From assembly GCF_001748385.1 (NCBI RefSeq), contig NZ_BCLI01000004.1, positions 496,001 through 560,000 on the forward strand: a DNA stretch of 64,000 nt, written 5' to 3'. Shown in pieces: positions 1-64,000 of this stretch; position 1 is the first letter of the stretch; each line of letters opens with the position of its first letter. Made by a program: the position numbers and the translations under genes. This DNA comes from Vulcanisaeta thermophila (GTDB lineage: Archaea > Thermoproteota > Thermoprotei > Thermoproteales > Thermocladiaceae). A model generated the notes under the pieces. It was not told where the DNA came from. It saw only the letters and a list, made by a program, of their open reading frames with translations, and did no database searches.

Positions 1-428
1 TAATTCCTGATCTTCCTGCCCTTATGAACAGCCGCGTGCACAATAACCACATTATCCACATTAAGGCCCCTGTAGGTGGCGTTATTCTCCAGGTTCTTAA
101 GAACCTCCAGGTAGGCCTTGGCGACCTTAACGGGCCACTTGGCCACGGGCCACCCCTCCCATGGCGTTGTGTGGTGTGCCTGCTTCTTCGTGAACCTCCT
201 GATTGGTACAGGTAGCTCGCCCTTGATTACCTTGTTCAGGTAATCCTCGGCCTGCTTTATGGTGAAGCCCCTAATGAACCTGGCCACCTCCACAGCCTTC
301 TTCCAACTAATCCTATACTCATAACCCAACGCCTTGGCAATCTGATCCCCACTCACCTCAACTCCATACGTCTCCTTAACCCGTTTTATAATGCCCTCAG
401 GCTTAACGGACCAATCAATCCTCGACAT
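1..428 (-). CDS. rpl22: 50S ribosomal protein uL22 (L22), C-terminus beyond window
   Basis: The reverse strand is open from an ATG at 428 to the window edge (142 codons visible). The product has the archaeal L22 pattern: an N-terminal segment, then ARFIRG, a VPIRR-like basic loop, KWPVKVAKAYLE and an ENNATYRGL/VIVHAA segment followed by HKGRKI. L22 binds 23S rRNA and lines the exit tunnel with its hairpin. A TATA-like stretch at 449-457 is centred 25 nt before the ATG, so a leaderless start is likely and the gene appears to head its own transcript, inside the 3' end of the neighbouring peptidase spacer. The C-terminus lies outside the window. Identification is by recognised family sequence; confidence is high. 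Confidence 0.93.
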   Translation of the reverse strand, partial: MSRIDWSVKPEGIIKRVKETYGVEVSGDQIAKALGYEYRISWKKAVEVARFIRGFTIKQAEDYLNKVIKGELPVPIRRFTKKQAHHTTPWEGWPVAKWPVKVAKAYLEVLKNLENNATYRGLNVDNVVIVHAAVHKGRKIRN

Positions 429-448
429 CCCATGAAGCTAAGACCCAA

Positions 449-457
449 TATTTAAAA
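449..457 (-). promoter_or_regulatory. TATA element of uL22
   Basis: A/T-rich element (TTTTAAATA on the minus strand) centred about 25 nt before the uL22 ATG, the spacing expected for a leaderless archaeal transcript. Confidence 0.5.
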
Positions 458-461
458 ACAT

Positions 462-1673
462 TTACCTCCCAGGACCTTCGGAAATTGCCTTAACAAGCAA
501 CGCATAAATAAGCCCTGCCCTCACGACATCGCCCAGCTCCACATACTCATCAGGACCATGGGACACCGATACACTACCTGGGCCGTACGTAACCGCATCC
601 ACACCCCTCTGCTGGAAGTACCTAGTGTCCACGGGCCACCTTGAAATCACCACATTGGGCTTCACGCCCAATAATTCATTAATGATAATGCCTAACCTAC
701 CCGCCAACTCACCCTGCGTGTTAATGCCGGGCTCTACTGCATTTACAACCTCAACCTCAACCTTAGACCTAACCTCATGCTTAATACTATCTATGAACTC
801 CACCACCTCACTCACCGCTTCATCAACATGCTCTGTGGGTATTAACCTCCTATCCATGGAGAAGGCAAAGTAGCCAGGCACGGTGCTGTAACCATGACCA
901 CCCCGCACAAGCCCACCTAGTGATACCGTGGCGTTCGCGTTCATGAATCTCCTGCTCTCAACCTTAGGCTTCAATTTCCTAATGATCTCACTAGCCACAA
1001 TCGCACAGTCCTCGAAGGCATTCACGCCAAGCCAGGGTGTTGATGCGTGGGCATCAATACCCCTACAGGTAATTAGGAGATGCACCACGCCCATACTCCC
1101 AACCCACACATTATCAAGCCCAGTGGGCTCCGCAACCAGGGCGTACCTGGGGACCTCCATGTTATTGATTAAGTAACCAACACCCGTGGCCCCACCCAAC
1201 TCCTCATCTGGTGTGAAGGAGGCCTCCGCACACCCGTCTATCCTCAATTCCTCAAGGAACCTAAACATCAGCAGCACGGCCGTAACCCCACCCTTATCAT
1301 CACTGGCACCCCTGCCATAAACCCTACCATTAACAACCCTGGGCTTGAAGGGCTCAGTCAGCATCCACCCATTACCTCCGGGAACCACGTCGTAATGCGC
1401 GTTGAAGTGAATGATGGGTTTACCAGCGCATGTACGGGCCAGCACCACGTAGCGTGGATACCCAGACCACTGGGGGTAGTTGCTGCGGACATAATCATCG
1501 GGCACTCTGATAACCTTAACAACAAGCCCAAGCCCGCTCAGTAACTCGCTTAGGTAGTTCGCGGCTTCCTCATAGTGACTCCCAGGGGGAGCCTCGGTCC
1601 TTATTGATATTAGTCTCGATAGGACCTCGGCAGCGAAGTCCACATGCTCCTTACGAATGAGTGAATTAATCAT
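462..1673 (-). CDS. M20 family metallopeptidase (ArgE/DapE-like deacylase)
   Basis: This 403-residue protein has the hallmarks of M20 dinuclear zinc hydrolases: HFNAHYDVVPGG (metal His and Asp, about residue 90), GRGASDDKGG (bridging Asp), TPDEELGG (catalytic Glu-Glu pair), VAEPTG, and a late SVSHGPDE segment carrying a metal His. The central dimerisation domain lies between. Members remove acyl groups from amino acids or hydrolyse small peptides (acetylornithine, succinyl-diaminopimelate, carboxypeptidase substrates). The exact substrate cannot be told from sequence, and no Arg or Lys biosynthesis genes flank it. The ATG at 1673 lies 2 nt after the glycosyltransferase stop, so the two genes are probably co-transcribed. 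Confidence 0.85.
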   Translation of the reverse strand: MINSLIRKEHVDFAAEVLSRLISIRTEAPPGSHYEEAANYLSELLSGLGLVVKVIRVPDDYVRSNYPQWSGYPRYVVLARTCAGKPIIHFNAHYDVVPGGNGWMLTEPFKPRVVNGRVYGRGASDDKGGVTAVLLMFRFLEELRIDGCAEASFTPDEELGGATGVGYLINNMEVPRYALVAEPTGLDNVWVGSMGVVHLLITCRGIDAHASTPWLGVNAFEDCAIVASEIIRKLKPKVESRRFMNANATVSLGGLVRGGHGYSTVPGYFAFSMDRRLIPTEHVDEAVSEVVEFIDSIKHEVRSKVEVEVVNAVEPGINTQGELAGRLGIIINELLGVKPNVVISRWPVDTRYFQQRGVDAVTYGPGSVSVSHGPDEYVELGDVVRAGLIYALLVKAISEGPGR

Positions 1674-1675
1674 AC

Positions 1676-2677
1676 TTAGTCCTGGACCAACTCCCTGTAC
1701 ACATTAAGTAGTTGGGCACCCACGGTGCTTGGTGAGTGCCTCTGCACAATCAACGCCTTAGCCCTGGCCCCCAGCTCCATTGCGTACTCAGGTGAGTCAA
1801 TGAGCTCCCTGGTGTTATCGAGGAAGCACTTAACATCATTAACATCACACACAATACCAGCATCCCCAATTATCTCGGGTATGGGATCCACATTGGACGC
1901 CACCACGGGTATCCCATAACTCATCGCCTCAAGCGCCGTGAAACCAAATGCATCACCCCTCGTGGGGAATAATAACACATCGAACTCAGCCATTAACTTT
2001 AGAAGCTCATCCCTACTCATGGGCTCGTGGTACTCAATACCCTCAATCCTCCTGGGGCTCCTACCCACATAGACCTTCCTAACGTACCTTGGGAGCTTGG
2101 ACATAACGCTCTCCGCGATGTCCCCACCCTTCCTTGTGTACTCCACGCCGATGAACCCCACGGTGATCTTATCATCAAACCTCCTCTGTCTGGTCACCAT
2201 GGGTGGAGGAACCACCCTAACGTCCCTAAACCCCTCCTCCTCAAGCCCATCCCTGCTCCACCTGGTCCATGTGATCATGATCACATCATCCCTATTGAAT
2301 AGGTACCTAAAGGTTCTCAGGGCCAACCTATAAAGTGCGGAGTTCCTCGGCTTATTAAGGTACTTTTCGAATAGATTAAATAATGGTTGATCCATTTCCT
2401 GAACCCACGGTGAATGTGGTATGTAGAGGTTTAGGAAGAACGCATGTATTGGCTTGTTCAGCCTTATGGAGTACGTGGGCTCCACAATGGCCTTAAGGAC
2501 CCACTTAATAGTTGTGTCCCTGGTTATGTAGAAGTCCTCACTAGATGGACGTAGCCTAATGGGGTCCTCAATAACCCTGTAGGTAACACCGGGCGGTGGG
2601 TGCTCAAGCCTAAGCCTTATCCCAGTCCTAATGCCCCCACTAATCCTATCCCTACTCACTATCATGTTAATAATCAT
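1676..2677 (-). CDS. GT4-like glycosyltransferase (group 1)
   Basis: The 333-residue product ends in a GT-B C-terminal domain: VGFIGVEYTRKGGD, FDVLLFPTRGDAFGFTALEAM, YGIPVVASNV and PEIIGDAGIV are the nucleotide-sugar binding and E-x7-E-type segments of family GT4. The N-terminal half is more divergent. It probably transfers a sugar from a nucleotide donor to a lipid or surface glycan in the cytosol. The ATG at 2677 sits 26 nt from an ATTAATAAAT element. The next upstream gene is a sugar nucleotidyltransferase, which fits glycan synthesis. Acceptor and linkage are unknown. Confidence 0.78.
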   Translation of the reverse strand: MIINMIVSRDRISGGIRTGIRLRLEHPPPGVTYRVIEDPIRLRPSSEDFYITRDTTIKWVLKAIVEPTYSIRLNKPIHAFFLNLYIPHSPWVQEMDQPLFNLFEKYLNKPRNSALYRLALRTFRYLFNRDDVIMITWTRWSRDGLEEEGFRDVRVVPPPMVTRQRRFDDKITVGFIGVEYTRKGGDIAESVMSKLPRYVRKVYVGRSPRRIEGIEYHEPMSRDELLKLMAEFDVLLFPTRGDAFGFTALEAMSYGIPVVASNVDPIPEIIGDAGIVCDVNDVKCFLDNTRELIDSPEYAMELGARAKALIVQRHSPSTVGAQLLNVYRELVQD

Positions 2678-2759
2678 TACAAAAGACCCTAATCCACAAC
2701 ATTAATAAATGTTTGTAACATTCCCATGATAAAGAGAAGTAGGTAATACGTAACCTCCA

Positions 2760-3539
2760 CTAACCCCTCTCCTGAAATGTCCTGGTCAGTGTTTCATAGT
2801 AATTATGTGGGTCGCCAATGCTCAACCATGAATCCCCACTAAGCAGTAAACCATAAACCTCACCACCACCCCTTATCAATTCCTCAATACCGTAAGTCAA
2901 CTCCAACTCACCCCCCTCATTCCTCACACTCCTCAGTGCATCGAATATCTTTCTCCTGAAGATGTAAACGGCTGATATGGCAATGTTGGACTTGGGTTCA
3001 CGGGGCTTCTCCTCAACATGGAGAACCCTAAGAAGCCTGAACCCCCTGTACTCACCCTCAGACCTCACCATGGCAACCCCGTACCTGGATGGATTATTAA
3101 CCTCACGCAGAAACAACAATGCATCAGGTTTAACCTCATTAAATAACTCAACACCCTCCCTATACCCCATAGTTAATGAGCCATCATCAGCATGGACAAA
3201 GAACTCATCAGCATTAATAAAACCCTCAGCCCTGAGGACTGCATCACCAAAGCCCATGGGCCTCACCTGGAATGTGAAGGCCAGTGATACGCCATCGAGT
3301 GCGTTTGTGAATACCTTATCCATTAGGTAATCCATGAGGGGCTTTCCATTCCTCCCAAGCACTATTAGGAAGTTCGTGACACCAGCATCTCTAAGCCTAC
3401 CCATTATCACGTCGATCATGGGGACCAGGGCATAATCCCCATTGTGAAACACTGGGAGTAGTGCCTTGGGCATTATCAAGGTCATACTTCTCATCCTACT
3501 ACCAAGCCCAGCCGCTGTTATGACGGCCCACTTAATCAT
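2760..3539 (-). CDS. Sugar-phosphate nucleotidyltransferase
   Basis: This 259-residue protein starts AVITAAGLGSRM and continues to MPKALLPV, the G-x-G-x-R and PK signature of NTP:sugar-1-phosphate transferases. An H-A-D-D metal-binding segment (FVHADDGS) and VEEKPREPKSN follow, then ISAVYIFRR. It makes a nucleotide-activated sugar such as UDP- or dTDP-glucose. There is no left-handed beta-helix acyltransferase tail, so it is the short monofunctional type. A TATA-like element about 26 nt before the ATG suggests its own leaderless promoter. It may supply donor for the neighbouring GT4 enzyme; which nucleotide and sugar it uses is not resolved. Confidence 0.8.
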   Translation of the reverse strand: MIKWAVITAAGLGSRMRSMTLIMPKALLPVFHNGDYALVPMIDVIMGRLRDAGVTNFLIVLGRNGKPLMDYLMDKVFTNALDGVSLAFTFQVRPMGFGDAVLRAEGFINADEFFVHADDGSLTMGYREGVELFNEVKPDALLFLREVNNPSRYGVAMVRSEGEYRGFRLLRVLHVEEKPREPKSNIAISAVYIFRRKIFDALRSVRNEGGELELTYGIEELIRGGGEVYGLLLSGDSWLSIGDPHNYYETLTRTFQERG

Positions 3540-3598
3540 TTATGAAGCCTCCTAAACTAATTATTAAAGTTTTATCGCTATAGATATCGAATAAGCAA

Positions 3599-5881
3599 TC
3601 ACAGGTAATCGAGTATAGAGCCCCCACGTCCATGACGCGCCTCGCCAGTTTTAGCTTCAGACTTTACACTTAACTTGACAACCCTGCCCTCACTCACTAA
3701 CTTCCTAGCCTGCTCCACAACACTCCTCGCCAACCTATCACCAAAACCCCTAATACCACTTAAAACCCTGGGATCCGCATTAGCCACATCCTCCACAGTC
3801 CTGAACCCAGCATTGTATAGGGCCCTGGCCCTAACCCTACCCACACCCTCAAGGTTAATAACCAACTCCAGAAGCTCCTCCCTAACCCCGTAAGTCAACC
3901 TCCACCTAAGGATGTCCAGCCTCTCCGCGTGCTTCCTCATCCCGAGGGCGAGGGCTAATTTGTAAACTGCGTTCACGAGCCACTCCATTAAGTCACTGTA
4001 AACCCTCAGGTCCCCAGGGCCCACGTCATAATTCTTGTAAAGCTCGTCCTCACTGGCCTCATTGGCCCAGTCCAGGAGCATGTGCGCTGTCTTTATCGTT
4101 GACAGGTAATCCTCGAGCTCTTCATCCTCATACTCCCCATTCTCAATCTCATCCCTGGTTAATGGGGGCTTTACCAGGAATTGGTCCCAATTATTAAGGA
4201 GCTCCTCAACGTAATCATCGAACTCACCCCTCCTAACCCTGACCCTGGGCACATCCCTGGACTGCACCACCAGGTGTATGTAGCCCAGGTCCGTGGTCTC
4301 CTCGGCACTCCTCAACCCACGTATGTACAGGCTGGCTAGGTATGGGTCCAGGTAAAGGTTATTAACCAGGTTACCCAGCTCCGTGGCGCGGAGATTATCA
4401 CCCACGCGCTCCAGGAAGCCCATTTCAACGAGTGATGAAACCACATCCTCAATACGCCTCCTCAGTATCCCCGAAAGCACGGAATTCCCCTGAAAACCAC
4501 CCTGGAGGTAGCCCAGGGTTGACGAAACGTACCTCATGACGTCATCCAGCGTACCCGCGTAGCCGCTGGCTATTGCCGAGAGCAACTGAGTGGGTAGGTT
4601 CCTCTCGTTGAAGAACTTTGACGTTACAGCCTCCACGTTGGCGTTTATGTAATTCCTCATTAGGTAATCCACCTCATCCTCATGCCTAGCCACTAGAATG
4701 GCCTCACCGTAGGGATCAAGCCCAGGCCTACCAGCCCTGCCCGCCATCTGCTTATACTCCATCACGGGGAGCTCCACCATGCCTATACCAGGCTCGTAAC
4801 GCCTATACTCATGTATAATGACCCTCCTGGCCGGTAGGTTAACACCGGCGGCTAGCGTTGTCGTGGCCGCAACAACCCTCAACACCCTATCCCTAAAGGC
4901 GCCCTCCACCAACGCCCTGGTGCCCATGTCAAGCCCTGCGTGGTGGAACGAGACACCGCACCTAATAACCCTAGCCAACTCCTCACCGAGTATCCTGGAC
5001 TGTGATGACTCCAAAACCTCACTGGCCAATGCCGCCAACTCCCTGGGCTCTATCAACTTAACACCATAATTACAAATGTAATTGGCCATTTGCTGAGCCA
5101 GCTTAACGGTGTTAGACCTGGAATTCGTGAATATGAGGACCTGCCCACCATCCAGTAGTGTGTCGATTGCCAGGGTTATCACTGGATTACCAAGGTCCTT
5201 AACGGCCCTTGTGGCCCCATCAGCATAGTAAATAACACCATCGTAATAAACACCCTCCTTGAGGGGCACGGGCCTCCAATGGGATGAAACAAGCTCCGCA
5301 TCCAAATACCTCGCTATCTCCTCGGCATTACCCACGGTTGCCGAGAGGGCTAGGATCTGCATGGGTAGGCCCAGGGCCTTGACCTTAGCTATTATGGACT
5401 CGATTATGGGCCCCCTCTTATCATCATTAATATAGTGAACCTCATCAACAACCAGGATACCCACGTTCCTTAACCAACCAGCCCTATGCCTCAGGAGGCT
5501 ATCAAGCTTCTCATACGTGGTAACCACTATGTCGTAATCCGAGAGCCAAGCATCCTCCTTATCATACTCGCCAGTACTCACGGCAATCCTAATGCCCATC
5601 TTCTCGTAAACCCTAAGATCACTGGCCTTTTCATAGGCCAACGCCCTGAGGGGCACGGTCAGGATTGCCTTAGCCCCCCTGGTTAGTACGGTGTTTACCA
5701 TGGCCAGCTCGGCCATTAGGGTCTTGCCCGTGGCCGTGGTGGTGGATAGGACCATGTTCCTGCCATTGAATAGGCCCTTAACCACGGCCTCCTCCTGCGG
5801 TGGGTAAAGCTCCCTAATCCCCCTCTCCCTCGCTATGAATTCCCTAAGAACCTCAGGCACTGGTAATTCATCAACCCTCAT
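3599..5881 (-). CDS. hel308: Hel308-type Ski2-like DNA helicase
   Basis: The roughly 760-residue protein has the SF2 Ski2/Hel308 architecture. A YPPQEEAV Q-motif is followed by Walker A TTATGKT, DEVH box, ALSATVGN (motif III), VLIFTNSR and motif VI QMAGRAGRPG. Winged-helix and ratchet domains follow, then helix-hairpin-helix segments near the end (EGVGRVRARALYNAGF, IRGFGDRLA). Archaeal Hel308 unwinds lagging strands at stalled forks. A TTG at 5893 would add four residues; I prefer the ATG at 5881 because the TATA box at 5909-5916 puts the transcript start at about 5886. It is divergent from the small gene at 5966. Confidence 0.93.
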   Translation of the reverse strand: MRVDELPVPEVLREFIARERGIRELYPPQEEAVVKGLFNGRNMVLSTTTATGKTLMAELAMVNTVLTRGAKAILTVPLRALAYEKASDLRVYEKMGIRIAVSTGEYDKEDAWLSDYDIVVTTYEKLDSLLRHRAGWLRNVGILVVDEVHYINDDKRGPIIESIIAKVKALGLPMQILALSATVGNAEEIARYLDAELVSSHWRPVPLKEGVYYDGVIYYADGATRAVKDLGNPVITLAIDTLLDGGQVLIFTNSRSNTVKLAQQMANYICNYGVKLIEPRELAALASEVLESSQSRILGEELARVIRCGVSFHHAGLDMGTRALVEGAFRDRVLRVVAATTTLAAGVNLPARRVIIHEYRRYEPGIGMVELPVMEYKQMAGRAGRPGLDPYGEAILVARHEDEVDYLMRNYINANVEAVTSKFFNERNLPTQLLSAIASGYAGTLDDVMRYVSSTLGYLQGGFQGNSVLSGILRRRIEDVVSSLVEMGFLERVGDNLRATELGNLVNNLYLDPYLASLYIRGLRSAEETTDLGYIHLVVQSRDVPRVRVRRGEFDDYVEELLNNWDQFLVKPPLTRDEIENGEYEDEELEDYLSTIKTAHMLLDWANEASEDELYKNYDVGPGDLRVYSDLMEWLVNAVYKLALALGMRKHAERLDILRWRLTYGVREELLELVINLEGVGRVRARALYNAGFRTVEDVANADPRVLSGIRGFGDRLARSVVEQARKLVSEGRVVKLSVKSEAKTGEARHGRGGSILDYL

Positions 5882-5908
5882 TAATACCGCCAATAAGTAA
5901 CCCCTGAG

Positions 5909-5946
5909 TATTTAAACCACAAACCCTGAACCAAACCTATTTAAGT
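5909..5946. promoter_or_regulatory. Divergent TATA pair between Hel308 and the 5966 gene
   Basis: TATTTAAA at 5909-5916 serves the minus-strand helicase and CTATTTAAGT at 5937-5946 the plus-strand small gene. Each is centred about 25-30 nt before its start codon, so both transcripts are probably leaderless. The two elements lie within 40 bp of each other. Confidence 0.55.
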
Positions 5947-5965
5947 CCCTGTAATACAGCTATCC

Positions 5966-6310
5966 GTGGTTGGGCCTTTTAGGCGCGGCGGTGCGGATTC
6001 GCTGGTCAGGGTGAGGCATGCCCTGGCATCAGACCTGCGATCCTACGTTGATGCACTGAATAGAGTAATAGAGTCAGTGATGGAGGTTGGTGGGGAGGGC
6101 AGGGACAGGAGGGAGTTAATCAGGATTATTGACTTAATAATGGCCAGGGAATTAACGGCACTACTAACCCTGGAATCCCAATTACTAAAGCGACTAAGGA
6201 CCAAGCTACTCTCCAGGGAGATGAGGGGCATAATAGATGACCTGGTGAGGAGCATTGATGATGCTGTGATGGATCTGGAGTACTACGAGGGTAGGAAAAT
6301 GAGTGAATAA
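5966..6310 (+). CDS. Hypothetical all-helical small protein
   Basis: This 114-residue protein is rich in Arg, Glu and Leu with long amphipathic helices and no Cys, and I recognise no catalytic motif. The GTG start at 5966 is favoured because the TATA box at 5937-5946 lies 25 nt upstream. It is divergent from Hel308 and runs tail to tail with the FAD oxidoreductase (stops about 5 nt apart). The spacing of hydrophobic residues would fit a four-helix bundle or a PhoU/HEPN-like fold, but that is only a guess from composition. Confidence 0.6.
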   Translation: MVGPFRRGGADSLVRVRHALASDLRSYVDALNRVIESVMEVGGEGRDRRELIRIIDLIMARELTALLTLESQLLKRLRTKLLSREMRGIIDDLVRSIDDAVMDLEYYEGRKMSE

Positions 6311-6315
6311 CGCAA

Positions 6316-7416
6316 TCAGCCCACGCATAACTCATGAGCCTCAACGCCAATGCCCCAATCGCTGGGCCAACCACCGAGAAACCTAGTGGTGAGGTAGGCC
6401 TTGGCGTAGTCATCCCACGTACCCCTGATGATGTAATTAACCAGGGCCTTAGCCAACGCAGGGCCCACCTCAGCGGCATAGCCATCGAAGCCGCCAATTA
6501 CGTAAAGGTCATCAACCCCCCACGGACCCACCAGGGGTAACGTGTCCGGTGTTAACTCGCAGTAACCATACCTAGACGCCACTGGAAGCGCAACGCCGAG
6601 TCTAAGCCTAACCTTCCTAGTAATCTCCTCAGTGAACCACGGATCCACCCCATCCCCAGCGCCCAACCCCTTAATTGCGGCATTACCATCACCAGCTACC
6701 ACGATGTGCTCCCTAAATGCGGTGGCATCGAGGGGCCTCATGTACATACCCAATACGTAGTCATAAACAATGAAGCCAAGCCCCCTCATGGTCATGAAGG
6801 CAGCCGCCTGGCACTTATACGGCTTAAGAGGTGCATTAAGTCCCAGGGACTTAATTAGTAGTGAATTCCAGGCACCACTAGCGAGGATTACGTAATCACC
6901 CTTTAAGACCTCACCATTGACAATAACCCTCAGCTCATTACCAACGAGTTTAAGGGATGCACGACCCCTAATGAAGTTTGGTCTCTCCCTCAACCTCTCC
7001 ATGAGCCTTTGAATACGGATTAGGTGATCGCCACCCCTTGCCATCACCATAACCTCACCATTAACAACGCCCCTAATGGCATGGCGTTCCTCAATGAACT
7101 CCATCTTGGCGCCCGCAGAGTTCCATAGGTTTATTAGGTTCTTCAATTCCCCAAAGCAGGAACTAGGCACTATGGTTATGGAGGGCACATCAACCATAAT
7201 GTCCACGTTGAAGTACTGGCTAATTTCACCATACACATCCCTGGAGATCCTGGCCAATTCTACATCACTGGGTATCCTCAGCAGGACCGAGTGAATCAAT
7301 GGAGCCCTGGGCCTTTGTAAATCGGCGTCTACAATCACGAAATTCACATCATTAATGGTAAGTAGAGCGCCAAGCAGGGTACCGATCACCCCACCACCAA
7401 TGATAACGACCCTCAC
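6316..7416 (-). CDS. FAD-dependent amino-acid oxidase-like oxidoreductase (DAO family)
   Basis: The N-terminus VVIIGGGVIGTLLGALL is a dinucleotide-binding Rossmann motif followed by an acidic strand end (VDAD). The C-terminal ELTPDTLPLVGPWG and YVIGGFDGYAAEVGPALAKAL are typical of the DAO superfamily (sarcosine, glycine or D-amino-acid oxidases and dehydrogenases; 366 residues is a normal length). It would oxidise a secondary or D-amine, passing electrons to oxygen or a carrier. The GTG at 7416 begins directly at the Rossmann strand. It lies 22 nt after homoserine kinase on the same strand and is probably co-transcribed. Substrate unknown. Confidence 0.8.
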   Translation of the reverse strand: MRVVIIGGGVIGTLLGALLTINDVNFVIVDADLQRPRAPLIHSVLLRIPSDVELARISRDVYGEISQYFNVDIMVDVPSITIVPSSCFGELKNLINLWNSAGAKMEFIEERHAIRGVVNGEVMVMARGGDHLIRIQRLMERLRERPNFIRGRASLKLVGNELRVIVNGEVLKGDYVILASGAWNSLLIKSLGLNAPLKPYKCQAAAFMTMRGLGFIVYDYVLGMYMRPLDATAFREHIVVAGDGNAAIKGLGAGDGVDPWFTEEITRKVRLRLGVALPVASRYGYCELTPDTLPLVGPWGVDDLYVIGGFDGYAAEVGPALAKALVNYIIRGTWDDYAKAYLTTRFLGGWPSDWGIGVEAHELCVG

Positions 7417-7438
7417 GAAGCGCGGGCATCGGGAGTAA

Positions 7439-8365
7439 TTAAATAGTTAATCCCTCAACCTCAACAACACCCTGATTACTGGGCCTGGTAACCACGACCT
7501 CGAAATCACGAGCACCATTGCTCCTAAGGTGATTAACCAAGTCATCAATAATGGGCCTCTCCTTAAAGACACCAAACATCGAGGGGCCAGCGCCAGAAAG
7601 GGCCACGCCGAGTGCGCCAGCCTTTAGTAAGGCATCCTTAACGACCCCATAATGCCCATAGAGCTTGGCCCTACTGGGTTCCACAATAACATCACCCATA
7701 ACGGCCCTACCCAGCACGTCAGCATCACCACTCATTAGTGAGTAGATTATCATGCCGAGGTATGATGCATTGTTCTTAAACTCATTAATACCCACAACGT
7801 CTGGAACCACCTTACGCATCTCACCAGTACTAACCTTACTACCCGCAATCACGACCACAAACCAAACATTATCATTAACCGAAACCTTAACCACATCACC
7901 AGTCAATGGGTTTATCAAAACGAGACCACCCAGGAGTGAGGCGGAGACATTATCCATATGGGGTGCGCCTGCCGATACAACCTCGCCCTGAGCCGCAACC
8001 CTCACTAAATCCCTGGCACTAAGCCCCGTATTAAGTAACTCATTGAGTAGGTACGCAATGGCAGCAGCATCAGCACCACTACTACCAAGGCCGCTGGCTG
8101 GTTTGATACCTTTATTAATAACTACATTCACGGAGAAACCACGCCCAGTAAACCCCCTAAACCACTCAACCACGGGGTAAATGGTGGTCTCCCTGAAGTC
8201 CCTGGGGACGGCGCTGGCGTACTTACCCACGAACCTCACAGAGTCAGCACCAAAACCCCCAACCTCAGCACAAACAACGTCAAAGGGCTCCCTGAGGGCT
8301 ATGGCCACCACATCAAATCCAGGCCCAAGGTTTGCAATGGATGCTGGGCTCCTTACGCAAAGCAT
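7439..8365 (-). CDS. thrB: Homoserine kinase
   Basis: This is a 308-residue GHMP kinase. It starts with SPASIANLGPGFDVVAIAL, has the ATP-binding GLGSSGADAAA loop near residue 95 and the C-terminal GVALSGAGPSMFGVF glycine motif. The early NLGPGFD block is typical of ThrB rather than mevalonate or shikimate kinases. It phosphorylates homoserine for threonine synthesis. The ATG at 8365 lies 26-27 nt after an ATATATAATT element, giving a leaderless start. No threonine synthase is nearby. Confidence 0.9.
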   Translation of the reverse strand: MLCVRSPASIANLGPGFDVVAIALREPFDVVCAEVGGFGADSVRFVGKYASAVPRDFRETTIYPVVEWFRGFTGRGFSVNVVINKGIKPASGLGSSGADAAAIAYLLNELLNTGLSARDLVRVAAQGEVVSAGAPHMDNVSASLLGGLVLINPLTGDVVKVSVNDNVWFVVVIAGSKVSTGEMRKVVPDVVGINEFKNNASYLGMIIYSLMSGDADVLGRAVMGDVIVEPSRAKLYGHYGVVKDALLKAGALGVALSGAGPSMFGVFKERPIIDDLVNHLRSNGARDFEVVVTRPSNQGVVEVEGLTI

Positions 8366-8412
8366 TCACAGCATCCCTGACCAACCAATATATAATTATT
8401 ACCACCACATAA

Positions 8413-8439
8413 ACCCCACAATCAACTCTATAGTGGGGT
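8413..8439. other. Inverted repeat upstream of thrB
   Basis: ACCCCAC at 8413-8419 and GTGGGGT at 8433-8439 form a 7-bp stem with a 13-nt loop. It lies about 50-75 nt upstream of thrB and downstream of the glcF-like stop, so it could be an operator for thrB or a 3'-end hairpin for the oxidase operon. Confidence 0.35.
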
Positions 8440-8506
8440 CAATAAATGATTAAATTCTCTAATTCTCTATATAAAACATTATGACCATAAGAGCTCAATT
8501 ACGCTA

Positions 8507-9802
8507 CTATATTTCACGGGACCTATTAATTATGTTTTCATACCCTGGATTATTCCCTGACCTGTATGATAAATCCATCAGTTCCGTGGGGTACATCAAC
8601 CTTATCCCTAGGTTGTACTTATGGACATAATTAGCCCAGTGCGCCTTGCAGGTGACGCTCTCGATTATTAATGCATCGAGCTTTACCCTATTCACATCAT
8701 CAATCTTCATCCTCATAATACCATCAGCCAGGTCGGGATGCCTATCGGGGTACATCATACCCGCACCGCAGCATATGTCGGCGGTGCTTAACCCCTTAAT
8801 CTCCAAACCAGGTATTTTACCCAGCACCCTCATTATGGCCTCATGGGCCTTGGCCACATTCATCATGTGGCAGCTATGCTGTACCGAGATCCTCATCTTA
8901 ACGGGGCCCAAATCTCCAACAACACCAATGGCATCCAGTAATTGCAGTGGGTTCACCACCCTGCCCCTGAGCCCGGAATCGCTCCTTAACAACCTATCAT
9001 ACTCAAGCCACTGGGCTTGGCAACCCCCAGAGTCTGGTATTACCACGTAATCAACACCACCGTACTTACCAACGTAGGAGTTAACCACATTAATATTATG
9101 CCTAGCTAGTTCAATGGCCTTATCGAACCTTCCCATGTGCATGTACGGGGCACCACAGCACCTGAATTCCCTGGGCACAATAACCTCAATCCCATTCCAG
9201 GTAAGGACCCTGATGGTTGCATGAACAAGGTGTGTATGCGATTGCCACGCCACGCAGGAGTTCGTAGTGAAGAGTAGTGCCCTAGCCCTGACCGGCTTAT
9301 CCCTGGGTGGTTCAAAAACCCTACCAAGGACCACGTCCAGGGACTCCCTATCCCTTGACCTGGCAAAACCCCTCATGTGGTTTGGTATGCCAGGTATTGA
9401 TTGGGATAACGACAGGGCTAGCCTTATGATTGTGGGGTTCTCCAGGAGTTTCAATCCAGTTCTTACGAAGCTGGAGTAACCATAATTAGTCAATTTATCA
9501 CCAAGGTAGGCATAGGCCGCCTCTATGATCTTGCTGTACTGAACGCCTGAGGGGCATGCGGTCTCGCATCTCCTACATATCACGCACCTATCCAGGTGCT
9601 CAAGCAGTGAGTCAGTGGGTTTGATCTTGCCTGTTAATAACTCCTTGACCAGGTAAATCCTACCCCTTGGGCTATCCGCCTCATTGAAGGTGACCCTGTA
9701 GGTGGGGCATGTGGGTAGGCAGAAACCGCAATGGACGCATCTGTAGGCCTCATTGAGCCCCTCCTCAATCATTAACTTCCTATAATCCGCAATACCCATC
9801 AC
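8507..9802 (-). CDS. GlcF-like iron-sulfur subunit of FAD-linked 2-hydroxyacid oxidase
   Basis: The 431-residue protein has two N-terminal 4Fe-4S motifs, CVHCGFCLPTCP and CVICRRCETACP. These are followed by two CCG-type cysteine-rich segments (FRCCGAPY near residue 215 and DICCGAGMM near 345), the layout of GlcF, LldE and heterodisulfide-reductase-type subunits. It would pass electrons from the flavin subunits to a quinone or other acceptor at the membrane. Its start overlaps the stop of the GlcE-like gene, so translation is probably coupled. In bacteria GlcDEF oxidises glycolate or D-lactate. Confidence 0.85.
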   Translation of the reverse strand: MMGIADYRKLMIEEGLNEAYRCVHCGFCLPTCPTYRVTFNEADSPRGRIYLVKELLTGKIKPTDSLLEHLDRCVICRRCETACPSGVQYSKIIEAAYAYLGDKLTNYGYSSFVRTGLKLLENPTIIRLALSLSQSIPGIPNHMRGFARSRDRESLDVVLGRVFEPPRDKPVRARALLFTTNSCVAWQSHTHLVHATIRVLTWNGIEVIVPREFRCCGAPYMHMGRFDKAIELARHNINVVNSYVGKYGGVDYVVIPDSGGCQAQWLEYDRLLRSDSGLRGRVVNPLQLLDAIGVVGDLGPVKMRISVQHSCHMMNVAKAHEAIMRVLGKIPGLEIKGLSTADICCGAGMMYPDRHPDLADGIMRMKIDDVNRVKLDALIIESVTCKAHWANYVHKYNLGIRLMYPTELMDLSYRSGNNPGYENIINRSREI

Positions 9803-10992
9803 AGACCACCCACAAACCTACCACTACTCATTATACCCAATGGATCAAACACGGACTTTATACCACCCATCAAATCCAGGTTATCCCTAACACCCCACAC
9901 GTCAATACCACGCTTGAACTCAGGGGGCGCCTTAAACACAACTAGGTAACCACCCAAACGAGCCACACCATCCCTAATCTCCCCAAGGCGCCCAGGGGTT
10001 AGTGGTGTGGATGGCGTTAGGTAGGCCTCGCCAATCATTGGCATCTTAACGAGGTATCCATGGCCCAGGAGGCCCAATGCCTCATTCAACCGCGCGGGTG
10101 GTGCCACCACCTTAATCACAAGGTCATTATTGAAGATTTCATCCATGGAGGTCACCCTGTACCAGACATCCTCAGCCTCATTACCATAAAGAACCTCGTA
10201 GCGAGCAACCTCGGATAGCTTACCCAGCCTATACTCAACCTCCTCCTTAACACCCTCAAACCTAAGGTACATGGTACCATTAATGACAATGGCACCGTAA
10301 GGCTTCAACCTCCTAGTCACCAGTAGGTCCAGCTCACGGTCTAGCCTGGCCACGGCGATGACCTCGGGCATTGCGGCTATCCTGGTCGTCACCTCGTAAA
10401 TAACCCCCAATGAACCACAGGAACCAATGAACAAACGCTTAATATTATAACCAGCCACATCCTTAATCATACCAGTGCCCCACTTCACAATGGTCCCATC
10501 GGGCATCACAACCCTAACCCTAAGGGTCAGGTCCCTGGTATTCATGAACGTGTAGGCCATGGGCCCGAATAGGTTGCATGAGAAAATACCACCAATACTC
10601 GACCTACCCGAGAGTGGTGGGTCAATGGGCAGGCGCCTATTGACCCGCGAGAGGATGGCCCTAACCTGGCTAAAGGAGGCACTGACACCAAAGTTACCCA
10701 CCATTTCCTCGGGGTCGTAATCCACAATCCCATGGACACGACCAAGGTCCAGGGCCACATCATAGGCCTTGGGTATGTTACCCAGGAATAACTTAGTCTT
10801 GTTAACCATGGGTATGACCCTAAGCCTATTATTGCTGATGTGCCTCATCATCACGCTCAACTCATTAACATCCCTGGGGTAAAGTACGAGCCTGGGCGTT
10901 AAGCCATCCACGGCGTAATCCGCGGTGGGCTCCCTAATGGAGTCATTACTAACCTCCCTCTCAATACCCCTAATCACAACCTCCAGGGACAC
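9799..10992 (-). CDS. GlcE-like FAD-binding subunit
   Basis: This 397-residue protein belongs to the FAD-binding PCMH (FAD_binding_4) group: YPRDVNELSVMMRH, PLSGRSSIGGIFSCNLFGP, MPDGTIVKWG, KDVAGYNIKRLFIGSCGSLGVI. It ends with the FDPLGIMSSGRF motif common to GlcD and GlcE. GlcE pairs with GlcD in the three-subunit glycolate oxidase. A GTG at 10992 starts just before the GlcD-like stop (4-8 nt spacing region), and the 3' end overlaps the GlcF-like gene, so the order is glcD-glcE-glcF in one operon. Confidence 0.82.
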   Translation of the reverse strand: MSLEVVIRGIEREVSNDSIREPTADYAVDGLTPRLVLYPRDVNELSVMMRHISNNRLRVIPMVNKTKLFLGNIPKAYDVALDLGRVHGIVDYDPEEMVGNFGVSASFSQVRAILSRVNRRLPIDPPLSGRSSIGGIFSCNLFGPMAYTFMNTRDLTLRVRVVMPDGTIVKWGTGMIKDVAGYNIKRLFIGSCGSLGVIYEVTTRIAAMPEVIAVARLDRELDLLVTRRLKPYGAIVINGTMYLRFEGVKEEVEYRLGKLSEVARYEVLYGNEAEDVWYRVTSMDEIFNNDLVIKVVAPPARLNEALGLLGHGYLVKMPMIGEAYLTPSTPLTPGRLGEIRDGVARLGGYLVVFKAPPEFKRGIDVWGVRDNLDLMGGIKSVFDPLGIMSSGRFVGGL

Positions 10993-10996
10993 ATGA

Positions 10997-12406
10997 TCAC
11001 CCTGGGAAGATCTTACCCGGGTTCATGATACCCAATGGGTCAAAAACACCCTTAATCCTCCTCATTATGTTGAGCTCATAATCGGTGTAGATTAGGGTAA
11101 TCAGGCTCCTCTTGAGGTAACCAACCCCGTGCTCCCCCGTAATCGTGCCCCCAATCTCAACGCACATCCTCAGTATCTCCTCCTCGGCCTGCAAAGCTCT
11201 CTCCTTCTCACCGGGTCTCCTCTCATCATAGAGAATCAACGGGTGCAAGTTGCCATCGCCAGCATGGAACACGTTAGCAATCCTAAAGCCATACTTGGCA
11301 CCAATCTCCCTAATCCTCCTAAGGGCCTCTGGGAGCTTCTTCCTCGGTATGGTACCATCACCGGTTATGTAATTCGGACCCACAAAGCCCATGGAGCCAA
11401 AGGCTTGCTTCCTGGCACCCCACCACCTATTAGCCTCAGCCCTATCCTTAGCCATCCTAACCATGTAAGCACCGGATGCCTTCAGGGCCTCAACAACCTT
11501 GTTAGCCTCAGCGGACGCGCCGGCCTCGGACCCTTCAACATCTATGAGGAGTATGGCCTCGGCATCCCTAGGCAGTCCACCAGCCCAGGGGCCGGACTCC
11601 ACGGCGTTAATGGCAAGCTTATCCATGAACTCCAGCGCCACAGGCCTTATCCCAAGGTTGATAATCCTGGAAACGGCGGCGCCCGCATCCTCAATAGAGT
11701 TGAAAGCTGCCAATATGGTCTTAACGGACTCATAATTACTCACAATCCTAAGAAGAGCCTCGGTTACTATCGCCATGGTACCCTCGGAACCCGTTACAAT
11801 ACCCACCAAGTCATAGCCAGGGCTTTCCACAACCTTACCCCCAAAGAACTTAACCTCACCATTGGGGAGGACAACCCTCAGACCGCGTACATTATTAACG
11901 GTGACACCGTACTTAAAACACTTAACGCCACCAGCATTATGCGCAATATTACCACCTATCGTGGAAACCCTCTGACTACCGGGATCTGCTGGGAAGTAAT
12001 AACCAAGGTCAATAGGGTACTGGTAACTAAGCCCCATCAGGGCATCCGTAACCCATTGATTAATCACACCAGCCTCTACAGTAGCAGTCTCATTCTCAAG
12101 GTCAAGCTCAAGGACCCTATTCATCCTGGCCAGGGAAATAACAATACCACCCTCAAGGGGTAGGGCACCACCACTAAGGCTAGTACCAGAGCCACGAGCA
12201 ACAATGGGGATCCTATTCTCCCAAGCCAACCTAACAACCCTGGCCACCTCCTCCGTGGACCTAGGAAAAACCACAACATCAGGCCTTGCTGTGTAGACCA
12301 GGGAGCCATCAGCCTCGTACACACTCAATTCCACCTCATCCGTAATAACTCCATCAGGCCCCACAATCTTAACAATCTCATCAACAATCCTCTTACTAAT
12401 CCCCAT
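10997..12406 (-). CDS. GlcD-like FAD-linked glycolate/D-lactate dehydrogenase
   Basis: This 469-residue flavoprotein shows VVFPRSTEEVARVVRLA, ARGSGTSLSGGALP, IGGNIAHNAGGVKCFKYG, GSEGTMAIVTEALL, the metal-binding HAGDGNLHP, EHGVGYLKR and the terminal FDPLGIMNPGKIFP. These are the standard landmarks of GlcD and D-lactate dehydrogenase. It oxidises a 2-hydroxyacid to the 2-oxoacid. A TTG at 12409 also exists, but the ATG at 12406 fits the TTTTTAAA element at 12432-12439. As first gene of a GlcDEF-like operon it may oxidise glycolate to glyoxylate or D-lactate to pyruvate; sequence alone does not choose. Confidence 0.87.
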   Translation of the reverse strand: MGISKRIVDEIVKIVGPDGVITDEVELSVYEADGSLVYTARPDVVVFPRSTEEVARVVRLAWENRIPIVARGSGTSLSGGALPLEGGIVISLARMNRVLELDLENETATVEAGVINQWVTDALMGLSYQYPIDLGYYFPADPGSQRVSTIGGNIAHNAGGVKCFKYGVTVNNVRGLRVVLPNGEVKFFGGKVVESPGYDLVGIVTGSEGTMAIVTEALLRIVSNYESVKTILAAFNSIEDAGAAVSRIINLGIRPVALEFMDKLAINAVESGPWAGGLPRDAEAILLIDVEGSEAGASAEANKVVEALKASGAYMVRMAKDRAEANRWWGARKQAFGSMGFVGPNYITGDGTIPRKKLPEALRRIREIGAKYGFRIANVFHAGDGNLHPLILYDERRPGEKERALQAEEEILRMCVEIGGTITGEHGVGYLKRSLITLIYTDYELNIMRRIKGVFDPLGIMNPGKIFPG

Positions 12407-12430
12407 CAATTAAATAAATCACCATCATTA

Positions 12431-12440
12431 CTTTTTAAAG
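12431..12440 (-). promoter_or_regulatory. TATA element of the glcD-glcE-glcF-like operon
   Basis: CTTTAAAAAG on the minus strand, centred about 30 nt before the ATG at 12406, with no Shine-Dalgarno sequence between; a leaderless or near-leaderless start is implied. The rest of the spacer to 12629 is A/T-rich with no further gene seen. Confidence 0.5.
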
Positions 12441-12629
12441 ATGATTCATGAAATTAAGTAAAAATAAAATACCGAATTAACACAAACTCTGAAACATAAT
12501 GCCTATACTTCTTCAAATGAGTAATAACTTATTTATATTCCTTAATAAATAATGAAATGCTATTTAAAAATAAAATAGATAGTTATTTTAATGAACTATG
12601 TTGGTTATATAGCTGTTATGCTGCTCGTT

Positions 12630-13898
12630 TTACCTGCTTCGTGGGGGTTTCGGTACCTTCCAAAGCAGTGGTACCCCTAGAATTGCCGCTATTATTCCAA
12701 AGAGTCCAGAGATTATCATGGTGTTTATCCATCCCAAGGATCCAATCATCAAAGCCGTGAGTACACCACCATAAATTGCACCACTACCCTTAGCTAATGC
12801 GTAGAGCAATCCGTAATTATTACCCGCGGCCACCTCACCATAGAAGTAACCCACTGCGGCTGGATTCACCGTGTAAATTGAGGCCCAGAACAGTATCGCC
12901 AATGCCACGGAGGCAACAAAACCAGCCTCATTCCTTATGAAACCGAAAAGTATGCTCAACAACGTAAACACACCAGATAATGCGTAGAATAATATCAAGG
13001 TCTTAATGACACCAATCCTATCGGAAACCACACCAGCTATGAACTTACCAAGGCCCGCGAAAATCGATGAACCCAGGGATGCCGCCACAGCAACCACCAG
13101 CGGGAATTTAAAGTATAAGCCATACTGCACGGCCTTAGACACAATAGTTAAGCCCTCGGAAGCCACCAACAAGAAAGATATTACCAAAACCCAGAATTGC
13201 CACGTCCTCACAGTCTCTGAGAAGGTGAATTGGTAATCTACAGCCCTGACAGTCTTCGACCTAACCCTTTGTGGGTTAAAACCAGGTGGTCTCCAACCAG
13301 GCGGTGGATCTCTACGCATTAGGAATGCCGAGATTAGTATGACTACGAAGGATACCACGGCCAACCCAATCATGACACTTCTAAAGACAGCTATTGGGTT
13401 AACCCTAGGCAATATGCCAATCAGTAGTATTATCGGTATAGAACCCCAACTGTAACCTGCGGATATGAGCCCCGCGGTTGTGGCCCTATAATCAGGGAAC
13501 CACTTATTGGCTACGGTGACGGAGTTATTATACACAATACCGGCACCAATACCACCAATTACAGCATAGACCCAAAGCAGGAGACCGGGGCTTCCAAAAA
13601 TAGCGGCAAAGTAACCAATACCCACAAGAAACGCTGCAATCAACTGCAATAACCAAGGACCAAACCTATCCCTAATAAAACCAGTGGGCCAGCCAAAAAC
13701 AGACTCCAGGAATATAGTAACAGTGAACACGGTACCCAAAAACACCGCAGAAATGTGGAAGTACTGAGTGACATCATGAGAAAAGGCACTGAAGGCGTAC
13801 TGATAGGGACTGATCACTAACATGGCCAGGAAGGCGCCTACAAAGGCAAACCACCTACTGAACCCAAGTATTTGCTTATCTGTTAATCCAGACGCCAT
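12630..13898 (-). CDS. OFA-family MFS transporter (oxalate/formate antiporter-like)
   Basis: The 422-residue protein has about 12 hydrophobic segments and the OFA/monocarboxylate branch signature. This includes FGWPTGFIRDRFGP after TM2, GIGAGIVYNNSVTVANKWFPDYRATTAGLISAG in TM4-5, and the cytosolic loop RRDPPPGWRPPG. Two membrane-embedded basic positions resemble those needed for oxalate in OxlT: AGLGKFIAG in TM8 (Lys where OxlT, as I recall, has Arg272) and LAKGSGA in TM11 (Lys355 equivalent). An upstream start at 13952 is possible, but the TATA at 13923-13932 supports the ATG at 13898. It lies between the GlcDEF-like operon and the oxidoreductase genes, suggesting it imports their acid substrate. 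Confidence 0.85.
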   Translation of the reverse strand: MASGLTDKQILGFSRWFAFVGAFLAMLVISPYQYAFSAFSHDVTQYFHISAVFLGTVFTVTIFLESVFGWPTGFIRDRFGPWLLQLIAAFLVGIGYFAAIFGSPGLLLWVYAVIGGIGAGIVYNNSVTVANKWFPDYRATTAGLISAGYSWGSIPIILLIGILPRVNPIAVFRSVMIGLAVVSFVVILISAFLMRRDPPPGWRPPGFNPQRVRSKTVRAVDYQFTFSETVRTWQFWVLVISFLLVASEGLTIVSKAVQYGLYFKFPLVVAVAASLGSSIFAGLGKFIAGVVSDRIGVIKTLILFYALSGVFTLLSILFGFIRNEAGFVASVALAILFWASIYTVNPAAVGYFYGEVAAGNNYGLLYALAKGSGAIYGGVLTALMIGSLGWINTMIISGLFGIIAAILGVPLLWKVPKPPRSR

Positions 13899-13922
13899 CA
13901 ATAGATTGATAAAAGTAGTGAA

Positions 13923-13932
13923 ATTTAAATAT
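13923..13932 (-). promoter_or_regulatory. TATA element of the OFA transporter
   Basis: AATATTTAAA-type element on the minus strand, centred about 29 nt from the ATG at 13898. It lies downstream of the TATA-like start site that a 13952 start would need, which is why the shorter protein is preferred. Confidence 0.55.
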
Positions 13933-14006
13933 TTGTAGAAAAATATTAACAATTATACATCAATAATCTAGAATTAATACTGCACCCTTATTTGCTAATA
14001 TCTATA

Positions 14007-14034
14007 ATTTTGAATAATTTTCAATATTCAAAAT
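14007..14034. promoter_or_regulatory. 10-bp perfect inverted repeat, candidate operator
   Basis: ATTTTGAATA (14007-14016) and TATTCAAAAT (14025-14034) are perfect inverted copies separated by 8 nt. A third copy, ATTTTGAATA, lies at 14138-14147. The set fills the spacer between the oxidoreductase beta gene and the OFA transporter, about 75-100 nt upstream of the transporter TATA box. A regulator site is plausible, although A/T-richness raises the chance background. Confidence 0.4.
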
Positions 14035-14163
14035 AGTGCTAATCATTAGGGAAGATATTAGGCATTTGGGTAATAATTACGGAGATAGCAAAATATTTAG
14101 GAAAAATAATCCCGTGATTGAATATAATAAATTTTATATTTTGAATATTTACATGGAATTAAT

Positions 14164-15174
14164 TCATTGTTTTGTCTCGGGATATGGTAATTCCTTCGTT
14201 AGTGGTATTAGTCCTGGTATTAACCACTTCTCCCACATTTCATCAACCTTTCTCTGTATGTATTCGATGTCCTCATCGGTTAGGTGCTTAAACCTGGTCT
14301 GCCTCCTTATGTACTCCTTAACGGGCTTCCTCTTAACCTCGCCACGGGCTATCCTGGCGCTGGTACTCGTAAGCCTGAACTTACCATCCTCAATCTCGAA
14401 CAATGGCCATATACCTGTCTCAACTGCTAACTTACCAATCTCGTGGCTGTACTTGGGGTCGTAGCCCCAGCCCTTGGGACATGGATCCAGTGTGTGTATA
14501 AATGTAGGTCCACCAATTTCCAGGGCCTTCCTGACCTTGTTGTATAGGTCTATTGGGTCTGTCGCTATCGCAGTGGCCACGTACCTAACCTCGGGGTGTC
14601 CCACGACCATCATAGCAGCCATGTTCTTCTTCCACCTATACTTCATTATCCTGATCTGCTTACCACTGGGGCTGAAGGTTGTTAATGCTCCGTACGGCGT
14701 CATTGTGGTTTCCTGAATATCCGTGTTAGCCGACGACTCATTATCATACATGAGTATTAAGAAGCTATACTTAGTGTGCGTTAGGGCATTGGACACCTCC
14801 GAGAGACCGGCATCCGCACACCCAAGATCACCGCATATCCCTATCACGTTTATCTTCTCCCTGGGCAACTTACCCTTATCCATTAAGGCCTTAAGGGCCG
14901 CCGCCGTACCCACGACAGCGGAGCCCGTGCCCGAGAGCTGCGTGTGGATCCATGGCAAGGCCCAGGCGGTTGTGTAGTAGGTTGTGTTGGCTACATACAT
15001 GCACCCAGTGGCCCCAATCACGATTGTGTTGGGCCCAGCCGCCTTGGCCACCCACCTAAGCACCATGGCTGATTCGCAGCCTTGGCAAGTCCTATGGCCT
15101 GCGTTGAAGTACTCGGTCTGTGCCATCTGTAGTAGGTCCTTGACTGTCCTCGCAAGTCTTACTGTGACGGTCAT
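14164..15174 (-). CDS. ThDP-binding beta subunit of 2-oxoacid (probably oxalate) oxidoreductase
   Basis: This 336-residue subunit has the PFOR-type beta pattern. Cluster-ligand cysteines are CQGC (residues 30 and 33), TGC (58) and a later DPCPKGW. GDLGCADAGLSE and YDNESSANTD form the ThDP/Mg region, with Asn150 matching the conserved active-site Asn. The usual NTGGQ glycines are replaced by NTDIQ. It binds thiamine diphosphate and the proximal 4Fe-4S cluster and decarboxylates the 2-oxoacid with the alpha subunit. It has its own TATA (15194-15204) at leaderless spacing, besides following the alpha gene by 48 nt. See the alpha subunit for why oxalate is suspected. Confidence 0.85.
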   Translation of the reverse strand: MTVTVRLARTVKDLLQMAQTEYFNAGHRTCQGCESAMVLRWVAKAAGPNTIVIGATGCMYVANTTYYTTAWALPWIHTQLSGTGSAVVGTAAALKALMDKGKLPREKINVIGICGDLGCADAGLSEVSNALTHTKYSFLILMYDNESSANTDIQETTMTPYGALTTFSPSGKQIRIMKYRWKKNMAAMMVVGHPEVRYVATAIATDPIDLYNKVRKALEIGGPTFIHTLDPCPKGWGYDPKYSHEIGKLAVETGIWPLFEIEDGKFRLTSTSARIARGEVKRKPVKEYIRRQTRFKHLTDEDIEYIQRKVDEMWEKWLIPGLIPLTKELPYPETKQ

Positions 15175-15193
15175 GGGCTATCACCCCCACGCA

Positions 15194-15204
15194 TCCTTAT
15201 AAAT
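15194..15204 (-). promoter_or_regulatory. TATA element of the beta-subunit gene
   Basis: GATTTATAAGG on the minus strand, centred 25 nt before the ATG at 15174, so the beta gene can be transcribed separately from gamma-delta and alpha. Confidence 0.5.
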
Positions 15205-15222
15205 CTTTCTTCTAACTTATTT

Positions 15223-16470
15223 TCACTCTCTAACTCCATACCATATCACCCTCTGCTCAACCTTACCCTTTCTCGCAGTATCCAATGCTATATTGAACAT
15301 GTTAATAGCATCGTTGTACGTGATTTCCCTACCACCGAGCCCACCAATGAAGTTAATAATCAATGGCCTATGCTCCGCCTCGTAAAGGGCGCTCCTAATC
15401 TCGGTGTACACGGCACCACCATCAAAGGGTGAGCCGAAGGAGTAGTCCCTATCCACCACAGCCACAACCTTGGCACCACTTAGGTAGTGAATTATGTCCT
15501 CGGTTGGGAAGGGCCTGAACCACCTAATCCTCAGGAAGCCAACCTTCTCGCCCTTAGCCCTGAGCCTCCTCACGGCCTCCTTAATGGGCCTGCTCACGGT
15601 TCCCATGCCCACCATGATCACATCAGCATCCTCAACCATGTACGGCTCCACGAATGGATTTCCATAGTCCCTACCGAATATCTTAGCGAAGTCCCTATAG
15701 GCCTCCACAATAACCTTCCTGGCATTCTTCATAGCCTCATCCATCTGCTTCCTAATCTCAGTAACCCAGTCCTCATTGACCTGGGGTGCCACGCTGATCA
15801 CGTTGCTTGGGTGTAGCTTCCTATTGCCCAGGTCGTACGGAGGCAGGAACTTCTGAACCTTGGACTTCGGGGGTATCTTGAACACGTGCTCTGAGTGCGT
15901 TAGGAATGCGCCGTCCATGGAGATACCCACGGGTAGCATGACCCTCGGATCCTCAGCAACCCTGTAGGCAATCAACGTGGTGTCCAGGGCCTCCTGAGCC
16001 GTGTCAACCCAGACCAGGAGCCATCCCACATCCCTAACCATCAACGCATCGTTATGCTCAACCCCATATGCGCCTGGGTCGTCAAGGGCCCTATTACCTA
16101 TCAACGCCACCACTGGGTAACGGTCAGTGCTTATTACCACGATGGCCTCGATAGCCAACAACCAACCCACACCGCTGCTACCGACGAATGTCCTGGCGCC
16201 CACGGCTGATGCGTGCTTAACGATCTCGAACTGGTCATGCTCGTGAGCGGCCACTATGTACTCGGCCTTTAGGTAACCATCAGCTATTAACTTACTCACG
16301 GTCTGCATTACGCCGCCATACGGCCTTATTGGGTATGCTGAGGTTACGTCAATATCCGCCAGCATTAGGGCGTAGGCCATTGCGTCAGTGCCCGTGCCCA
16401 CAACCTCAACCTCCTCGTCACCCTTAAGCACGGCCTCCAACCTCTTGGATTCCAATACTGACACTGACAT
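15223..16470 (-). CDS. Alpha subunit of 2-oxoacid:ferredoxin oxidoreductase, oxalate oxidoreductase-like
   Basis: This 415-residue subunit matches the PFOR alpha fold, but where pyruvate enzymes read YPITPS it reads YPIRPY (Arg49). Arg127 follows 78 residues later in GNRALDDPGAYG, with Asp at Arg+3 and Tyr at Arg+8. From memory, the Moorella oxalate oxidoreductase has Arg31 and Arg109 (also 78 apart) contacting oxalate and a switch loop with Asp112 and Phe117 at the same offsets. PFOR has Thr31 and Arg114. Glu77 in AHEHD is the likely ThDP-activating residue. The start is ATG 16470, preceded by a strong GGTGAGG; a GTG at 16479 overlapping the gamma-delta stop is the alternative. Specificity for oxalate is inference. 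Confidence 0.82.
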   Translation of the reverse strand: MSVSVLESKRLEAVLKGDEEVEVVGTGTDAMAYALMLADIDVTSAYPIRPYGGVMQTVSKLIADGYLKAEYIVAAHEHDQFEIVKHASAVGARTFVGSSGVGWLLAIEAIVVISTDRYPVVALIGNRALDDPGAYGVEHNDALMVRDVGWLLVWVDTAQEALDTTLIAYRVAEDPRVMLPVGISMDGAFLTHSEHVFKIPPKSKVQKFLPPYDLGNRKLHPSNVISVAPQVNEDWVTEIRKQMDEAMKNARKVIVEAYRDFAKIFGRDYGNPFVEPYMVEDADVIMVGMGTVSRPIKEAVRRLRAKGEKVGFLRIRWFRPFPTEDIIHYLSGAKVVAVVDRDYSFGSPFDGGAVYTEIRSALYEAEHRPLIINFIGGLGGREITYNDAINMFNIALDTARKGKVEQRVIWYGVRE

Positions 16471-16475
16471 GCCCC

Positions 16476-17582
16476 TCACCTCTTCCTGGCACTTATTATT
16501 TGTGCCTTTGGTAATAATGACTCAAACCACTTCCTATAGCCCTCCCTATTCTCCTTCCACATCCTGTACTCGTCAATGAACTTGCCATACCCATCCTCAA
16601 ACTCCAACTCATCAACCATTATTATCGTGTCAGGTACGGGGCAAACCTCGGCGCATATACCACAACCCTTACAGTAGGCCAATGCTGGGTTGAAGTAACC
16701 ATCCGGTGTTGGGTCGAATACAGAGTCTGGGCAATACTCCCAGCACAGCGTGCACTTAGTGCACTTATCAAAGTTAATGACTGGCCTGTAATGCTTAGCA
16801 GTGCCTCCCGTAAACAATGGGTTCCTCTGATTCGGCTTTAATCCAGGTATTGCGCCCCCTATCATCATATCCTTATAACCAGGTAGGTGTGGTGGTTCGT
16901 ACTTGTATGGGATACCCTCACCGGGCTTGACCTCCCTCAATCTAACCAGGGCTTGGTAAGCCTCCACGGCCCTATTAACCCTCACGTCAGGCTTATCAAG
17001 ACTTTGCAGGAACCTCTTAACACCATCGAGGCTCAACACATCGGGTGCGACCTTGGCTATGGCACCGAGGACCCTCTCCACAGTGCCATCATCCGGGAAC
17101 GTCCAGAAATCACCAATGCTCCTCTCACCCTGAACAACAACCAGCTTATATGGTGAGTCCCTGGCAGGGATGAACCTAAGCAGCTCCTCAGGGTTCTTCT
17201 TCGAAACCACTATCAATAAGCCATTGGGCCTCAGCTTAAGGTGCACTGGCTGAATGCCCTGCCACGCCCAGGACTCCACGCCCTTCAGTATCGTGTCATC
17301 GAGGACTATCGAGACATCCACAAAGTCAGGCTCAACCCTGGCGGCCTCGGCATCAAGCACGTCCTCACTGGAGCCTGCCCCCTTGGCAATGACCACGAAG
17401 TACTTAGCGGGTACCCCATCCCTCTCTGGGTCATCCCCGTACCTTTGGTATGACAGTGCTGCGTTACCCTCCATCCTGGCTGCGTATACGATGCCCCTGG
17501 CGAGGTTCCTGGCTAGGTGTCGTTGGTGTATCCCCCTGTAGATAATCTCCAGTGTGTATATTGAGACGGACATTCTAATCAT
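16476..17582 (-). CDS. Fused gamma-delta subunit of 2-oxoacid:ferredoxin oxidoreductase
   Basis: The N-terminal ~200 residues match the gamma (PFOR domain III-type) subunit. The C-terminal part carries two 4Fe-4S ferredoxin motifs, CTKCTLCWEYCP and CKGCGICAEVCP, the delta subunit. In most archaea gamma and delta are separate genes; a fused gamma-delta is also how I recall Moorella oxalate oxidoreductase. The glycine-rich GRGGQG start of gamma subunits is degenerate here (YRGIHQRH). Starts at TTG 17594, ATG 17582 or ATG 17573 are possible; the TATA at 17602-17608 fits either ATG. The alpha gene follows directly on the same strand. Confidence 0.82.
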   Translation of the reverse strand: MIRMSVSIYTLEIIYRGIHQRHLARNLARGIVYAARMEGNAALSYQRYGDDPERDGVPAKYFVVIAKGAGSSEDVLDAEAARVEPDFVDVSIVLDDTILKGVESWAWQGIQPVHLKLRPNGLLIVVSKKNPEELLRFIPARDSPYKLVVVQGERSIGDFWTFPDDGTVERVLGAIAKVAPDVLSLDGVKRFLQSLDKPDVRVNRAVEAYQALVRLREVKPGEGIPYKYEPPHLPGYKDMMIGGAIPGLKPNQRNPLFTGGTAKHYRPVINFDKCTKCTLCWEYCPDSVFDPTPDGYFNPALAYCKGCGICAEVCPVPDTIIMVDELEFEDGYGKFIDEYRMWKENREGYRKWFESLLPKAQIISARKR

Positions 17583-17601
17583 GAACGGTGGCAATAGGAT
17601 A

Positions 17602-17608
17602 CTTATAA
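17602..17608 (-). promoter_or_regulatory. TATA element of the oxidoreductase operon
   Basis: CTTATAAG, about 23-32 nt before the two ATG candidates of the gamma-delta gene. Confidence 0.5.
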
Positions 17609-17646
17609 GGAGTGAGGGGCCAGTACATTAGAAAATAACAGGCATG

Positions 17647-17663
17647 ATTCGTAATTTACGAAT
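17647..17663. promoter_or_regulatory. 17-bp perfect palindrome, candidate operator
   Basis: ATTCGTAATTTACGAAT is a perfect 8+1+8 palindrome centred about 50 nt upstream of the proximal TATA box of the oxidoreductase operon and just downstream of two further TATA-like repeats. The position and symmetry suit a dimeric transcription factor. Confidence 0.5.
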
Positions 17664-17670
17664 ACTCTGG

Positions 17671-17692
17671 TTTATAAAGCGGTTTATAAAGC
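17671..17692 (-). promoter_or_regulatory. Tandem TATA-like repeat (two copies)
   Basis: TTTATAAAGC occurs twice (17671-17680 and 17683-17692), 12 nt apart. On the minus strand each reads GCTTTATAAA, so they could be a distal double promoter whose start sites would fall at or beside the palindrome. Confidence 0.4.
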
Positions 17693-17713
17693 ATGGAATT
17701 AGACTAAGTAGCC

Positions 17714-18082
17714 CTATGAAATGGCGGCGTTAAGTCTCTCCCTAACCCTGGCCAGTGCCTCCATATTCTCCCTATAATCATCAATGAGGTTATTAACAAA
17801 GTTCTCATCAATCTCCGATGGATTTGCCAGCGCCTCCTTAACCATCTCCTCCAGGGTTGCGCACCTCCTAAATACGTAGTACATGGCGTCCGCATCGGCA
17901 TCGCTGAGGCTAATGATGCCTGCCTCCATGGCCTTCGAAACCACGCTCCACCCCCAATCACCCGCTGTGTTCTCCTCCTCAACCTCAATACCCATGCCCC
18001 TAAGCTTCTCTAGAAGTTTCTCCACCGTGAGAGTCACCGCCCGTTTTAGCCCGTTGAGTATTGCGTTTAGTTGGTCAATCAT
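17714..18082 (-). CDS. Hypothetical acidic helical protein
   Basis: A 122-residue, mainly helical acidic protein with one Cys and no motif I recognise. It begins MIDQLNAILNGLKRAV and has a central ENTAGDWGWSVVSKAMEAG segment followed by helices ending in ERLNAAIS. It lies between the oxidoreductase operon and the mcm stop, all on the minus strand. A TTAATAATAC stretch at about 18100-18112 could be its promoter. It is not obviously a ferredoxin, CopG or Zn-finger protein, and I assign no function. Confidence 0.55.
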   Translation of the reverse strand: MIDQLNAILNGLKRAVTLTVEKLLEKLRGMGIEVEEENTAGDWGWSVVSKAMEAGIISLSDADADAMYYVFRRCATLEEMVKEALANPSEIDENFVNNLIDDYRENMEALARVRERLNAAIS

Positions 18083-18132
18083 TAATTAGCGATTTGGGTA
18101 GGTATTATTAAGTATTCCGTTTACTGCCTAGC

Positions 18133-20196
18133 CTAAACAACGACCCTCTTCACATACCCAGGCCTGGGCATGTATACGTCACCGGACTTCACGAGCATGT
18201 TCAAGGCCTTATCAACGAACTGCCTATCAAGGCCTGCGCCCTCGGCCTCCTTATAAAGATCCTCAACCCTCACGGGCTTACCCCCATTAGCCTCCTCAAG
18301 CCTACTCAGGATATCCATTACCAGTGCCAGCCTCTCCTGTGAGGACCTTGGCTTACCAGTCATTATAACGTCAATATCGATCTTGCCCGACTCCACATCA
18401 ATACCCACACTACTCAGGTAACTCATGAAGAGCCTAATGGCCTTATCGGCATCCTCAGCCTCCACCACAGGCGAGAGCCTCATCCTAGCCTCAGCCTCAG
18501 CGAGCCTAATCAAGGCCTCCAACTGCCTAGCCGTGATCGCTATTGGTGAACCAGGCTCCCTGGACTTATTCCTCATTTGCACATAGAACTGGACAATCCT
18601 CTCCCTGGCCTCAGGCGTGAGCACAGGCTTTATGTGCTTGCGTGCATAGGCAATGTACTTCCTAAGAAGCTCAGGCGGTATGATATCGCTGAAGCTCTCG
18701 GGAACCTCACCAGCATGAAGCGTCACTATATGCTCCGCAATGGCCCTGTCCCTCTCCATGCTTGGCTCATCCCTAATTATGAATATTAAGTCGAACCTAG
18801 ACAGTAACGTCACGGGGAGGTCCACGTTCTCCGCAACCGTCCTATTGGGTAGGTATCTACCGAAGGCTGGGTTTGCGGCGGCAAGCACCGAGGCCCTGGC
18901 ATTGAGTGTGGCCACGATACCAGCCTTGGCTATTGATACTGTCTGCTGCTCAAGTGCCTCGTGAATTGCAACCCTATCCTTCGCATCCATCTTATCCAAC
19001 TCATCAATAACCGCCACGCCCGTGTCAGCAAGGACTAGGGCGCCAGCCTCTAGGTAGAACTCCCCTGTGTCCTTCTCCCTAACCACGGCTGCCGTGAGCC
19101 CAGCGGCTGATGAGCCCTTGCCCGTGGTGTAAACGGCCCTCGGGGCTATCTTGGCCACGAACCTTAGCAGTTGTGTCTTAGCCATGCCTGGATCCCCAAC
19201 CAGTAGTATGTGTATGTCGCCCCTCACCCTAATGCCGTCTGGGTAAACCTTAGGAACACCACCGAATAGTAGGCAGGCTATGGCCTCCTTTATGTTCTCC
19301 ATTCCATAGATCGATGGTGCGATGGACTTGATGATCCTCTCGCGCACGTTGGGTGACCTGGCTATCTCGAGTATTCTCCTCTCATCCTCGGGGGTTATCT
19401 CTATCTCCACAAACTCCCTCTGCTGTCCCTCCACGTAGTTCACCTCCATGAAGGAGCTCAGTATGGGTGGTTTATTCTTCCTGAGCTGTGCTATGTCTAG
19501 GTTCATGATACCCACGAGGTAGACCCTATCCCCCGGCTTCACAGTGTCCACGAGGTCGTCTAGGAGTATTGCCTCTATATTCCTGGGCAACTGGCCCGGT
19601 GGCAATTCCTCAGGCTTCTCCTGAACTATTATTTTCTGCCAGTCAATTAATTCGCTCCTCTCCTCAACAAGCACGAAGCTGTTGGTGGCACCGCACTTGG
19701 GGCACTTCCTGGGGGGTTGAACGAAGCTTGTGGTGGGCTGTGGTATCTCCAGCTCAAACCCACACTCGCTGCATCTGAACACGGTCTTTTTGAGGTAGTG
19801 CTTTGGGGGTGTTTGCCTCGTGACTATGCCTTCAACCATTATCAACTTACCCAGAACCTCACTCCTCAGTTTCCTTATGGGGACGGTCTCAGGTAGTCGC
19901 TTAAACCTTGCATAGAAGTTCTTAATGCTTTTGGCTAGTTCGGGATCCCTCTCAGTGACCGCCTGCCTCACGGCTTCCGAAGCCGCCTGAATGGCTAGTT
20001 GGGGTCTCTCGATTAGCATGTCCGCCAGGTCCTTGTTGCGGAGTAGTAGGTCGTGGAAGTCGATTACCAGGGACTTTCTCCTTTGGATGATCATGTTGTT
20101 AATTTCATCCACGTACTTCTCATCACCCTCTATGAAGTCCCTGAATCCCTGGATGGCATCATCAACATTCACAACCTTCTCCTCACTCTCTGTCAT
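18133..20196 (-). CDS. mcm: Replicative DNA helicase MCM
   Basis: The 687-residue MCM has an N-terminal oligonucleotide-binding domain with a four-Cys zinc site (CSECGFELE...CPKCG), Walker A GDPGMAKTQLL, Walker B VIDELDKMD, sensor and arginine-finger LSRFDLIF, and a C-terminal winged helix. It is the homohexameric 3'-5' replicative helicase. The 5' end overlaps the gins23 stop by 4 nt, so the two are translationally coupled. The gins23-mcm pairing is known from other Crenarchaeota and supports both assignments. Confidence 0.97.
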   Translation of the reverse strand: MTESEEKVVNVDDAIQGFRDFIEGDEKYVDEINNMIIQRRKSLVIDFHDLLLRNKDLADMLIERPQLAIQAASEAVRQAVTERDPELAKSIKNFYARFKRLPETVPIRKLRSEVLGKLIMVEGIVTRQTPPKHYLKKTVFRCSECGFELEIPQPTTSFVQPPRKCPKCGATNSFVLVEERSELIDWQKIIVQEKPEELPPGQLPRNIEAILLDDLVDTVKPGDRVYLVGIMNLDIAQLRKNKPPILSSFMEVNYVEGQQREFVEIEITPEDERRILEIARSPNVRERIIKSIAPSIYGMENIKEAIACLLFGGVPKVYPDGIRVRGDIHILLVGDPGMAKTQLLRFVAKIAPRAVYTTGKGSSAAGLTAAVVREKDTGEFYLEAGALVLADTGVAVIDELDKMDAKDRVAIHEALEQQTVSIAKAGIVATLNARASVLAAANPAFGRYLPNRTVAENVDLPVTLLSRFDLIFIIRDEPSMERDRAIAEHIVTLHAGEVPESFSDIIPPELLRKYIAYARKHIKPVLTPEARERIVQFYVQMRNKSREPGSPIAITARQLEALIRLAEAEARMRLSPVVEAEDADKAIRLFMSYLSSVGIDVESGKIDIDVIMTGKPRSSQERLALVMDILSRLEEANGGKPVRVEDLYKEAEGAGLDRQFVDKALNMLVKSGDVYMPRPGYVKRVVV

Positions 20197-20684
20197 AATC
20201 CAATCACCGAGTTCATGAACTCCTTGATCCAGGGGGCTATGAGCCTAACCAGCATTTCCTCCTCTATGGTTAGTTTACTCATGAACTCCCTGGACTCCGC
20301 GTACCCGGGGTTTTGGGCTATGGTGGTTAGTATCTTCCTAAGCCTCAACCTGGCTAGTTCCTTGAGTTGGGTGGTTATTTTGCTGTCTGGGTTTTTTATC
20401 GAGGAGAGCCTGGCCCTTATGTAGAAGTCCTTGGGTAATTCCCTCAGCTCCTCGGGGCTCCTGTTCTCAAGCCAAAACATCTTCACAATGTCCTTATCGC
20501 TCACGATATCCTCATCGTAGAGTGAGGCCAAGCCCCTCCTCAATAGGGCCTCCAGGACCTGAGGCGGCAGTGATACCACGGTTCCGGCCTTGATTAGTCC
20601 CTGGGTTGCCAGGCCCAGGTCCGTGGGCCTAAGATCCCTTTGAATGACAGCCCTAACACTGGGCAGCAATGCGTTGTTGCTCAT
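20193..20684 (-). CDS. gins23: GINS complex subunit Gins23-like
   Basis: The 163-residue protein starts with a short beta domain (GTVVSLPPQVLEALLRRGLASL), followed by a long helical A domain (KDFYIRARLSSIK through the RLRLRKILTTIA helix). The B-then-A order marks the Psf2/Psf3-like archaeal Gins23 rather than Gins51. With Gins51 and a Cdc45/RecJ-like protein it activates MCM. The ATG at 20684 is 26 nt from GTATATAAAC, a leaderless start. Identification rests on domain order plus the mcm neighbour, as overall GINS sequence conservation is weak. Confidence 0.82.
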   Translation of the reverse strand: MSNNALLPSVRAVIQRDLRPTDLGLATQGLIKAGTVVSLPPQVLEALLRRGLASLYDEDIVSDKDIVKMFWLENRSPEELRELPKDFYIRARLSSIKNPDSKITTQLKELARLRLRKILTTIAQNPGYAESREFMSKLTIEEEMLVRLIAPWIKEFMNSVIGL

Positions 20685-20705
20685 CAGTCATTACCTCCCA
20701 GCTTG

Positions 20706-20715
20706 GTTTATATAC
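20706..20715 (-). promoter_or_regulatory. TATA element of gins23-mcm
   Basis: GTATATAAAC on the minus strand, centred 26 nt before the gins23 ATG. Confidence 0.55.
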
Positions 20716-20827
20716 TGCTCATGGTTTTTCCGCACCGTATTACATCACGTATTACCTAAAGGCTGCCCTACGCCTTTGGGTGGCTTTTGATTATGGCATC
20801 TTACAGGTCGTGCCTTTATCCAGCGCA

Positions 20828-21565
20828 CTAAGCCTCCTCTGGGGTTTCGTACCACCTAACCCTTTCCCCAATAATGGCCCTTGCCCTCCACCTCATGCTC
20901 TTCGGGGCCTCCTCAATGGCCTTCCTGAGCATGGCTAGTTTACCACTGACAATCTCCTTAACCTCCCTCGGTAATTCCATCTTGTCCATGTGGTTTAGGG
21001 TTCTCTCTATGTTTATGGTTACGGTCTTGTAAAGCCCCCAGTCATCCGAGGTTAGCCTCACTATCCTGTTAATGTCGATTGTGTTTTCGGAGTCCCCCTG
21101 GGTTATTTGGAATTTGTATAGCATTGCTATGATGTCCCTAATGTCCTTCTCATTAATCTCCCATATCTGGAGCTTGGTTAGTAGTAAGTCGCTGGGTGGT
21201 ATTGTGGGGCTGAAGGTCTCGAGCCTACCCCTCAGGTCTATCACGTGGCTCTCCCTAAAGATGTCCAGGAAGAAGTCTACGCGCGTGTTGCTTACTGTGT
21301 CGAAGAACCTCAGTCTCTCATGGCCATGGAGTGCATTGAACCTATCATCAGGGCTCAGTCCCATTTGCCTGAGCGCATTTATTACCTTCCTCGAATCCCT
21401 CCTGTAGGCGGCCAGGTCTATGTCCTTGGGCTCCCTCAGCAGTTGCGGTATGTCCACGTCCCTGATGAGGTACCTTATGGCGACGCCGCCCAATAACCTG
21501 CACGTGGCACCGGCCTTGGCACACTCCCTCACAATCCTGAGGCCAAGATCCACCTTACTGCTCAT
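20828..21565 (-). CDS. MNT-like nucleotidyltransferase-fold protein
   Basis: The 245-residue protein shows LLGGVAIRYLI, then KDIDLAAY about 25 residues later and VDFFLDIF about 50 after that. These are the G[GS], D-x-D and third-Asp positions of nucleotidyltransferase-fold enzymes of the AbiEii/MNT or aminoglycoside nucleotidyltransferase type. A mostly helical C-terminal half follows. Some relatives are toxin-like and pair with HEPN proteins, but no such partner is adjacent. The ATG at 21565 is preceded by an ATTATAAATTTATAAAG TATA stretch. The substrate is unknown. Confidence 0.6.
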   Translation of the reverse strand: MSSKVDLGLRIVRECAKAGATCRLLGGVAIRYLIRDVDIPQLLREPKDIDLAAYRRDSRKVINALRQMGLSPDDRFNALHGHERLRFFDTVSNTRVDFFLDIFRESHVIDLRGRLETFSPTIPPSDLLLTKLQIWEINEKDIRDIIAMLYKFQITQGDSENTIDINRIVRLTSDDWGLYKTVTINIERTLNHMDKMELPREVKEIVSGKLAMLRKAIEEAPKSMRWRARAIIGERVRWYETPEEA

Positions 21566-21685
21566 TGGCTGTAACGTAATTAGTGCGTATTATAAATTTA
21601 TAAAGGCTCCATCCACGGGTTATGGCATATATATTCCGGCCCACCCTAGAGGGGGCTGGGTTGTTATTCCCCTTTGTTAGGGAAT

Positions 21686-21696
21686 ACTTATAAATA
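21686..21696 (+). promoter_or_regulatory. TATA element of the 21717 methyltransferase
   Basis: ACTTATAAATA, centred 26 nt before TTG 21717, which supports the non-ATG start. Confidence 0.5.
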
Positions 21697-21716
21697 CCTT
21701 AATGTGTTAAGTAGGG

Positions 21717-22565
21717 TTGGGAGATCCACGGGTGGATGGTGAGGATAGTTCATCGAGTAGCCCCAGTAACCGTGTACGTGAGCTTTATGATAGGGCTGCC
21801 CCTCTGTATGAGAAGATATTCCTGAGGTCCTCTGAGTATTATAGGCATTTATACAATGAATTAATGATAACATTCAACGAGTACTTCGATAATGCAAAGA
21901 TAAGGAGTAGGGTGCTTGACCTGGGTAGTGGTACTGGAATATGGAGCGCACTGTTGAGAAGGCGTGGGTACCACGTTGTGAGTTTTGACATATCATTCAA
22001 CTCATTATTAAAGTGCGTGAGAGTAAGGTGTGACCACCCGGTGCAGGGTGATGCTGTGAAGCTTCCCTTCAGGGATGGGTATTTCGATGCTGTGTTGGCT
22101 TATGGCAGTGTGTTCAATCACATAATCAAAGCCGAGGACGCGTTTAGGGAGGCCTCCAGGGTGCTTGCCAGGGGTGGTTACTTGATTTTTGACTTTGACA
22201 ATTTAATATGCCCCGACATGGTCTTTGAGACCATGCTTGGTGGTGTATCACCTAGGGGCTTCATAAGGGGCTTGGTTAATGGTAAGGGTCACGTGGGTTA
22301 TTGGTATGCCGATGGTGAGGCAATACCATTCAGGTTCTTCACCTTTAAGGAGATTAAGGAATTACTGGGCAGGTTTGGGTTCAGCATTGTTGAGTCACGG
22401 GGTGTGCATGTGGTCTCGAATATAATACCTTCCAGGCTTCATCAGTGGGGTGGTATGGTGATTGGTAGGTTTGCCAGGAGGCTCTATGGCTTTGATAGGT
22501 TGCTAGGTTCATCACCCATCAAGTACGTATCCACAACAATACTCATCGTTAGTAGGAAGGGGTAG
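21717..22565 (+). CDS. Class I SAM-dependent methyltransferase
   Basis: The 282-residue protein has YDRAAPLYEKIF, motif I VLDLGSGTGIWSALL, an acidic ribose-binding end VSFD, motif FDAVLAYGSVFNHI and EASRVLARGGYLIFDFDN, all typical of the Methyltransf_11/25 group. The target may be a small molecule or lipid and cannot be told. The TTG at 21717 is chosen from the TATA spacing; a GTG five codons later is possible. It stands alone, converging on the aminotransferase at 22680. Confidence 0.8.
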   Translation: MGDPRVDGEDSSSSSPSNRVRELYDRAAPLYEKIFLRSSEYYRHLYNELMITFNEYFDNAKIRSRVLDLGSGTGIWSALLRRRGYHVVSFDISFNSLLKCVRVRCDHPVQGDAVKLPFRDGYFDAVLAYGSVFNHIIKAEDAFREASRVLARGGYLIFDFDNLICPDMVFETMLGGVSPRGFIRGLVNGKGHVGYWYADGEAIPFRFFTFKEIKELLGRFGFSIVESRGVHVVSNIIPSRLHQWGGMVIGRFARRLYGFDRLLGSSPIKYVSTTILIVSRKG

Positions 22566-22609
22566 GGAATGCCTTGCTGACTGGGTCATCCTCACCGCAT
22601 TTCTAAACT

Positions 22610-22650
22610 CACGCGGTCATTAAAGACCGTGTGGACAGGGTGAAACCCTG
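22610..22650 (+). other. Two adjacent hairpins between convergent genes
   Basis: CACGCGGTC/GACCGTGTG (22610-22618 with 22625-22633, one G-U) and CAGGG/CCCTG (22636-22640 with 22646-22650, loop TGAAA) form two stable adjacent hairpins. They could be a small structured RNA or a shared 3'-end structure. Confidence 0.35.
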
Positions 22651-22679
22651 GCGCGTACTTAAGGAGGGGTGGTGAAGCC

Positions 22680-24008
22680 TTAGCCTAAGTATTGCTCATC
22701 TAACTTTTTAATTGCCTGGTCTAGCTTCTCAATGCCCTCGTCGATCTGCTCCTTATTTATTATTAGTGGGGGTGATATGATGAACCATGAGGGTCCATTG
22801 AATATGTAAAGTCCCATGTTTAGTAATTCAGCGGCTAGTTTATCCACGGGTGTGGGGTTGCCCCTAAACCTATCCTCGTAGGTCCCAAAGGGTGTTTTCT
22901 TCGAATCCTTCACGAACTCAATGGCCCAGAATAAACCAACTCCCCTAACGTCACCGATGCTCCTATGTCTTTCCCTCAGTTCATCAAGTCTTTTACTTAA
23001 GTATTCGCCCATGGTCCTGACATGCTCAATTAGGTTGAGTCTCCTATACTCATCAATGACCGCGGGAATAGCCGCTAAAGACACGGGGTGGGCCTCGAAG
23101 GTGTGTCCGTGGGCGAAGTACTCATCTTCGAAGTAATCGGCTATTTTCCTGTTAACGGCTGTGATGCCTATGGGTACGTAGGACGCAGAGGCGCCCTTCG
23201 CGGTGGTTAGTATATCGGGCTTCACGTTCCATAGGTTCACGGCCCACCAGTCACCAACGCGTCCCCACCCCGTCATGACTTCGTCGGCTATGAATAGTAC
23301 GTCATTCTCCTCAGCAATCCTCTTAAGTGTTGGTAGGTACTCCTTTGGTGGGACCACGACACCATTGGTCCCTGTTATGGGTTCCACGAGGATTGCGGCC
23401 ACATTGTGCTCGTTCTTAATTACGTAATCCACATAGTTGGCGCAGGCAAGGCCGCACTCTGGGTACTTGAGGCCCAGGGGACACCTGTAACAGTAAGGTT
23501 CTGGAACCCTGACAACGCCATGCATTGTGTGGGGCTCCGCGAACCAGCGTCTGTAATCGCCGGTCATGGATATCGAAGCCAGTGTGGATCCGTGGTAGGA
23601 CCTGTACCTAACTATTATTTTAAAGGCTGGTTTCTTGTAAAGCCTCGCTATCTTCACCGCGGCCTCATTGGCCTCTGTGCCTGATGTTGAGAAGAAGAAC
23701 TTCGTTAATCCCTCTGGCATTATACTGAGTAATGCCCTGGCAGCCCTGGCCCTCGCCTCAGTCGCGAATGCGGGTGATATGTACTGTAACTCATCCAACT
23801 GCCTCTTTATGGCTTTAATGACATTCTCATTCCCAAAGCCCAGGTTGACGTTGACGAGCTGCGATGAGAAGTCCAGGTAGCGTTTACCGGTGGAGTCGTA
23901 GAAGTAAACGCCCTCGGCTTTAACCACGTTGATGGGTTCCCAACCCCTTTGTTTACGCCAGGTGCCGAATAAGTGCTCCCTAACGGTTTTGCTTACCTCA
24001 TCCTGCAT
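22680..24008 (-). CDS. Class III (PLP) aminotransferase, omega-amino-acid type
   Basis: The 442-residue protein follows the ornithine/4-aminobutyrate aminotransferase fold. Landmarks are FFSTSGTEANEAAVK, YHGSTLASISMTG, AAILVEPITGTNGVVVPP, ADEVMTGWGRVGD and the PLP lysine in TTAKGASASYVPIG. The GTNGVVVPP and CYRCPLG blocks resemble taurine, beta-alanine or other omega-amine:pyruvate aminotransferases more than acetylornithine enzymes. It lies just downstream of spermidine synthase on the same strand, 52 nt apart, so a polyamine-derived amine is a reasonable but unproven substrate. Confidence 0.85.
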   Translation of the reverse strand: MQDEVSKTVREHLFGTWRKQRGWEPINVVKAEGVYFYDSTGKRYLDFSSQLVNVNLGFGNENVIKAIKRQLDELQYISPAFATEARARAARALLSIMPEGLTKFFFSTSGTEANEAAVKIARLYKKPAFKIIVRYRSYHGSTLASISMTGDYRRWFAEPHTMHGVVRVPEPYCYRCPLGLKYPECGLACANYVDYVIKNEHNVAAILVEPITGTNGVVVPPKEYLPTLKRIAEENDVLFIADEVMTGWGRVGDWWAVNLWNVKPDILTTAKGASASYVPIGITAVNRKIADYFEDEYFAHGHTFEAHPVSLAAIPAVIDEYRRLNLIEHVRTMGEYLSKRLDELRERHRSIGDVRGVGLFWAIEFVKDSKKTPFGTYEDRFRGNPTPVDKLAAELLNMGLYIFNGPSWFIISPPLIINKEQIDEGIEKLDQAIKKLDEQYLG

Positions 24009-24059
24009 TTATGTAAGGATGAAGGCGTTATTTATTAGTGTTTTTATGCGGTTCATGAG

Positions 24060-24989
24060 TTATGCTGGGAGGAATGTGGGTCTTTGGTCTGTTGCCGGTA
24101 TTATTGATGGGTCTTCAAGTACCCTCCTGATGTGCTTGGGCAGGGTGAATAATGCCCTGTGTACCTCGCCATCGTAGAACCTAAGCTCGCCCTTAACCCT
24201 ACTGCTAGTCCTGTCATTAACTTCCTCAGGCGTTAGTGAGGCTGGGTCGGGGCCCAGGCTACCGATTACGAAGCCCCAAGTGGAGTCAAAGGAGTGCATG
24301 TAAACCTGGTATGCCCTGGTCACTGGGAATACCGAGGCCACGGTCCTGTATATGGTGGCGAAGGTCCTGGCTGAGTACGTGGTTGATGTTGCCTGGGTAA
24401 CCATTAAGCCCCCCTCGTTTAGCCTCTTCCTTACGATGCTGTAGAACTCCACGGTGTAGAGTAGGTATGAGGGTCCCCCCTCAAGTGGGTCTGTGAGGTC
24501 TAGGATTACCACGTCGAATTTATCATTACTCCTCTCCAGGTATTTACGCCCGTCATCAATGATTAACTTGAGCCTTGGGTCGTCGAAGGAGCCCTGGTGC
24601 ATTTCTGGGAGGTACTCCTTGGCTAGCCTTATTACCTCATCATCTATGTCCACCATCACCACCTCCTCGACACTACGGTACCTAAGGACTTCCCTAGCCG
24701 TGGCCCCCTCACCACCGCCCAATATGAGTACCCTCCTTGGGTTTGGGTGCGTTATCATGGCTGGGTGCACCAGGGATTCGTGGTAGACAAACTCATCATA
24801 GAGTGAGCTTTGGGTCTTCCCGTCAAGGATCAATGCCTTGCCCAGGTCCTCAAACTCAACGATAGCAACCCTCTGGTACTTGGTGACGCCACTGTATAGT
24901 ACCCTCTTTATCCCACGCACGTGGAAGCTGTAGGGTGTGTTGAATTCTATCATCCACGTACCCTCGTGACTCATGTCTGCGAGGCTCAT
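24060..24989 (-). CDS. speE: Polyamine aminopropyltransferase (spermidine synthase)
   Basis: The 309-residue protein has the decarboxylated-SAM-binding ILGGGEGATAREVL, VVMVDIDDEVIRLAKEYLPE, IDDGRKYLE and VVILDLTDPLEGGPSYLLYT motifs of SpeE. It transfers aminopropyl groups to a diamine or triamine to make spermidine or longer polyamines. In relatives from this order some enzymes make thermospermine; this sequence does not settle that. A TATA-like AATAAAAATAAA stretch lies 26 nt before the ATG at 24989. Aminotransferases lie on both sides. Confidence 0.9.
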   Translation of the reverse strand: MSLADMSHEGTWMIEFNTPYSFHVRGIKRVLYSGVTKYQRVAIVEFEDLGKALILDGKTQSSLYDEFVYHESLVHPAMITHPNPRRVLILGGGEGATAREVLRYRSVEEVVMVDIDDEVIRLAKEYLPEMHQGSFDDPRLKLIIDDGRKYLERSNDKFDVVILDLTDPLEGGPSYLLYTVEFYSIVRKRLNEGGLMVTQATSTTYSARTFATIYRTVASVFPVTRAYQVYMHSFDSTWGFVIGSLGPDPASLTPEEVNDRTSSRVKGELRFYDGEVHRALFTLPKHIRRVLEDPSIIPATDQRPTFLPA

Positions 24990-25213
24990 TATGTAGATGG
25001 AGGGGTTGTGGGTTTATTTTTATTTTTGTCCACCACGTGTGATGATTTACCGCCCACACCGCGAAGGCGAATCAGCATTTTTGGGTTAGTGATGCTTACC
25101 AGTTTGATTGAAAGGGGCCTATGTGTCATAAATATGAAATCACATTCAAAATCAGTTCCTGATTCATGAATAACTAAGTAAGTAATTTAAGCAGAATCTC
25201 CACATTGAGGGTC

Positions 25214-25618
25214 ATGACCACGGAGGGGGACAGGGATGATGAGTTGAGTAAAATCCTTGAGAGAAAGGCCAGGGAGCTGGCCAAGGTAACCAGTGGGGGT
25301 GGTCTTGTTGAGTTGAATGATGAGGTTTTTGATGAGTTCGTGAAGAGTCATGAGGTGGCTGTTGTGGACTTCTGGGCGCCCTGGTGCGCACCATGCTTCC
25401 TACTGGAGCCCATTATGAAGTCGCTGGCCGCTGCCATGCCCAACGTGGCCTTTGGTAGGCTTAATACTCAGGAGTTCCCCGATGTGGCCGCTAGGTTTGG
25501 TGTTATGAGCCTGCCCACGGTGATTATATTCAAGGGTGGGGAGCCTGTGGACTTCGTAGTGGGTGCGGTGCCCAGGAAGGTACTTGAAAATAAGATTAGG
25601 AGGGTTTTAGGGGAGTGA
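25214..25618 (+). CDS. Thioredoxin with N-terminal helical extension
   Basis: The 134-residue protein has a canonical thioredoxin domain with WCAPC at residues 57-61 and the cis-proline segment SLPTVIIF. About 30 charged residues precede the domain and probably form a helix. It acts as a dithiol reductant in the cytosol. A TTG at 25205 would extend it by three codons, but the ATG at 25214 lies 26 nt after TAATTTAAG. It sits alone between two minus-strand operons. Confidence 0.9.
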   Translation: MTTEGDRDDELSKILERKARELAKVTSGGGLVELNDEVFDEFVKSHEVAVVDFWAPWCAPCFLLEPIMKSLAAAMPNVAFGRLNTQEFPDVAARFGVMSLPTVIIFKGGEPVDFVVGAVPRKVLENKIRRVLGE

Positions 25619-25627
25619 TTTACTTCC

Positions 25628-26947
25628 TCACTTAATGTTCTCCTCCCTCTCAATCTCCCCCAGTGACTTATCAAGTGCGTCTATGGCTTTATCAATGTGT
25701 TCCTGCTTAACGGTTAATGGGGGTGCGAACCTAATTACGTTCCCATTCCAACCACTGGTTACGAGTAATACGCCCCTCTTTAGGGCCCTGTTTAGGCATA
25801 TGTCGCTGGTCTCCTTTGTGGCTGGCTCCTTGGTTCTCCTATTCTTAACGAGCTCAATCCCAATCATGAGCCCCATACCCCTCACATCACCAATTAGTGG
25901 GTGCTTGTCGTAAAGCTCCATGAGCCTCTTCATTGCGTACTCACCCATTCTCCTGGCATTACTCAGTAACTCCTCCTTGTGCATATTGTAATAGTCAATG
26001 GTGGCCTTTACAGCCGCCATTATCAGGGCGCTGGCGCCGAAGGTGCTGTGCTCATCATTTAACTGCATGGCTGAGGCTATCTCCTTCCTGGTGACCACGG
26101 CTGATGCTGGCAGTCCGCCAGTCATCCCCTTGGCGGCCACTACGATGTCTGGTTTGACGTTGAACTGCTCAAAGGCCCATGTGGTTCCCGTCCTGCCCAT
26201 GCCCGTTTGAACCTCATCAAATATGAGTAGTATGCCGTATTTATCCAGGACCTTCTTTAGATTCTCGAAGAAGTCCCTAGGCGGCACGACTATACCACCC
26301 ACTCCCTGTATAGGTTCTGTAATTAGGCAGCACACGTCCTTCGTGGCTACGTAGTTTATGTAGTACTCGATAGTTTCCACGGCAACCTTACCGCATTCCT
26401 CCGGTTTCATTTCGCCGAAGGGGCACCTGTATGGGTATGGGAAGGGTGCGATTACGGTTCCGGGTGGTAGTGGTCCGTACTCCTTCCTCCTCATGCCGTG
26501 GTACGTCCCAGTTAGGTACGTCCTACCGTGATAACCACCCATTAGGTACATCACATAGGTATTCTTAGTATACCTCCTCGCAATCTTAATCGCCAATTCA
26601 TTACCCTCCGAACCCGATAGTTTGAAGTGGACCTTATTGTACATGTTCCTGTCGGGGAATAGTGAGAGCACGGCCTTTGCCGCGTTTAACAACTCCTCTG
26701 TGTACCAGTTATAGCCATTGCCTGCCACGAGCCTTTTTGCAGTCTCTGTTATTGCCTCCACTAGGCCCGGTGGGTTGTGGCCCAGTAGTGCGGTGGTTAC
26801 CACGGTCATGAAGTCCAGGTAAGCATTACCGTCAACATCATAGACATATACATCCCTGGCCTCCCTAACCACAATCCTATGGGTTGGGTATAGGTTCGTC
26901 ATTAAGTACTCATCTAACTCCCTGAGTAGTTCCTCGGTCTTGCCCAT
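25628..26947 (-). CDS. Class III aminotransferase, GabT-like
   Basis: The 439-residue PLP enzyme shows KLSGSEGNELAIKIARR, GGYHGRTYLTGTY, ITEPIQGVGGIVVPP, FDEVQTGMGRTG and the lysine motif AAKGMTGGLPASA, closest in pattern to 4-aminobutyrate aminotransferases. It is a paralogue of the enzyme at 22680 but clearly distinct. The ATG at 26947 is 26 nt from CTTAAAAA. It is convergent with the thioredoxin gene. The substrate (4-aminobutyrate, putrescine-derived amine or another omega-amine) is undetermined. Confidence 0.85.
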   Translation of the reverse strand: MGKTEELLRELDEYLMTNLYPTHRIVVREARDVYVYDVDGNAYLDFMTVVTTALLGHNPPGLVEAITETAKRLVAGNGYNWYTEELLNAAKAVLSLFPDRNMYNKVHFKLSGSEGNELAIKIARRYTKNTYVMYLMGGYHGRTYLTGTYHGMRRKEYGPLPPGTVIAPFPYPYRCPFGEMKPEECGKVAVETIEYYINYVATKDVCCLITEPIQGVGGIVVPPRDFFENLKKVLDKYGILLIFDEVQTGMGRTGTTWAFEQFNVKPDIVVAAKGMTGGLPASAVVTRKEIASAMQLNDEHSTFGASALIMAAVKATIDYYNMHKEELLSNARRMGEYAMKRLMELYDKHPLIGDVRGMGLMIGIELVKNRRTKEPATKETSDICLNRALKRGVLLVTSGWNGNVIRFAPPLTVKQEHIDKAIDALDKSLGEIEREENIK

Positions 26948-27060
26948 TATACTGTCATCTTTACTAACGTTTTTAAGGTTTATCCCATGAATTATGAAGA
27001 ATATTCAAATTATTATGTGAATTAGTGACTAGTAATAAAGCATTACCCAAGGGCTTTCAA

Positions 27061-27077
27061 TGAATACTCGATATTCA
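27061..27077. promoter_or_regulatory. TGAATA-N5-TATTCA inverted repeat
   Basis: A 6-bp perfect inverted repeat about 55 nt upstream of the acyl-CoA synthetase TATA (27124-27136). Its half-sites match the core of the longer repeat at 14007-14034. Confidence 0.3.
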
Positions 27078-27157
27078 TTAATAACCTATTTATTAATACA
27101 TAGTGACATAGAGATTATGGAAAAGGTTTTTAAAAGGGATGTGGTTGGGTAGCGTTG

Positions 27158-28597
27158 ATGAGCATGGCGCAGGAGAGTGATGAGGCAAAGGCCACCGTTA
27201 CCTCCTCCGTGGACTTACTCTTTAACCCAGGAAGTGTCGCGATAATTGGTGCCACGCCCCGTGAGAATAGCGTGGGTGGTGTTATTACGAAGCTCCTTCT
27301 TAGTAAGTTTAAGGGTAAGGTCTTCCTCGTTAATCCCAAGTATGATGAAATAAATGGCGTTAAGTGCTACAAGAGTATCCTTGATATTCAGGAGAGTGTG
27401 GACACGGTGGTTGTCGTGGTCCCTGCACCCGCCGTGCCCAGGGTCATCGACGAGAGTATTAAGAAGGGTGTTAAGGCTGCGATCATAATAAGCGGCGGAT
27501 TCAGCGAGGTTGGTGAGGAGGGCGCGAAGCTTGAGGAGGAGTTGAGGAGGATTGCCCAGGGTAGGATTAGGGTATTGGGCCCAAACTGCATAGGGGTTTA
27601 CAACGCATACAACGGCTTCGACACCTTCTTTCTACCCGAGGAGAGGATGGGCCGCCCCCAGCCAGGGCCCATCGCGTTGATTAGCAATTCAGGGGCCGTG
27701 GCCGGTGCAATCCTTGATTGGGCTGCTAGGCGTAATATTGGTGTGGGTTTGGCTGTGAATTATGGGAATAAGCTTGATGTTAATGAGGCGGAGTTGCTTG
27801 AGTACTTTGCCAGGGATTCTAGGGTTAGGGTCATTGTCATGTACATGGAGGGTCTGAAGTACCCAGGAGAGGGTAAGAGGTTGCTTGAGGTTATGAGGGA
27901 GGTGGCCACGGTAAAGCCCATCGTGGTTTATAAGGCGGGTAGGAGCAGGGCCGCCGCAGGCGCCGTTAAGTCCCACACGGCAGCCCTGGCTGGTAGTTAC
28001 GAGATGTACAGGGCCATGTTCAGACAGGTAGGCGTGATAGAGGCTAATAATTTAACTGATACCTTTGACATGGCGAAGGCGTTGGCAACACAACCATTAC
28101 CAAGGGGTAACAGGGTGTTGGTGATAACGGATAGTGGTGGTATGGGTATTCAATCCATAGACGCCCTAGACTCCTACGGGCTTATGGTTCCTGAGTTGTC
28201 GGAGAGTATTCAGGATATACTACGTAAGCGATTACCACCACTCGCCGTTACCAGGAACCCCATTGACTTAACGGGGAGTGCCACCGACGCCATGTACAAG
28301 TACGTCCTCGACACAATACTACCCACCACGTACGTGGACATGGCATTGATAATAGCGTTAATGCAAATCCCAGGTCTGACTATAAACCTGGGTAACTACA
28401 TAGTTGAGGCTAAGAGGTTTAATAAGCCCATTGTTGTGGTTAGCTTTGGTGGTAATGAGTATGTGGTTAAGTTCGAGAGAATACTCGAGGATAATGGCAT
28501 ACCGGTTTACCACGCACCACACAGGGCTGCGAGGGCCCTGGGCGCACTTTATGAGTACGCAAGGTTCAGGGGCTTCGTGAGGGGGGTGATGGCATGA
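27158..28597 (+). CDS. acdA: ADP-forming acyl-CoA synthetase, alpha subunit
   Basis: This 479-residue subunit has the CoA-binding Rossmann domain (VAIIGATPRENSVGGVI), two ligase-type flavodoxin folds, and the catalytic-His segment KSHTAALAGSYEMY near residue 275. The alpha-beta split with a 232-residue beta mirrors the Pyrococcus acetyl-CoA synthetase. It converts acyl-CoA plus ADP and phosphate to acid and ATP, or the reverse. ATG 27158 is chosen over TTG 27155 because of the TTTTTAAAA element at 27126-27134. It overlaps acdB by 4 nt. The preferred acyl group is unknown. Confidence 0.9.
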   Translation: MSMAQESDEAKATVTSSVDLLFNPGSVAIIGATPRENSVGGVITKLLLSKFKGKVFLVNPKYDEINGVKCYKSILDIQESVDTVVVVVPAPAVPRVIDESIKKGVKAAIIISGGFSEVGEEGAKLEEELRRIAQGRIRVLGPNCIGVYNAYNGFDTFFLPEERMGRPQPGPIALISNSGAVAGAILDWAARRNIGVGLAVNYGNKLDVNEAELLEYFARDSRVRVIVMYMEGLKYPGEGKRLLEVMREVATVKPIVVYKAGRSRAAAGAVKSHTAALAGSYEMYRAMFRQVGVIEANNLTDTFDMAKALATQPLPRGNRVLVITDSGGMGIQSIDALDSYGLMVPELSESIQDILRKRLPPLAVTRNPIDLTGSATDAMYKYVLDTILPTTYVDMALIIALMQIPGLTINLGNYIVEAKRFNKPIVVVSFGGNEYVVKFERILEDNGIPVYHAPHRAARALGALYEYARFRGFVRGVMA

Positions 28598-29292
28598 ACC
28601 CAATAATCGCCAAGGCCCTAGAGGAGGGTAGGTATAAGCTCCTCGAGCATGAGTCTTTTGAGCTACTTAGGCAGTATAACATACCCACGCCCGAGTTCGC
28701 CCTGGTCCAGGATGTTAATGAGGCCCTCAAGGTCGTTAAGGACATTGGTTACCCAGTGGCTCTTAAGGTTGTTAGTCCAGACATTATTCATAAGTCCGAT
28801 GTGGGCGGTGTGATACTGAATATTAACAGTGATGATGAGTTGAGGGCGGCCTGTGAGAGGATTAGGAGGAATATTAGTGAGAAGGCACCATACGCCAGGG
28901 TAGTGGGTTTCCTGCTTCAGAAGATGGTTCCTGAGGGGCTTGAGACGATAATCGGTGCCACTAGGGATGCCATATTTGGTCATGTGTTGATGTTTGGGCT
29001 TGGTGGTGTCCTTGTGGAGGTTCTCCAGGACGTCTCCTTTAGGATTGTGCCCATAACGGAGGATGATGCCAGGTCCATGATTAGGGAGATTAAGGGTTAC
29101 AGGTTGTTTAATGGCTATAGGAATATGCCCGCTAGGGATGAGGAGGCGGTGGTGTACATACTAACTAGGTTCTCAGAATTACTCAGCGAGAACCCGAACA
29201 TTGTGGAGGCTGATCTAAACCCTGTAATTGTCCTTGAGAGAGGTAAGGGGGCCTACGCGGCTGATGCAAGGTTCATAATAGGCTTATCATGA
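28594..29292 (+). CDS. acdB: ADP-forming acyl-CoA synthetase, beta subunit
   Basis: The 232-residue ATP-grasp subunit contains YNIPTPEFALV, YPVALKVVSPDIIHKSDVGGV, MVPEGLETIIGATRD and a Mg-binding EADLNPVIV near the end. It binds nucleotide and passes phosphate to the alpha-subunit histidine. The ATG overlaps the acdA stop (ATGA), so translation is coupled. The length matches archaeal beta subunits. Confidence 0.92.
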   Translation: MNPIIAKALEEGRYKLLEHESFELLRQYNIPTPEFALVQDVNEALKVVKDIGYPVALKVVSPDIIHKSDVGGVILNINSDDELRAACERIRRNISEKAPYARVVGFLLQKMVPEGLETIIGATRDAIFGHVLMFGLGGVLVEVLQDVSFRIVPITEDDARSMIREIKGYRLFNGYRNMPARDEEAVVYILTRFSELLSENPNIVEADLNPVIVLERGKGAYAADARFIIGLS

Positions 29293-29339
29293 ATTACGTG
29301 AGTTAGGTTTAAATTGACATACCTATTCCCCATAACCGT

Positions 29340-30302
29340 ATGAACACGTCATTGATCACGTTTAAGTTGAAGATGGCATTGGCCATGATAGGGGTACTAC
29401 TACTGGGTGGTGCGTTGACTTACGGGGTTATGTGGGCCCTAACTGGCGGCTCCGTAAGCGGTTTAATGCTGGTCACCGGGCTTGTGGTGATGGCGTTCAT
29501 ACTAACACTATTCCAGTGGCTGCTGGGGCCCTACTTCATAAACGCGATGTACAGGGCTGTGGAGGTTAAGCCTGACGACCCAACCTACGGCTGGGTTTAT
29601 GACCTAGTGAGTGATGTGGCTAGGAGTAATGGCTTCAAGGAGACGCCCAGGGTCTACATAGCCGACGTCCCATTCCCCAACGCCTTTGCCTATGGCAGCC
29701 CAATAGCGGGTAGGCGCGTGGCTATTACGCTACCGCTACTCAGGATCCTGAATAAGAACGAGCTTAAGGCGGTCCTCGGCCACGAACTGGGGCACCTGAG
29801 GCATAGGGATGTGGAGGTACTCATGGCCATTGGTTTAATACCCACGGTCATCTACTGGCTTGGCTGGAGCCTCTGGTGGGGTGGTTGGTGGGGCGGTTGG
29901 AATGAGAGGAATAATAGTGGCTTATTGGCATTAATAGGCTTGGCACTACTTGCCGTTAGCTTCCTATTCCAATTGTTTGTGCTGTACATTAATAGGTTGA
30001 GGGAGGCCTACGCGGATATTAATGGTGCATTGACCGTGGAGGATGGCGCACATAACCTACAGAGGGCCCTTGCCAAGATCGAGCTTTCAATAAACCCGCG
30101 CTTAATCAATAGGGTTAATGGGACCATGAGGATGCTCTTCTTCGCACCCGGCGTTAGGGAGGAGGATATATCCACCGAGAATGTGGAGAGGCTCATAGAG
30201 TACTGGAGGCGCTATAAACCATCAATCTGGGAGGAATTATTCATGACACACCCACATCCAGCCAGGCGTATTCAATTACTTGATAGGTTCATGTACAGGT
30301 AA
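29340..30302 (+). CDS. htpX: HtpX-like M48 membrane metalloprotease
   Basis: The 320-residue protein has two N-terminal membrane segments, PNAFAYGSPIAGRRVAITLPLL, the zinc motif GHELGHLRHRD near residue 145, two further membrane segments flanking a Trp/Gly-rich loop, then YADINGAL with the third zinc ligand region. HtpX degrades misfolded membrane proteins. ATG 29340 is 29 nt from GGTTTAAATT. It follows the acd operon by only 48 nt but has its own promoter. Confidence 0.88.
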   Translation: MNTSLITFKLKMALAMIGVLLLGGALTYGVMWALTGGSVSGLMLVTGLVVMAFILTLFQWLLGPYFINAMYRAVEVKPDDPTYGWVYDLVSDVARSNGFKETPRVYIADVPFPNAFAYGSPIAGRRVAITLPLLRILNKNELKAVLGHELGHLRHRDVEVLMAIGLIPTVIYWLGWSLWWGGWWGGWNERNNSGLLALIGLALLAVSFLFQLFVLYINRLREAYADINGALTVEDGAHNLQRALAKIELSINPRLINRVNGTMRMLFFAPGVREEDISTENVERLIEYWRRYKPSIWEELFMTHPHPARRIQLLDRFMYR

Positions 30303-30365
30303 TCTCATTATTTAAAACCGTGAACTATAAAACTTATATATACTTAATAAATAATCCACCTCTGT

Positions 30366-30878
30366 ATGACTCAGGAGGGCCTCATTGTGGAGGGTCCCGT
30401 TATTAAGGTTGGGGATAAGATAGACACGGACATCATAATACCCGCAAGATACTTAGTCTACACAGACCCTGCAATCCTCGCTCAACACGTAATGGAGCCC
30501 CTCGACCCTGAGTTTCACAAGAAGGCGAGCAGGGGCGTGGTTCTAGTGGCTGGGCGCGCTTTTGGGATGGGCTCAAGCAGGGAGCAGGCGGCCATAGCCC
30601 TGAAGGCGGCTGGCGTGAGGGCTGTACTTGCGGAGTCCTTTGCCAGGATCTTCTACAGGAATGCAATAAACAATGGGTTACCTGTACTCGTGGTCCCCGG
30701 GATCAGTAGGGAGGTTAGTGATGGGGATTACGTGGTGGTTAATGTGGGGACTGGCGAGGTTATTGTGAATAATGGGGCTAAGGTGCTCAGGGCCAGGCCA
30801 ATAACGGGTATGGCACTTGAGATACTAAGGAGTGGTGGTTTACTCGAGTACCTAAAGAGGCAGGGTTCCCCTCATTAA
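30366..30878 (+). CDS. leuD: 3-isopropylmalate dehydratase small subunit
   Basis: The 170-residue aconitase swivel domain has [35 protein letters not shown] and [18 protein letters not shown]. This is the stand-alone small subunit of archaeal isopropylmalate or homoaconitate-type dehydratases; the large subunit is not in the window. A CTTATATATACTT TATA lies 26-28 nt before the ATG. Leucine synthesis is the most likely role; a homoaconitase-type role cannot be excluded. Confidence 0.87.
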
Positions 30879-30934
30879 CTTCTGAGTCTTTGTAAAATAA
30901 TTATCAAGTAATCGTGTTTCATTAATGCTGAGTT

Positions 30935-31090
30935 TTACTTCTTGAATCGTTTTGGCCTTAAATTTTTACTATGGCATCTACGGCACTTCTCCGCACCTGG
31001 TGGGTTCCTGGCCCCGCATTCCCTGCATATCCAGTAGTTGAATCTATGTTCTATGGCGATCCTCAGCTTCTCCTGATCTGTTATGGGCAT
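30935..31090 (-). CDS. rpl40e: 50S ribosomal protein eL40
   Basis: This short 51-residue gene starts [13 protein letters not shown] and carries two CxxC zinc pairs (CRECG and CRRCHSK), ending NLRPKRFKK, the pattern of archaeal L40e. An ATG three codons upstream (31099) exists, but the ATTATTAAAT element at 31111-31120 is centred 26 nt before 31090, which also matches the usual MP(I/L)TD start of the family. It lies between leuD and the AbrB-like gene and is too short to show in most gene scans. Confidence 0.92.
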
Positions 31091-31156
31091 CACTGCCATG
31101 GGGTTTTTAGGATTTAATAATTTTACTCTGAAGCCTCATGTATGGTTCGTGCCCGT

Positions 31157-31471
31157 TTAATCGCTGGGTTTTATGTCCTTTATTTTAACCATGTCCAGGG
31201 GCTTTATGCCGTACTTCTCCCTCACATCCTTGGGTATGGTGAACTGCCTACTGGCTGTATGTTTGGTTCGTAAAAGCTTTACATGCTTAAGTACTATTTC
31301 AATCCCGTTGTATTCCAGCACTATGTTTGCATAATTTATGTGTTCAATCCCCAACGCCTTAATCAAGCTCGCGGGTATCAAGACCTGGTTATTAATATAT
31401 ACTTTAGCAATATACGGCAATTGGGTGATTTCCCTCCTGGTCCTTCTAATTATCCTCCTTAACTCATTCAT
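31157..31471 (-). CDS. AbrB/SpoVT-like DNA-binding protein with two half-repeats
   Basis: The 104-residue basic protein has two swapped-hairpin-like halves: VLIPASLIKALGIEHINYANIVL and, after a linker, QFTIPKDVREKYGIKPLDMVKI. Each has the I-P-x6-G-I-x3-D/N pattern of the AbrB/MazE fold. It is probably a transcriptional regulator. A TTTAATAA element lies about 26-29 nt before the ATG at 31471. No toxin partner is adjacent, which argues against an antitoxin role. Confidence 0.7.
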   Translation of the reverse strand: MNELRRIIRRTRREITQLPYIAKVYINNQVLIPASLIKALGIEHINYANIVLEYNGIEIVLKHVKLLRTKHTASRQFTIPKDVREKYGIKPLDMVKIKDIKPSD

Positions 31472-31550
31472 ACCTTAACTGGGGTCTCCTATTTCCCTTA
31501 TTAAAGTTTCTAATAGTAGGGTTTATAATGGAATTCCTTAGATCCACGTG

Positions 31551-32168
31551 ATGGTTCAACTATTCTCACAACCCTTCGACATACTTGTAATGACTGCGCA
31601 GTTAATAGCCATAATAGACCCCGTGGGGGCATTACCAATAATATTCACAATACCCAATATAAGTGAGCCCGGGGTTTATAGGAGGATGGTTCGTGTGATT
31701 GCCATAGCCGTACCCACATTATTGGCGTTCTTTGCATTGGCGGGTCCATACATACTCACTGCGTTTAACATAGACATTGCGGACTTTAGGATTGCGGGTG
31801 GCATTGTACTGCTGATCATAGGTATTGATACGCTCAGGGAGGGTGCGCCCAGCACCATGGGTATCCAGCCTGAGGATTTCATATTCGTACCCATAGTCAC
31901 GCCGATGCTTGTGGGTCCTGGGGCCATAACATCGGTCATGCTCTTCACCACGTATTATGGCCTAGTGGACGTGCTGATTAGTATTGCCATTGCCTCATTA
32001 ATAACGTACCTAGTGATAAGGAATAGCCTGGTAATAACCCGCGTGGTGGGTACTAACATGCTTAGGTTCATTGGTAGGTTCATGAGCCTCATAATCATGG
32101 CCTGGGCAGTGTCATTAATAATTCAGGGCATTAAGGAGGCATTCCCCACGTTGATGATAATGCCGTAA
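31551..32168 (+). CDS. MarC family integral membrane protein
   Basis: The 205-residue protein with six hydrophobic segments shows IIDPVGALPIIF near the start, GGIVLLIIGIDTL, and VPIVTPMLVGPGAITSVM, the repeated P-x-x-x-P/GPG signature of the MarC family. The transported substrate is not established for this family. ATG 31551 lies 26 nt after GTTTATAA; a GTG one codon upstream is possible. Confidence 0.88.
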   Translation: MVQLFSQPFDILVMTAQLIAIIDPVGALPIIFTIPNISEPGVYRRMVRVIAIAVPTLLAFFALAGPYILTAFNIDIADFRIAGGIVLLIIGIDTLREGAPSTMGIQPEDFIFVPIVTPMLVGPGAITSVMLFTTYYGLVDVLISIAIASLITYLVIRNSLVITRVVGTNMLRFIGRFMSLIIMAWAVSLIIQGIKEAFPTLMIMP

Positions 32169-32218
32169 TAAGAAAAGGATTGATTTTAATTTTGAATCTA
32201 ACCTAAATAATATGGTTA

Positions 32219-34156
32219 TTACTTGGCAAATAATTGCAACGCCTGTGAGAGCCCATAAACATTTATCTGGCCCAGACCATCCACGGGGTTCCACTGCCCC
32301 TGAATAACCCAGTACAGGCCATTCTGACCGCCTAGGGTTTCGAACATGGCGCCTGGTATCCCGGTGAAGAATTCATAGGTTGGGTACGAGGCCTCGTAGG
32401 GTACGTAGAATACCGCCGGATAGTAGTAATAGAGTAGGTATAGGTTTGGTGCTAGGTCGCCTATGCCATAGTTAATGCCCGTTGCGTATAGGTAGCTCTG
32501 GGTCGTGGTTGTCATGCCCGCTGAGAGTGGTGTTGCTAGGCTTGTTCCTCCAATGATAAACGGTGATATGACGCCGTTTAGGACAATTAGCACGCCCGTG
32601 AATGGGTTGGCGTCAGCCGCTATGTCTGGGACACCCCTGTGACTAACGGTGTAGAAGTAACCCAGTTCTGGGTATACCTGTGCCAGCAGTGGTTCGTAGA
32701 CCACGGTCCTCTCATACACTATGTGGATCAGGGCTTGCCCCACGGTCTCGGGGAATGTGAAGGAGTAACCACCACCACTACCCCACATGTACCTTGCATT
32801 CCAGTTCCATGCATACTCAACGCGTTCGGTCATGACGGGGCTTATGACAGCCTTCAGGGTAGTGCCACCAACGCCCGTTACCCATGGATCACTGGCTGGG
32901 TATAAAACACTTGGTTCCACGGGGCTTACGTAAATATCAAAGGCGCCACTATCACCGCTGGCCGCAAAGACCCCAATACCCTCGGCGGCGGCCTGCATGA
33001 ATATCTCATCATAACCAAAGAGCAGGTTATAACTCACTGGTGGTATGTAGAACATATCCTCGAAGGCGCCCCAGCTTAGGCTTATGAAGTCGGCCAGTGT
33101 GTTATTAACCACGTACTCAACATCAACGAAGAGATCATCACCAGAGTCCGGCGCTATAACGAGAAGTATGTTGGCGCCGGGGGCCATGGTGTGTGCATAC
33201 TCAATGTCCAACGCAGTCTCAAAGGCCCAACCACCAGCCTCGCTAGCCGTGTAGCTGGTGATCACGGGCACACCCGTTGGGTATATAACGGTGCATGTTG
33301 GCGGGTTAGGCAAACCAAAGATCTCGTCAAAGGTGTAGAGGTCACTACAGGCCACCGACTGGTAAGTGCTTGGTGGTATGCCGTAAAAGTATGCTGTGAG
33401 TGCGCCCTGGAAATCACCGAAGGCATCCACAATGGCTATTGTTAAGCCTGAGCCGTTGAACCCCCTCATTAATAGTGGGTACTCATCATAAATAAACTCT
33501 AAGCCCTCAGGCAACCAAATCTCGAGTTGGTGTATCCTGACCTGCATGGGTATGCCATTTATGTACGTAACATTCTCACCCAACGCCTCCTCTATCTCCG
33601 CACTACTGGCATTGGCCGGTGTTAACTGGATCTGGGGTGTATAGTTGGGTACGGACTTCGACGCGGCAAAGTAGCCCAGTGGTATGCATTCCCCGGCTAG
33701 TATCCACCGTTGTATTGATGGTGGTGCCGATTGTAGTGCGGTTAGGAATTTATCCACGGCGGAGGCGTTGCCCGAGGCCTCAATGAGCATGGGGAATGTG
33801 TACATAATGCTCAAACCATACTTCGAAGCCAGATTCTCAATGTAACTGAAGACATGACTTGGTGGGCTGTACCACTGGGCGAATTCCTGGGGCGTTATGA
33901 AGCGGTGGTAATAGGGGCTGGATGGGTTGTAATACATTTGATTCAGTAAGTAGTTAAGACCATTGGGCGTGGTCACATTACTAAGCCTCAACCAAACAAT
34001 CACATGGGACTCATTAGAACCACCAACCCCAGGAACAACCTCAGTACACGTGAAGTACTGGGGTGACCCTGATGATACACCTTGGGCGTGCACGGCCACT
34101 GCCATTGATATTATGATTAGCAACGTCACCGTAATTATTACTTTCAGGTTCATCAT
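32219..34156 (-). CDS. Secreted S53 family serine-carboxyl protease (sedolisin/kumamolisin-like)
   Basis: The 645-residue protein begins with a signal peptide (hydrophobic residues 4-22, cleavage near AVHAQG). A pro-kumamolisin activation domain follows (YYHRFITPQEF). The S53 catalytic set appears: Glu313 and Asp317 in AFETALDIEY, Asp402 in ASGDSGAF (oxyanion hole) and Ser539 in GGTSLATP. VPDIAADANP precedes the serine as usual. These enzymes digest proteins outside the cell at low pH. Two consecutive ATGs (34156, 34153) exist; the TTTTTTAAG element favours either. Confidence 0.9.
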   Translation of the reverse strand: MMNLKVIITVTLLIIISMAVAVHAQGVSSGSPQYFTCTEVVPGVGGSNESHVIVWLRLSNVTTPNGLNYLLNQMYYNPSSPYYHRFITPQEFAQWYSPPSHVFSYIENLASKYGLSIMYTFPMLIEASGNASAVDKFLTALQSAPPSIQRWILAGECIPLGYFAASKSVPNYTPQIQLTPANASSAEIEEALGENVTYINGIPMQVRIHQLEIWLPEGLEFIYDEYPLLMRGFNGSGLTIAIVDAFGDFQGALTAYFYGIPPSTYQSVACSDLYTFDEIFGLPNPPTCTVIYPTGVPVITSYTASEAGGWAFETALDIEYAHTMAPGANILLVIAPDSGDDLFVDVEYVVNNTLADFISLSWGAFEDMFYIPPVSYNLLFGYDEIFMQAAAEGIGVFAASGDSGAFDIYVSPVEPSVLYPASDPWVTGVGGTTLKAVISPVMTERVEYAWNWNARYMWGSGGGYSFTFPETVGQALIHIVYERTVVYEPLLAQVYPELGYFYTVSHRGVPDIAADANPFTGVLIVLNGVISPFIIGGTSLATPLSAGMTTTTQSYLYATGINYGIGDLAPNLYLLYYYYPAVFYVPYEASYPTYEFFTGIPGAMFETLGGQNGLYWVIQGQWNPVDGLGQINVYGLSQALQLFAK

Positions 34157-34216
34157 GCTTTATAAATACTGGGTTTTTTAAGTATTTTTCTTTTGTTAAT
34201 ATATACCTGCACTTAT

Positions 34217-34275
34217 TATTTATATACTTTAATTTCTTAGTCAATGTGATTTGGTGGGTATGGATAATTGAATGA
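34217..34275 (+). promoter_or_regulatory. TATA element and Trp-rich 9-codon leader ORF before an MFS gene
   Basis: ATTTATATAC at 34218-34227 would start transcription near 34248. A GTG at 34246 opens a nine-codon frame, MIWWVWIIE, with three Trp codons, whose TGA (34273-34275) overlaps the ATG (34272) of the transporter. It could be a coupled leader peptide or a chance frame. Confidence 0.3.
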
Positions 34276-35486
34276 GAATAAACATTATATACAAGCCCCA
34301 TTTAAGGCACCCGATGTACCTTAGGTACATAAAGCGTAGTGGTGTTTTGCTTGCAATTGCTAACTCCTTAGGTGGTATTATTTGGGGTGCTAATTCGGTG
34401 GTTTTATCCATATACATGTTAAGTATAGGCCTAAACCCACTCCTCATTGGCTTAGTTCTTGGCGCATTCTCCCTACTTAATGCCCTAGGCTCCCTAGTGG
34501 TTGGTTACTTGGCTGATTTCATGGATAGGGTTACGCTCTACCTGGTTTTCTCCATTATTTCCGGATCCCTTGTGCTTCTCCTAACATCCAAGTTGGTTTG
34601 GGTTGTGGCCATTGCCTACCCACTGTCCGCATTCTTTAACAGGTATGTTATATCCTCAGCCATCATGGGTGAGTTTGCTAAGAGGGAGCGGTTGTCTGAT
34701 GAATTATTCAGTCTATCCTCATCATTAAACACGATTTTCAGCGTCGCTGGTTCATTAATGGCTTCATTACCCACATACCTCGGCCCCCTGGGTTATGACT
34801 TAATCTTTATTGTGGAGTCCCTGGCCATTTTTGCATCGATACCGCTCATGTTACTGGCTACCCGTAACCTTAGCCCCGATATTGTTAATGTGAGGATTGA
34901 GAAATTCAGCATTAAGGATATTGTTAGGTTGCGTTCACTGGGTTTAATACTGAGGTTAATGCCCGAGGCATTGATTGGCCTGGGTGCGGGGGTTATTATT
35001 CCGTTATTCTCACTTTGGTTTTACCTCAAGTTCCACATTAGCATTGGCAGCATATCCATAATGTTCGCAATCTCCAACGCCACATTATCCCTTGGGATAC
35101 TCATGGCGCCATTAATTAGTAGGCGCTTAGGGAGTAGGGTTTTATCAGTGGTCCTCCTTGAGGGTGTGGCCACGGCAATACTGGCCCTAATGCCCCTGGT
35201 CTACTGGATACCGCTTTTGATGGTTATGTTTGTTCTTAGGAATACGCTGATGAATATGGCGTCGCCATTACTCACATCATTAATTAATGAATTAACGCCA
35301 AGGGAGGAGAGGGGGCGTGTTTTTGGTGTTTGGAATACCCTGTCATCGATACCCAGGGCGGTTGGTCCATCAATAGGTGGTTACCTGATGAACGCGGGTT
35401 ATTTGGACTTGCCGCTCTACATCACGTCCCTACTCTATGCTGTTGCGGTGTCATTATTCTACGTGCTTTTGAGGGATTATGAGTGA
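34272..35486 (+). CDS. MFS transporter
   Basis: The 404-residue protein has about 12 hydrophobic segments, with VVGYLADFMDRV between TM2 and TM3 (the MFS D-R loop) and a second-half RRLGSR loop plus TPREERGRVFGVWNTL after TM10. The overall pattern resembles multidrug-type MFS carriers. Substrate unknown. An alternative start at MYLRYIK (34314) would remove a basic N-terminal tail. Unlike most genes here, its TATA element is about 50 nt away rather than 26. Confidence 0.82.
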   Translation: MRINIIYKPHLRHPMYLRYIKRSGVLLAIANSLGGIIWGANSVVLSIYMLSIGLNPLLIGLVLGAFSLLNALGSLVVGYLADFMDRVTLYLVFSIISGSLVLLLTSKLVWVVAIAYPLSAFFNRYVISSAIMGEFAKRERLSDELFSLSSSLNTIFSVAGSLMASLPTYLGPLGYDLIFIVESLAIFASIPLMLLATRNLSPDIVNVRIEKFSIKDIVRLRSLGLILRLMPEALIGLGAGVIIPLFSLWFYLKFHISIGSISIMFAISNATLSLGILMAPLISRRLGSRVLSVVLLEGVATAILALMPLVYWIPLLMVMFVLRNTLMNMASPLLTSLINELTPREERGRVFGVWNTLSSIPRAVGPSIGGYLMNAGYLDLPLYITSLLYAVAVSLFYVLLRDYE

Positions 35487-35551
35487 TATCTTATTCGATA
35501 TCGTTCACCAGCCTCACTCATTGGTGAAGTCTTTATTAATAGGCTCCTGAT

Positions 35552-35585
35552 GTGACTCTCCCGTGAATTTTCAGGAGAGAGTCAC
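35552..35585. promoter_or_regulatory. 9-bp inverted repeat over the Nramp-like start codon
   Basis: GTGACTCTC (35552-35560) and GAGAGTCAC (35577-35585), perfect with a 16-nt spacer, flank the GTG start (35563) and predicted transcription start of the Nramp-like gene. The TATA CTTTATTAA is at 35531-35539. Binding here would block transcription; the DtxR-like regulator two genes on is the obvious candidate. Confidence 0.45.
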
Positions 35586-36819
35586 GAAGGGCATTAAGGG
35601 CCTTAGAAGGAGCCTTTGGGCGTTGGTAGGCCCTGGTTGGCTTGTGATGCTGGCTGACGTGGATGCACCTAGCATATTAACTGCAATGCAGAGTGGTTAT
35701 TATCTTGGTTATGCCATGATACCGTGGCTCCTGATACTCACCATACCCCTATACTTCATTCAGGAGTTAACCATTAGGGCCGCCCTGGGGAGTGGTAAGG
35801 GTATGGGGGAGTTGCTTAAGGAGAGTTATGGGGCACCCATTGCATTTTTATCATTAATAGCCATGTTACTCATTGATGGCGCCGCCTACATTGGTGAGTA
35901 CGCATCGATAGCCGCCATAGGTATTATTTTTGGGATCCCCGTGGTTGTGTCAATAGCCCTAACCCTAGTATTCCACACGGGCATCATTGCGGTGGGTGGT
36001 TCCTATAAGAGGGTGGAGAATACCCTCATTGCCGTGTCGGCATTCATACTAATCTACCTCGTGGCCTTTGCCGTAATCCCCATAGGCATCCACGGGCTTA
36101 CCCAATCCTTCATTAACATCCTTATACCCAGCACTTACTACGATAGTGAGTACGTGGCGTTGCTCACGGCAAATGTGGGCGCGGTTATAATGCCCTGGAT
36201 GCTTTATTACCAGCAATCGGCCATTGTGGATAAGGGATTGCGTAGGGAGCACTATACCCATGAGAGGTTTGAAACGGCCATGGGCGCGGTGATGAGTGAG
36301 GCCTTGATGGTGTCTGCCCTAATTGTGGGTTATTGGTTGAGGGTTAAGGGTGGTTATGTTGATGGTTTTCAGGAGGCCCTGTTATCCATATATAAGTTAA
36401 TAAGCCCGTACTGGTTCATAGCCGCCTCCATAGGCATGGCCGCCGCGGCCCTACTTGCTATTTTTGTAATAAGTATGGGCTTTGCCTATGGATTAAGTGA
36501 GCACTTTGGTTGGGCCCGCGGGTTTAGTAGGAGTCCCCGCGAGGCCTGGAGGTTCTATTTGTTCTACGCCGTGGAGATAGTGCCAGCAGCGTTAATTGTA
36601 TTGTTCATGAGGAACTTAACTAACCTAATACTAGATATTATGATCTTCAACTCCCTGGCCCTTTCAATCCCACTGATACTACTGATAAGGGTAACGTCTA
36701 GGAAGGACCTGGTGGGTGAGTACGCCATTGGTAGGGCTAGGGCGATTGCACTGTACGTAGTGGCGGCGTTAATAGTGGGCATTGGACTATACACAGCACT
36801 CACCTCTCTCATTGCTTGA
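35563..36819 (+). CDS. Divergent Nramp-family divalent metal transporter
   Basis: The 418-residue protein with about 11 hydrophobic segments has the Nramp plan, GPGWLVMLADVDAPS in TM1 and GAVIMPWMLYYQQSA in TM6. The usual DPGN metal motif is DAPS and the usual MPH is MPW: the metal-binding Asp and Met are kept, but the Asn and His positions differ. Metal choice may therefore differ from Mn/Fe. The GTG start lies 26 nt from the TATA. The DtxR-like gene downstream suggests metal-dependent control. Confidence 0.8.
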   Translation: MNFQERVTKGIKGLRRSLWALVGPGWLVMLADVDAPSILTAMQSGYYLGYAMIPWLLILTIPLYFIQELTIRAALGSGKGMGELLKESYGAPIAFLSLIAMLLIDGAAYIGEYASIAAIGIIFGIPVVVSIALTLVFHTGIIAVGGSYKRVENTLIAVSAFILIYLVAFAVIPIGIHGLTQSFINILIPSTYYDSEYVALLTANVGAVIMPWMLYYQQSAIVDKGLRREHYTHERFETAMGAVMSEALMVSALIVGYWLRVKGGYVDGFQEALLSIYKLISPYWFIAASIGMAAAALLAIFVISMGFAYGLSEHFGWARGFSRSPREAWRFYLFYAVEIVPAALIVLFMRNLTNLILDIMIFNSLALSIPLILLIRVTSRKDLVGEYAIGRARAIALYVVAALIVGIGLYTALTSLIA

Positions 36820-36899
36820 AGGGGCGTGTTTAGTTTCGCCTCATGAACGAGGTTGGATAATAAGCTTTTTATAGGGTTTTTTATGGATGGTATTGGTTA

Positions 36900-37304
36900 A
36901 TGCACATGAATATATCCAATAGGGAATTACGGTACCTGGTGGTCATTAAGGAGTTTAATGATAAGGGTTCTGGCGCAACAATATTTGGTATAGCAAAATC
37001 ACTGGGTGTTTCCACGTCCAGCGCCTATGAGGAGATTAACCACCTAATGAGGAAGGGGCTTGTGGTTAAGCGTGATTATGGCATTTACATAACAGAGAAG
37101 GGCATTAAGGAGATTAATGAGTTGATCAAGGCGCACAGGGTTGTGGAGACCCTATTGGTGAGGGCTGGCATAGACCCAGACAAGGCGTGTGAGCTGGCCA
37201 GGATGTTTGATGAATCACTGCCTAAGGAGGTCGTGGAGAAGCTTTATGAATACCTAGGGAAACCCGAGAAGTGCCCGCACGGTCATGAGATACCGGTAAG
37301 TTAA
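36900..37304 (+). CDS. DtxR/MntR-like metal-dependent regulator
   Basis: The 134-residue protein has an N-terminal winged helix (IFGIAKSLGVSTSSAYEEINHLMRKGLV) and a C-terminal helical dimerisation part with KAHRVVETLL, then LYEYLGKPEKCPHGHEIP. This is the His/Glu/Cys-bearing signature of DtxR-family repressors. There is no SH3-like third domain, as in MntR. Its position 80 nt after a metal-carrier gene supports control of metal uptake. The ATG at 36900 or at 36906 could be the start. Confidence 0.83.
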   Translation: MHMNISNRELRYLVVIKEFNDKGSGATIFGIAKSLGVSTSSAYEEINHLMRKGLVVKRDYGIYITEKGIKEINELIKAHRVVETLLVRAGIDPDKACELARMFDESLPKEVVEKLYEYLGKPEKCPHGHEIPVS

Positions 37305-37369
37305 GGGTCACGGTTTACCTGCGGTATATAGTGGTAATGCTTTAATAAGTAGGCTAATTAGAGCCTTCA

Positions 37370-38269
37370 ATGAAGTATGCATGGGTGAATGGTAAGATCA
37401 TACCTTACCAAGAGGCTGTGGTACCAATACTAACGCATGCCCTTCACTACGGCACATCTGTGTTCGAGGGCATACGTGCCTATTGGAATGGTAAGGAGTT
37501 GAACATATTCAGGGCCAGGGAACACTATGAAAGGTTTCATAGGTCAGCCAGGATAATAGGGTTGAAGATTAAGTACAGCGTTGATGAGTTAATAAACGCC
37601 ACTGTGGAGTTACTGAAGGCCAATGAGTTTAGGGAGGATGTTTACATAAGGCCCATCCACTTCGTATCCGCGCAAACCATCACGTTAGACATTAGAGATT
37701 TAGAGACTACCACGGCCATTCTAGCAATACCCTTCGGTAAGTACCTACAACCCAGTGGTGTTAGGGCTAAGGTGGTTAGTTGGCGTAGGGTCCACAGCAC
37801 AATGATGCCCGTCAAGGCCAAGGTGGGTGGTATATACGTTAATTCAGTGATCGCCCTGTTGGATGCCAAGGTTTCGGGCTTTGACGAGGCCATCCTCCTG
37901 GACCATGAAGGCTTCGTGGCAGAGGGCAGTGGTGAGAATATATTCATTGTTAAGAATGGTGAGTTGCACACGCCGCCCATTTACTCATCGATCCTCGAGG
38001 GGATTACCAGGGACACCGTTATTAAGTTGGCTGCGGATCTTGGGATCAAGGTCATAGAGAGAAGGATCGCTAGGGAGGAGCTTTACACGGCCGATGAGGT
38101 GTTCTTTGTGGGGACTGCTGCGGAGATAACCCCAGTGATTAATGTGGATGGGAGGGACATTGGTGATGGGAGGCCTGGCCCCGTGACCACTAGGTTGCGT
38201 GATTACTTCATGAGGGTTGTTCGTGGTGAGGTTGATAAGTATAGGCATTGGCTCACGCCCGTTTATTAG
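37370..38269 (+). CDS. ilvE: Branched-chain amino acid aminotransferase
   Basis: The 299-residue class IV PLP enzyme includes HYGTSVFEGIRAY, RPIHFVSA, KAKVGGIYVNSVIALLDAK with the PLP lysine, DEAILLDHEGFVAEGSGENIFIV, ITRDTVIKLAADLG and FFVGTAAEITPV. It makes the last step of valine, leucine and isoleucine synthesis. TTTAATAA lies 26 nt before the ATG. With leuD it hints that branched-chain synthesis is complete in this organism. Confidence 0.93.
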   Translation: MKYAWVNGKIIPYQEAVVPILTHALHYGTSVFEGIRAYWNGKELNIFRAREHYERFHRSARIIGLKIKYSVDELINATVELLKANEFREDVYIRPIHFVSAQTITLDIRDLETTTAILAIPFGKYLQPSGVRAKVVSWRRVHSTMMPVKAKVGGIYVNSVIALLDAKVSGFDEAILLDHEGFVAEGSGENIFIVKNGELHTPPIYSSILEGITRDTVIKLAADLGIKVIERRIAREELYTADEVFFVGTAAEITPVINVDGRDIGDGRPGPVTTRLRDYFMRVVRGEVDKYRHWLTPVY

Positions 38270-38322
38270 TCATTCATTGGACTTTCAAAGGATTAAAAGG
38301 GGGAGATATTAATGTGAGTTTT

Positions 38323-38634
38323 ATGGAGCCCCAGGACCTAATGAGTAGGTTGTTGAGTAACGAAGAATTCCTCATGGTCATGAGGCACCTAAAGAGGGCG
38401 AATATTGATTATGGTAAGTCCATATCCAGGGTCACGGGCTTACCCCTGGAGAGGGTTTTGAGGATACTGGATGAGTTGGAGAGCATGGGCCTTGTGGAGA
38501 GGGTTCAGGGGAAGGTCCTCAAGAGGTCCAAGGCCAGGTTTAAGCTTAGTAATGAGGTTAGGAAGCACCATGTTTATTATAGGCTTAGTAGGAAGGGCGA
38601 GCTCCTCCTGAGGTCTATAAATAGGTCTACATAA
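38323..38634 (+). CDS. Winged-helix protein, DUF2250-like
   Basis: The 103-residue protein has an HTH pattern: MVMRHLKRANIDYGKSISRVTGLPLERVLRILDELESMGLVERVQGK, then a VYYRLSRKGELLLRSI tail. This is a MarR/ArsR-like winged helix and probably a transcription regulator. The frame is open further upstream into ilvE (to 38248), but the GATTAAAA element at 38290-38297 is centred 27-30 nt before ATG 38323, so I use that start. The target is unknown; the downstream MFS gene has its own promoter. Confidence 0.72.
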   Translation: MEPQDLMSRLLSNEEFLMVMRHLKRANIDYGKSISRVTGLPLERVLRILDELESMGLVERVQGKVLKRSKARFKLSNEVRKHHVYYRLSRKGELLLRSINRST

Positions 38635-38709
38635 GTAACCGGGATTATTATATACTCAATTGATTGGTTCGGAGAAGGATTTATAAGCATACCCCTGCCT
38701 CGGAACATC

Positions 38710-39897
38710 GTGAACTCGGGTAGGTACGTCCTAATACAGCAAGCCATTACACTGTTCTTACTGACCTTGGCGGTTAGGGCCACGAATAATATGATCAACA
38801 CCACAGTACCACTACTTGCTAAGTACGTACTCTCGTTTAATAACACCCTGGTTGGTGCCCTTGTTGCTGTGATTTTCATAGCGAACTTCATATCAGTCAC
38901 CTACCTGAACGCCAGGTTGGAGGCCAGGATTAGGAGGAGGATTTTCATAGTGGCTAATGGCATAGTGCCTCTATTACTCCTCCTATATTTCCTTGGTAAT
39001 CCCGTGATTACCTGGGTCGCTGCCGTGATTACCGGCGTTGCTTATGGGTTCATAATGCCCAATATACTCACGGCTGCGGGTATTGCCGGGGATCAGTTAA
39101 CAGCGGAGAGGTTCCTGGCCCTTTACGCGCTGGCTTTGAGCACAAGCCTAATCATAGGGCCCTCCATAGAGAGTTATTTGCTCTCGTTCGTAAGTTATAG
39201 ACTCGTGTTCCTGTTCTTCATACCCATGGCTTTGGTATCCTTCGCATTATCCTGGAGGGTACCATTCCCAAGCAATGAGGCTAGGTCCAGGGATTCCGTG
39301 GTTAGTGATGGTATATTTAGGAATAGGGGTTTCCTCTCGGCTGTGTTGGCTATTACGGGTTATAATGTACCCTTTATTGCCTTCACGGCCTTCATAGCCA
39401 TATACGCCATGGACGTGTTCCACGTTAATAAGGCCCTAGCTTACTCGGTCTTCATACCCTTCTTCACCACGTCATTCATCACCAGGCTTTTCATGACCAT
39501 CAGGCCCCTTAAGTACTTATTCATGCCCATGCTCGCCTCGTTGGTGATGACTGCCGTGGGCCTGCTCCTAATGTTCATGGCGCCCAGCTACCTCGTTTTC
39601 CTCCTGGCCATGGCGCTCCTGGGCATTCCCCACGGTAGTGTGTTTACCATGTCCACCATAATCATTAGTAGGAATGTGGAGCTGGGCCTACGTAACAGGG
39701 CCAATTCCTACTTCTCAGCCTACATGTCCATACTATCCATTGTGGTTCCACCACTCTTTGGTTTCATGAGTGATGTTGTTGGTATTAGGTTGGCCATGTT
39801 CTTATTAATAATACCCGTCATCGTCATGACGGCACTCTTTACCCATGTCTACAGGGGTGTTGAGGGCCCAATCCTCAATTTTAAGTTTATGAGGTAA
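38710..39897 (+). CDS. MFS transporter
   Basis: The 395-residue protein has about 12 hydrophobic segments. A short RLEARIRRR loop follows TM2 and a long loop (SNEARSRDSV) joins the halves, with AMALLGIPHGSVFTMSTIII in TM10. The start GTG 38710 lies 26 nt from ATTTATAAG. It is in the drug/sugar-carrier MFS style but the substrate is not recognisable. It is a distinct branch from the carrier at 34272. Confidence 0.8.
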   Translation: MNSGRYVLIQQAITLFLLTLAVRATNNMINTTVPLLAKYVLSFNNTLVGALVAVIFIANFISVTYLNARLEARIRRRIFIVANGIVPLLLLLYFLGNPVITWVAAVITGVAYGFIMPNILTAAGIAGDQLTAERFLALYALALSTSLIIGPSIESYLLSFVSYRLVFLFFIPMALVSFALSWRVPFPSNEARSRDSVVSDGIFRNRGFLSAVLAITGYNVPFIAFTAFIAIYAMDVFHVNKALAYSVFIPFFTTSFITRLFMTIRPLKYLFMPMLASLVMTAVGLLLMFMAPSYLVFLLAMALLGIPHGSVFTMSTIIISRNVELGLRNRANSYFSAYMSILSIVVPPLFGFMSDVVGIRLAMFLLIIPVIVMTALFTHVYRGVEGPILNFKFMR

Positions 39898-39900
39898 TAA

Positions 39901-40914
39901 TTAGGTTATTACCTTCCTCTCATCAAGCAACCTCTTTAATTTATCAATTGGTTCGGTACCCACTGGCTCCGTACCTGTCATCTCGGCTAGGGCTAGTGTG
40001 ACGAGGCCCAGGAATGCCACCCCAAACATCTCACTTTCCAGGGGTGTGCCTCCACTTAGCTTCACGGTTATTGCTTCCTTACCGTATGATTTAACCACCT
40101 CCATTAGGGTCTCCAGGTACCTGGCCTCGTAGTCCCCCTCGCCGTATATGAATACGTGGCTTAAACCCTGCTGCTTGCCCATCACGGCGGCTATGTCGTT
40201 GTGGGCCCCCTCGGGTATTACCGAGACTATTGCGTAGTACTTGGTGTTTTCGTTTAGGTCGTTTTTGAACCTAATCCCCACACCCCTCCTGGATTCCGTG
40301 ACCCAGATCACGGGTACGGTGTTGACGATTCTTCTCGCGATTCCCTGGGCCTCCTCAAGACTCTTTACCGCCTTCTCCATACCCACTATACCGCTCTCCA
40401 ACTCACTTGCCACGTTCATTACCCCAAACCTCTCGAGTATCACCAGGGCTGGGTATAGTAGGGCGGGTAATCCGTACCTTGGGGCTGATGCCTTGGGTAT
40501 TATAATCACGGGGGCGCCCAGCTCGTTGAGGAACTGCGCAAGTTTACCGCCCGTGGTTATGCCTATTGTGGGGAATCCCCTGTTTAGGGCCTCCCTGGCG
40601 CTGGCTATGGTTTCCGCGGTATTACCTGAGTAACTAATGGCTATTACCAGGGGTTTCGAGAGTGCCCTGGGTAGCCTCATCCCCTTGCTTACGATTATGG
40701 GTTTCCCACAACCCCAGAACCAGCAGAGGTCCCCTATTATGTCCCCTACCACGCCCGAGCCCCCCATGCCTGTTATCACCACGGAATCTACATCCTCCCC
40801 GTAGTCAATAGTTCTTCCCTGTATGGTTACCCTCCTGCTCCTCAGGTCCACGGGTATGTTTAGGATGGATTCCCTGGCCAGTGAGGGCCACCTTGGGTAG
40901 TCGAGGAGGTTCAC
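39901..40914 (-). CDS. pgi: Bifunctional phosphoglucose/phosphomannose isomerase
   Basis: The 337-residue SIS-domain protein shows TGMGGSGVVGDII, ISYSGNTAETIA, PKASAPRYGLPALLYP and EGAHNDI, the signature of the crenarchaeal PGI/PMI family (relatives are about 300 residues). It interconverts glucose-6-P, mannose-6-P and fructose-6-P. The frame stays open upstream to 41343, but that part is antisense to the helicase. GTG 40914 lies 25 nt from the TATA at 40935-40943. Confidence 0.9.
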   Translation of the reverse strand: MNLLDYPRWPSLARESILNIPVDLRSRRVTIQGRTIDYGEDVDSVVITGMGGSGVVGDIIGDLCWFWGCGKPIIVSKGMRLPRALSKPLVIAISYSGNTAETIASAREALNRGFPTIGITTGGKLAQFLNELGAPVIIIPKASAPRYGLPALLYPALVILERFGVMNVASELESGIVGMEKAVKSLEEAQGIARRIVNTVPVIWVTESRRGVGIRFKNDLNENTKYYAIVSVIPEGAHNDIAAVMGKQQGLSHVFIYGEGDYEARYLETLMEVVKSYGKEAITVKLSGGTPLESEMFGVAFLGLVTLALAEMTGTEPVGTEPIDKLKRLLDERKVIT

Positions 40915-40934
40915 CTGTGTTATTAAATAGGAAG

Positions 40935-40943
40935 CCTTATATT
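40935..40943. promoter_or_regulatory. Shared bidirectional TATA element
   Basis: CCTTATATT is centred 25 nt from the minus-strand GTG at 40914 and 28 nt from the plus-strand GTG at 40967, so one near-symmetric element could serve both divergent genes. Confidence 0.45.
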
Positions 40944-40966
40944 GTTTATTCAATTGGTTGGTGTTG

Positions 40967-42940
40967 GTGTTATTTAGGGTTGTTATTAATGATGTTGAGA
41001 TTAGGAGGAATTGGGATTGGGGTAGGATTTCCAAGGTCAAGGAGGACCTTAAGAGGCTGGGTTTTAGGTGGAATGGGGAGTACTGGTCTGGGAGGGCCCT
41101 ATCGCCTGTGGTTGTTAAGGAGTTGAAGGATCTCCTGGAACTAACGGAGGATGAGGTGGACAGGATAATGAGGTCCATCGTTGTGAACTCCGAGGGCGGT
41201 GCTGTGGGCATTGAGAACCCAAACCTACCCGAGGAGTTCAGGGAATGTGTCCTAAGTGAGTTTGGCGGTGTTGGTATAGTCTCCATACCATGCATGGTCA
41301 GGGTCTTCGTGAGGAACGATAAGGAGTTCATTGGTAAATCCACCAGTTACGAGGATTATGTGGATAAGGCCCTCGAGTTCGTGAGGAAATTGATTGGTAA
41401 TGCCTACGTAATTGGTAACCTGGAGCAAGCCCTCAGCAGAGCTAAGGAATTCGCACTGGCTAATAGTAAGCTAAGGGGGATTTATGATAGGAGGGTTCAG
41501 TGGTGGACCGCGAGGCTTGACACCTCCTCGGTAACCCTCAACTTCCTATCCAGGAGGTTAATGGATGGTGTAAGGAATCTCGTGGTTCCTTACTACTACG
41601 TGGATAGGGAGGGAAACCTCAACAAGCGTGATTTGAGGTTGATCAGGAGGGATGATATTGTTAGGGAGGGTGGTAAGGTCATCATACGATTCCCACCATT
41701 CCTAAGGGATAGGATTAAGGAGTTGCTAATCAGTAGTGGTTACCGTGTTGAGGAGGTCCCATACAACCCCCGTTACATAACCATACCCAGGGATGACATT
41801 AAGTTACTACCCTTCCAGGAGAAAGCCCTGAGTAACTGGTTAAATTCCGGTATGAGGGGTACGATTGTCATACCCACGGGTGGTGGTAAGACATTCATAG
41901 CCCTAAAGGCCCTGGCCGTGGTTAAGGTCAGGACGTTGGTTCTGGTGGTTACTGAGGAGCTCATGAATCAGTGGTGGGAGAGGTTGATGAGGTATCTGGG
42001 GATTAGGGCTGGTAGGCTTGGGGGTGGGTTTGACGATGTTAGGGAGGTTACGGTTGCAATTTACAACTCAGCCGTTAATAGGATTGAGTCCATAGCTGGG
42101 GGCTTTGACTTTGTTATTTTTGATGAGGCTCACCACGTGCCCGCGGATACGTTTAAGGAGGTTGCCTTTAGATTAACTGCGCCCTTTAGAATGGCCCTCT
42201 CGGCGACCCCAAAGAGGAGTGACTCCAATGAGCACTTAATATTCATGAGCGCAGGCGATATTGTTTACCAGGCTGATTATAGGGATATGGTTAACTCGGG
42301 CCTTGTGGTTCCTGTGCGGCATTTTAGGGTTTACGTGGATCTGTCATTGGATGAGAAATTGAATTATGAAAAGGCGGAGAGAACCAATAACCCAATAATC
42401 ATGAGGAACATAGCCAGCAAGGCTTCAGCCAAGGTTAATGTTGCAGTGGAGATAGTGAAGATGGAGGTGAGGCTTGGTAGTAAGGTTCTCGTATTCACAC
42501 AATTCATAGACCAGGCTGAGGAGATATACAATAAGCTTAAGGATGAGTTGGGGCCCATAGTGGCCCTAATAACATCCAAGGTCAGTGATAGGGACTCCAT
42601 ATTCAGGGCCTTTGCCAAGGGCTCCATCAAGGTCCTTGTAACAACCACAGTCCTGGATGAGGGCATTGACGTACCCGATGCGGATGTCGCAGTGGTGGTC
42701 AGCGGGACTGGTTCGGAGAGGCAGATGATACAGCGTGTGGGTCGTGTGGTTAGGCGTAGTGAGGGTAAGGTGGAGGCCAGGGTTTACGAGATAGTGACTA
42801 GGAACACCATTGAGCAGGCATTGAGTGAGGAGAGGCATGTTAAGGGTGAGGTAGAGGAGGTGGAGTGTAAGTCCTACCTGGCCAATCAACTGGGTAGGCT
42901 GCTCAATCACGTAATGAGTAGCACAAGCCTCTTCAAGTAG
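40967..42940 (+). CDS. XPB/Rad25-like SF2 DNA helicase
   Basis: The 657-residue protein has an N-terminal region of about 280 residues with no motif I recognise. Then come LLPFQEKAL (Q-like), Walker A IPTGGGKTFIALKAL, DEAHHVP, LSATPKRSD, VLVFTQFIDQAEEIYNKL, LDEGIDVPDADVAVV and QRVGRVVRR, as in archaeal XPB. It probably acts in repair or transcription opening. Starts at TTG 40958, GTG 40961, TTG 40964 or GTG 40967 are possible; TATA spacing favours the last two. Bax1, the nuclease partner in some Crenarchaeota, is not next to it. Confidence 0.85.
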   Translation: MLFRVVINDVEIRRNWDWGRISKVKEDLKRLGFRWNGEYWSGRALSPVVVKELKDLLELTEDEVDRIMRSIVVNSEGGAVGIENPNLPEEFRECVLSEFGGVGIVSIPCMVRVFVRNDKEFIGKSTSYEDYVDKALEFVRKLIGNAYVIGNLEQALSRAKEFALANSKLRGIYDRRVQWWTARLDTSSVTLNFLSRRLMDGVRNLVVPYYYVDREGNLNKRDLRLIRRDDIVREGGKVIIRFPPFLRDRIKELLISSGYRVEEVPYNPRYITIPRDDIKLLPFQEKALSNWLNSGMRGTIVIPTGGGKTFIALKALAVVKVRTLVLVVTEELMNQWWERLMRYLGIRAGRLGGGFDDVREVTVAIYNSAVNRIESIAGGFDFVIFDEAHHVPADTFKEVAFRLTAPFRMALSATPKRSDSNEHLIFMSAGDIVYQADYRDMVNSGLVVPVRHFRVYVDLSLDEKLNYEKAERTNNPIIMRNIASKASAKVNVAVEIVKMEVRLGSKVLVFTQFIDQAEEIYNKLKDELGPIVALITSKVSDRDSIFRAFAKGSIKVLVTTTVLDEGIDVPDADVAVVVSGTGSERQMIQRVGRVVRRSEGKVEARVYEIVTRNTIEQALSEERHVKGEVEEVECKSYLANQLGRLLNHVMSSTSLFK

Positions 42941-43161
42941 TGCCTTATTTACTTACCTGGGTATTAATAGGCGTGGGGTTCCTTGAGGAGGTCCTGAACA
43001 TCGTGTTTCAGGAGTACGGGGGCACACTACTGCTTGTGGTGTCCATAGTAATGAGCATCGCATTGATAGTACCATTCACCCACATAGTCTCAAACAACAT
43101 CTTCATAATCAATAAACTACACCACGTAATAAGTACCCTCTGGGGTGCCCTTAATGATTAG
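42940..43161 (+). CDS. Small membrane protein (first of a four-gene set)
   Basis: This 73-residue protein has a hydrophobic N-terminus and a second membrane segment (LLLVVSIVMSIALIVPF). Its GTG overlaps the helicase stop by 1 nt, so it is probably read on the same mRNA. No family recognised. The next three frames are also small membrane proteins on the same strand. Confidence 0.55.
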   Translation: MPYLLTWVLIGVGFLEEVLNIVFQEYGGTLLLVVSIVMSIALIVPFTHIVSNNIFIINKLHHVISTLWGALND

Positions 43162-43312
43162 GTTCATACTCACATCAATACTCATCGTAACCGTCATGCT
43201 CATGCTAATACTCATAACCTCAATATTAATGAACGTGCTAAGCAGCGTGTTAATGGTGAGTAAGCTCTCCAGGGGTGTTATGAATGCCTGTGGACTCATT
43301 AATATACCCTGA
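43154..43312 (+). CDS. Small single-pass membrane protein
   Basis: This 52-residue frame has an ATG overlapping the preceding stop by 8 nt. It has MIR followed by about 25 uninterrupted hydrophobic residues (ILTSILIVTVMLMLILITSI), then a short polar tail with one Cys. The shape is like a pilin-type N-terminal helix. No homologue recognised; support is the overlap, hydrophobic design and position. Confidence 0.5.
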   Translation: MIRFILTSILIVTVMLMLILITSILMNVLSSVLMVSKLSRGVMNACGLINIP

Positions 43313-43589
43313 CCTGGTGATCACAACGGTACTGACACTAATACTAATGATTCTGGTACTTTACCTGGTTAGCGGTCTCGTCCAATTATCAATCAACGAC
43401 TACTACGCATCCCTAAGCACGTATACCTTCTACGAGTGTATGAATAACGGCCTAAAGCCAATGAACCTAACCCATGCATATGTGGTCAGGGGCTTCCTCC
43501 CAAATTACCTAATTCTATGCCCCGTAATAAGGTATGACGATGATAATCATAGCCTAAACGTGACGATTTACACTGTGGTGCCCAGGTGA
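43284..43589 (+). CDS. Small membrane-anchored protein with Cys-containing ectodomain
   Basis: The 101-residue protein has one N-terminal membrane helix (VITTVLTLILMILVLYLV) and a ~65-residue outside domain with two cysteines (FYECMN, LILCPV) and two N-glycosylation sequons (NLT, NVT). It overlaps the preceding frame by 29 nt. No family recognised. Confidence 0.52.
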   Translation: MPVDSLIYPDLVITTVLTLILMILVLYLVSGLVQLSINDYYASLSTYTFYECMNNGLKPMNLTHAYVVRGFLPNYLILCPVIRYDDDNHSLNVTIYTVVPR

Positions 43590-43595
43590 GTATGC

Positions 43596-44375
43596 GTGAT
43601 TTTCAAGTCATTGATACCATTGATCATCACGGTTTTAATAATGATAGCCATAACAACATACCTAACCAGCACATTAAAACCCGCACTGCACGAATCGTTG
43701 AGCATCGAAAACGCCTACCTACTCACAGCCAATACCTTCATACAAATAAATAAATCATTAACCTCACTCGTTAATTACTACGCATGTACCGTGGCCAATA
43801 ACCCAATGACCTACACATGCAACGATCTACTAATCAACATAACCAGCAACACCTGCCATGTGCTGAGCGTGATAATGAATGAAACAGATATTGTTAAGTA
43901 TGAGGTGGTTGATTACGGTCTCAGGGGTATTGGTAACTCCACATTCATCGTGATGAGGGTGGTGGCCCATTACGGGAATTACACTATCAACAGCGTCCTG
44001 GGGACCCCAATACCCAGTGAGTTGTGCTCCTACGTGGATGGGGTTAGATCTTTAATGAGGCTTAATGGTACGGAGCACACAATAATTACTGGTAACATCT
44101 CGAGCGTGGGTTCCCTGGTGAGTTCGTTGATTAAGTCCTACGTGGGTAATGGGCAGTTATTGGTGAATTACCTGGTAATATTTAGGAGGGTCTCCATTGA
44201 GGGTAATATGACGTATTACCAGGGCACACTTCAATTCAGCATAGAACCACTCAATTTATCAATTCCTAACTGCTTAATTAGGGGTGTTAGTGGTGAGGCT
44301 TACATTACGCTGGTTGTGCGAGGCAACCTAACCAGTATCTATGTTTTTGAGGTGAGGGGTTCCCTGGTTACGTAG
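43596..44375 (+). CDS. Membrane-anchored, heavily sequon-bearing surface protein
   Basis: The 259-residue protein starts (GTG) with FKSLIPLIITVLIMIAITTYL, a K-S then uninterrupted hydrophobic run, like class III (pilin) signals. An ectodomain of about 230 residues follows, with about ten N-x-S/T sequons and several Cys (YYACTV, YTCND, NTCHV, ELCSYV, PNCLI). It is probably exposed on the cell surface. It follows the previous frame by 6 nt. Pilin-like or sensor-like roles are both possible. Confidence 0.6.
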   Translation: MIFKSLIPLIITVLIMIAITTYLTSTLKPALHESLSIENAYLLTANTFIQINKSLTSLVNYYACTVANNPMTYTCNDLLINITSNTCHVLSVIMNETDIVKYEVVDYGLRGIGNSTFIVMRVVAHYGNYTINSVLGTPIPSELCSYVDGVRSLMRLNGTEHTIITGNISSVGSLVSSLIKSYVGNGQLLVNYLVIFRRVSIEGNMTYYQGTLQFSIEPLNLSIPNCLIRGVSGEAYITLVVRGNLTSIYVFEVRGSLVT

Positions 44376-44391
44376 ATTCCGAAGTGGCTGT

Positions 44392-45480
44392 GTGGTTTTC
44401 CTTAATAAGGGGTTCATAGGCTCTCTCCCAGTGATGATTAACGACCTGTTGAATGGTGAGGTTAGGGAGGCACTCGTCATTGGTATTGGGGGTGGTGGCG
44501 ATGTCATTGGTTCCATACCCACGTACAGGTTATTATCAAGTGAGGGTGTGGAAACACACATTGGTGCCGTTCTGTGGGAGCGCTATGTTAACGATATAGT
44601 GCCGGGACCCATTAGGATTTCAGAGTTACGCAACGCGGAGGCACTCGGTAACTACACTGCAATATTAACCAGCGAGTCCTACGCCATCAGGGCCGGTAAG
44701 GTTGTGGTGCCCCAGTTGGTCAATGTGCTAAAGGTCATAAATGATGATGGGGTAGGCATAAGCATATCCGGACCTGTCTCCTCAGTGGCTGCTGAACTCG
44801 CCGAGTACGTTAATAGGGAGGGTATTGATGCCGTGTTTGGGGTTGACGTTGGTGGTGACGTACTGGGCCTGGGTATGGAGGAGGATCTATGGAGCCCATT
44901 AACCGACAGTTACTCAGTGGCGGTGCTAGCCACCTTGAGGAGGCTGACCAATGTACCAGTGGTACTTGGTATTGCAGGCCCCGGTGTTGATGGTGAGTTG
45001 AAGGCTAATTACGTGCTAAGGAGGATTAGTGAGTTAGCCGGTAAGGGAGCTTACCTGGGAGCCCATGGTATGACCCGTGAGGATGCGTCAGTAATAAGTT
45101 CCATACTTGAGATAGCGATGACGGAAGCCAGTAGGTTGATGTACGAGGCCTTCAGAGGATTCCATGGCGAGTACGTGATGAGGGGCGGCACTAGGTCCGC
45201 CCGTGTGGATATTTCATCAACAATAACCTACTACATAGACCTGGAAGCGGCCCTCCCAGAACTACCCCTGGCCAGGGCCTTGATGGATGCCGAGGATCCG
45301 TGGGACGCCATGAGGAGGCTGAACTCAATGGGTGTGTACACCGAGTTAAACTTTGAGGAGGAGGTTTACAGGTTTTACCTCAATAATAACAGGCTGCCGA
45401 ACCCCCACGAATTAATGGGCATTGTGCAGAAATTAAGGGCCAGCATTGCATCAGCCCGGCAGCATTCATCAGGTTCATGA
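44392..45480 (+). CDS. DUF1152 family protein
   Basis: The 362-residue protein contains ALVIGIGGGGDVIGSIPT, FGVDVGGDVLGLGMEEDLWSPL, LGIAGPGVDGEL and YYIDLEAALPELPLARALMDA, the conserved core of the archaeal DUF1152 family. The glycine-rich start resembles a nucleotide-binding loop, but no activity is established as far as I know. The start is GTG 44392 or ATG 44434. It is the last gene of the run begun by the XPB-like helicase. Confidence 0.8.
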   Translation: MVFLNKGFIGSLPVMINDLLNGEVREALVIGIGGGGDVIGSIPTYRLLSSEGVETHIGAVLWERYVNDIVPGPIRISELRNAEALGNYTAILTSESYAIRAGKVVVPQLVNVLKVINDDGVGISISGPVSSVAAELAEYVNREGIDAVFGVDVGGDVLGLGMEEDLWSPLTDSYSVAVLATLRRLTNVPVVLGIAGPGVDGELKANYVLRRISELAGKGAYLGAHGMTREDASVISSILEIAMTEASRLMYEAFRGFHGEYVMRGGTRSARVDISSTITYYIDLEAALPELPLARALMDAEDPWDAMRRLNSMGVYTELNFEEEVYRFYLNNNRLPNPHELMGIVQKLRASIASARQHSSGS

Positions 45481-45544
45481 CGTCAGATAAGGGCGTGCTC
45501 ATCACAATTTTATAGAGAACAAGCCGGCACTAAAAGCCTAACCA

Positions 45545-46021
45545 TTACCCAGTCTCCTCATAAAACAACGCGTAATCCTTATCAGCCTCCCTCATTAACT
45601 GAAGTTGTGATATCCTCTCCTCAGCCCTGCGGTACATGTTCGCGAACTCAATAATCCTACTGGCCACTTCATTGGGGTCGTTGAACTTTGCCGGTGAGTA
45701 TAGGATTTTCCTCGAGCCATTCCTATCAATACTCACCACGTAACCCTCCACAATGCCGCTGGTTGGTACCTTACCAATCTCACCGGTTTCACCGCGTATT
45801 AGAAATACGTATCCTCGCTTTGACCCATCGTTGAAGGTTATCCTCACAAGGACCAGGGCTATGTGGAAGCTCTTTAGGATGTTCGTCACCACGTCCCTAT
45901 ACCTCTCGTACTCACGCACGTAGGGTAGCCTCTCAATTAGTAATAAATCATTCCTACTCAGGTCACTCATTAACTCATTAAGCATGTCAAACACATTCTT
46001 CCCTGAGTTAAGAATCTCCAT
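45545..46021 (-). CDS. Hypothetical protein
   Basis: The 158-residue protein is mixed alpha/beta with a C-terminal helix (RRAEERISQLQLMREADK). The middle segment ITFNDGSKRGYVFLIRGETGEIGKV looks like a small beta-sheet domain. ATG 46021 is preferred over TTG 46036, given the TTTATTA element 26-30 nt upstream. Divergent from the gene at 46102. Not recognised. Confidence 0.6.
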   Translation of the reverse strand: MEILNSGKNVFDMLNELMSDLSRNDLLLIERLPYVREYERYRDVVTNILKSFHIALVLVRITFNDGSKRGYVFLIRGETGEIGKVPTSGIVEGYVVSIDRNGSRKILYSPAKFNDPNEVASRIIEFANMYRRAEERISQLQLMREADKDYALFYEETG

Positions 46022-46101
46022 ACGCGTAATGCGCAACGTGGGGGTAATAAAGGATTACCACCCAGGATTAATGTTAAAAATGGGCGTGGTGTCAATACAA
46101 T

Positions 46102-46416
46102 GTGGAGGGTGTGGATAGGAGGGTTTATGAACTTCATAGTAGGGTTATGAGTATGTTCATGGGTGGTAAGTGCTATGATTTAAATGGTGAATTGGTAATT
46201 GATTGCGTCAAAGAGGCACTCAGCGAGGTGGGTCTAAGGGTAACCTCTCTCTCACTATATAATTTAGACGGTAATGAGGTGAGCGACATCAATAATGCCC
46301 GTTACCTCAGGGTTGAGACGCAGGGGGACATACCGGGCAGGCACATATTCACATTCGCCATCATCAAGGTAAGGGATAGGTTTAGGGTACTCTACCTTCA
46401 ATCAGCAATTAGTTAA
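46102..46416 (+). CDS. Hypothetical small protein
   Basis: The 104-residue protein with two Cys (KCYDLNG, IDCVKEAL) has a predicted alpha-beta mix. The GTG start at 46102 is 26-30 nt after GTTAAAAA. Divergent from the preceding gene and not recognised. Confidence 0.55.
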   Translation: MEGVDRRVYELHSRVMSMFMGGKCYDLNGELVIDCVKEALSEVGLRVTSLSLYNLDGNEVSDINNARYLRVETQGDIPGRHIFTFAIIKVRDRFRVLYLQSAIS

Positions 46417-46569
46417 TGATTAATGCCTGGGCGATATGGCAATATAAATATCCATATTTTTATTTTTCATATTTAATTTATATTTAACTATGGATTTATT
46501 TGTCTCATAATTTTTAATTATACTTAACGCAAAAACTTTATTAATTGCAACCTCATGATGCGGTGCCGT

Positions 46570-47124
46570 ATGAATCTACTCAACCTACCACCGGGTAAGA
46601 ACCCACCTGATGATTTGTACGTGGTGATTGAGATACCAGCTGGGAGTAATGTTAAGTATGAGTATGAGAGGGAGATGGGGGTCATGATGGTTGATAGGGT
46701 CTTGTACGCGGCCATGGCATACCCATACAACTATGGCTTTGTACCAGGGACCCTAATGCATGATGGGGATCCGCTGGATGCCCTAGTGATTAGTACCGTG
46801 TCCTTTGCACCTGGTACCGTGGTTCGTGTAAGGCCCATTGGGGTTTTGAGTATGGAGGATGAGGAGGGCCTTGATTATAAGCTAATAACCGCACCCCTAA
46901 TCAAGATAGACCCTAGGCTATCCAATATAAATAGTATTAATGATTTACCAAGCATAATGCTCGATCAGATAAAGCATTTCTTCGAGCATTATAAGGAGCT
47001 TGAGCCGGGTAAGTGGACGAAGGTTCATGGGTTCCTGGGGCCTGAGGATGCTAGGAAGCTGGTTATGAAGGCGATTGAGAGGGCTCGGGGCATTGTGAGG
47101 ACCGTGAATGAGCACGTGCACTAA
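46570..47124 (+). CDS. ppa: Inorganic pyrophosphatase (class I)
   Basis: The 184-residue protein has [37 protein letters not shown] (the D-x-D-P-x-D-x-L metal core) and [13 protein letters not shown], as in family I PPases. It hydrolyses pyrophosphate and drives biosynthetic reactions. ATGs at 46555 and 46558 exist, but 46570 ([11 protein letters not shown]) matches family N-termini. The 3' end overlaps the purP stop on the other strand by 4 nt. Confidence 0.94.
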
Positions 47125-48137
47125 GTCACTATATCCAGTATACGGCCCTTATCCAGGGCCTCCCTGACCTCCAATGCTATCCTCTCACCCATATCCATGG
47201 GCCTATCGAAGTACAGGGTTGAATAGGGGCTTCCAATGCCCATGTAAACATTTGTGCCGGCCACAATCCTCCCCGAGAATTCAAAGACCACTATGGACAT
47301 GTCATCCTTGATAATTGACTCTAGGCTGAAGGGTCCAATCATACCTGGGGGCACTAATTCATTAACCGCCTTGGTGAATTGCTCACCATACCTCTGTACC
47401 GTGGGTAATAGGGATTCCCTTATGACCATGGGTAGGTTACCCACCACCACGAATGTGGGCTCTGCGAGGTCTAGGGTTCTACCGTCCACGTTGCTTTCAT
47501 ACCTAATGTCCATGCCCATTATCTCAACCCTGTTGTGGATCTTGGATGTGAAGTAATGGTAATAGGCTGGGACGCCTATTACGTACTCCTGAATTATGAA
47601 TGGCTCCTTAACATTACCCAGTTTCTTACCCAGTTCATCCCTATCCCTGGCTATGAAGTATCCACGACCGCCCTTGGCACCATAAAGCTTCACAATCACG
47701 GGTCCATCCACGGCATTGGCATCCTCGTATGTCCTGGGTGTTGGTATGCCTGCATGCTCTAGTAGTTTCATTTTCAGTTTCTGATCAGCCTCCCACTTAA
47801 TTAGGTACCTATTCCCCAGCGTTGGTATGGGCATTGACAGGGCCCTCCTCCACCCCACGTACTCAACATAACTACCATGCGGTATTAACAACGAGTTCCT
47901 CCTAACCAGGTAATCAATCACAGACTCAAAATCACTAAACTCCACCTCCAACACCTCATTTATGAAGTTAAACTGCCTATAAAACCAGGCCGTGCCTGGC
48001 TTAGCAATGGCTATTGTATTGAACCCATACCTACGCGCTGCCCTGAGTAACTGGAGCGCCGTATGGCTGGCCACAGTTGCTATGGATAGCCTATCCAAGT
48101 CATAATTCTTGATTATGGATTCCACATTGATACTCAT
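47121..48137 (-). CDS. purP: FAICAR synthetase-like ATP-grasp enzyme PurP (paralogue 1)
   Basis: The 338-residue ATP-grasp protein shows [73 protein letters not shown] and [17 protein letters not shown], the PurP signature. PurP makes formyl-AICAR from AICAR using formate and ATP in archaea lacking PurH. Its ATG overlaps the stop of the next paralogue by 4 nt, so both are co-translated. Confidence 0.88.
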
Positions 48138-49195
48138 GTGACCACCTCCTCAAGCCTCCCCTGCTCAATGGCCTCCCTAACCTCCATGGCAATCCTTCGA
48201 CCAATCGAGATGGGCCTACCAAAATAGAGCTTACTATACTGAGAGCCCACACCCATGTAGGCGTTGGTGCCACCCCCAATCCTGGGCGCCACGTCGTAAA
48301 CCACGAGGTCGAGGTCCGGGGTCACAATGAATTGTAATGTGAAGGGGCCTATGACCCCGGGAGGTACTAGCTTCCTGGTTGCCTCAACGAATTTATGACC
48401 AATCTCAAAGACCCTCTCGAGTAGGCTCTCCCTAATTGTTGCTGGTTCATGACCCACCTCTATGTACCTAACGTCAACGTCCAACTCAAGCTGATCCCTG
48501 GCTGGTATTCTGAAGTAACCATCTAAGTTACTTTGAATTCTCCTATCAAAACCATGGAGCTCAAGCCTACCCCTCACCCTGGAGTAGAAGTAATTCGCAT
48601 TGAAGTGCGCACCTATGATCAACTCCTCAATGGATGCCTGGGCCAAATCCTCAAGCCTAATAACACCCCTACTAGCCAACTCCCTAGCCTTCCTCATTAG
48701 GTCATCCCTATCCCTGGCTATGAAGAAACCACGCTCCACACGCCTCAGGGCCTCGGGCAGCTTAACCATGACCGGCCTATCCACATCATCAGGGCTTTGG
48801 AAAACCCTGGGCCTCCTAATCCCAGCCTCATCAAGCAGCCTATAGTAATTCTGCGGCCCAACCCTCTCCTCCCAACGCAGTAAGTACCTATTCCCGAAGA
48901 TGGGTATGGGGAACCTATTCTCTATGTTCTCGTAACCCACGTAAACGGCGAAGGACCTATTGGGGACGAAGACAGCTCTCCTCTGCTTAAGTGTTGATAC
49001 CACATCATCATTGATCATATCCTTAAAGTCATTGAGAACTATTAACTCATCAACCACGGGAAACTCCCTATAAGGCAAGTCCCTACCCCTCTTAGCCACA
49101 GCAATGGTTCTAAATCCCTCATCCTTCGCACCATCAAGCACATCCAACGCTGAATGACTGGCTAACACCGCTATTGAGTATTCAACTCCACCCAT
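48134..49195 (-). CDS. purP: PurP paralogue 2
   Basis: The 353-residue protein is a clear paralogue of the gene downstream: [74 protein letters not shown]. Archaea often keep two PurP versions, of which one may form the active enzyme and the other be a partner or divergent enzyme. Here the GAKGGRGYF loop of paralogue 1 is replaced by [14 protein letters not shown] 49195 is 26 nt from ATTTATAAG. Confidence 0.85.
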
Positions 49196-49318
49196 TGTGT
49201 TATTATTCCATAAATTCTTATAAATTTAACGCAACCATAAAGACGGAATTCCCGAAATAAATACTTAATTAATTATTTAAATAAACAGGTTATGGTGATT
49301 ACGGTATTATCAACGGTC

Positions 49319-49496
49319 TCATAGCCTACCACTCCTTAGTACGTGATCTGTATCATCAACCTTATCTAGTCCGAATTTAACCATAGCCTTATCAAACCCT
49401 ATGTAAGCACCTATAATGAGCTTACCTGACTCATTAAAGGATCTTAACCACACCATCCTTATCCGTCTCCAGATAATCCGCAACCTTATGAGGCAT
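49319..49496 (-). pseudogene. Decayed small ORF with frameshift
   Basis: On the minus strand MPHKVADYLETDKDGVVKIL ends at TAA, while the adjoining frame continues as LRSFNESGKLIIGAYIGFD...VLRSGRL with a TGA at 49319-49321. The two read as one short protein broken by a frameshift. No family recognised. It lies in an otherwise empty 430-nt spacer, in which I see nothing else but the purP promoter. Confidence 0.3.
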
Positions 49497-49624
49497 CTTT
49501 AGCCAAGAGGCCGGCCAGGATTAAGGTGAATATTGTTTGGAAAGACGTGGAATCCCACAGACCTGCGGAAGCTAAGTTCATGGAGTAGCCAGGTTTTAAA
49601 ATCAATAAGGTACCCTAATTAATA

Positions 49625-50464
49625 ATGAGGGTGGTGGTTAATGTACCACTACACATAACGAGTATGTGGTTACCGAGGTACGCACAGGACCCAAGGACCA
49701 CGGGATCCCTGGGCGCGGGGATTGTCATAAGCCCTGGGGTTGAGGTTACGGTGAGTGATGAAGACGCCAAATTGAGGGTGACGGGCCTAAGGCACGTGGA
49801 TGAGGTACTAAGGAGGTTCGGCGTTAACGTTAACGTTGAGTACAGGGCACCCGCGCCCCTGGGCTTTGGCTATGGGATGAGTGGAGCATTGACCCTGGGC
49901 GTGGCTCTGGGCGTGGCCACGTTACTTCGTAAACCCCTACTCGAGGCCGCCCAGGTGGCCCATGAGATAGAGGTTAACCTGGGCACTGGGCTTGGTGATG
50001 TCATTGCCGAGTTCTACGGTGGTGGGATTGAGTTAAGGGTTAGGCCTGGGGCCCCTGGTATTGGTGTTATTGACAAAATACCGTACCCAAACGACCTGGT
50101 TGTACTAACCCATGAATTCGCTAGGGAGGATACCAACGTGATGCTCCTTAGGCTCAGGGATAAGCTGGAGGTCCTTGGTAAGGAGTTTATGGGTGAAATC
50201 ATGAGGGAACCCACTTATGAGAACTTCGTTAGGTTGAGTATGGAGTTCTCGAGGCGGCTGGGCTTTTTAACGGAGGACATTGAGGGTAGGGTTAGGCCAT
50301 GCATTAAATACGTGGATGGGTACTACGTAAAGAAGGGCGTCCTAGTGCTACTAACACGCGTGGACGAGGCCCCACAAGCCTCGGACTGCCTCACTAGGCA
50401 TGGACTACCCACGAGGTACTTTAAGATTAGTGATGCGGGTGCCCAGGTTAGGATCATACGCTGA
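49625..50464 (+). CDS. Pantoate kinase (archaeal GHMP kinase)
   Basis: The 279-residue GHMP-fold protein starts VPLHITSMWLPRYAQDPRTTGSLGAGIVI and has the APLGFGYGMSGALTLGVALG loop and GLGDVIAEFYGGGIELRV. This is the pattern of the archaeal pantoate kinase that replaces bacterial PanK in CoA synthesis. Phosphopantothenate synthetase at 56190 and PanB at 55349 support this. I see no clear TATA at standard spacing, with AATCAATAAG about 20-30 nt upstream the weak candidate. Confidence 0.85.
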   Translation: MRVVVNVPLHITSMWLPRYAQDPRTTGSLGAGIVISPGVEVTVSDEDAKLRVTGLRHVDEVLRRFGVNVNVEYRAPAPLGFGYGMSGALTLGVALGVATLLRKPLLEAAQVAHEIEVNLGTGLGDVIAEFYGGGIELRVRPGAPGIGVIDKIPYPNDLVVLTHEFAREDTNVMLLRLRDKLEVLGKEFMGEIMREPTYENFVRLSMEFSRRLGFLTEDIEGRVRPCIKYVDGYYVKKGVLVLLTRVDEAPQASDCLTRHGLPTRYFKISDAGAQVRIIR

Positions 50465-50471
50465 GCGCATT

Positions 50472-50480
50472 GCTTATAAC
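50472..50480 (+). promoter_or_regulatory. TATA element of the CbiG-like gene
   Basis: GCTTATAAC, centred about 30 nt before ATG 50508, which is in the frame of the first fragment. Confidence 0.45.
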
Positions 50481-50507
50481 AGGACAATAATCCTATTGCG
50501 TGAAGTC

Positions 50508-51154
50508 ATGCTGGAAAGATTATGGCGAGGGATAGCCATTGTGTACGTAAGCCCTGCGGTAAACCCATGGCTCAACGACTAGCTGAGCTCATTCACAGCG
50601 TGGGTGCGCCAGTTGTTGTTTATAAGTACGGGCAGGTGGGCGTGGACGATCTATGGCGCTACTTCGATGCGGTAATACTCATAATGGCACTTAGCGGTGC
50701 TGTGAGGGTAATATGCAACTCGGGCAAAGCCCCCAATAAAGGTGCCCTGTCCCTGGTCCTTGTGGTTAACGACACAGGTAATTATGTAATACCACTACTA
50801 AATGCCCACTACGGCGCCAATGAGCTGGCCCTTGAGCTTGCCCATATGCTTAATGCCGAGGCCGTGATCACGACAGCGACGGAGAACCTGGGACTAACAA
50901 GCATTGAGGAATTGGCTAGGGAGTTGAATTGCGAGATAGTAAACCCCGAATTACTACCTAGGGTCTACGACTCACTACTAAGGGGTGAGGCCATTTGTGT
51001 TAGCGGGGTAGACAGACTACTCAGCAACGTCCGCGGTAATTACGAGGAAACAACTGCAGTGGGGATAATCATAGCGGTAATAGTGGTACTGTTAATAATC
51101 ACCGTAACAGAGCACCTATTCAAGCATCAAGGGATTGGTGCTCAACGATTATAA
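50508..51154 (+). pseudogene. cbiG: CbiG-like gene split by a frameshift, C-terminal domain absent
   Basis: From ATG 50508 the first frame gives MLERLWRGIAIVYVSPAVNP, the opening strand of CbiG, and then stops at 50580. A second frame continues from about 50565 (AQRLAELIHSVGAPVVVYKYG) through FDAVILIMALSGAVRVI, LLNAHYGANELALELAHMLNA and VITTATENLGLTSIEEL. This is the CbiG N-terminal domain (acetaldehyde release in anaerobic corrin synthesis). Instead of the CbiG C-terminal domain it ends with a hydrophobic helix (AVGIIIAVIVVLLIITV). So the gene looks shifted and truncated. A sequencing error is the alternative for the shift. Confidence 0.6.
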
Positions 51155-51504
51155 ACAACTGTAGTGTCAACAGCATAGCATTACCTATCCTCACCTAACT
51201 TCATGCTTATTGCGTACCGGTTCACACACCGGCCACAGGATCGTGGCTGATAATACAGTAATCATACGGGAGATTTTTATGAACAACTATGATGGAGCCA
51301 ATTGGGTTTTCTACTCCATACACCGTTAGAGATGCGTTGGGTTGTTATCAATGGCCATACTCCCTATCTTAAACTCAGCCTTTGAGTCAATTAGAATGAG
51401 TATGGTCCTGAATAAAGGCTCTAGTTATTTAAGGTATGATGGGTAATGGAGTTGCGAATTAAAAAAGCCCGGCAATGCAAATGGCTAAGGTAGGATGACC
51501 GTTA
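51155..51504. other. Apparently non-coding degraded stretch
   Basis: About 350 nt between the CbiG-like and FeoB-like remnants with stops in all frames I followed. There is a small hairpin CCGGT/ACCGG near 51218-51233. I see no RNA gene or intact ORF; it probably derives from lost coding sequence. Confidence 0.35.
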
Positions 51505-51765
51505 TGGTGTCCTTGGTTTATTAATGACAACAGGTGGTTTAGGGTCGCTCTCCCATGCGCCCCTACCTCCATGATAGCATTCCTGGTGTTCATGGTCTCC
51601 TACTCATCATGCATAGCTGCGTTGGCGAGCCTAAGCTCCATCGTGGGCATCAAGCTAGTGTTACTAACATTAATTATGCAATTCATCTTCTCCTATGCCT
51701 TAGCCACGGCCTCGTACTACGTAACGACGGTGCTACAAAAGATATTTATAGCATTGGTGACCTAG
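51505..51765 (+). pseudogene. FeoB-like C-terminal fragment
   Basis: The frame open from about 51500 to 51765 reads WFRVALPCAPTSMIAFLVF, SYSSCIAALASLSSIVGIKLVLLTLIMQFIF and SYALATASYY, which resembles the last membrane segments of ferrous iron transporter FeoB. The GTPase domain and most of the membrane core are missing upstream, so it cannot be a working transporter. An independent small membrane protein is possible but less likely. Confidence 0.5.
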
Positions 51766-51774
51766 GTTATCATA

Positions 51775-52551
51775 GTGCAGTTTGATAAGGAGGCCATCCT
51801 CAAGGCTTTAAAGGAGGATGAGAGCTTTAGGTACGCCGTCCTAGGACTATTGGGTATTGATAAGATCCTTCAGAGTATTGATGAAAATACCAAGGCCATT
51901 AGGGCGCTTCAGGAGCAGGTAAAGTCGCTGGATACACGGTTCATAGCTTTGCAGGAGCAGGTTAGGTCGTTACAAGAACAAGTTAAGTCCTTGCAGGAGC
52001 AATTCATAGCCCTGCAGGAGCAGGTAAAGGCTTTGCAAGCCCAATTCGTAACGTTACAAGAACAAGTCAAGTCATTACAGGAGCAGGTGAGGACTTTACA
52101 GGCTCAGTTTGTTTCGTTGGAGGCCCAGGTGAATGAGCATACAAAGGCCATTAGGGAATTGGCCATTAGGATAAATGCCCTGGGTACCAGATGGGGCGTG
52201 GTTACTGAGGAGGCCTTTAGGGACTCCATAAAGTACCTAGTCGAGGATTTATTGAAGACATACAAGGTCAGTAAGTGGGTTTACTATGATGCTGAAGGTA
52301 TTGTTTATGGTTACCCCAGCTTGGTGGATGTTGACGTGCTCATAAGGGATACGGAGCACATACTGGTGGAGTTCAAGTCATATGTGGATAGGGCGGATGT
52401 TACTGAGTTGTATAGGATTGGGCAGCTCTACGAGAAGGCTAATGGCATCAAGCCCAGGCTGCTAATGGTGGCCTCCGCAATTAGGAGGAGGGCTAAGGAG
52501 CTGGCTGACCAGCTTGGGATTGCATGCAGGGGTTCGGTACTTGATTACTAA
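51775..52551 (+). CDS. Coiled-coil DUF3782-like protein with PD-(D/E)XK-type domain
   Basis: The 258-residue protein has residues 45-121 as eleven near-perfect heptads (LQEQVKS, LQEQFIA, LQAQFVT and similar), a long coiled coil. The C-terminal half has VDVDVLIRDTEHILVEFKSYV, the D-x(n)-E-x-K arrangement of PD-(D/E)XK nucleases. The combination is typical of DUF3782 proteins common in Crenarchaeota; their role is unknown. GTG 51775 is about 29 nt from GATATTTATA. It converges, overlapping by 4 nt, with the PaREP1-like gene. Confidence 0.8.
   Translation: MQFDKEAILKALKEDESFRYAVLGLLGIDKILQSIDENTKAIRALQEQVKSLDTRFIALQEQVRSLQEQVKSLQEQFIALQEQVKALQAQFVTLQEQVKSLQEQVRTLQAQFVSLEAQVNEHTKAIRELAIRINALGTRWGVVTEEAFRDSIKYLVEDLLKTYKVSKWVYYDAEGIVYGYPSLVDVDVLIRDTEHILVEFKSYVDRADVTELYRIGQLYEKANGIKPRLLMVASAIRRRAKELADQLGIACRGSVLDY
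51909..52140 (+). repeat. Degenerate 21/42-nt tandem repeat (coiled-coil heptads)
   Basis: The DNA coding for the eleven heptads repeats with a 21-nt period and stronger 42-nt similarity (e.g. TTGCAGGAGCA, TTACAAGAACA variants). Synonymous differences between units show it is old rather than a fresh expansion. Confidence 0.6.
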
Positions 52552-53057
52552 CAAGCCTCACTGGGGTTTGTGCTCAACCTCTTCACCCAATCCAGGGTCT
52601 TGCTCACCAGGTGCCTAATGTCCCTATCCACATCGTGTAAATCCGCGTACCTACTCACCAAGCCCTCCCTATCCAAGCCATTGTATTGAAACTCTTGTAG
52701 GCTCAGAGCCAATTCCGTTAGGTACAGTAATTCCCACCCGTACTTATCGATCAACGCGCTGTCCACCTCCCTAAGCCTGCTCGTGGGCATCATGGCAATT
52801 ATGACGTCAGCCCTGGCCCTGGGCTTATTCAACTTATCCCTCACAACACCGGGGAACCTAGTCATCATCAAGTCCCTATTCAACGCAACAATGGCAGTCA
52901 ATAGAGCCTTCCAACCCTGAAAGGCCTTGCCAGCGGCATTCCTGTATAGTCCCTGGTCCAGGAACTTAAGGGCTAATTGCCCCTCACTCTCGGCCTCCCT
53001 AAGCCTAATGCTCACATAACCCTTCAAATCACGCCGGGGAGGGGCAAAACTCGACAC
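52548..53057 (-). CDS. PaREP1-like protein
   Basis: The 169-residue helical protein includes RLREAESEGQLALKFLDQGLYRNAAGKAFQGWKALLTAIVAL, matching the PaREP1/HEPN-like helical families expanded in Thermoproteales. HEPN-like members can be RNases, but no R-x4-6-H motif stands out to me. GTG 53057 is 25 nt from GCTTAAATTA. Divergent from cbiZ. Confidence 0.72.
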   Translation of the reverse strand: MSSFAPPRRDLKGYVSIRLREAESEGQLALKFLDQGLYRNAAGKAFQGWKALLTAIVALNRDLMMTRFPGVVRDKLNKPRARADVIIAMMPTSRLREVDSALIDKYGWELLYLTELALSLQEFQYNGLDREGLVSRYADLHDVDRDIRHLVSKTLDWVKRLSTNPSEAC

Positions 53058-53130
53058 TTGAATTTACGTTAATGAATAATTTAAGCCTTATACTGTAACT
53101 AACATTGCTCATTAGTTAAGGTAGTGCAGT

Positions 53131-53140
53131 GCTTATAAAT
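53131..53140 (+). promoter_or_regulatory. TATA element of the cbiZ-like gene
   Basis: GCTTATAAAT, centred 25 nt before ATG 53161; the promoter of the interrupted gene appears intact. Confidence 0.55.
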
Positions 53141-53160
53141 AGGATGTATAACCTACATCG

Positions 53161-53922
53161 ATGCCTTGCAAACCCATGGACTTTAAACCAATACCCAATA
53201 GAGAGTTATGGTCGCGCGATGGGGTCAGTGCCAGGATATTCTATCAGGAGTACCAGGGCATCGGTGTTAAGACACTCCTTGTGAGCTTCCCAGAGGTTAG
53301 AAGGGCCTTATCCACAATGCATGGCTTTGTGAGTGTGAGGCATGTGTGTAATAATTACGCACCACCGGAACTATGGTGCTCCCTACACAAGGCCTAATTC
53401 AGGGATGCGTATATCAATGAATTACTACTTCAGCTAAGGGTTTTACCCAGTGAGTACGTGTGCTTGGGTACTGGTGTTGATATGGATAACGTAGCCTATG
53501 CTGAGGAGTCCTATAGGGATCTTTGGGTTGCCGCGTTCACCACCGCGGGTGTTAAGGGCAATGCCATGAGGGCTGGTTATGACGCTGCCACTAAGTACGA
53601 GGTTGATGGGGAGTTCCTTGATGTGGGGACTATAAATATTATATTAATAACCAACGCATCCCTAACGGATGCTGCCATGGCTAGGGCATTGATTACAATT
53701 ACCGAGGCAAAGGTTGCCGCGCTCCAGGACCTAGATGTGAGGAGTAGTTACAACCAGAGTTACCAAGCCACGGGGACGGGCACGGATAACGTGGTCATTG
53801 TGAGCGGCAATGGTATTAAGGTGACTTACACGGGTGGTCATGCGAAGGCTGGCGAGTTAATTGCTAGGGCCGTGCTTGAATCCGTTAAGGAGGCTGTTAA
53901 GAAGGGTGGGAATTACGCATAG
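53161..53922 (+). pseudogene. cbiZ: Adenosylcobinamide amidohydrolase (CbiZ) interrupted by one in-frame TAA
   Basis: One frame runs from ATG 53161 to 53922 (about 253 codons) with a single TAA at 53395-53397. Before it: LLVSFPEVRRALSTMHGF and VRHVCNNYAP. After it: CLGTGVDMDNVAYAEES, AFTTAGVKGNAMRAG, GTINIILITNASLTDAAMARALITITEAKVAAL and TGTGTDNVVIV, as in CbiZ, which salvages cobamides by cutting off the lower-ligand loop. Everything but the stop is preserved, including the promoter, and CobT follows. Options are a very recent pseudogene, stop readthrough, two-part expression or a base error. Confidence 0.72.
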
Positions 53923-53938
53923 GGGCTTCTCAGTGCAT

Positions 53939-54892
53939 ATGGGTTACTTCGAGGATTTCGAGAAGGCCCTTAGTAAGGGCTTTGTGTTCGTTTTGGTAAT
54001 TGGAACCACAGATACCAGCTTAATACCCGGAATTACCATTGCGGGTGCCAATCCAGAGTTAACACATTACACGCCGGCAGCCGATGCCGAGTACCTAGTG
54101 CTTGGTAAATGCCGCGTCATACCCACAGTACCCATGACCCCCGATGGAAAACCAACACCAGCATTAATAACGAGGGCGGCCCTTAGGCTAGCCGGGGCAG
54201 GCTCTATCGTAGTAAACGCGGGTGCTAAGGTTAAGCCGAGTATACCGTATGTGGAGCTCGGTGGTGAGCCTGGCGGCGATATTAGGAGGGGCAGGGCCCT
54301 TAATTACAGGGTCATTGAGAGGATAGTGAATAATGGATTGGTCCTTGGTGAGAGCCTGGGTAGGATTAGCCCGTCACTTGTGATTGGTGAGTCAATACCC
54401 GGCGGTACCACTACGGCAATGGCGTTCTTAGTGGCCATGGGCTACGACGCCTGGGGCAAGATGTCAAGCGCATCGCCCGTTAATCCAAGGGAGTTAAAGA
54501 TCGCAGTAGTTAAGGAGACCCTCAGGAATGCCGGGATAAACGAGCCGGTCACAGACCCACTGGCCGCCTCCTCGAAGGTTGGTGATCCCGTTGTTCCTGC
54601 CATGGCGTCAATAGCCATTGGCGCCGTTAGGGCTGGTGCCAAGGTATTGTTGGCAGGGGGTACCCAAATGGGTGCCGTACTGGCATTTATCAAGTCATTC
54701 AGTGGGGATGCCCTGGGGAGCATAGCCATCGGCACCACTAGGTGGTTAGTGAATGATAAAACCGCGGACTTACTGGGCCTTGTTAAGGAGGTGGCTCAGG
54801 TGCCCGTGGTATCGGCAGACCTAGACTTCAGCGATATGCCCTACGATGGGTTGAGGGCTTACGTTGAGGGACGTAAAGAACGAGGTACTTAG
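53939..54892 (+). CDS. cobT: Nicotinate mononucleotide-dependent phosphoribosyltransferase CobT (archaeal)
   Basis: The 317-residue protein includes FVLVIGTTDTSLIPGITIAGANPELTHYTPAADAEYL, VELGGEPGGDIRRG, GESIPGGTTTAMAFLVAMGYDAWGKMSSA and LLAGGTQMGAVLAFI, the archaeal CobT family. It activates the lower-ligand base of cobamides. ATG 53939 (or GTG 53933) matches the family N-terminus. After the annotated stop, the +1 frame continues DVKNEVLRNYEELLRLREGG, suggesting a small C-terminal frameshift or drift. Confidence 0.88.
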   Translation: MGYFEDFEKALSKGFVFVLVIGTTDTSLIPGITIAGANPELTHYTPAADAEYLVLGKCRVIPTVPMTPDGKPTPALITRAALRLAGAGSIVVNAGAKVKPSIPYVELGGEPGGDIRRGRALNYRVIERIVNNGLVLGESLGRISPSLVIGESIPGGTTTAMAFLVAMGYDAWGKMSSASPVNPRELKIAVVKETLRNAGINEPVTDPLAASSKVGDPVVPAMASIAIGAVRAGAKVLLAGGTQMGAVLAFIKSFSGDALGSIAIGTTRWLVNDKTADLLGLVKEVAQVPVVSADLDFSDMPYDGLRAYVEGRKERGT

Positions 54893-54978
54893 GAATTACG
54901 AGGAATTGCTGAGGCTCAGGGAGGGAGGTAACCCTGGCGTTGAAAAGCCTAATAAGTAAGGTGTTGATGCCCTGATTA

Positions 54979-55332
54979 ATGGGTCATGTATGGGTTAAGG
55001 CTAGGATTGGGGACCTTGAAATGAGGAGGGTTATTGAGGTGGACGCGCTCGTGGATACCGGCGCGACGTTGACCGTGATACCGCAGTCCCTGGCCAGGGA
55101 ATTAGGGCTTAACGTTACGGGCAAGTCCACCGTAATGAGCACGGGCGGTTTATTGGAGCTTGAGCGTACGAGGGTTTGGGTGGAGCTTGAGGGTAGGGGT
55201 GAGGTGGTTCCCGCATTGATCTCAGGCACCGTGGACAAGGTCCTAATTGGGGTGACAACCCTGGAGGTCCTGGGGCTCCAAGTGGATCCAGTCACGGGTA
55301 GGTTAAGGGAATGGACAATACTACTGTATTAA
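54979..55332 (+). CDS. Clan AA retropepsin-like aspartic protease family protein
   Basis: The 117-residue single-domain protein contains ALVDTGATLTVIP (the D-T-G catalytic motif), STGGLLELERTRVWVEL and a second half KVLIGVTTLEVLGLQVDP. It would need to dimerise for activity, as in retropepsins. Small clan AA proteins of this type are common in archaea with unknown substrates. It lies 86 nt after cobT, in an apparently separate transcript. Confidence 0.8.
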   Translation: MGHVWVKARIGDLEMRRVIEVDALVDTGATLTVIPQSLARELGLNVTGKSTVMSTGGLLELERTRVWVELEGRGEVVPALISGTVDKVLIGVTTLEVLGLQVDPVTGRLREWTILLY

Positions 55333-55348
55333 CAGTCGATTACACACC

Positions 55349-56146
55349 CTACTCCTTGTAATACTCAGGACTTGGGAATTTACCCTCCTTAACCTCACTA
55401 ACGTAATTACTCACCGCACTCCTTATCATAGAGGCAACGTCAGCGTACTTCTTGGCAAAACTGGGCGGCTTCTCACTGAGCCCTATTACGTCGTGAAGTA
55501 CCAGTATTTGCCCATCACAGTACGGGCCGGCCCCAATGCATATTGTTGGTATTTTCACGGACTCGGTAACCTCCCTCGCCAAGCCCGCGGGCACAAACTC
55601 AATGACTATGGCAAAGGCGCCGGCCTCCTCAAGGGCTTTGGCGTCCTCCAGGATCTTCCTCCTCTGCTCCTCACTCCTACCCATCATCCTAAAACCACCC
55701 AGCGTGAGCACCCTCTGTGGGTTTAGCCCAATGTGCCCCATGACCGGTATACCGGCCTTGATGAGCCTTTCAATTATCTTCACTATTTCCTGCCCACCCT
55801 CGGGCTTAACAGCCTCTGCACCGGCCCTAATTAGCTTAGAGGCGTTTTTCAGGGCATCCTTAGGGCTTGTTTCATAAGTCATAAAGGGCATATCAGCCAC
55901 TATCAATGCCTTGGGCCTTGCCCTGGCCACGGCGGCCACGTGTACCAGCATTTCGGTGAGGGTTACGGGTATGGTGCTTTCATAGCCCAGGACCACCATG
56001 CCCAGGGAGTCACCAACCAGTATACCATCAACCCCGGCTTCATCAACGAGCTTGGCCGTTGGGTAGTCATAGGCCGTTATCATGGCAATCCTCCTCTTAC
56101 CCTTACTCTCCAGGAAGTACCTAACCGTCACCTTCCTCCTCTCCAT
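55349..56146 (-). CDS. panB: Ketopantoate hydroxymethyltransferase
   Basis: The 265-residue PanB shows KRRIAMITAYDYPTAKLVDEAGVDGILVGDSLGMVVLGYESTIPVT, DMPFMTYETSPKDAL, VKPEGGQEI, GHIGLNPQ and FVPAGLAREVTESVKIPTICIGAG. It makes ketopantoate from 2-ketoisovalerate for CoA synthesis. TATTAAAA lies 26-28 nt before the ATG. It precedes the phosphopantothenate synthetase region and complements PanE at 62284. Confidence 0.95.
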   Translation of the reverse strand: MERRKVTVRYFLESKGKRRIAMITAYDYPTAKLVDEAGVDGILVGDSLGMVVLGYESTIPVTLTEMLVHVAAVARARPKALIVADMPFMTYETSPKDALKNASKLIRAGAEAVKPEGGQEIVKIIERLIKAGIPVMGHIGLNPQRVLTLGGFRMMGRSEEQRRKILEDAKALEEAGAFAIVIEFVPAGLAREVTESVKIPTICIGAGPYCDGQILVLHDVIGLSEKPPSFAKKYADVASMIRSAVSNYVSEVKEGKFPSPEYYKE

Positions 56147-56189
56147 TAAGTAGAAGCCCTGAATTGGATTTTAATACTTAATTGATTAC

Positions 56190-57023
56190 CTAAGCCGTTT
56201 TGGAGTCCTTGGGGAACTCTAGTAAAACCCCTCTCTGGGCTAGTTCCATCAGCCTTCTGGATATGTGCATTAACACCCTCCTCAGGTTCTCATCATTATT
56301 AAAGCCCCTAACTATCTCCTCAAGCTCCTCCCTGGGCTTTGCCCTGAGCTCCCTGGCCATCTTCACCATGTTCGGTATGGCCCTAACCACGTTATCTACG
56401 ATTGTTATGCTGGCTGCCCTTGCGGTTCTCGATAGTGGGTTTAGGTCTATTGCTATCACGGTCTTACCCATCCTCCTCAGGGCCTCTGTCCTGTCACCAT
56501 CCTCCAGAGGCACCAGGACTACGTCAGCCACGTAGATACCCCTACACGATACTCTGCGTCTCTCACTGAAGAGCTCGGGGATTACGCAGGATGCATCATC
56601 ACCCACGCCGAGGACCTCTTTAGCCCCATTCTCACGCAGGACCCTGGCAATCAACTCCTCCCTCTCCCTGGTCCTGTAGAATAGGTTAACCTCAACCTTA
56701 GCATTAACCAATTCCGCCAGCTCCACGATATCCCTTGGCACGAGGGCCGCAGTATTCCCATTAACGGATATCACGGGATTCCGGGCAAGGAGTAACGCGG
56801 CCACGGCGGCCCTTTCCGCATTCAGCGCCTCATCAATCGTGACCTCGCCAATTAAGTAATCAAAGCATTCACCACGTCCATGGGCCATGAGCCCCTGCAG
56901 GGCCACGTAGCCCTCCTTAACACCATCCACAAGCCTCTCCCTAATCAGTAGGGACTCTCTCCGTGGATGGTTAATGGGTATCACGGGCGCCACAACACGT
57001 TGGCCCTTATAAGGAGTATTCAT
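56190..57023 (-). CDS. Archaeal phosphopantothenate synthetase
   Basis: The 277-residue protein matches the archaeal PPS (formerly DUF137) family: PINHPRRESLLIRERLVDGVKEGYVALQGLMAHGRGECFDYLIGE, VSVNGNTAALVP-like ISVNGNTAALVP, LVNAKVEVNLFYRTRER and VIAIDLNPLSRTARAASITIVDNVVRAIP. It joins 4-phosphopantoate and beta-alanine. The ATG at 57023 shows only a weak A/T element upstream. It forms a CoA cluster with PanB and the pantoate kinase at 49625. Confidence 0.9.
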   Translation of the reverse strand: MNTPYKGQRVVAPVIPINHPRRESLLIRERLVDGVKEGYVALQGLMAHGRGECFDYLIGEVTIDEALNAERAAVAALLLARNPVISVNGNTAALVPRDIVELAELVNAKVEVNLFYRTREREELIARVLRENGAKEVLGVGDDASCVIPELFSERRRVSCRGIYVADVVLVPLEDGDRTEALRRMGKTVIAIDLNPLSRTARAASITIVDNVVRAIPNMVKMARELRAKPREELEEIVRGFNNDENLRRVLMHISRRLMELAQRGVLLEFPKDSKTA

Positions 57024-57167
57024 GTGGTTAATTACGTGGGGTTACGCGCCATCGAATTCCACTGATTTGGCAAATTATGCCGAATCTTCACTAAGACCCA
57101 CATAACCACTCAACGCAGCGCCTTGCCCAGCAATGATTGAATTCCTCAGCAACTTCCCCTAAGGTTG

Positions 57168-58094
57168 ATGAATAGGGGGTCGTTGATTGAGGAGGTCAAA
57201 AGGTTGAAGCAGGAGAGGAATGCCATAATACTGGGCCATAACTACATGGACATGGATGTACAGTTGGTGGCCGACTTCACGGGTGACTCCTACGACCTGG
57301 CACTCAGGGCCATGGAGACCAAGGCCGATGTAATAGTCTTCGCGGGGGTTAGGTTCATGGCTGAGCAGGCCAAGGCCCTGAATTACGATAGGGAGGTACT
57401 ATCACCGGACCTGAATGCTGGGTGCACCATAGCGGATGCGCTGGATAGGGAGACCCTGAGGGAGTATAGGGAGAGGTACCCAAGGGCCCCCGTGGTCCTT
57501 TACGTAAACTCCAACGTTGATGTCAAGGCAATGGCGGATTACATCGTCACCTCATCAACCGCGGTTAAGGTTGTTAAGAAGATACCCAGTGATGTTGTTA
57601 TTTTCGGACCAGACTACAACCTGGCCACCTACGTTGAGAGGATGACTGGTAAGAGGATAATCAAGGTGCCACCCAATGGTAAGTGCATTGTGCATGGAAA
57701 CTACGTGCCGGGATACGTCAAGGATGCAAGGGCTAGGTACCCAGGGGCTAAGGTAATGATACACCCTGAGGCACCCCTTAACGTTATTGACCTAGCGGAC
57801 TTCGTGGGCTCCACAAACCAGATGATAGAATTTGCAAGGAATAGCGAGGCCAGGGAGTTCATAGTGGGTACGGAGATTGGGATGATAAACGCACTTAAAC
57901 TAAAGGTCCCAGGTAAGGAATTCTACCCATTAACCACCGAGCCCATAGCACGCTGTCCTTTTATGGCCATGATCACTTTGGAGAAGGTTTATAGGTCCTT
58001 GAGGGATAGTATTTATAGGGTTGAGATGCCCAGGAGTATGGCTGAGGCTGTTAAGGAGGCTTTCGAGAGGACTAGGAAGTTACTTGGTGATTAG
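57168..58094 (+). CDS. nadA: Quinolinate synthase
   Basis: The 308-residue NadA has AIILGHNYMDMDVQLVADFTGDS, FAGVRFMAEQAKALN, and 4Fe-4S cysteines in NAGCTIAD, NGKCIVHGN and ARCPFMAM. It condenses iminoaspartate with dihydroxyacetone phosphate. ATG 57168 or TTG 57165 starts the gene; the upstream spacer lacks a good TATA. nadB follows after 3 nt and nadC overlaps nadB, so all three are one operon. Confidence 0.95.
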   Translation: MNRGSLIEEVKRLKQERNAIILGHNYMDMDVQLVADFTGDSYDLALRAMETKADVIVFAGVRFMAEQAKALNYDREVLSPDLNAGCTIADALDRETLREYRERYPRAPVVLYVNSNVDVKAMADYIVTSSTAVKVVKKIPSDVVIFGPDYNLATYVERMTGKRIIKVPPNGKCIVHGNYVPGYVKDARARYPGAKVMIHPEAPLNVIDLADFVGSTNQMIEFARNSEAREFIVGTEIGMINALKLKVPGKEFYPLTTEPIARCPFMAMITLEKVYRSLRDSIYRVEMPRSMAEAVKEAFERTRKLLGD

Positions 58095-58097
58095 GCA

Positions 58098-59549
58098 ATG
58101 ATCTACATAATCGGCAGTGGTATAGCGGGGCTCTCAGCAGCAATCTCACTAAAAATGAGTAATTACCCAGTTACCGTGATTACCAAGAGGATCCATGGGG
58201 GCTCAAGCTACGAATCAAGGGGTGGAATAGCAGCCGCAACGGCGCCCGATGACTCGCCTGAGCTCCATGCGCGGGACACCATAGCCGTGGGTGATGGATT
58301 ATGCGATGTTAAGTCAGTGGATTACTTCACAAGGGAGGCTCCAGGGGTCATAGAGACCCTGGAGAAGTGGGGCTTTGAGTTCGATGAGGACCTTAGGCTT
58401 GAGGCTGGCCATAGTAGGAGGAGGGTTCACCATAGGACGGACTCCACGGGCATGTTCCTAGCGAACTTCCTACTTGAACTAGCCACTAAGCTTGGTATTA
58501 ACATTGTTGAGGATAGGGTTGTGGCATTGAAGGTTAGGGACAACGCCGTCAAGGGCTTCGTAACCGCCGGCGGTGTTTCCGTTGAGGATGTTGATTCCGT
58601 GATCCTAGCAACAGGTGGTTATGCATACCTCTGGAGCTACACCTCAAACCCACGTGATAATACGGGTGATAGTATTGCCCTAGCCTTTAGAGCTGGTGCT
58701 GTTGTTGGTGATTTAGAGTTCGTTCAGTTTCACCCCACAGTAACCATAGTAGGTGGTGAATCCTTCCTATTAACGGAGACCCTTAGGGGTGAGGGCGCTG
58801 TTTTAATTAACGACAGGGGTGAGAGGTTTGCCTTCAAGTACCATGAGAAGGGTGAGTTAGCACCTAGAGATGTGCTGTCCAGGGCTATTTACAATGAGTA
58901 TAGGCTTGGGCGCAGGGTTTACATGGATCTAAAGCCCATTGATGATTTCGAGGTCAAGTTCCCATTGGTTAACGAGTTCCTGAGGCGCCATGGGCTTACC
59001 AAGAATGACTTAATACCCGTAGTCCCCGGCGCCCATTACTCAATAGGTGGTGTTAGGGTTAATATCAAGGGTGAATCAACAATAAGGGGGCTTTACGTAA
59101 TTGGCGAGGCCGCAGACACGGGGCTACACGGCGCCAATAGGCTAGCCAGCAATTCGCTGCTTGAGGCCCTGGTCATGGGGATAAACATGCCATTCTACAT
59201 TGGTGAGGGTTGGGAAGGCCCTGACCTAAGTGATGGTGAGGTCCTAGGCATTAAATTACCAGGTAATGGCCGTGAGGTGAGTCTTGAGGAGATTAGGAAG
59301 TTTAATTGGGATTACCTGGGCATTGTTAGGGATGGGGATGGATTAAGTAGGTTGGTTAGTATTTACGAGGGTGCTTACTTAATGGGGTTTGATGAGTGGT
59401 CAAACGCGGCGCTGGTTTCGTACTTAACAGCCAAGGCAGCCCTTATGAGGGAGGAGTCACGGGGCTCGCATTACAGGGTTGATTATCCTGAAAAGGACGA
59501 TGCTAGGTTTAGGAGGAGGATTTACCTCAGGGTGGTGGGTCATGATTGA
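58098..59549 (+). CDS. nadB: L-aspartate oxidase
   Basis: The 483-residue flavoprotein starts [16 protein letters not shown], then [63 protein letters not shown] and [13 protein letters not shown]...[31 protein letters not shown]. These are the NadB/fumarate reductase flavoprotein motifs. It makes iminoaspartate for NadA. The C-terminal helical domain is shorter than in E. coli. It overlaps nadC by 8 nt. Confidence 0.95.
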
Positions 59550-60381
59550 GGAATTGTACATCGGGAGGCTGCTGGAGTTCCTAGAGGAGGATGCATACCC
59601 TGAGGATATAACGAGCAAATTCCTGAGTGGGGTCAGGGGTAGGGGGTTGGTTAGGTATAAGGATGAGGATAACGGTGTATTGGCCGGGATCAAGTTCATA
59701 GTACCCTTTCTGCGACACCTAGGTTTTGAAGTTAATAATTCAATGAGCGATGGCTCACAAATGAGGAGGGGTGACGTGGTCCTCTCCTTTACGGGACCCG
59801 CGGATAAGTTACTCGCTGTTGAGAGATTGGTGCTTAACTTCATAGCTAGGCTCTCTGGCATAGCCACAGTCACCAGGGTAATGGTGAACCTGGCGAGGTC
59901 CGTAAATCCCACGGTAAGGGTAGCCGGCACGAGAAAGACAACCCCAGGGCTTAGGGCCTTTGAGAAGTACGCCATTGAGGTTGGCGGTGGTGACCCTCAT
60001 AGGTTTAACCTGGCGGATGCTGTGTTGATAAAGGACAACCACATATCACTGTATGGGGACCTGGAGGGCTTGGTGAGGCTTGTTAAGTCCAGGGTTAGCT
60101 TCACGAAGAAGGTTCAGGTGGAGGTTAGTAATTATGAGGATGCGATCAGGGCTTATAGGGCGGGTGCCGATGCACTGCTCCTAGACAATATGAAGCCCAG
60201 TGAGATAGTGCCCATAGTCAATGAATTGAAGGGCAGGGTAATAATAGAGGCCTCCGGGGGTATAACACCAGACAACGTGGTTGATTACGCTAGGACGGGT
60301 GTTGACGTGATAAGTAGTGGCTACATAACCCACAGCTCACGCTGGCTTGACTTCTCAATGGATGTTGAGAGGTTAACCTAG
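59542..60381 (+). CDS. nadC: Nicotinate-nucleotide pyrophosphorylase (carboxylating)
   Basis: The 279-residue NadC shows [82 protein letters not shown] and [28 protein letters not shown]. It turns quinolinate into nicotinate mononucleotide. ATG 59542 matches the family start, overlapping the nadB stop. Confidence 0.95.
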
Positions 60382-60410
60382 GTTTTAATGCACAGTGTTT
60401 CTCAACCTCA

Positions 60411-60902
60411 TCATTTGCCCTTCCTCTTTAGTGAGCTTACGTACTCAAGACTATGCCTTGCCAACTCATTTAATGCATGGGGGTTCTCCTTTATGAGGTT
60501 ATCAACAATGCTTAGGTACCTGGCAACCCTGACGGCATCCGGCGAGATCTCCCTCAATTCCTTACCATCAACAACCACGAAGTGCCTCTTGGGTATGTCC
60601 TCATTGAGTATGTACTCGGCCTCGTTAGCCGATGCATGGAGTAATGCGCAGTGCGGGCTTCCATCAATCGAGACTATGGTTAGTGACCTGGGTCTCGAGG
60701 ACCTGAACATGCTGGCTATTTTACCGTAAAGCGCAGCGTGTTCGCGCTCGGGGCAGGCTAGGAGTACGACTTTTCCCTTGGTGACTTCCTCGTATATCCT
60801 GGGGTTCACGAACCTGAGGCATGCGGCTACGATAACAACATCGGCGTTATTAATGGGCTGGGCCTTGACCCAGGTACTCCAGAGCCAAGCCTCATCACTC
60901 AT
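60411..60902 (-). CDS. Hypothetical protein coupled to thiC
   Basis: The 163-residue protein has alternating beta and alpha segments: [65 protein letters not shown]. The three Cys could bind a metal or cluster, but no standard motif is present. Its ATG overlaps the thiC TGA (ATGAGTGATG region), so it is translationally coupled to thiamine synthesis or just co-expressed. No family recognised. Confidence 0.68.
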
Positions 60903-62199
60903 TACCCTCACCCGCCACCTTCCTGACCTGCTGCATCACCATCAACATTGGGCAGTAGCCACCGCACATGGTGCAACCCCTGACCCTAGGCTCACCATAC
61001 TGGGTGTATATTGCCCATGCCCTGTCTGGGTCAATGAGTTTACTAATCATCTCCCTCCACATGAGCCTACCCCTGTAATCACTGACCTCGTTATCCCAAG
61101 CCCTGGCGCGCCTCCCCAACTTCACCACGTCGGCCACGTGGGCAGCGATTCTGAAGGCTATGGCGCCCTCCTCAACCTGCTTCGGCGTTGGTAACCCAAG
61201 GTGCTCGGCTGGGGTTAGGTAGCAGAGGAGGTCCGCACCTGCGGCGCCAGCCAACGCAGCGCCCATGGCCCCTGCTATATGGTCATAAGGCGCTGCGACG
61301 TCAGTGGGTAATGGGCCAAGTACGTAGTAGGGCGCACCTCCCGTTAGCTTCTTCATTAATTTAACGTCCCATATAACCTCATTCAGTGGCATATGGCCAG
61401 GTCCCTCAACCATCACCTGAACACCGGCCTTCCTAGCCCTCTTAACCAGCCTCGCGGCCTCAATGAGCTCAGCCACGTGTAACTCATCGTGGGAGTCAGC
61501 CGTGGCTCCAGGTCTCAGTGCATCCCCTATGGATATCACGGCATCATACTGGGAGAACAACTCCATGACGTAGTCCCACCTGGCGTGTAGCGGGTTCTCG
61601 GCATTATTATGGAGCATCCACCCTATGAGCATATCCCCACCCCTAGACACAACCTTAATGACCCTATCACTCCTCAATGCCCTCAGGGCCAGGTCCCTGG
61701 TCAACGCCGCGTGTATTGTCATGAAGGCCACGCCATCCCTTAGGTGCCTCTCTATAACATTGAATAGGTCATCCTCCGTGAAGTAGGCCCCACCACCCCT
61801 CTTCTTAAAGGCGTCTATAAATGCCTGGTACGTGGGCACGGTGCCCACGGGCACCTTGGACTCCCTGATAATAGCCCTCCTTATCTCGTCCAAGTCACCA
61901 CCCGTGGATAAGTCCATGAGCGTGTCGCCCCACTTATTGGCAATTCTCACCTTCTCGAGCTCAGCCTCCAAATCAACGACCTCGCTCGAGGTGCCAATAT
62001 TCACGTTAACCTTTGTCCTAAGCCCCAGCCCAACCCCGCTGATCCTCTCGGGCTCCTTAATATTCCTTATCACTATTGCCCTCCCCTCGGCAATCCTCCT
62101 GCAAAGCTTCAGTTCATCAATACCCTCCATCTTGGCCACGAGCTTAACCTCATCCGTAACCCTACCCTCCCTGCACTCCATCATCAGTGTCCTAGCCAT
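60895..62199 (-). CDS. thiC: Phosphomethylpyrimidine synthase
   Basis: The 434-residue ThiC has [115 protein letters not shown] and the C-terminal radical-SAM cysteines [10 protein letters not shown]. It converts AIR to the thiamine pyrimidine. The TATA at 62223-62231 is 26 nt before the ATG. Confidence 0.96.
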
Positions 62200-62221
62200 T
62201 ATAACATTGTTATTATCTTAT

Positions 62222-62232
62222 CATTTAAGTTT
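62222..62232. promoter_or_regulatory. Shared TATA region of divergent thiC and panE-like genes
   Basis: CATTTAAGTTT is centred 26-28 nt from the thiC ATG on the minus strand. Read on the plus strand it predicts a start near 62253, leaving a ~30-nt leader before ATG 62284. Confidence 0.45.
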
Positions 62233-62283
62233 TATCATAACGTGAAAGCAATAAAGGGCCCTCATTATGGGGTGTTGAGGCCC

Positions 62284-63123
62284 ATGTTTGGTGTGATAGG
62301 CCTTGGTGCCGTGGGCTCGTTACTAACCTACTTCCTAAACAGGGCTGGGTTCGCACCGTACGTAATAACGAGGACTTTACATGAAAGGTACATAGTTAGG
62401 TTTAATGGTGACCATGAACTAAGCATTAAATTGGTTCAGGAATTCCCTGACGAGGTTAGGTACTCATTAATTGCTGTTAAGGCGTACGATACAGCGAAGG
62501 TAATAGGTAGGATTAAGGGGACGCCTGTGGTTTTCCAGAATGGCATTGGCGGTCTCGAGTTAATAAGGGAGAGGTTGGGTGTTGGTTACGGCGCAGTGGT
62601 GACCTACGGCGTCACTAGGCGTGGAAACACCACGGAGGTTAAGGGGTTGGGCGAGATAATAATGCCGAGCGCCCTGGAAGAGTTGGCTGACGTGCTCAGG
62701 GGTGGTGGCGCCAATGTGGCGGTTGTGGATGATGTGGAGCCCTTCAGGTGGTTGAAGGTTATTGTTAATGCCGCAATAAACCCAGTAACCGCAATACTCA
62801 AGTCCCCAAATGGTGTACTGCTCAGCAGTGAACCGGCTAGGGAGTTGGCCCTGGAGGTGATTAATGAGGGCGTTGCCGTGGTTAGGGCATTAGGTATTAA
62901 CCTACCCAGGGACCCCGTGGCCGAAACCCTCGACGTGGCCTCCAAAACCAGTAACAACTATTCATCAATGCTCCAGGACTTAATGAATTGTAGGGAGACT
63001 GAGGTTGATTACATCAATGGGGCCATTGCCAGGTACGGCAGCCTCCTTGGCATACCCACACCCATAAATAAAACCTTATTATTAATCATAAAAGCCCTGG
63101 AGAGTCAATGCTTAAACAAATAA
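62284..63123 (+). CDS. panE: Ketopantoate reductase
   Basis: The 279-residue protein starts MFGVIGLGAVGSLLTYFL (NADPH Rossmann motif), then VVFQNGIGGLELI, VTYGVTRRG, RWLKVIVNAAINPVTAILKSPNG with the catalytic Lys, and SSMLQDLMNCRETEVDYINGAI. This is the PanE/ApbA family. It reduces ketopantoate to pantoate, the substrate of the pantoate kinase at 49625. A GTG at 62242 would add 14 residues, but the family begins at ATG 62284. Confidence 0.88.
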   Translation: MFGVIGLGAVGSLLTYFLNRAGFAPYVITRTLHERYIVRFNGDHELSIKLVQEFPDEVRYSLIAVKAYDTAKVIGRIKGTPVVFQNGIGGLELIRERLGVGYGAVVTYGVTRRGNTTEVKGLGEIIMPSALEELADVLRGGGANVAVVDDVEPFRWLKVIVNAAINPVTAILKSPNGVLLSSEPARELALEVINEGVAVVRALGINLPRDPVAETLDVASKTSNNYSSMLQDLMNCRETEVDYINGAIARYGSLLGIPTPINKTLLLIIKALESQCLNK

Positions 63124-63198
63124 TTAAATAATAATAGTTGAAAATGCGTGGATTTCGTCACGAGAAAGATTAATTAATTCTTAAAACTACAAACCCCA

Positions 63199-63813
63199 AT
63201 GTTGCCGGGTAAGAGGGTCGTTAAGTATGATGGGCGATTAACGCATAGGGTTGAAATAGCAGGCTTGGTTAGGGAGTTGCCCGTTGTTTTCATTGGTAAG
63301 GTTGAGATAAATGGACTTAACTACAATGCCTGGATAGCCTCTGATGCCGACCTGGTTCTCGGCGATGTTGAGTTCATAGGCGCCGTTGCTAGGGACCTCG
63401 CGGAATTATTGAGGGGTTACGACTTCGACATGATAGTCACGCCCGAGTCCAAGTCCATCGCCCTCACCTACGCCCTGGCCCGTGAGCTTGGCCTTCCCTC
63501 ATTCATTGTGGCCAGGAAGGATGTTAAGTCCTACATGAGGGATTACCTAACGGTTAAGGTTAACTCCATAACCACTGGGAGGGAGCAGGTGTTGGTTATT
63601 GATGGGGGTGCCAGGGGTAGGGTTAGTGGTAGGAGGGTTTGCCTATTTGATGATGTGGTCTCGACAGGCAGTACCATGAAGGCCCTGGAGACGTTGATTA
63701 AGATGGTTGGTGCTGATGTTGTGTGTAGGGCATCAATATGGCTTGAGGGTCCCTGGGTTAGTGATGATTACGTAATCCACCTGGGTGAGTTGCCCATCTT
63801 CGTTGATTCATAG
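63199..63813 (+). CDS. Phosphoribosyltransferase (adenine PRTase-like)
   Basis: The 204-residue type I PRTase has the PRPP loop VCLFDDVVSTGSTMKAL near residue 145, VTPESKSIALTYALARELGLPSFIVARKDVKSYM ahead of it, and a flexible-loop region after SYMRDY. It resembles the archaeal adenine or hypoxanthine PRTase group. ATTAATTAA lies about 26 nt before the ATG. It probably salvages a purine base. Confidence 0.82.
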   Translation: MLPGKRVVKYDGRLTHRVEIAGLVRELPVVFIGKVEINGLNYNAWIASDADLVLGDVEFIGAVARDLAELLRGYDFDMIVTPESKSIALTYALARELGLPSFIVARKDVKSYMRDYLTVKVNSITTGREQVLVIDGGARGRVSGRRVCLFDDVVSTGSTMKALETLIKMVGADVVCRASIWLEGPWVSDDYVIHLGELPIFVDS

Positions 63814-63841
63814 GACTTTAATAGTGAGACAGCTTGGGCTA

Positions 63842-64000
63842 CATGGGGCTCATTAGGCCCACGGCCATGATAAACATGCTCGGGGTACCCTACAATGGGG
63901 ATTTAATTAATAGGATCCTCTCTATACCGGCCACGGAGGTTTAGTGGTATGGTAAGACCAAGGTGATGCCGAGGCGTAAGATGGGGCATGTTAATACCAT
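63842..64000 (+). pseudogene. PurK-like C-terminal remnant with in-frame TAG, runs off window
   Basis: From ATG 63843 the frame reads GLIRPTAMINMLGVPYNGDLINRIL...ATEV, a TAG at about 63942, then WYGKTKVMPRRKMGHVNT to the window end. R-P-x-A-M-I-N-M-L-G and W/L-Y-G-K...R-R/G-R-K-M-G-H-V match the C-terminus of N5-carboxyaminoimidazole ribonucleotide synthase. The N-terminal ATP-grasp part is absent upstream: PRTase ends 30 nt before. So it is a truncated, stop-containing copy. Confidence 0.55.

Follow-up and report, generated by a model that had tools for sequence, protein, structure and literature searches.

The locus lies in a 64,000-nt stretch of the Vulcanisaeta thermophila genome (GCF_001748385.1, contig NZ_BCLI01000004.1, forward strand 496,001-560,000), the whole of which is called the window here. 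Four short genes (o1 to o4), together termed the cassette, stand between the genes for an XPB-like helicase and a DUF1152 protein (Table 1). An earlier sequence-only reading had described four unrecognised frames, overlapping or abutting, from position 42,940 onwards. This layout is correct (o1 and o2 overlap by 8 nt and o2 and o3 by 29 nt, with a gap of 6 nt between o3 and o4), and none of the four is matched by a Pfam or NCBIfam family at cut-off; however, the start of o1 was moved to the GTG at 42,976 because the sequence ahead of it is not conserved, although the GTG at 42,940 shares its frame.

Table 1. Genes at the cassette locus, in window coordinates
Feature	Position	Strand	Start	Length	Properties
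XPB-like SF2 helicase	40958..42940	+		660 aa	Pfam ResIII, Helicase_C, ERCC3_RAD25_C
o1	42976..43161	+	GTG	61 aa	Acidic N-terminus; central membrane helix; ~25-residue tail without sequons
o2	43154..43312	+	ATG	52 aa	Begins MIR[YF]; single N-terminal membrane helix
o3	43284..43589	+	ATG	101 aa	Membrane helix at the N-terminus; 3 sequons in the tail, plus a pair of conserved Cys
o4	43596..44375	+	GTG	259 aa	N-terminal membrane helix; large, putatively outer domain with 10 sequons and 5 Cys
DUF1152 protein	44392..45480	+			Pfam PF06626 (E=1.9e-99); downstream neighbour

Close relatives neither lack the frames nor scramble them: the order from the helicase through o1-o2-o3-o4 to DUF1152 is intact in all 11 other Vulcanisaeta genomes (12/12 with the window genome). 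Broken frames occur in o4 of G003 and G009 and in o2 of G002; the helicase gene is fragmented too in all three assemblies. The alignments accordingly omit G002 for o2 (A2) and both G003 and G009 for o4 (A3), while those of o1 (A1) and o3 (A4) omit G003. Ratios of dN/dS for the five closest pairs per gene (0.16-0.40 for o1, 0.06-0.23 for o3, 0.16-0.21 for o4) are far under 1, and the four frames are confirmed as truly coding and conserved. Across the genus, o4 is 27-33% identical to the window protein, compared with 54-79% for helicase segments, and four of its five Cys sit in invariant columns of A3.

Beyond Vulcanisaeta, a diverged o1-o2-o3 set lies directly behind the same helicase in 5/5 genomes of a sister genus (g3) and in 6/6 Thermoproteus genomes, one of them disrupted. 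The three genes also form a set in 9 of the 11 Pyrobaculum genomes. There it is inverted, on the opposite strand ~2 kb from the helicase, and a large gene of tRNA-synthetase type adjoins it head to head; in Pyrobaculum oguniense the set is far from the helicase, next to PP-loop-ATPase-like and aminopeptidase-like genes (labels assigned by eye). This core is present in 32 of the 45 Thermoproteales genomes searched. No cassette was detectable in the genomes of Caldivirga (5), Thermocladium (3), g6 (1), and g8 (2), so it is either dispensable or diverged past detection, and a profile search of 81 genomes of the class detected none outside Thermoproteales. Profiles of o4 and of Vulcanisaeta o3 each matched 12 of these 81 genomes, all Vulcanisaeta, and strong matches to the combined Thermoproteus and Pyrobaculum profiles were confined to those two genera (the best matches outside the order, at E=0.002 for o1 within a 296-aa frame and at 0.04 for o3, were read as chance). 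At E<=0.1, a Thermoproteus-only o3 profile matched 8/45 genomes of the order: six from Thermoproteus, G029, and G005 (E 1.4e-5, where the frame contains two stops). Weak second matches to o4 residues 17-104 occur in G008 (E 7e-5) and G003 (E 1.5e-3), and a single-sequence scan of the genome contigs with o4 gave 27 pattern matches with no relative among them. The 259-residue o4 is a lineage addition, and the old core is o1-o2-o3.

The correspondence of genes between genera was examined by profile comparison (hhalign), with the disrupted genome (G033) left out of the Thermoproteus o1 and o3 sets, and P. oguniense and G025 (a near-copy of G038) left out of the Pyrobaculum sets, as was G032 for o2. 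The best four of 45 pairs by score and probability all join cognate genes (Vulcanisaeta with g3 for o2, 93%, and o1, 81%; Vulcanisaeta with Thermoproteus for o3, 19%; Thermoproteus with g3 for o1, 20%). The best of 30 Pyrobaculum comparisons were those with Thermoproteus o1 (96%), o2 (96%), and o3 (54%), and the pooled o3 of these two genera reached 41% over 75 columns against Vulcanisaeta o3, the best of 21. Vulcanisaeta o1 and o2 against their Thermoproteus and Pyrobaculum counterparts, and g3 o3 against any o3, were at noise. Some of the links between genera are therefore weak and lean on gene position, which can recover homology where sequence likeness is almost gone.

A single N-terminal membrane helix had been attributed to three of the proteins, which holds for o2, o3, and o4, and the description of the last two as Cys-bearing and rich in N-glycosylation sequons is likewise accurate. 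Shuffling gives expectations of 0.9 sequons for window o3 (3 observed) and 3.9 for o4 (10 observed). Within the tails, observed counts against shuffled means are 23 and 9.1 for Vulcanisaeta o3, 17 and 4.1 for Thermoproteus o3, 19 and 5.7 for Pyrobaculum o3, and 97 and 45.0 for Vulcanisaeta o4, a two- to four-fold enrichment reached by none of 2000 shuffles in any of the four, with the counts drawn from related sequences and hence not independent. No such excess appears in six cytoplasmic proteins of the window, used as controls, or in the o1 tail, where 2.3 sequons were expected and 0 occur. This enrichment argues, from sequence, that the o3 and o4 tails are exposed outside the cell. However, the charge flanking the o3 helix is more positive behind it in 11/11 Vulcanisaeta and 5/5 Thermoproteus sequences, and the positive-inside rule would for that reason place the o3 tail inside, at odds with the sequon result.

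The helicase finds its best PDB matches in XPBII / RAD25 (E 9e-63, the strongest stretch covering residues 256-474), and its C-terminal PF16203 domain scores 43 bits against a cut-off of 27, with ResIII and Helicase_C also over cut-off. Since NF045503, the NCBIfam equivalog for the DNA repair helicase XPB, demands 610 bits and the protein reaches 187.5, it is classed by sequence as XPB-like, with no clear standing as an XPB orthologue. Its N-terminal region spans ~270 residues, and the first ~94 residues of the protein have matches in 39 of 398 genomes of the phylum, all of them Thermoproteales. The cassette had been described as bracketed by helicase and DUF1152, with conservation of that order proposed as a check. 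The order is kept genus-wide and the helicase neighbourhood is real and older than the genus, so that the helicase is best read as an ancestral operon partner of the cassette, but DUF1152 follows the cassette only in Vulcanisaeta and was rejected as a partner. No literature on DUF1152 in archaea was found.

We judge the chances to be about even that the products of all four genes belong to a single fast-evolving envelope complex, tied to the helicase through an ancestral operon. Its core would be o1-o2-o3, old in the order, with o3 (and o4 in Vulcanisaeta) anchored by the N-terminal helix and displaying on the cell exterior an N-glycosylated domain able to form disulfides, o1 supplying a short helical tail that is probably cytoplasmic, and o2 supplying a bare membrane helix. 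The overlap of the genes suggests that the proteins are translated in a coupled way and assemble into a small oligomer, which might take the form of a stalk akin to pseudopilins or of a patch resembling a receptor or stator. This module would have joined the transcription unit of the helicase early, such that both would be made together, and the two would have become uncoupled in later lineages.

It is possible, if rather doubtful, that the cassette is a set of small membrane proteins, with some housekeeping or surface role, merely sharing the helicase transcription unit, with no joint function. The inverted Pyrobaculum set, the P. oguniense set among other genes, and the presence of the helicase in Caldivirga and Thermocladium, where no cassette was detected, favor such hitch-hiking, while it is at odds with the position of the cassette in three genera from two families, where it sits immediately behind the helicase in the same orientation and overlaps or nearly abuts. 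Minor pilins or pseudopilins, cut by the prepilin peptidase of the genome and assembled in trans by a secretion ATPase, are an unlikely explanation. Structural prediction of positions 43,596-44,375 (o4), which had been proposed as a check, gave a pilin-like outline (helix 2-68, then beta meanders in two parts, pLDDT 85.9), and the AlphaFold model of o3 is similar (helix 7-54, then strands, pLDDT 73.1), but no solved fold rose above noise. The minor pilin 7ba2_A (Foldseek/VIA-align, Z 5.1, rmsd 3.0, 84 aligned) tied with unrelated chains; fold searches with o4 (against the PDB, best E=1.5e-3, TM about 0.2) and o3 (best E=0.9) led to no assignment, which is no evidence for a new fold, and a PDB sequence search with o4 returned 0 matches. 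All 12 Thermoproteus and Pyrobaculum o3 proteins carry an acidic residue five or six from the start. The strict class III prepilin motif, [KR][GA], is found in 0/94 sequences (13 sets), although the motifs did not single out pilins at the ATPase loci of the genome itself either, which leaves the test uncalibrated. Relaxed to a loose class III-like form, the motif is general only in Vulcanisaeta o3 (10/11) and o4 (10/10), with 1/5 Thermoproteus and 2/7 Pyrobaculum o3 matching. No pilin Pfam family matches the window proteins or Thermoproteus and Pyrobaculum o1 and o3, the latter giving only scattered single-member matches (best E 0.011). The reported lack of a secretion ATPase applies to the locus, which has no assembly ATPase, platform gene, or TadC, but the genome has four T2SSE matches over cut-off elsewhere (contigs C1 and C4, none between helicase and DUF1152) and, 13 kb upstream of the window, a gene for a Peptidase_A24 protein. 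The gap at the locus lowers the case for pilins only in part because pilins can be unlinked, and pairing of pilins and ATPases in trans is proposed for Thermoproteales in the available part of PMC4858521. Naming o3 and o4 pilins is not supported by a fold match or a canonical prepilin signal.

A device for DNA uptake or exchange, as the sequence-only reading had suggested, or for membrane-linked repair, with the XPB-like translocase working at an o1-o2-o3 pore or anchor, is quite improbable. Its only footing is the helicase linkage, an ancestral operon with a DNA translocase that is lost in P. oguniense; the accessible sections of PMC9905601 place the Ted import apparatus near repair genes in the same order, but the cluster lacks a polytopic channel or nuclease and Ted, already serving the order, differs in gene content. 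Very improbable is an order-specific envelope machine of leaderless pilin-like subunits, driven or gated by the co-transcribed XPB-type translocase, that would move DNA at the membrane or anchor it there. Such subunits would have an acidic residue about five from a free N-terminus and a disulfide-locked glycosylated head, and would be assembled from the three-gene core. Fast evolution of the outer parts could also indicate a surface module of viral origin or acting against viruses, which is still harder to credit: two patterns from A3 revealed no o4 relative on viral contigs, PHROG gave only one weak match (o3 membrane helix, E=2.7e-4, family of unknown function), and the genes occur throughout genera, not patchily. 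Three viral models fell below 0.001 against o4 with TM under 0.3, and no assignment was made.

Four short frames that were anonymous thus become a defined gene family open to testing, the three-gene core of which the family libraries used do not recognise. Thermoproteales thereby gain a candidate surface complex whose ancestral tie to a DNA translocase can be traced. A literature search by titles and abstract openings yielded no paper on this cassette. Like the type IV pili of Thermoproteales, as portrayed in PMC4858521, the cassette proteins are small, fast-evolving, and membrane-anchored, with conserved Cys, a predicted long N-terminal helix followed by strands, and a peptidase and ATPases elsewhere in the genome; unlike them, the cassette has no ATPase or TadC at the locus, no canonical prepilin signal, and no Pfam pilin similarity. 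As in Ced and Ted (PMC9905601, again in part), genes for small membrane proteins lie close to those of DNA-processing enzymes, within the same order of archaea. However, Ted combines the pilin TedC, the seven-helix TedA, and the VirB4-like ATPase TedB, whereas each window cassette protein has one predicted helix, no VirB4-like ATPase, seven-helix channel, or VirB2-like pilin is encoded, and the helicase is XPB-like SF2 and not VirB4/HerA-like. The helicase core, closest to XPBII / RAD25, resembles archaeal XPB-Bax1 as described in the available text of PMC7293015 and PMC7672443. Here too there are differences, in that a Pfam scan of nine neighbouring proteins found no Bax1 match and the helicase has an N-terminal region of its own, limited to the order Thermoproteales.

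The four short frames o1 to o4, directly behind the XPB-like helicase gene of Vulcanisaeta thermophila (genome of 2.02 Mb in ten contigs), are real, coding and conserved. As the sequence-only reading described, neighbouring frames overlap or nearly abut, with 6 nt between o3 and o4, and the proposed helicase-cassette-DUF1152 order also holds, with o1-o4 found in order between both genes in 11/11 other Vulcanisaeta genomes. The start given there for o1, at 42940, is upstream of the conserved part and was replaced. Among the closest Vulcanisaeta pairs, dN/dS is 0.06-0.40 for o1, o3 and o4, and 0.19 for o2 (a single computable pair). Broken copies occur (o4 in G003 and G009, o2 in G002), and the helicase gene is likewise in pieces in those assemblies. 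No family in the libraries searched (including Pfam, NCBIfam and PHROG) covers o1-o4. Two short unrecognised genes (163 aa, minus; 104 aa, plus; window 45545-46416) adjoin DUF1152 and are kept in all 11 other Vulcanisaeta genomes, the 104-aa gene being inverted in two (G007 and G010).

Window coordinates of the helicase and cassette genes
Feature	Position	Strand	Remark
XPB-like helicase gene	stop at 42940	+	cassette directly behind
o1	42976-43161	+	first frame after helicase
o2	43154-43312	+	overlaps o1
o3	43284-43589	+	overlaps o2
o4	43596-44375	+	6 nt from o3

The cassette extends to 32 of the 45 genomes of the order Thermoproteales, in four of eight genera. Three short membrane-protein frames follow the helicase in the MAG genus g3 (5/5 genomes) and in Thermoproteus (6/6, the G033 copy disrupted). 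In g3, o4 is a separate Cys-bearing protein in two of the five genomes and a mere second membrane helix fused to o3 in the other three. The Thermoproteus locus lacks o4, and the cassette precedes ferredoxin-like and sirtuin-like genes (labels assigned by eye). DUF1152, suggested earlier as a partner, adjoins the cassette in Vulcanisaeta only and is judged to be no operon partner. Pyrobaculum has different frames directly behind the helicase, and an o1 profile pointed to a three-gene set on the opposite strand ~2 kb on. With combined Thermoproteus and Pyrobaculum profiles, o1 and o3 were both recovered from 9/11 genomes; in eight of these they lie near the helicase, whereas in P. oguniense they are 1.2 Mb from it, next to genes of unrelated kinds. 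Caldivirga (0/5), Thermocladium (0/3), g6 (0/1) and the MAG genus g8 (0/2) showed no detectable cassette, and the genomes searched outside the order gave no credible match. The unit is o1-o2-o3, with o4 a lineage addition.

Because the proteins are short, profile-profile scores are low, and an all-against-all comparison was therefore run as a control. Cognate pairs hold the top four raw scores and the top four probabilities among 45 comparisons, and the first five by raw score among the 30 with Pyrobaculum. The combined Thermoproteus and Pyrobaculum o3 against Vulcanisaeta o3 was the best of 21 comparisons (probability 41%, 75 columns), with both Cys and an acidic residue aligned. Some cognate pairs are at noise level (Vulcanisaeta o1 and o2 against those of Thermoproteus or Pyrobaculum, and g3 o3 against every o3), and their homology rests on gene position and size.

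The helicase is an ancestral operon partner of o1-o2-o3. Recognised by its N-terminal 94 residues, it occurs in 39 of the 398 phylum genomes searched, every one in Thermoproteales. A gene that we take to be phosphosugar-isomerase-like (PGI) stands head to head with it in Vulcanisaeta, g3, Thermoproteus and most Pyrobaculum (window 39901-42940; loci L085-L088, L127-L142). Some copies carry an intein-like insert at the DEAH motif, with PF14890 matches just or well below the curated cut-off in L146:5705-8374 (+, E=1.2e-8) and L093:3-1856 (+, E=3e-5); the copies of G004, G008, G011, G012 and G015 showed just an insert at that site, and the window's copy has none.

The sequon richness noted earlier for o3 and o4 was borne out: N-glycosylation sequons are two- to four-fold over shuffled expectation in o4 and the o3 tails of three genera (observed count reached by 0/2000 shuffles), with no excess in six cytoplasmic proteins of the window and zero sequons in o1 tails. 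Among the sequences read, sequon positions in o3 differ from genus to genus across all three, an indication that exposure on the outside was selected for and the sites were not simply inherited. By the positive-inside rule, the o3 charge pattern (Vulcanisaeta 11/11, Thermoproteus 5/5) would place the tail inside; the sequons are given more weight, yet the conflict stands. Most likely the cassette forms a small complex in the cell envelope whose glycosylated heads are exposed. It may be pilin-like, and it may have a role related to DNA.

AlphaFold models o3 (pLDDT 73.1, 8 sequences) as helix 7-54 plus short strands, and o4 (pLDDT 85.9, 5 sequences) as helix 2-68, a second helix, a three-strand meander and a second helix-strand part. 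Foldseek and VIA-align supported no fold assignment for either model. A strict prepilin motif occurs in 0/94 sequences, and only o3 and o4 of Vulcanisaeta generally carry a relaxed version, by a motif test uncalibrated in this genome. Elsewhere, two short N-terminally anchored proteins lie upstream of a T2SSE ATPase (L210:6401-7340), one starting MALDRLIAEV, which recalls the MALADSLVFPD with which o3 begins in relatives. In these models the outline of o3 and o4 appears pilin-like, and since a prepilin peptidase-like gene (L208:4254-5081; G000 contig 4, 482253-483080; Peptidase_A24, PF01478 E=7.7e-13) lies 13 kb upstream of the window and the genome encodes four clear T2SSE ATPases elsewhere, processing and assembly of the cassette proteins in trans are possible.
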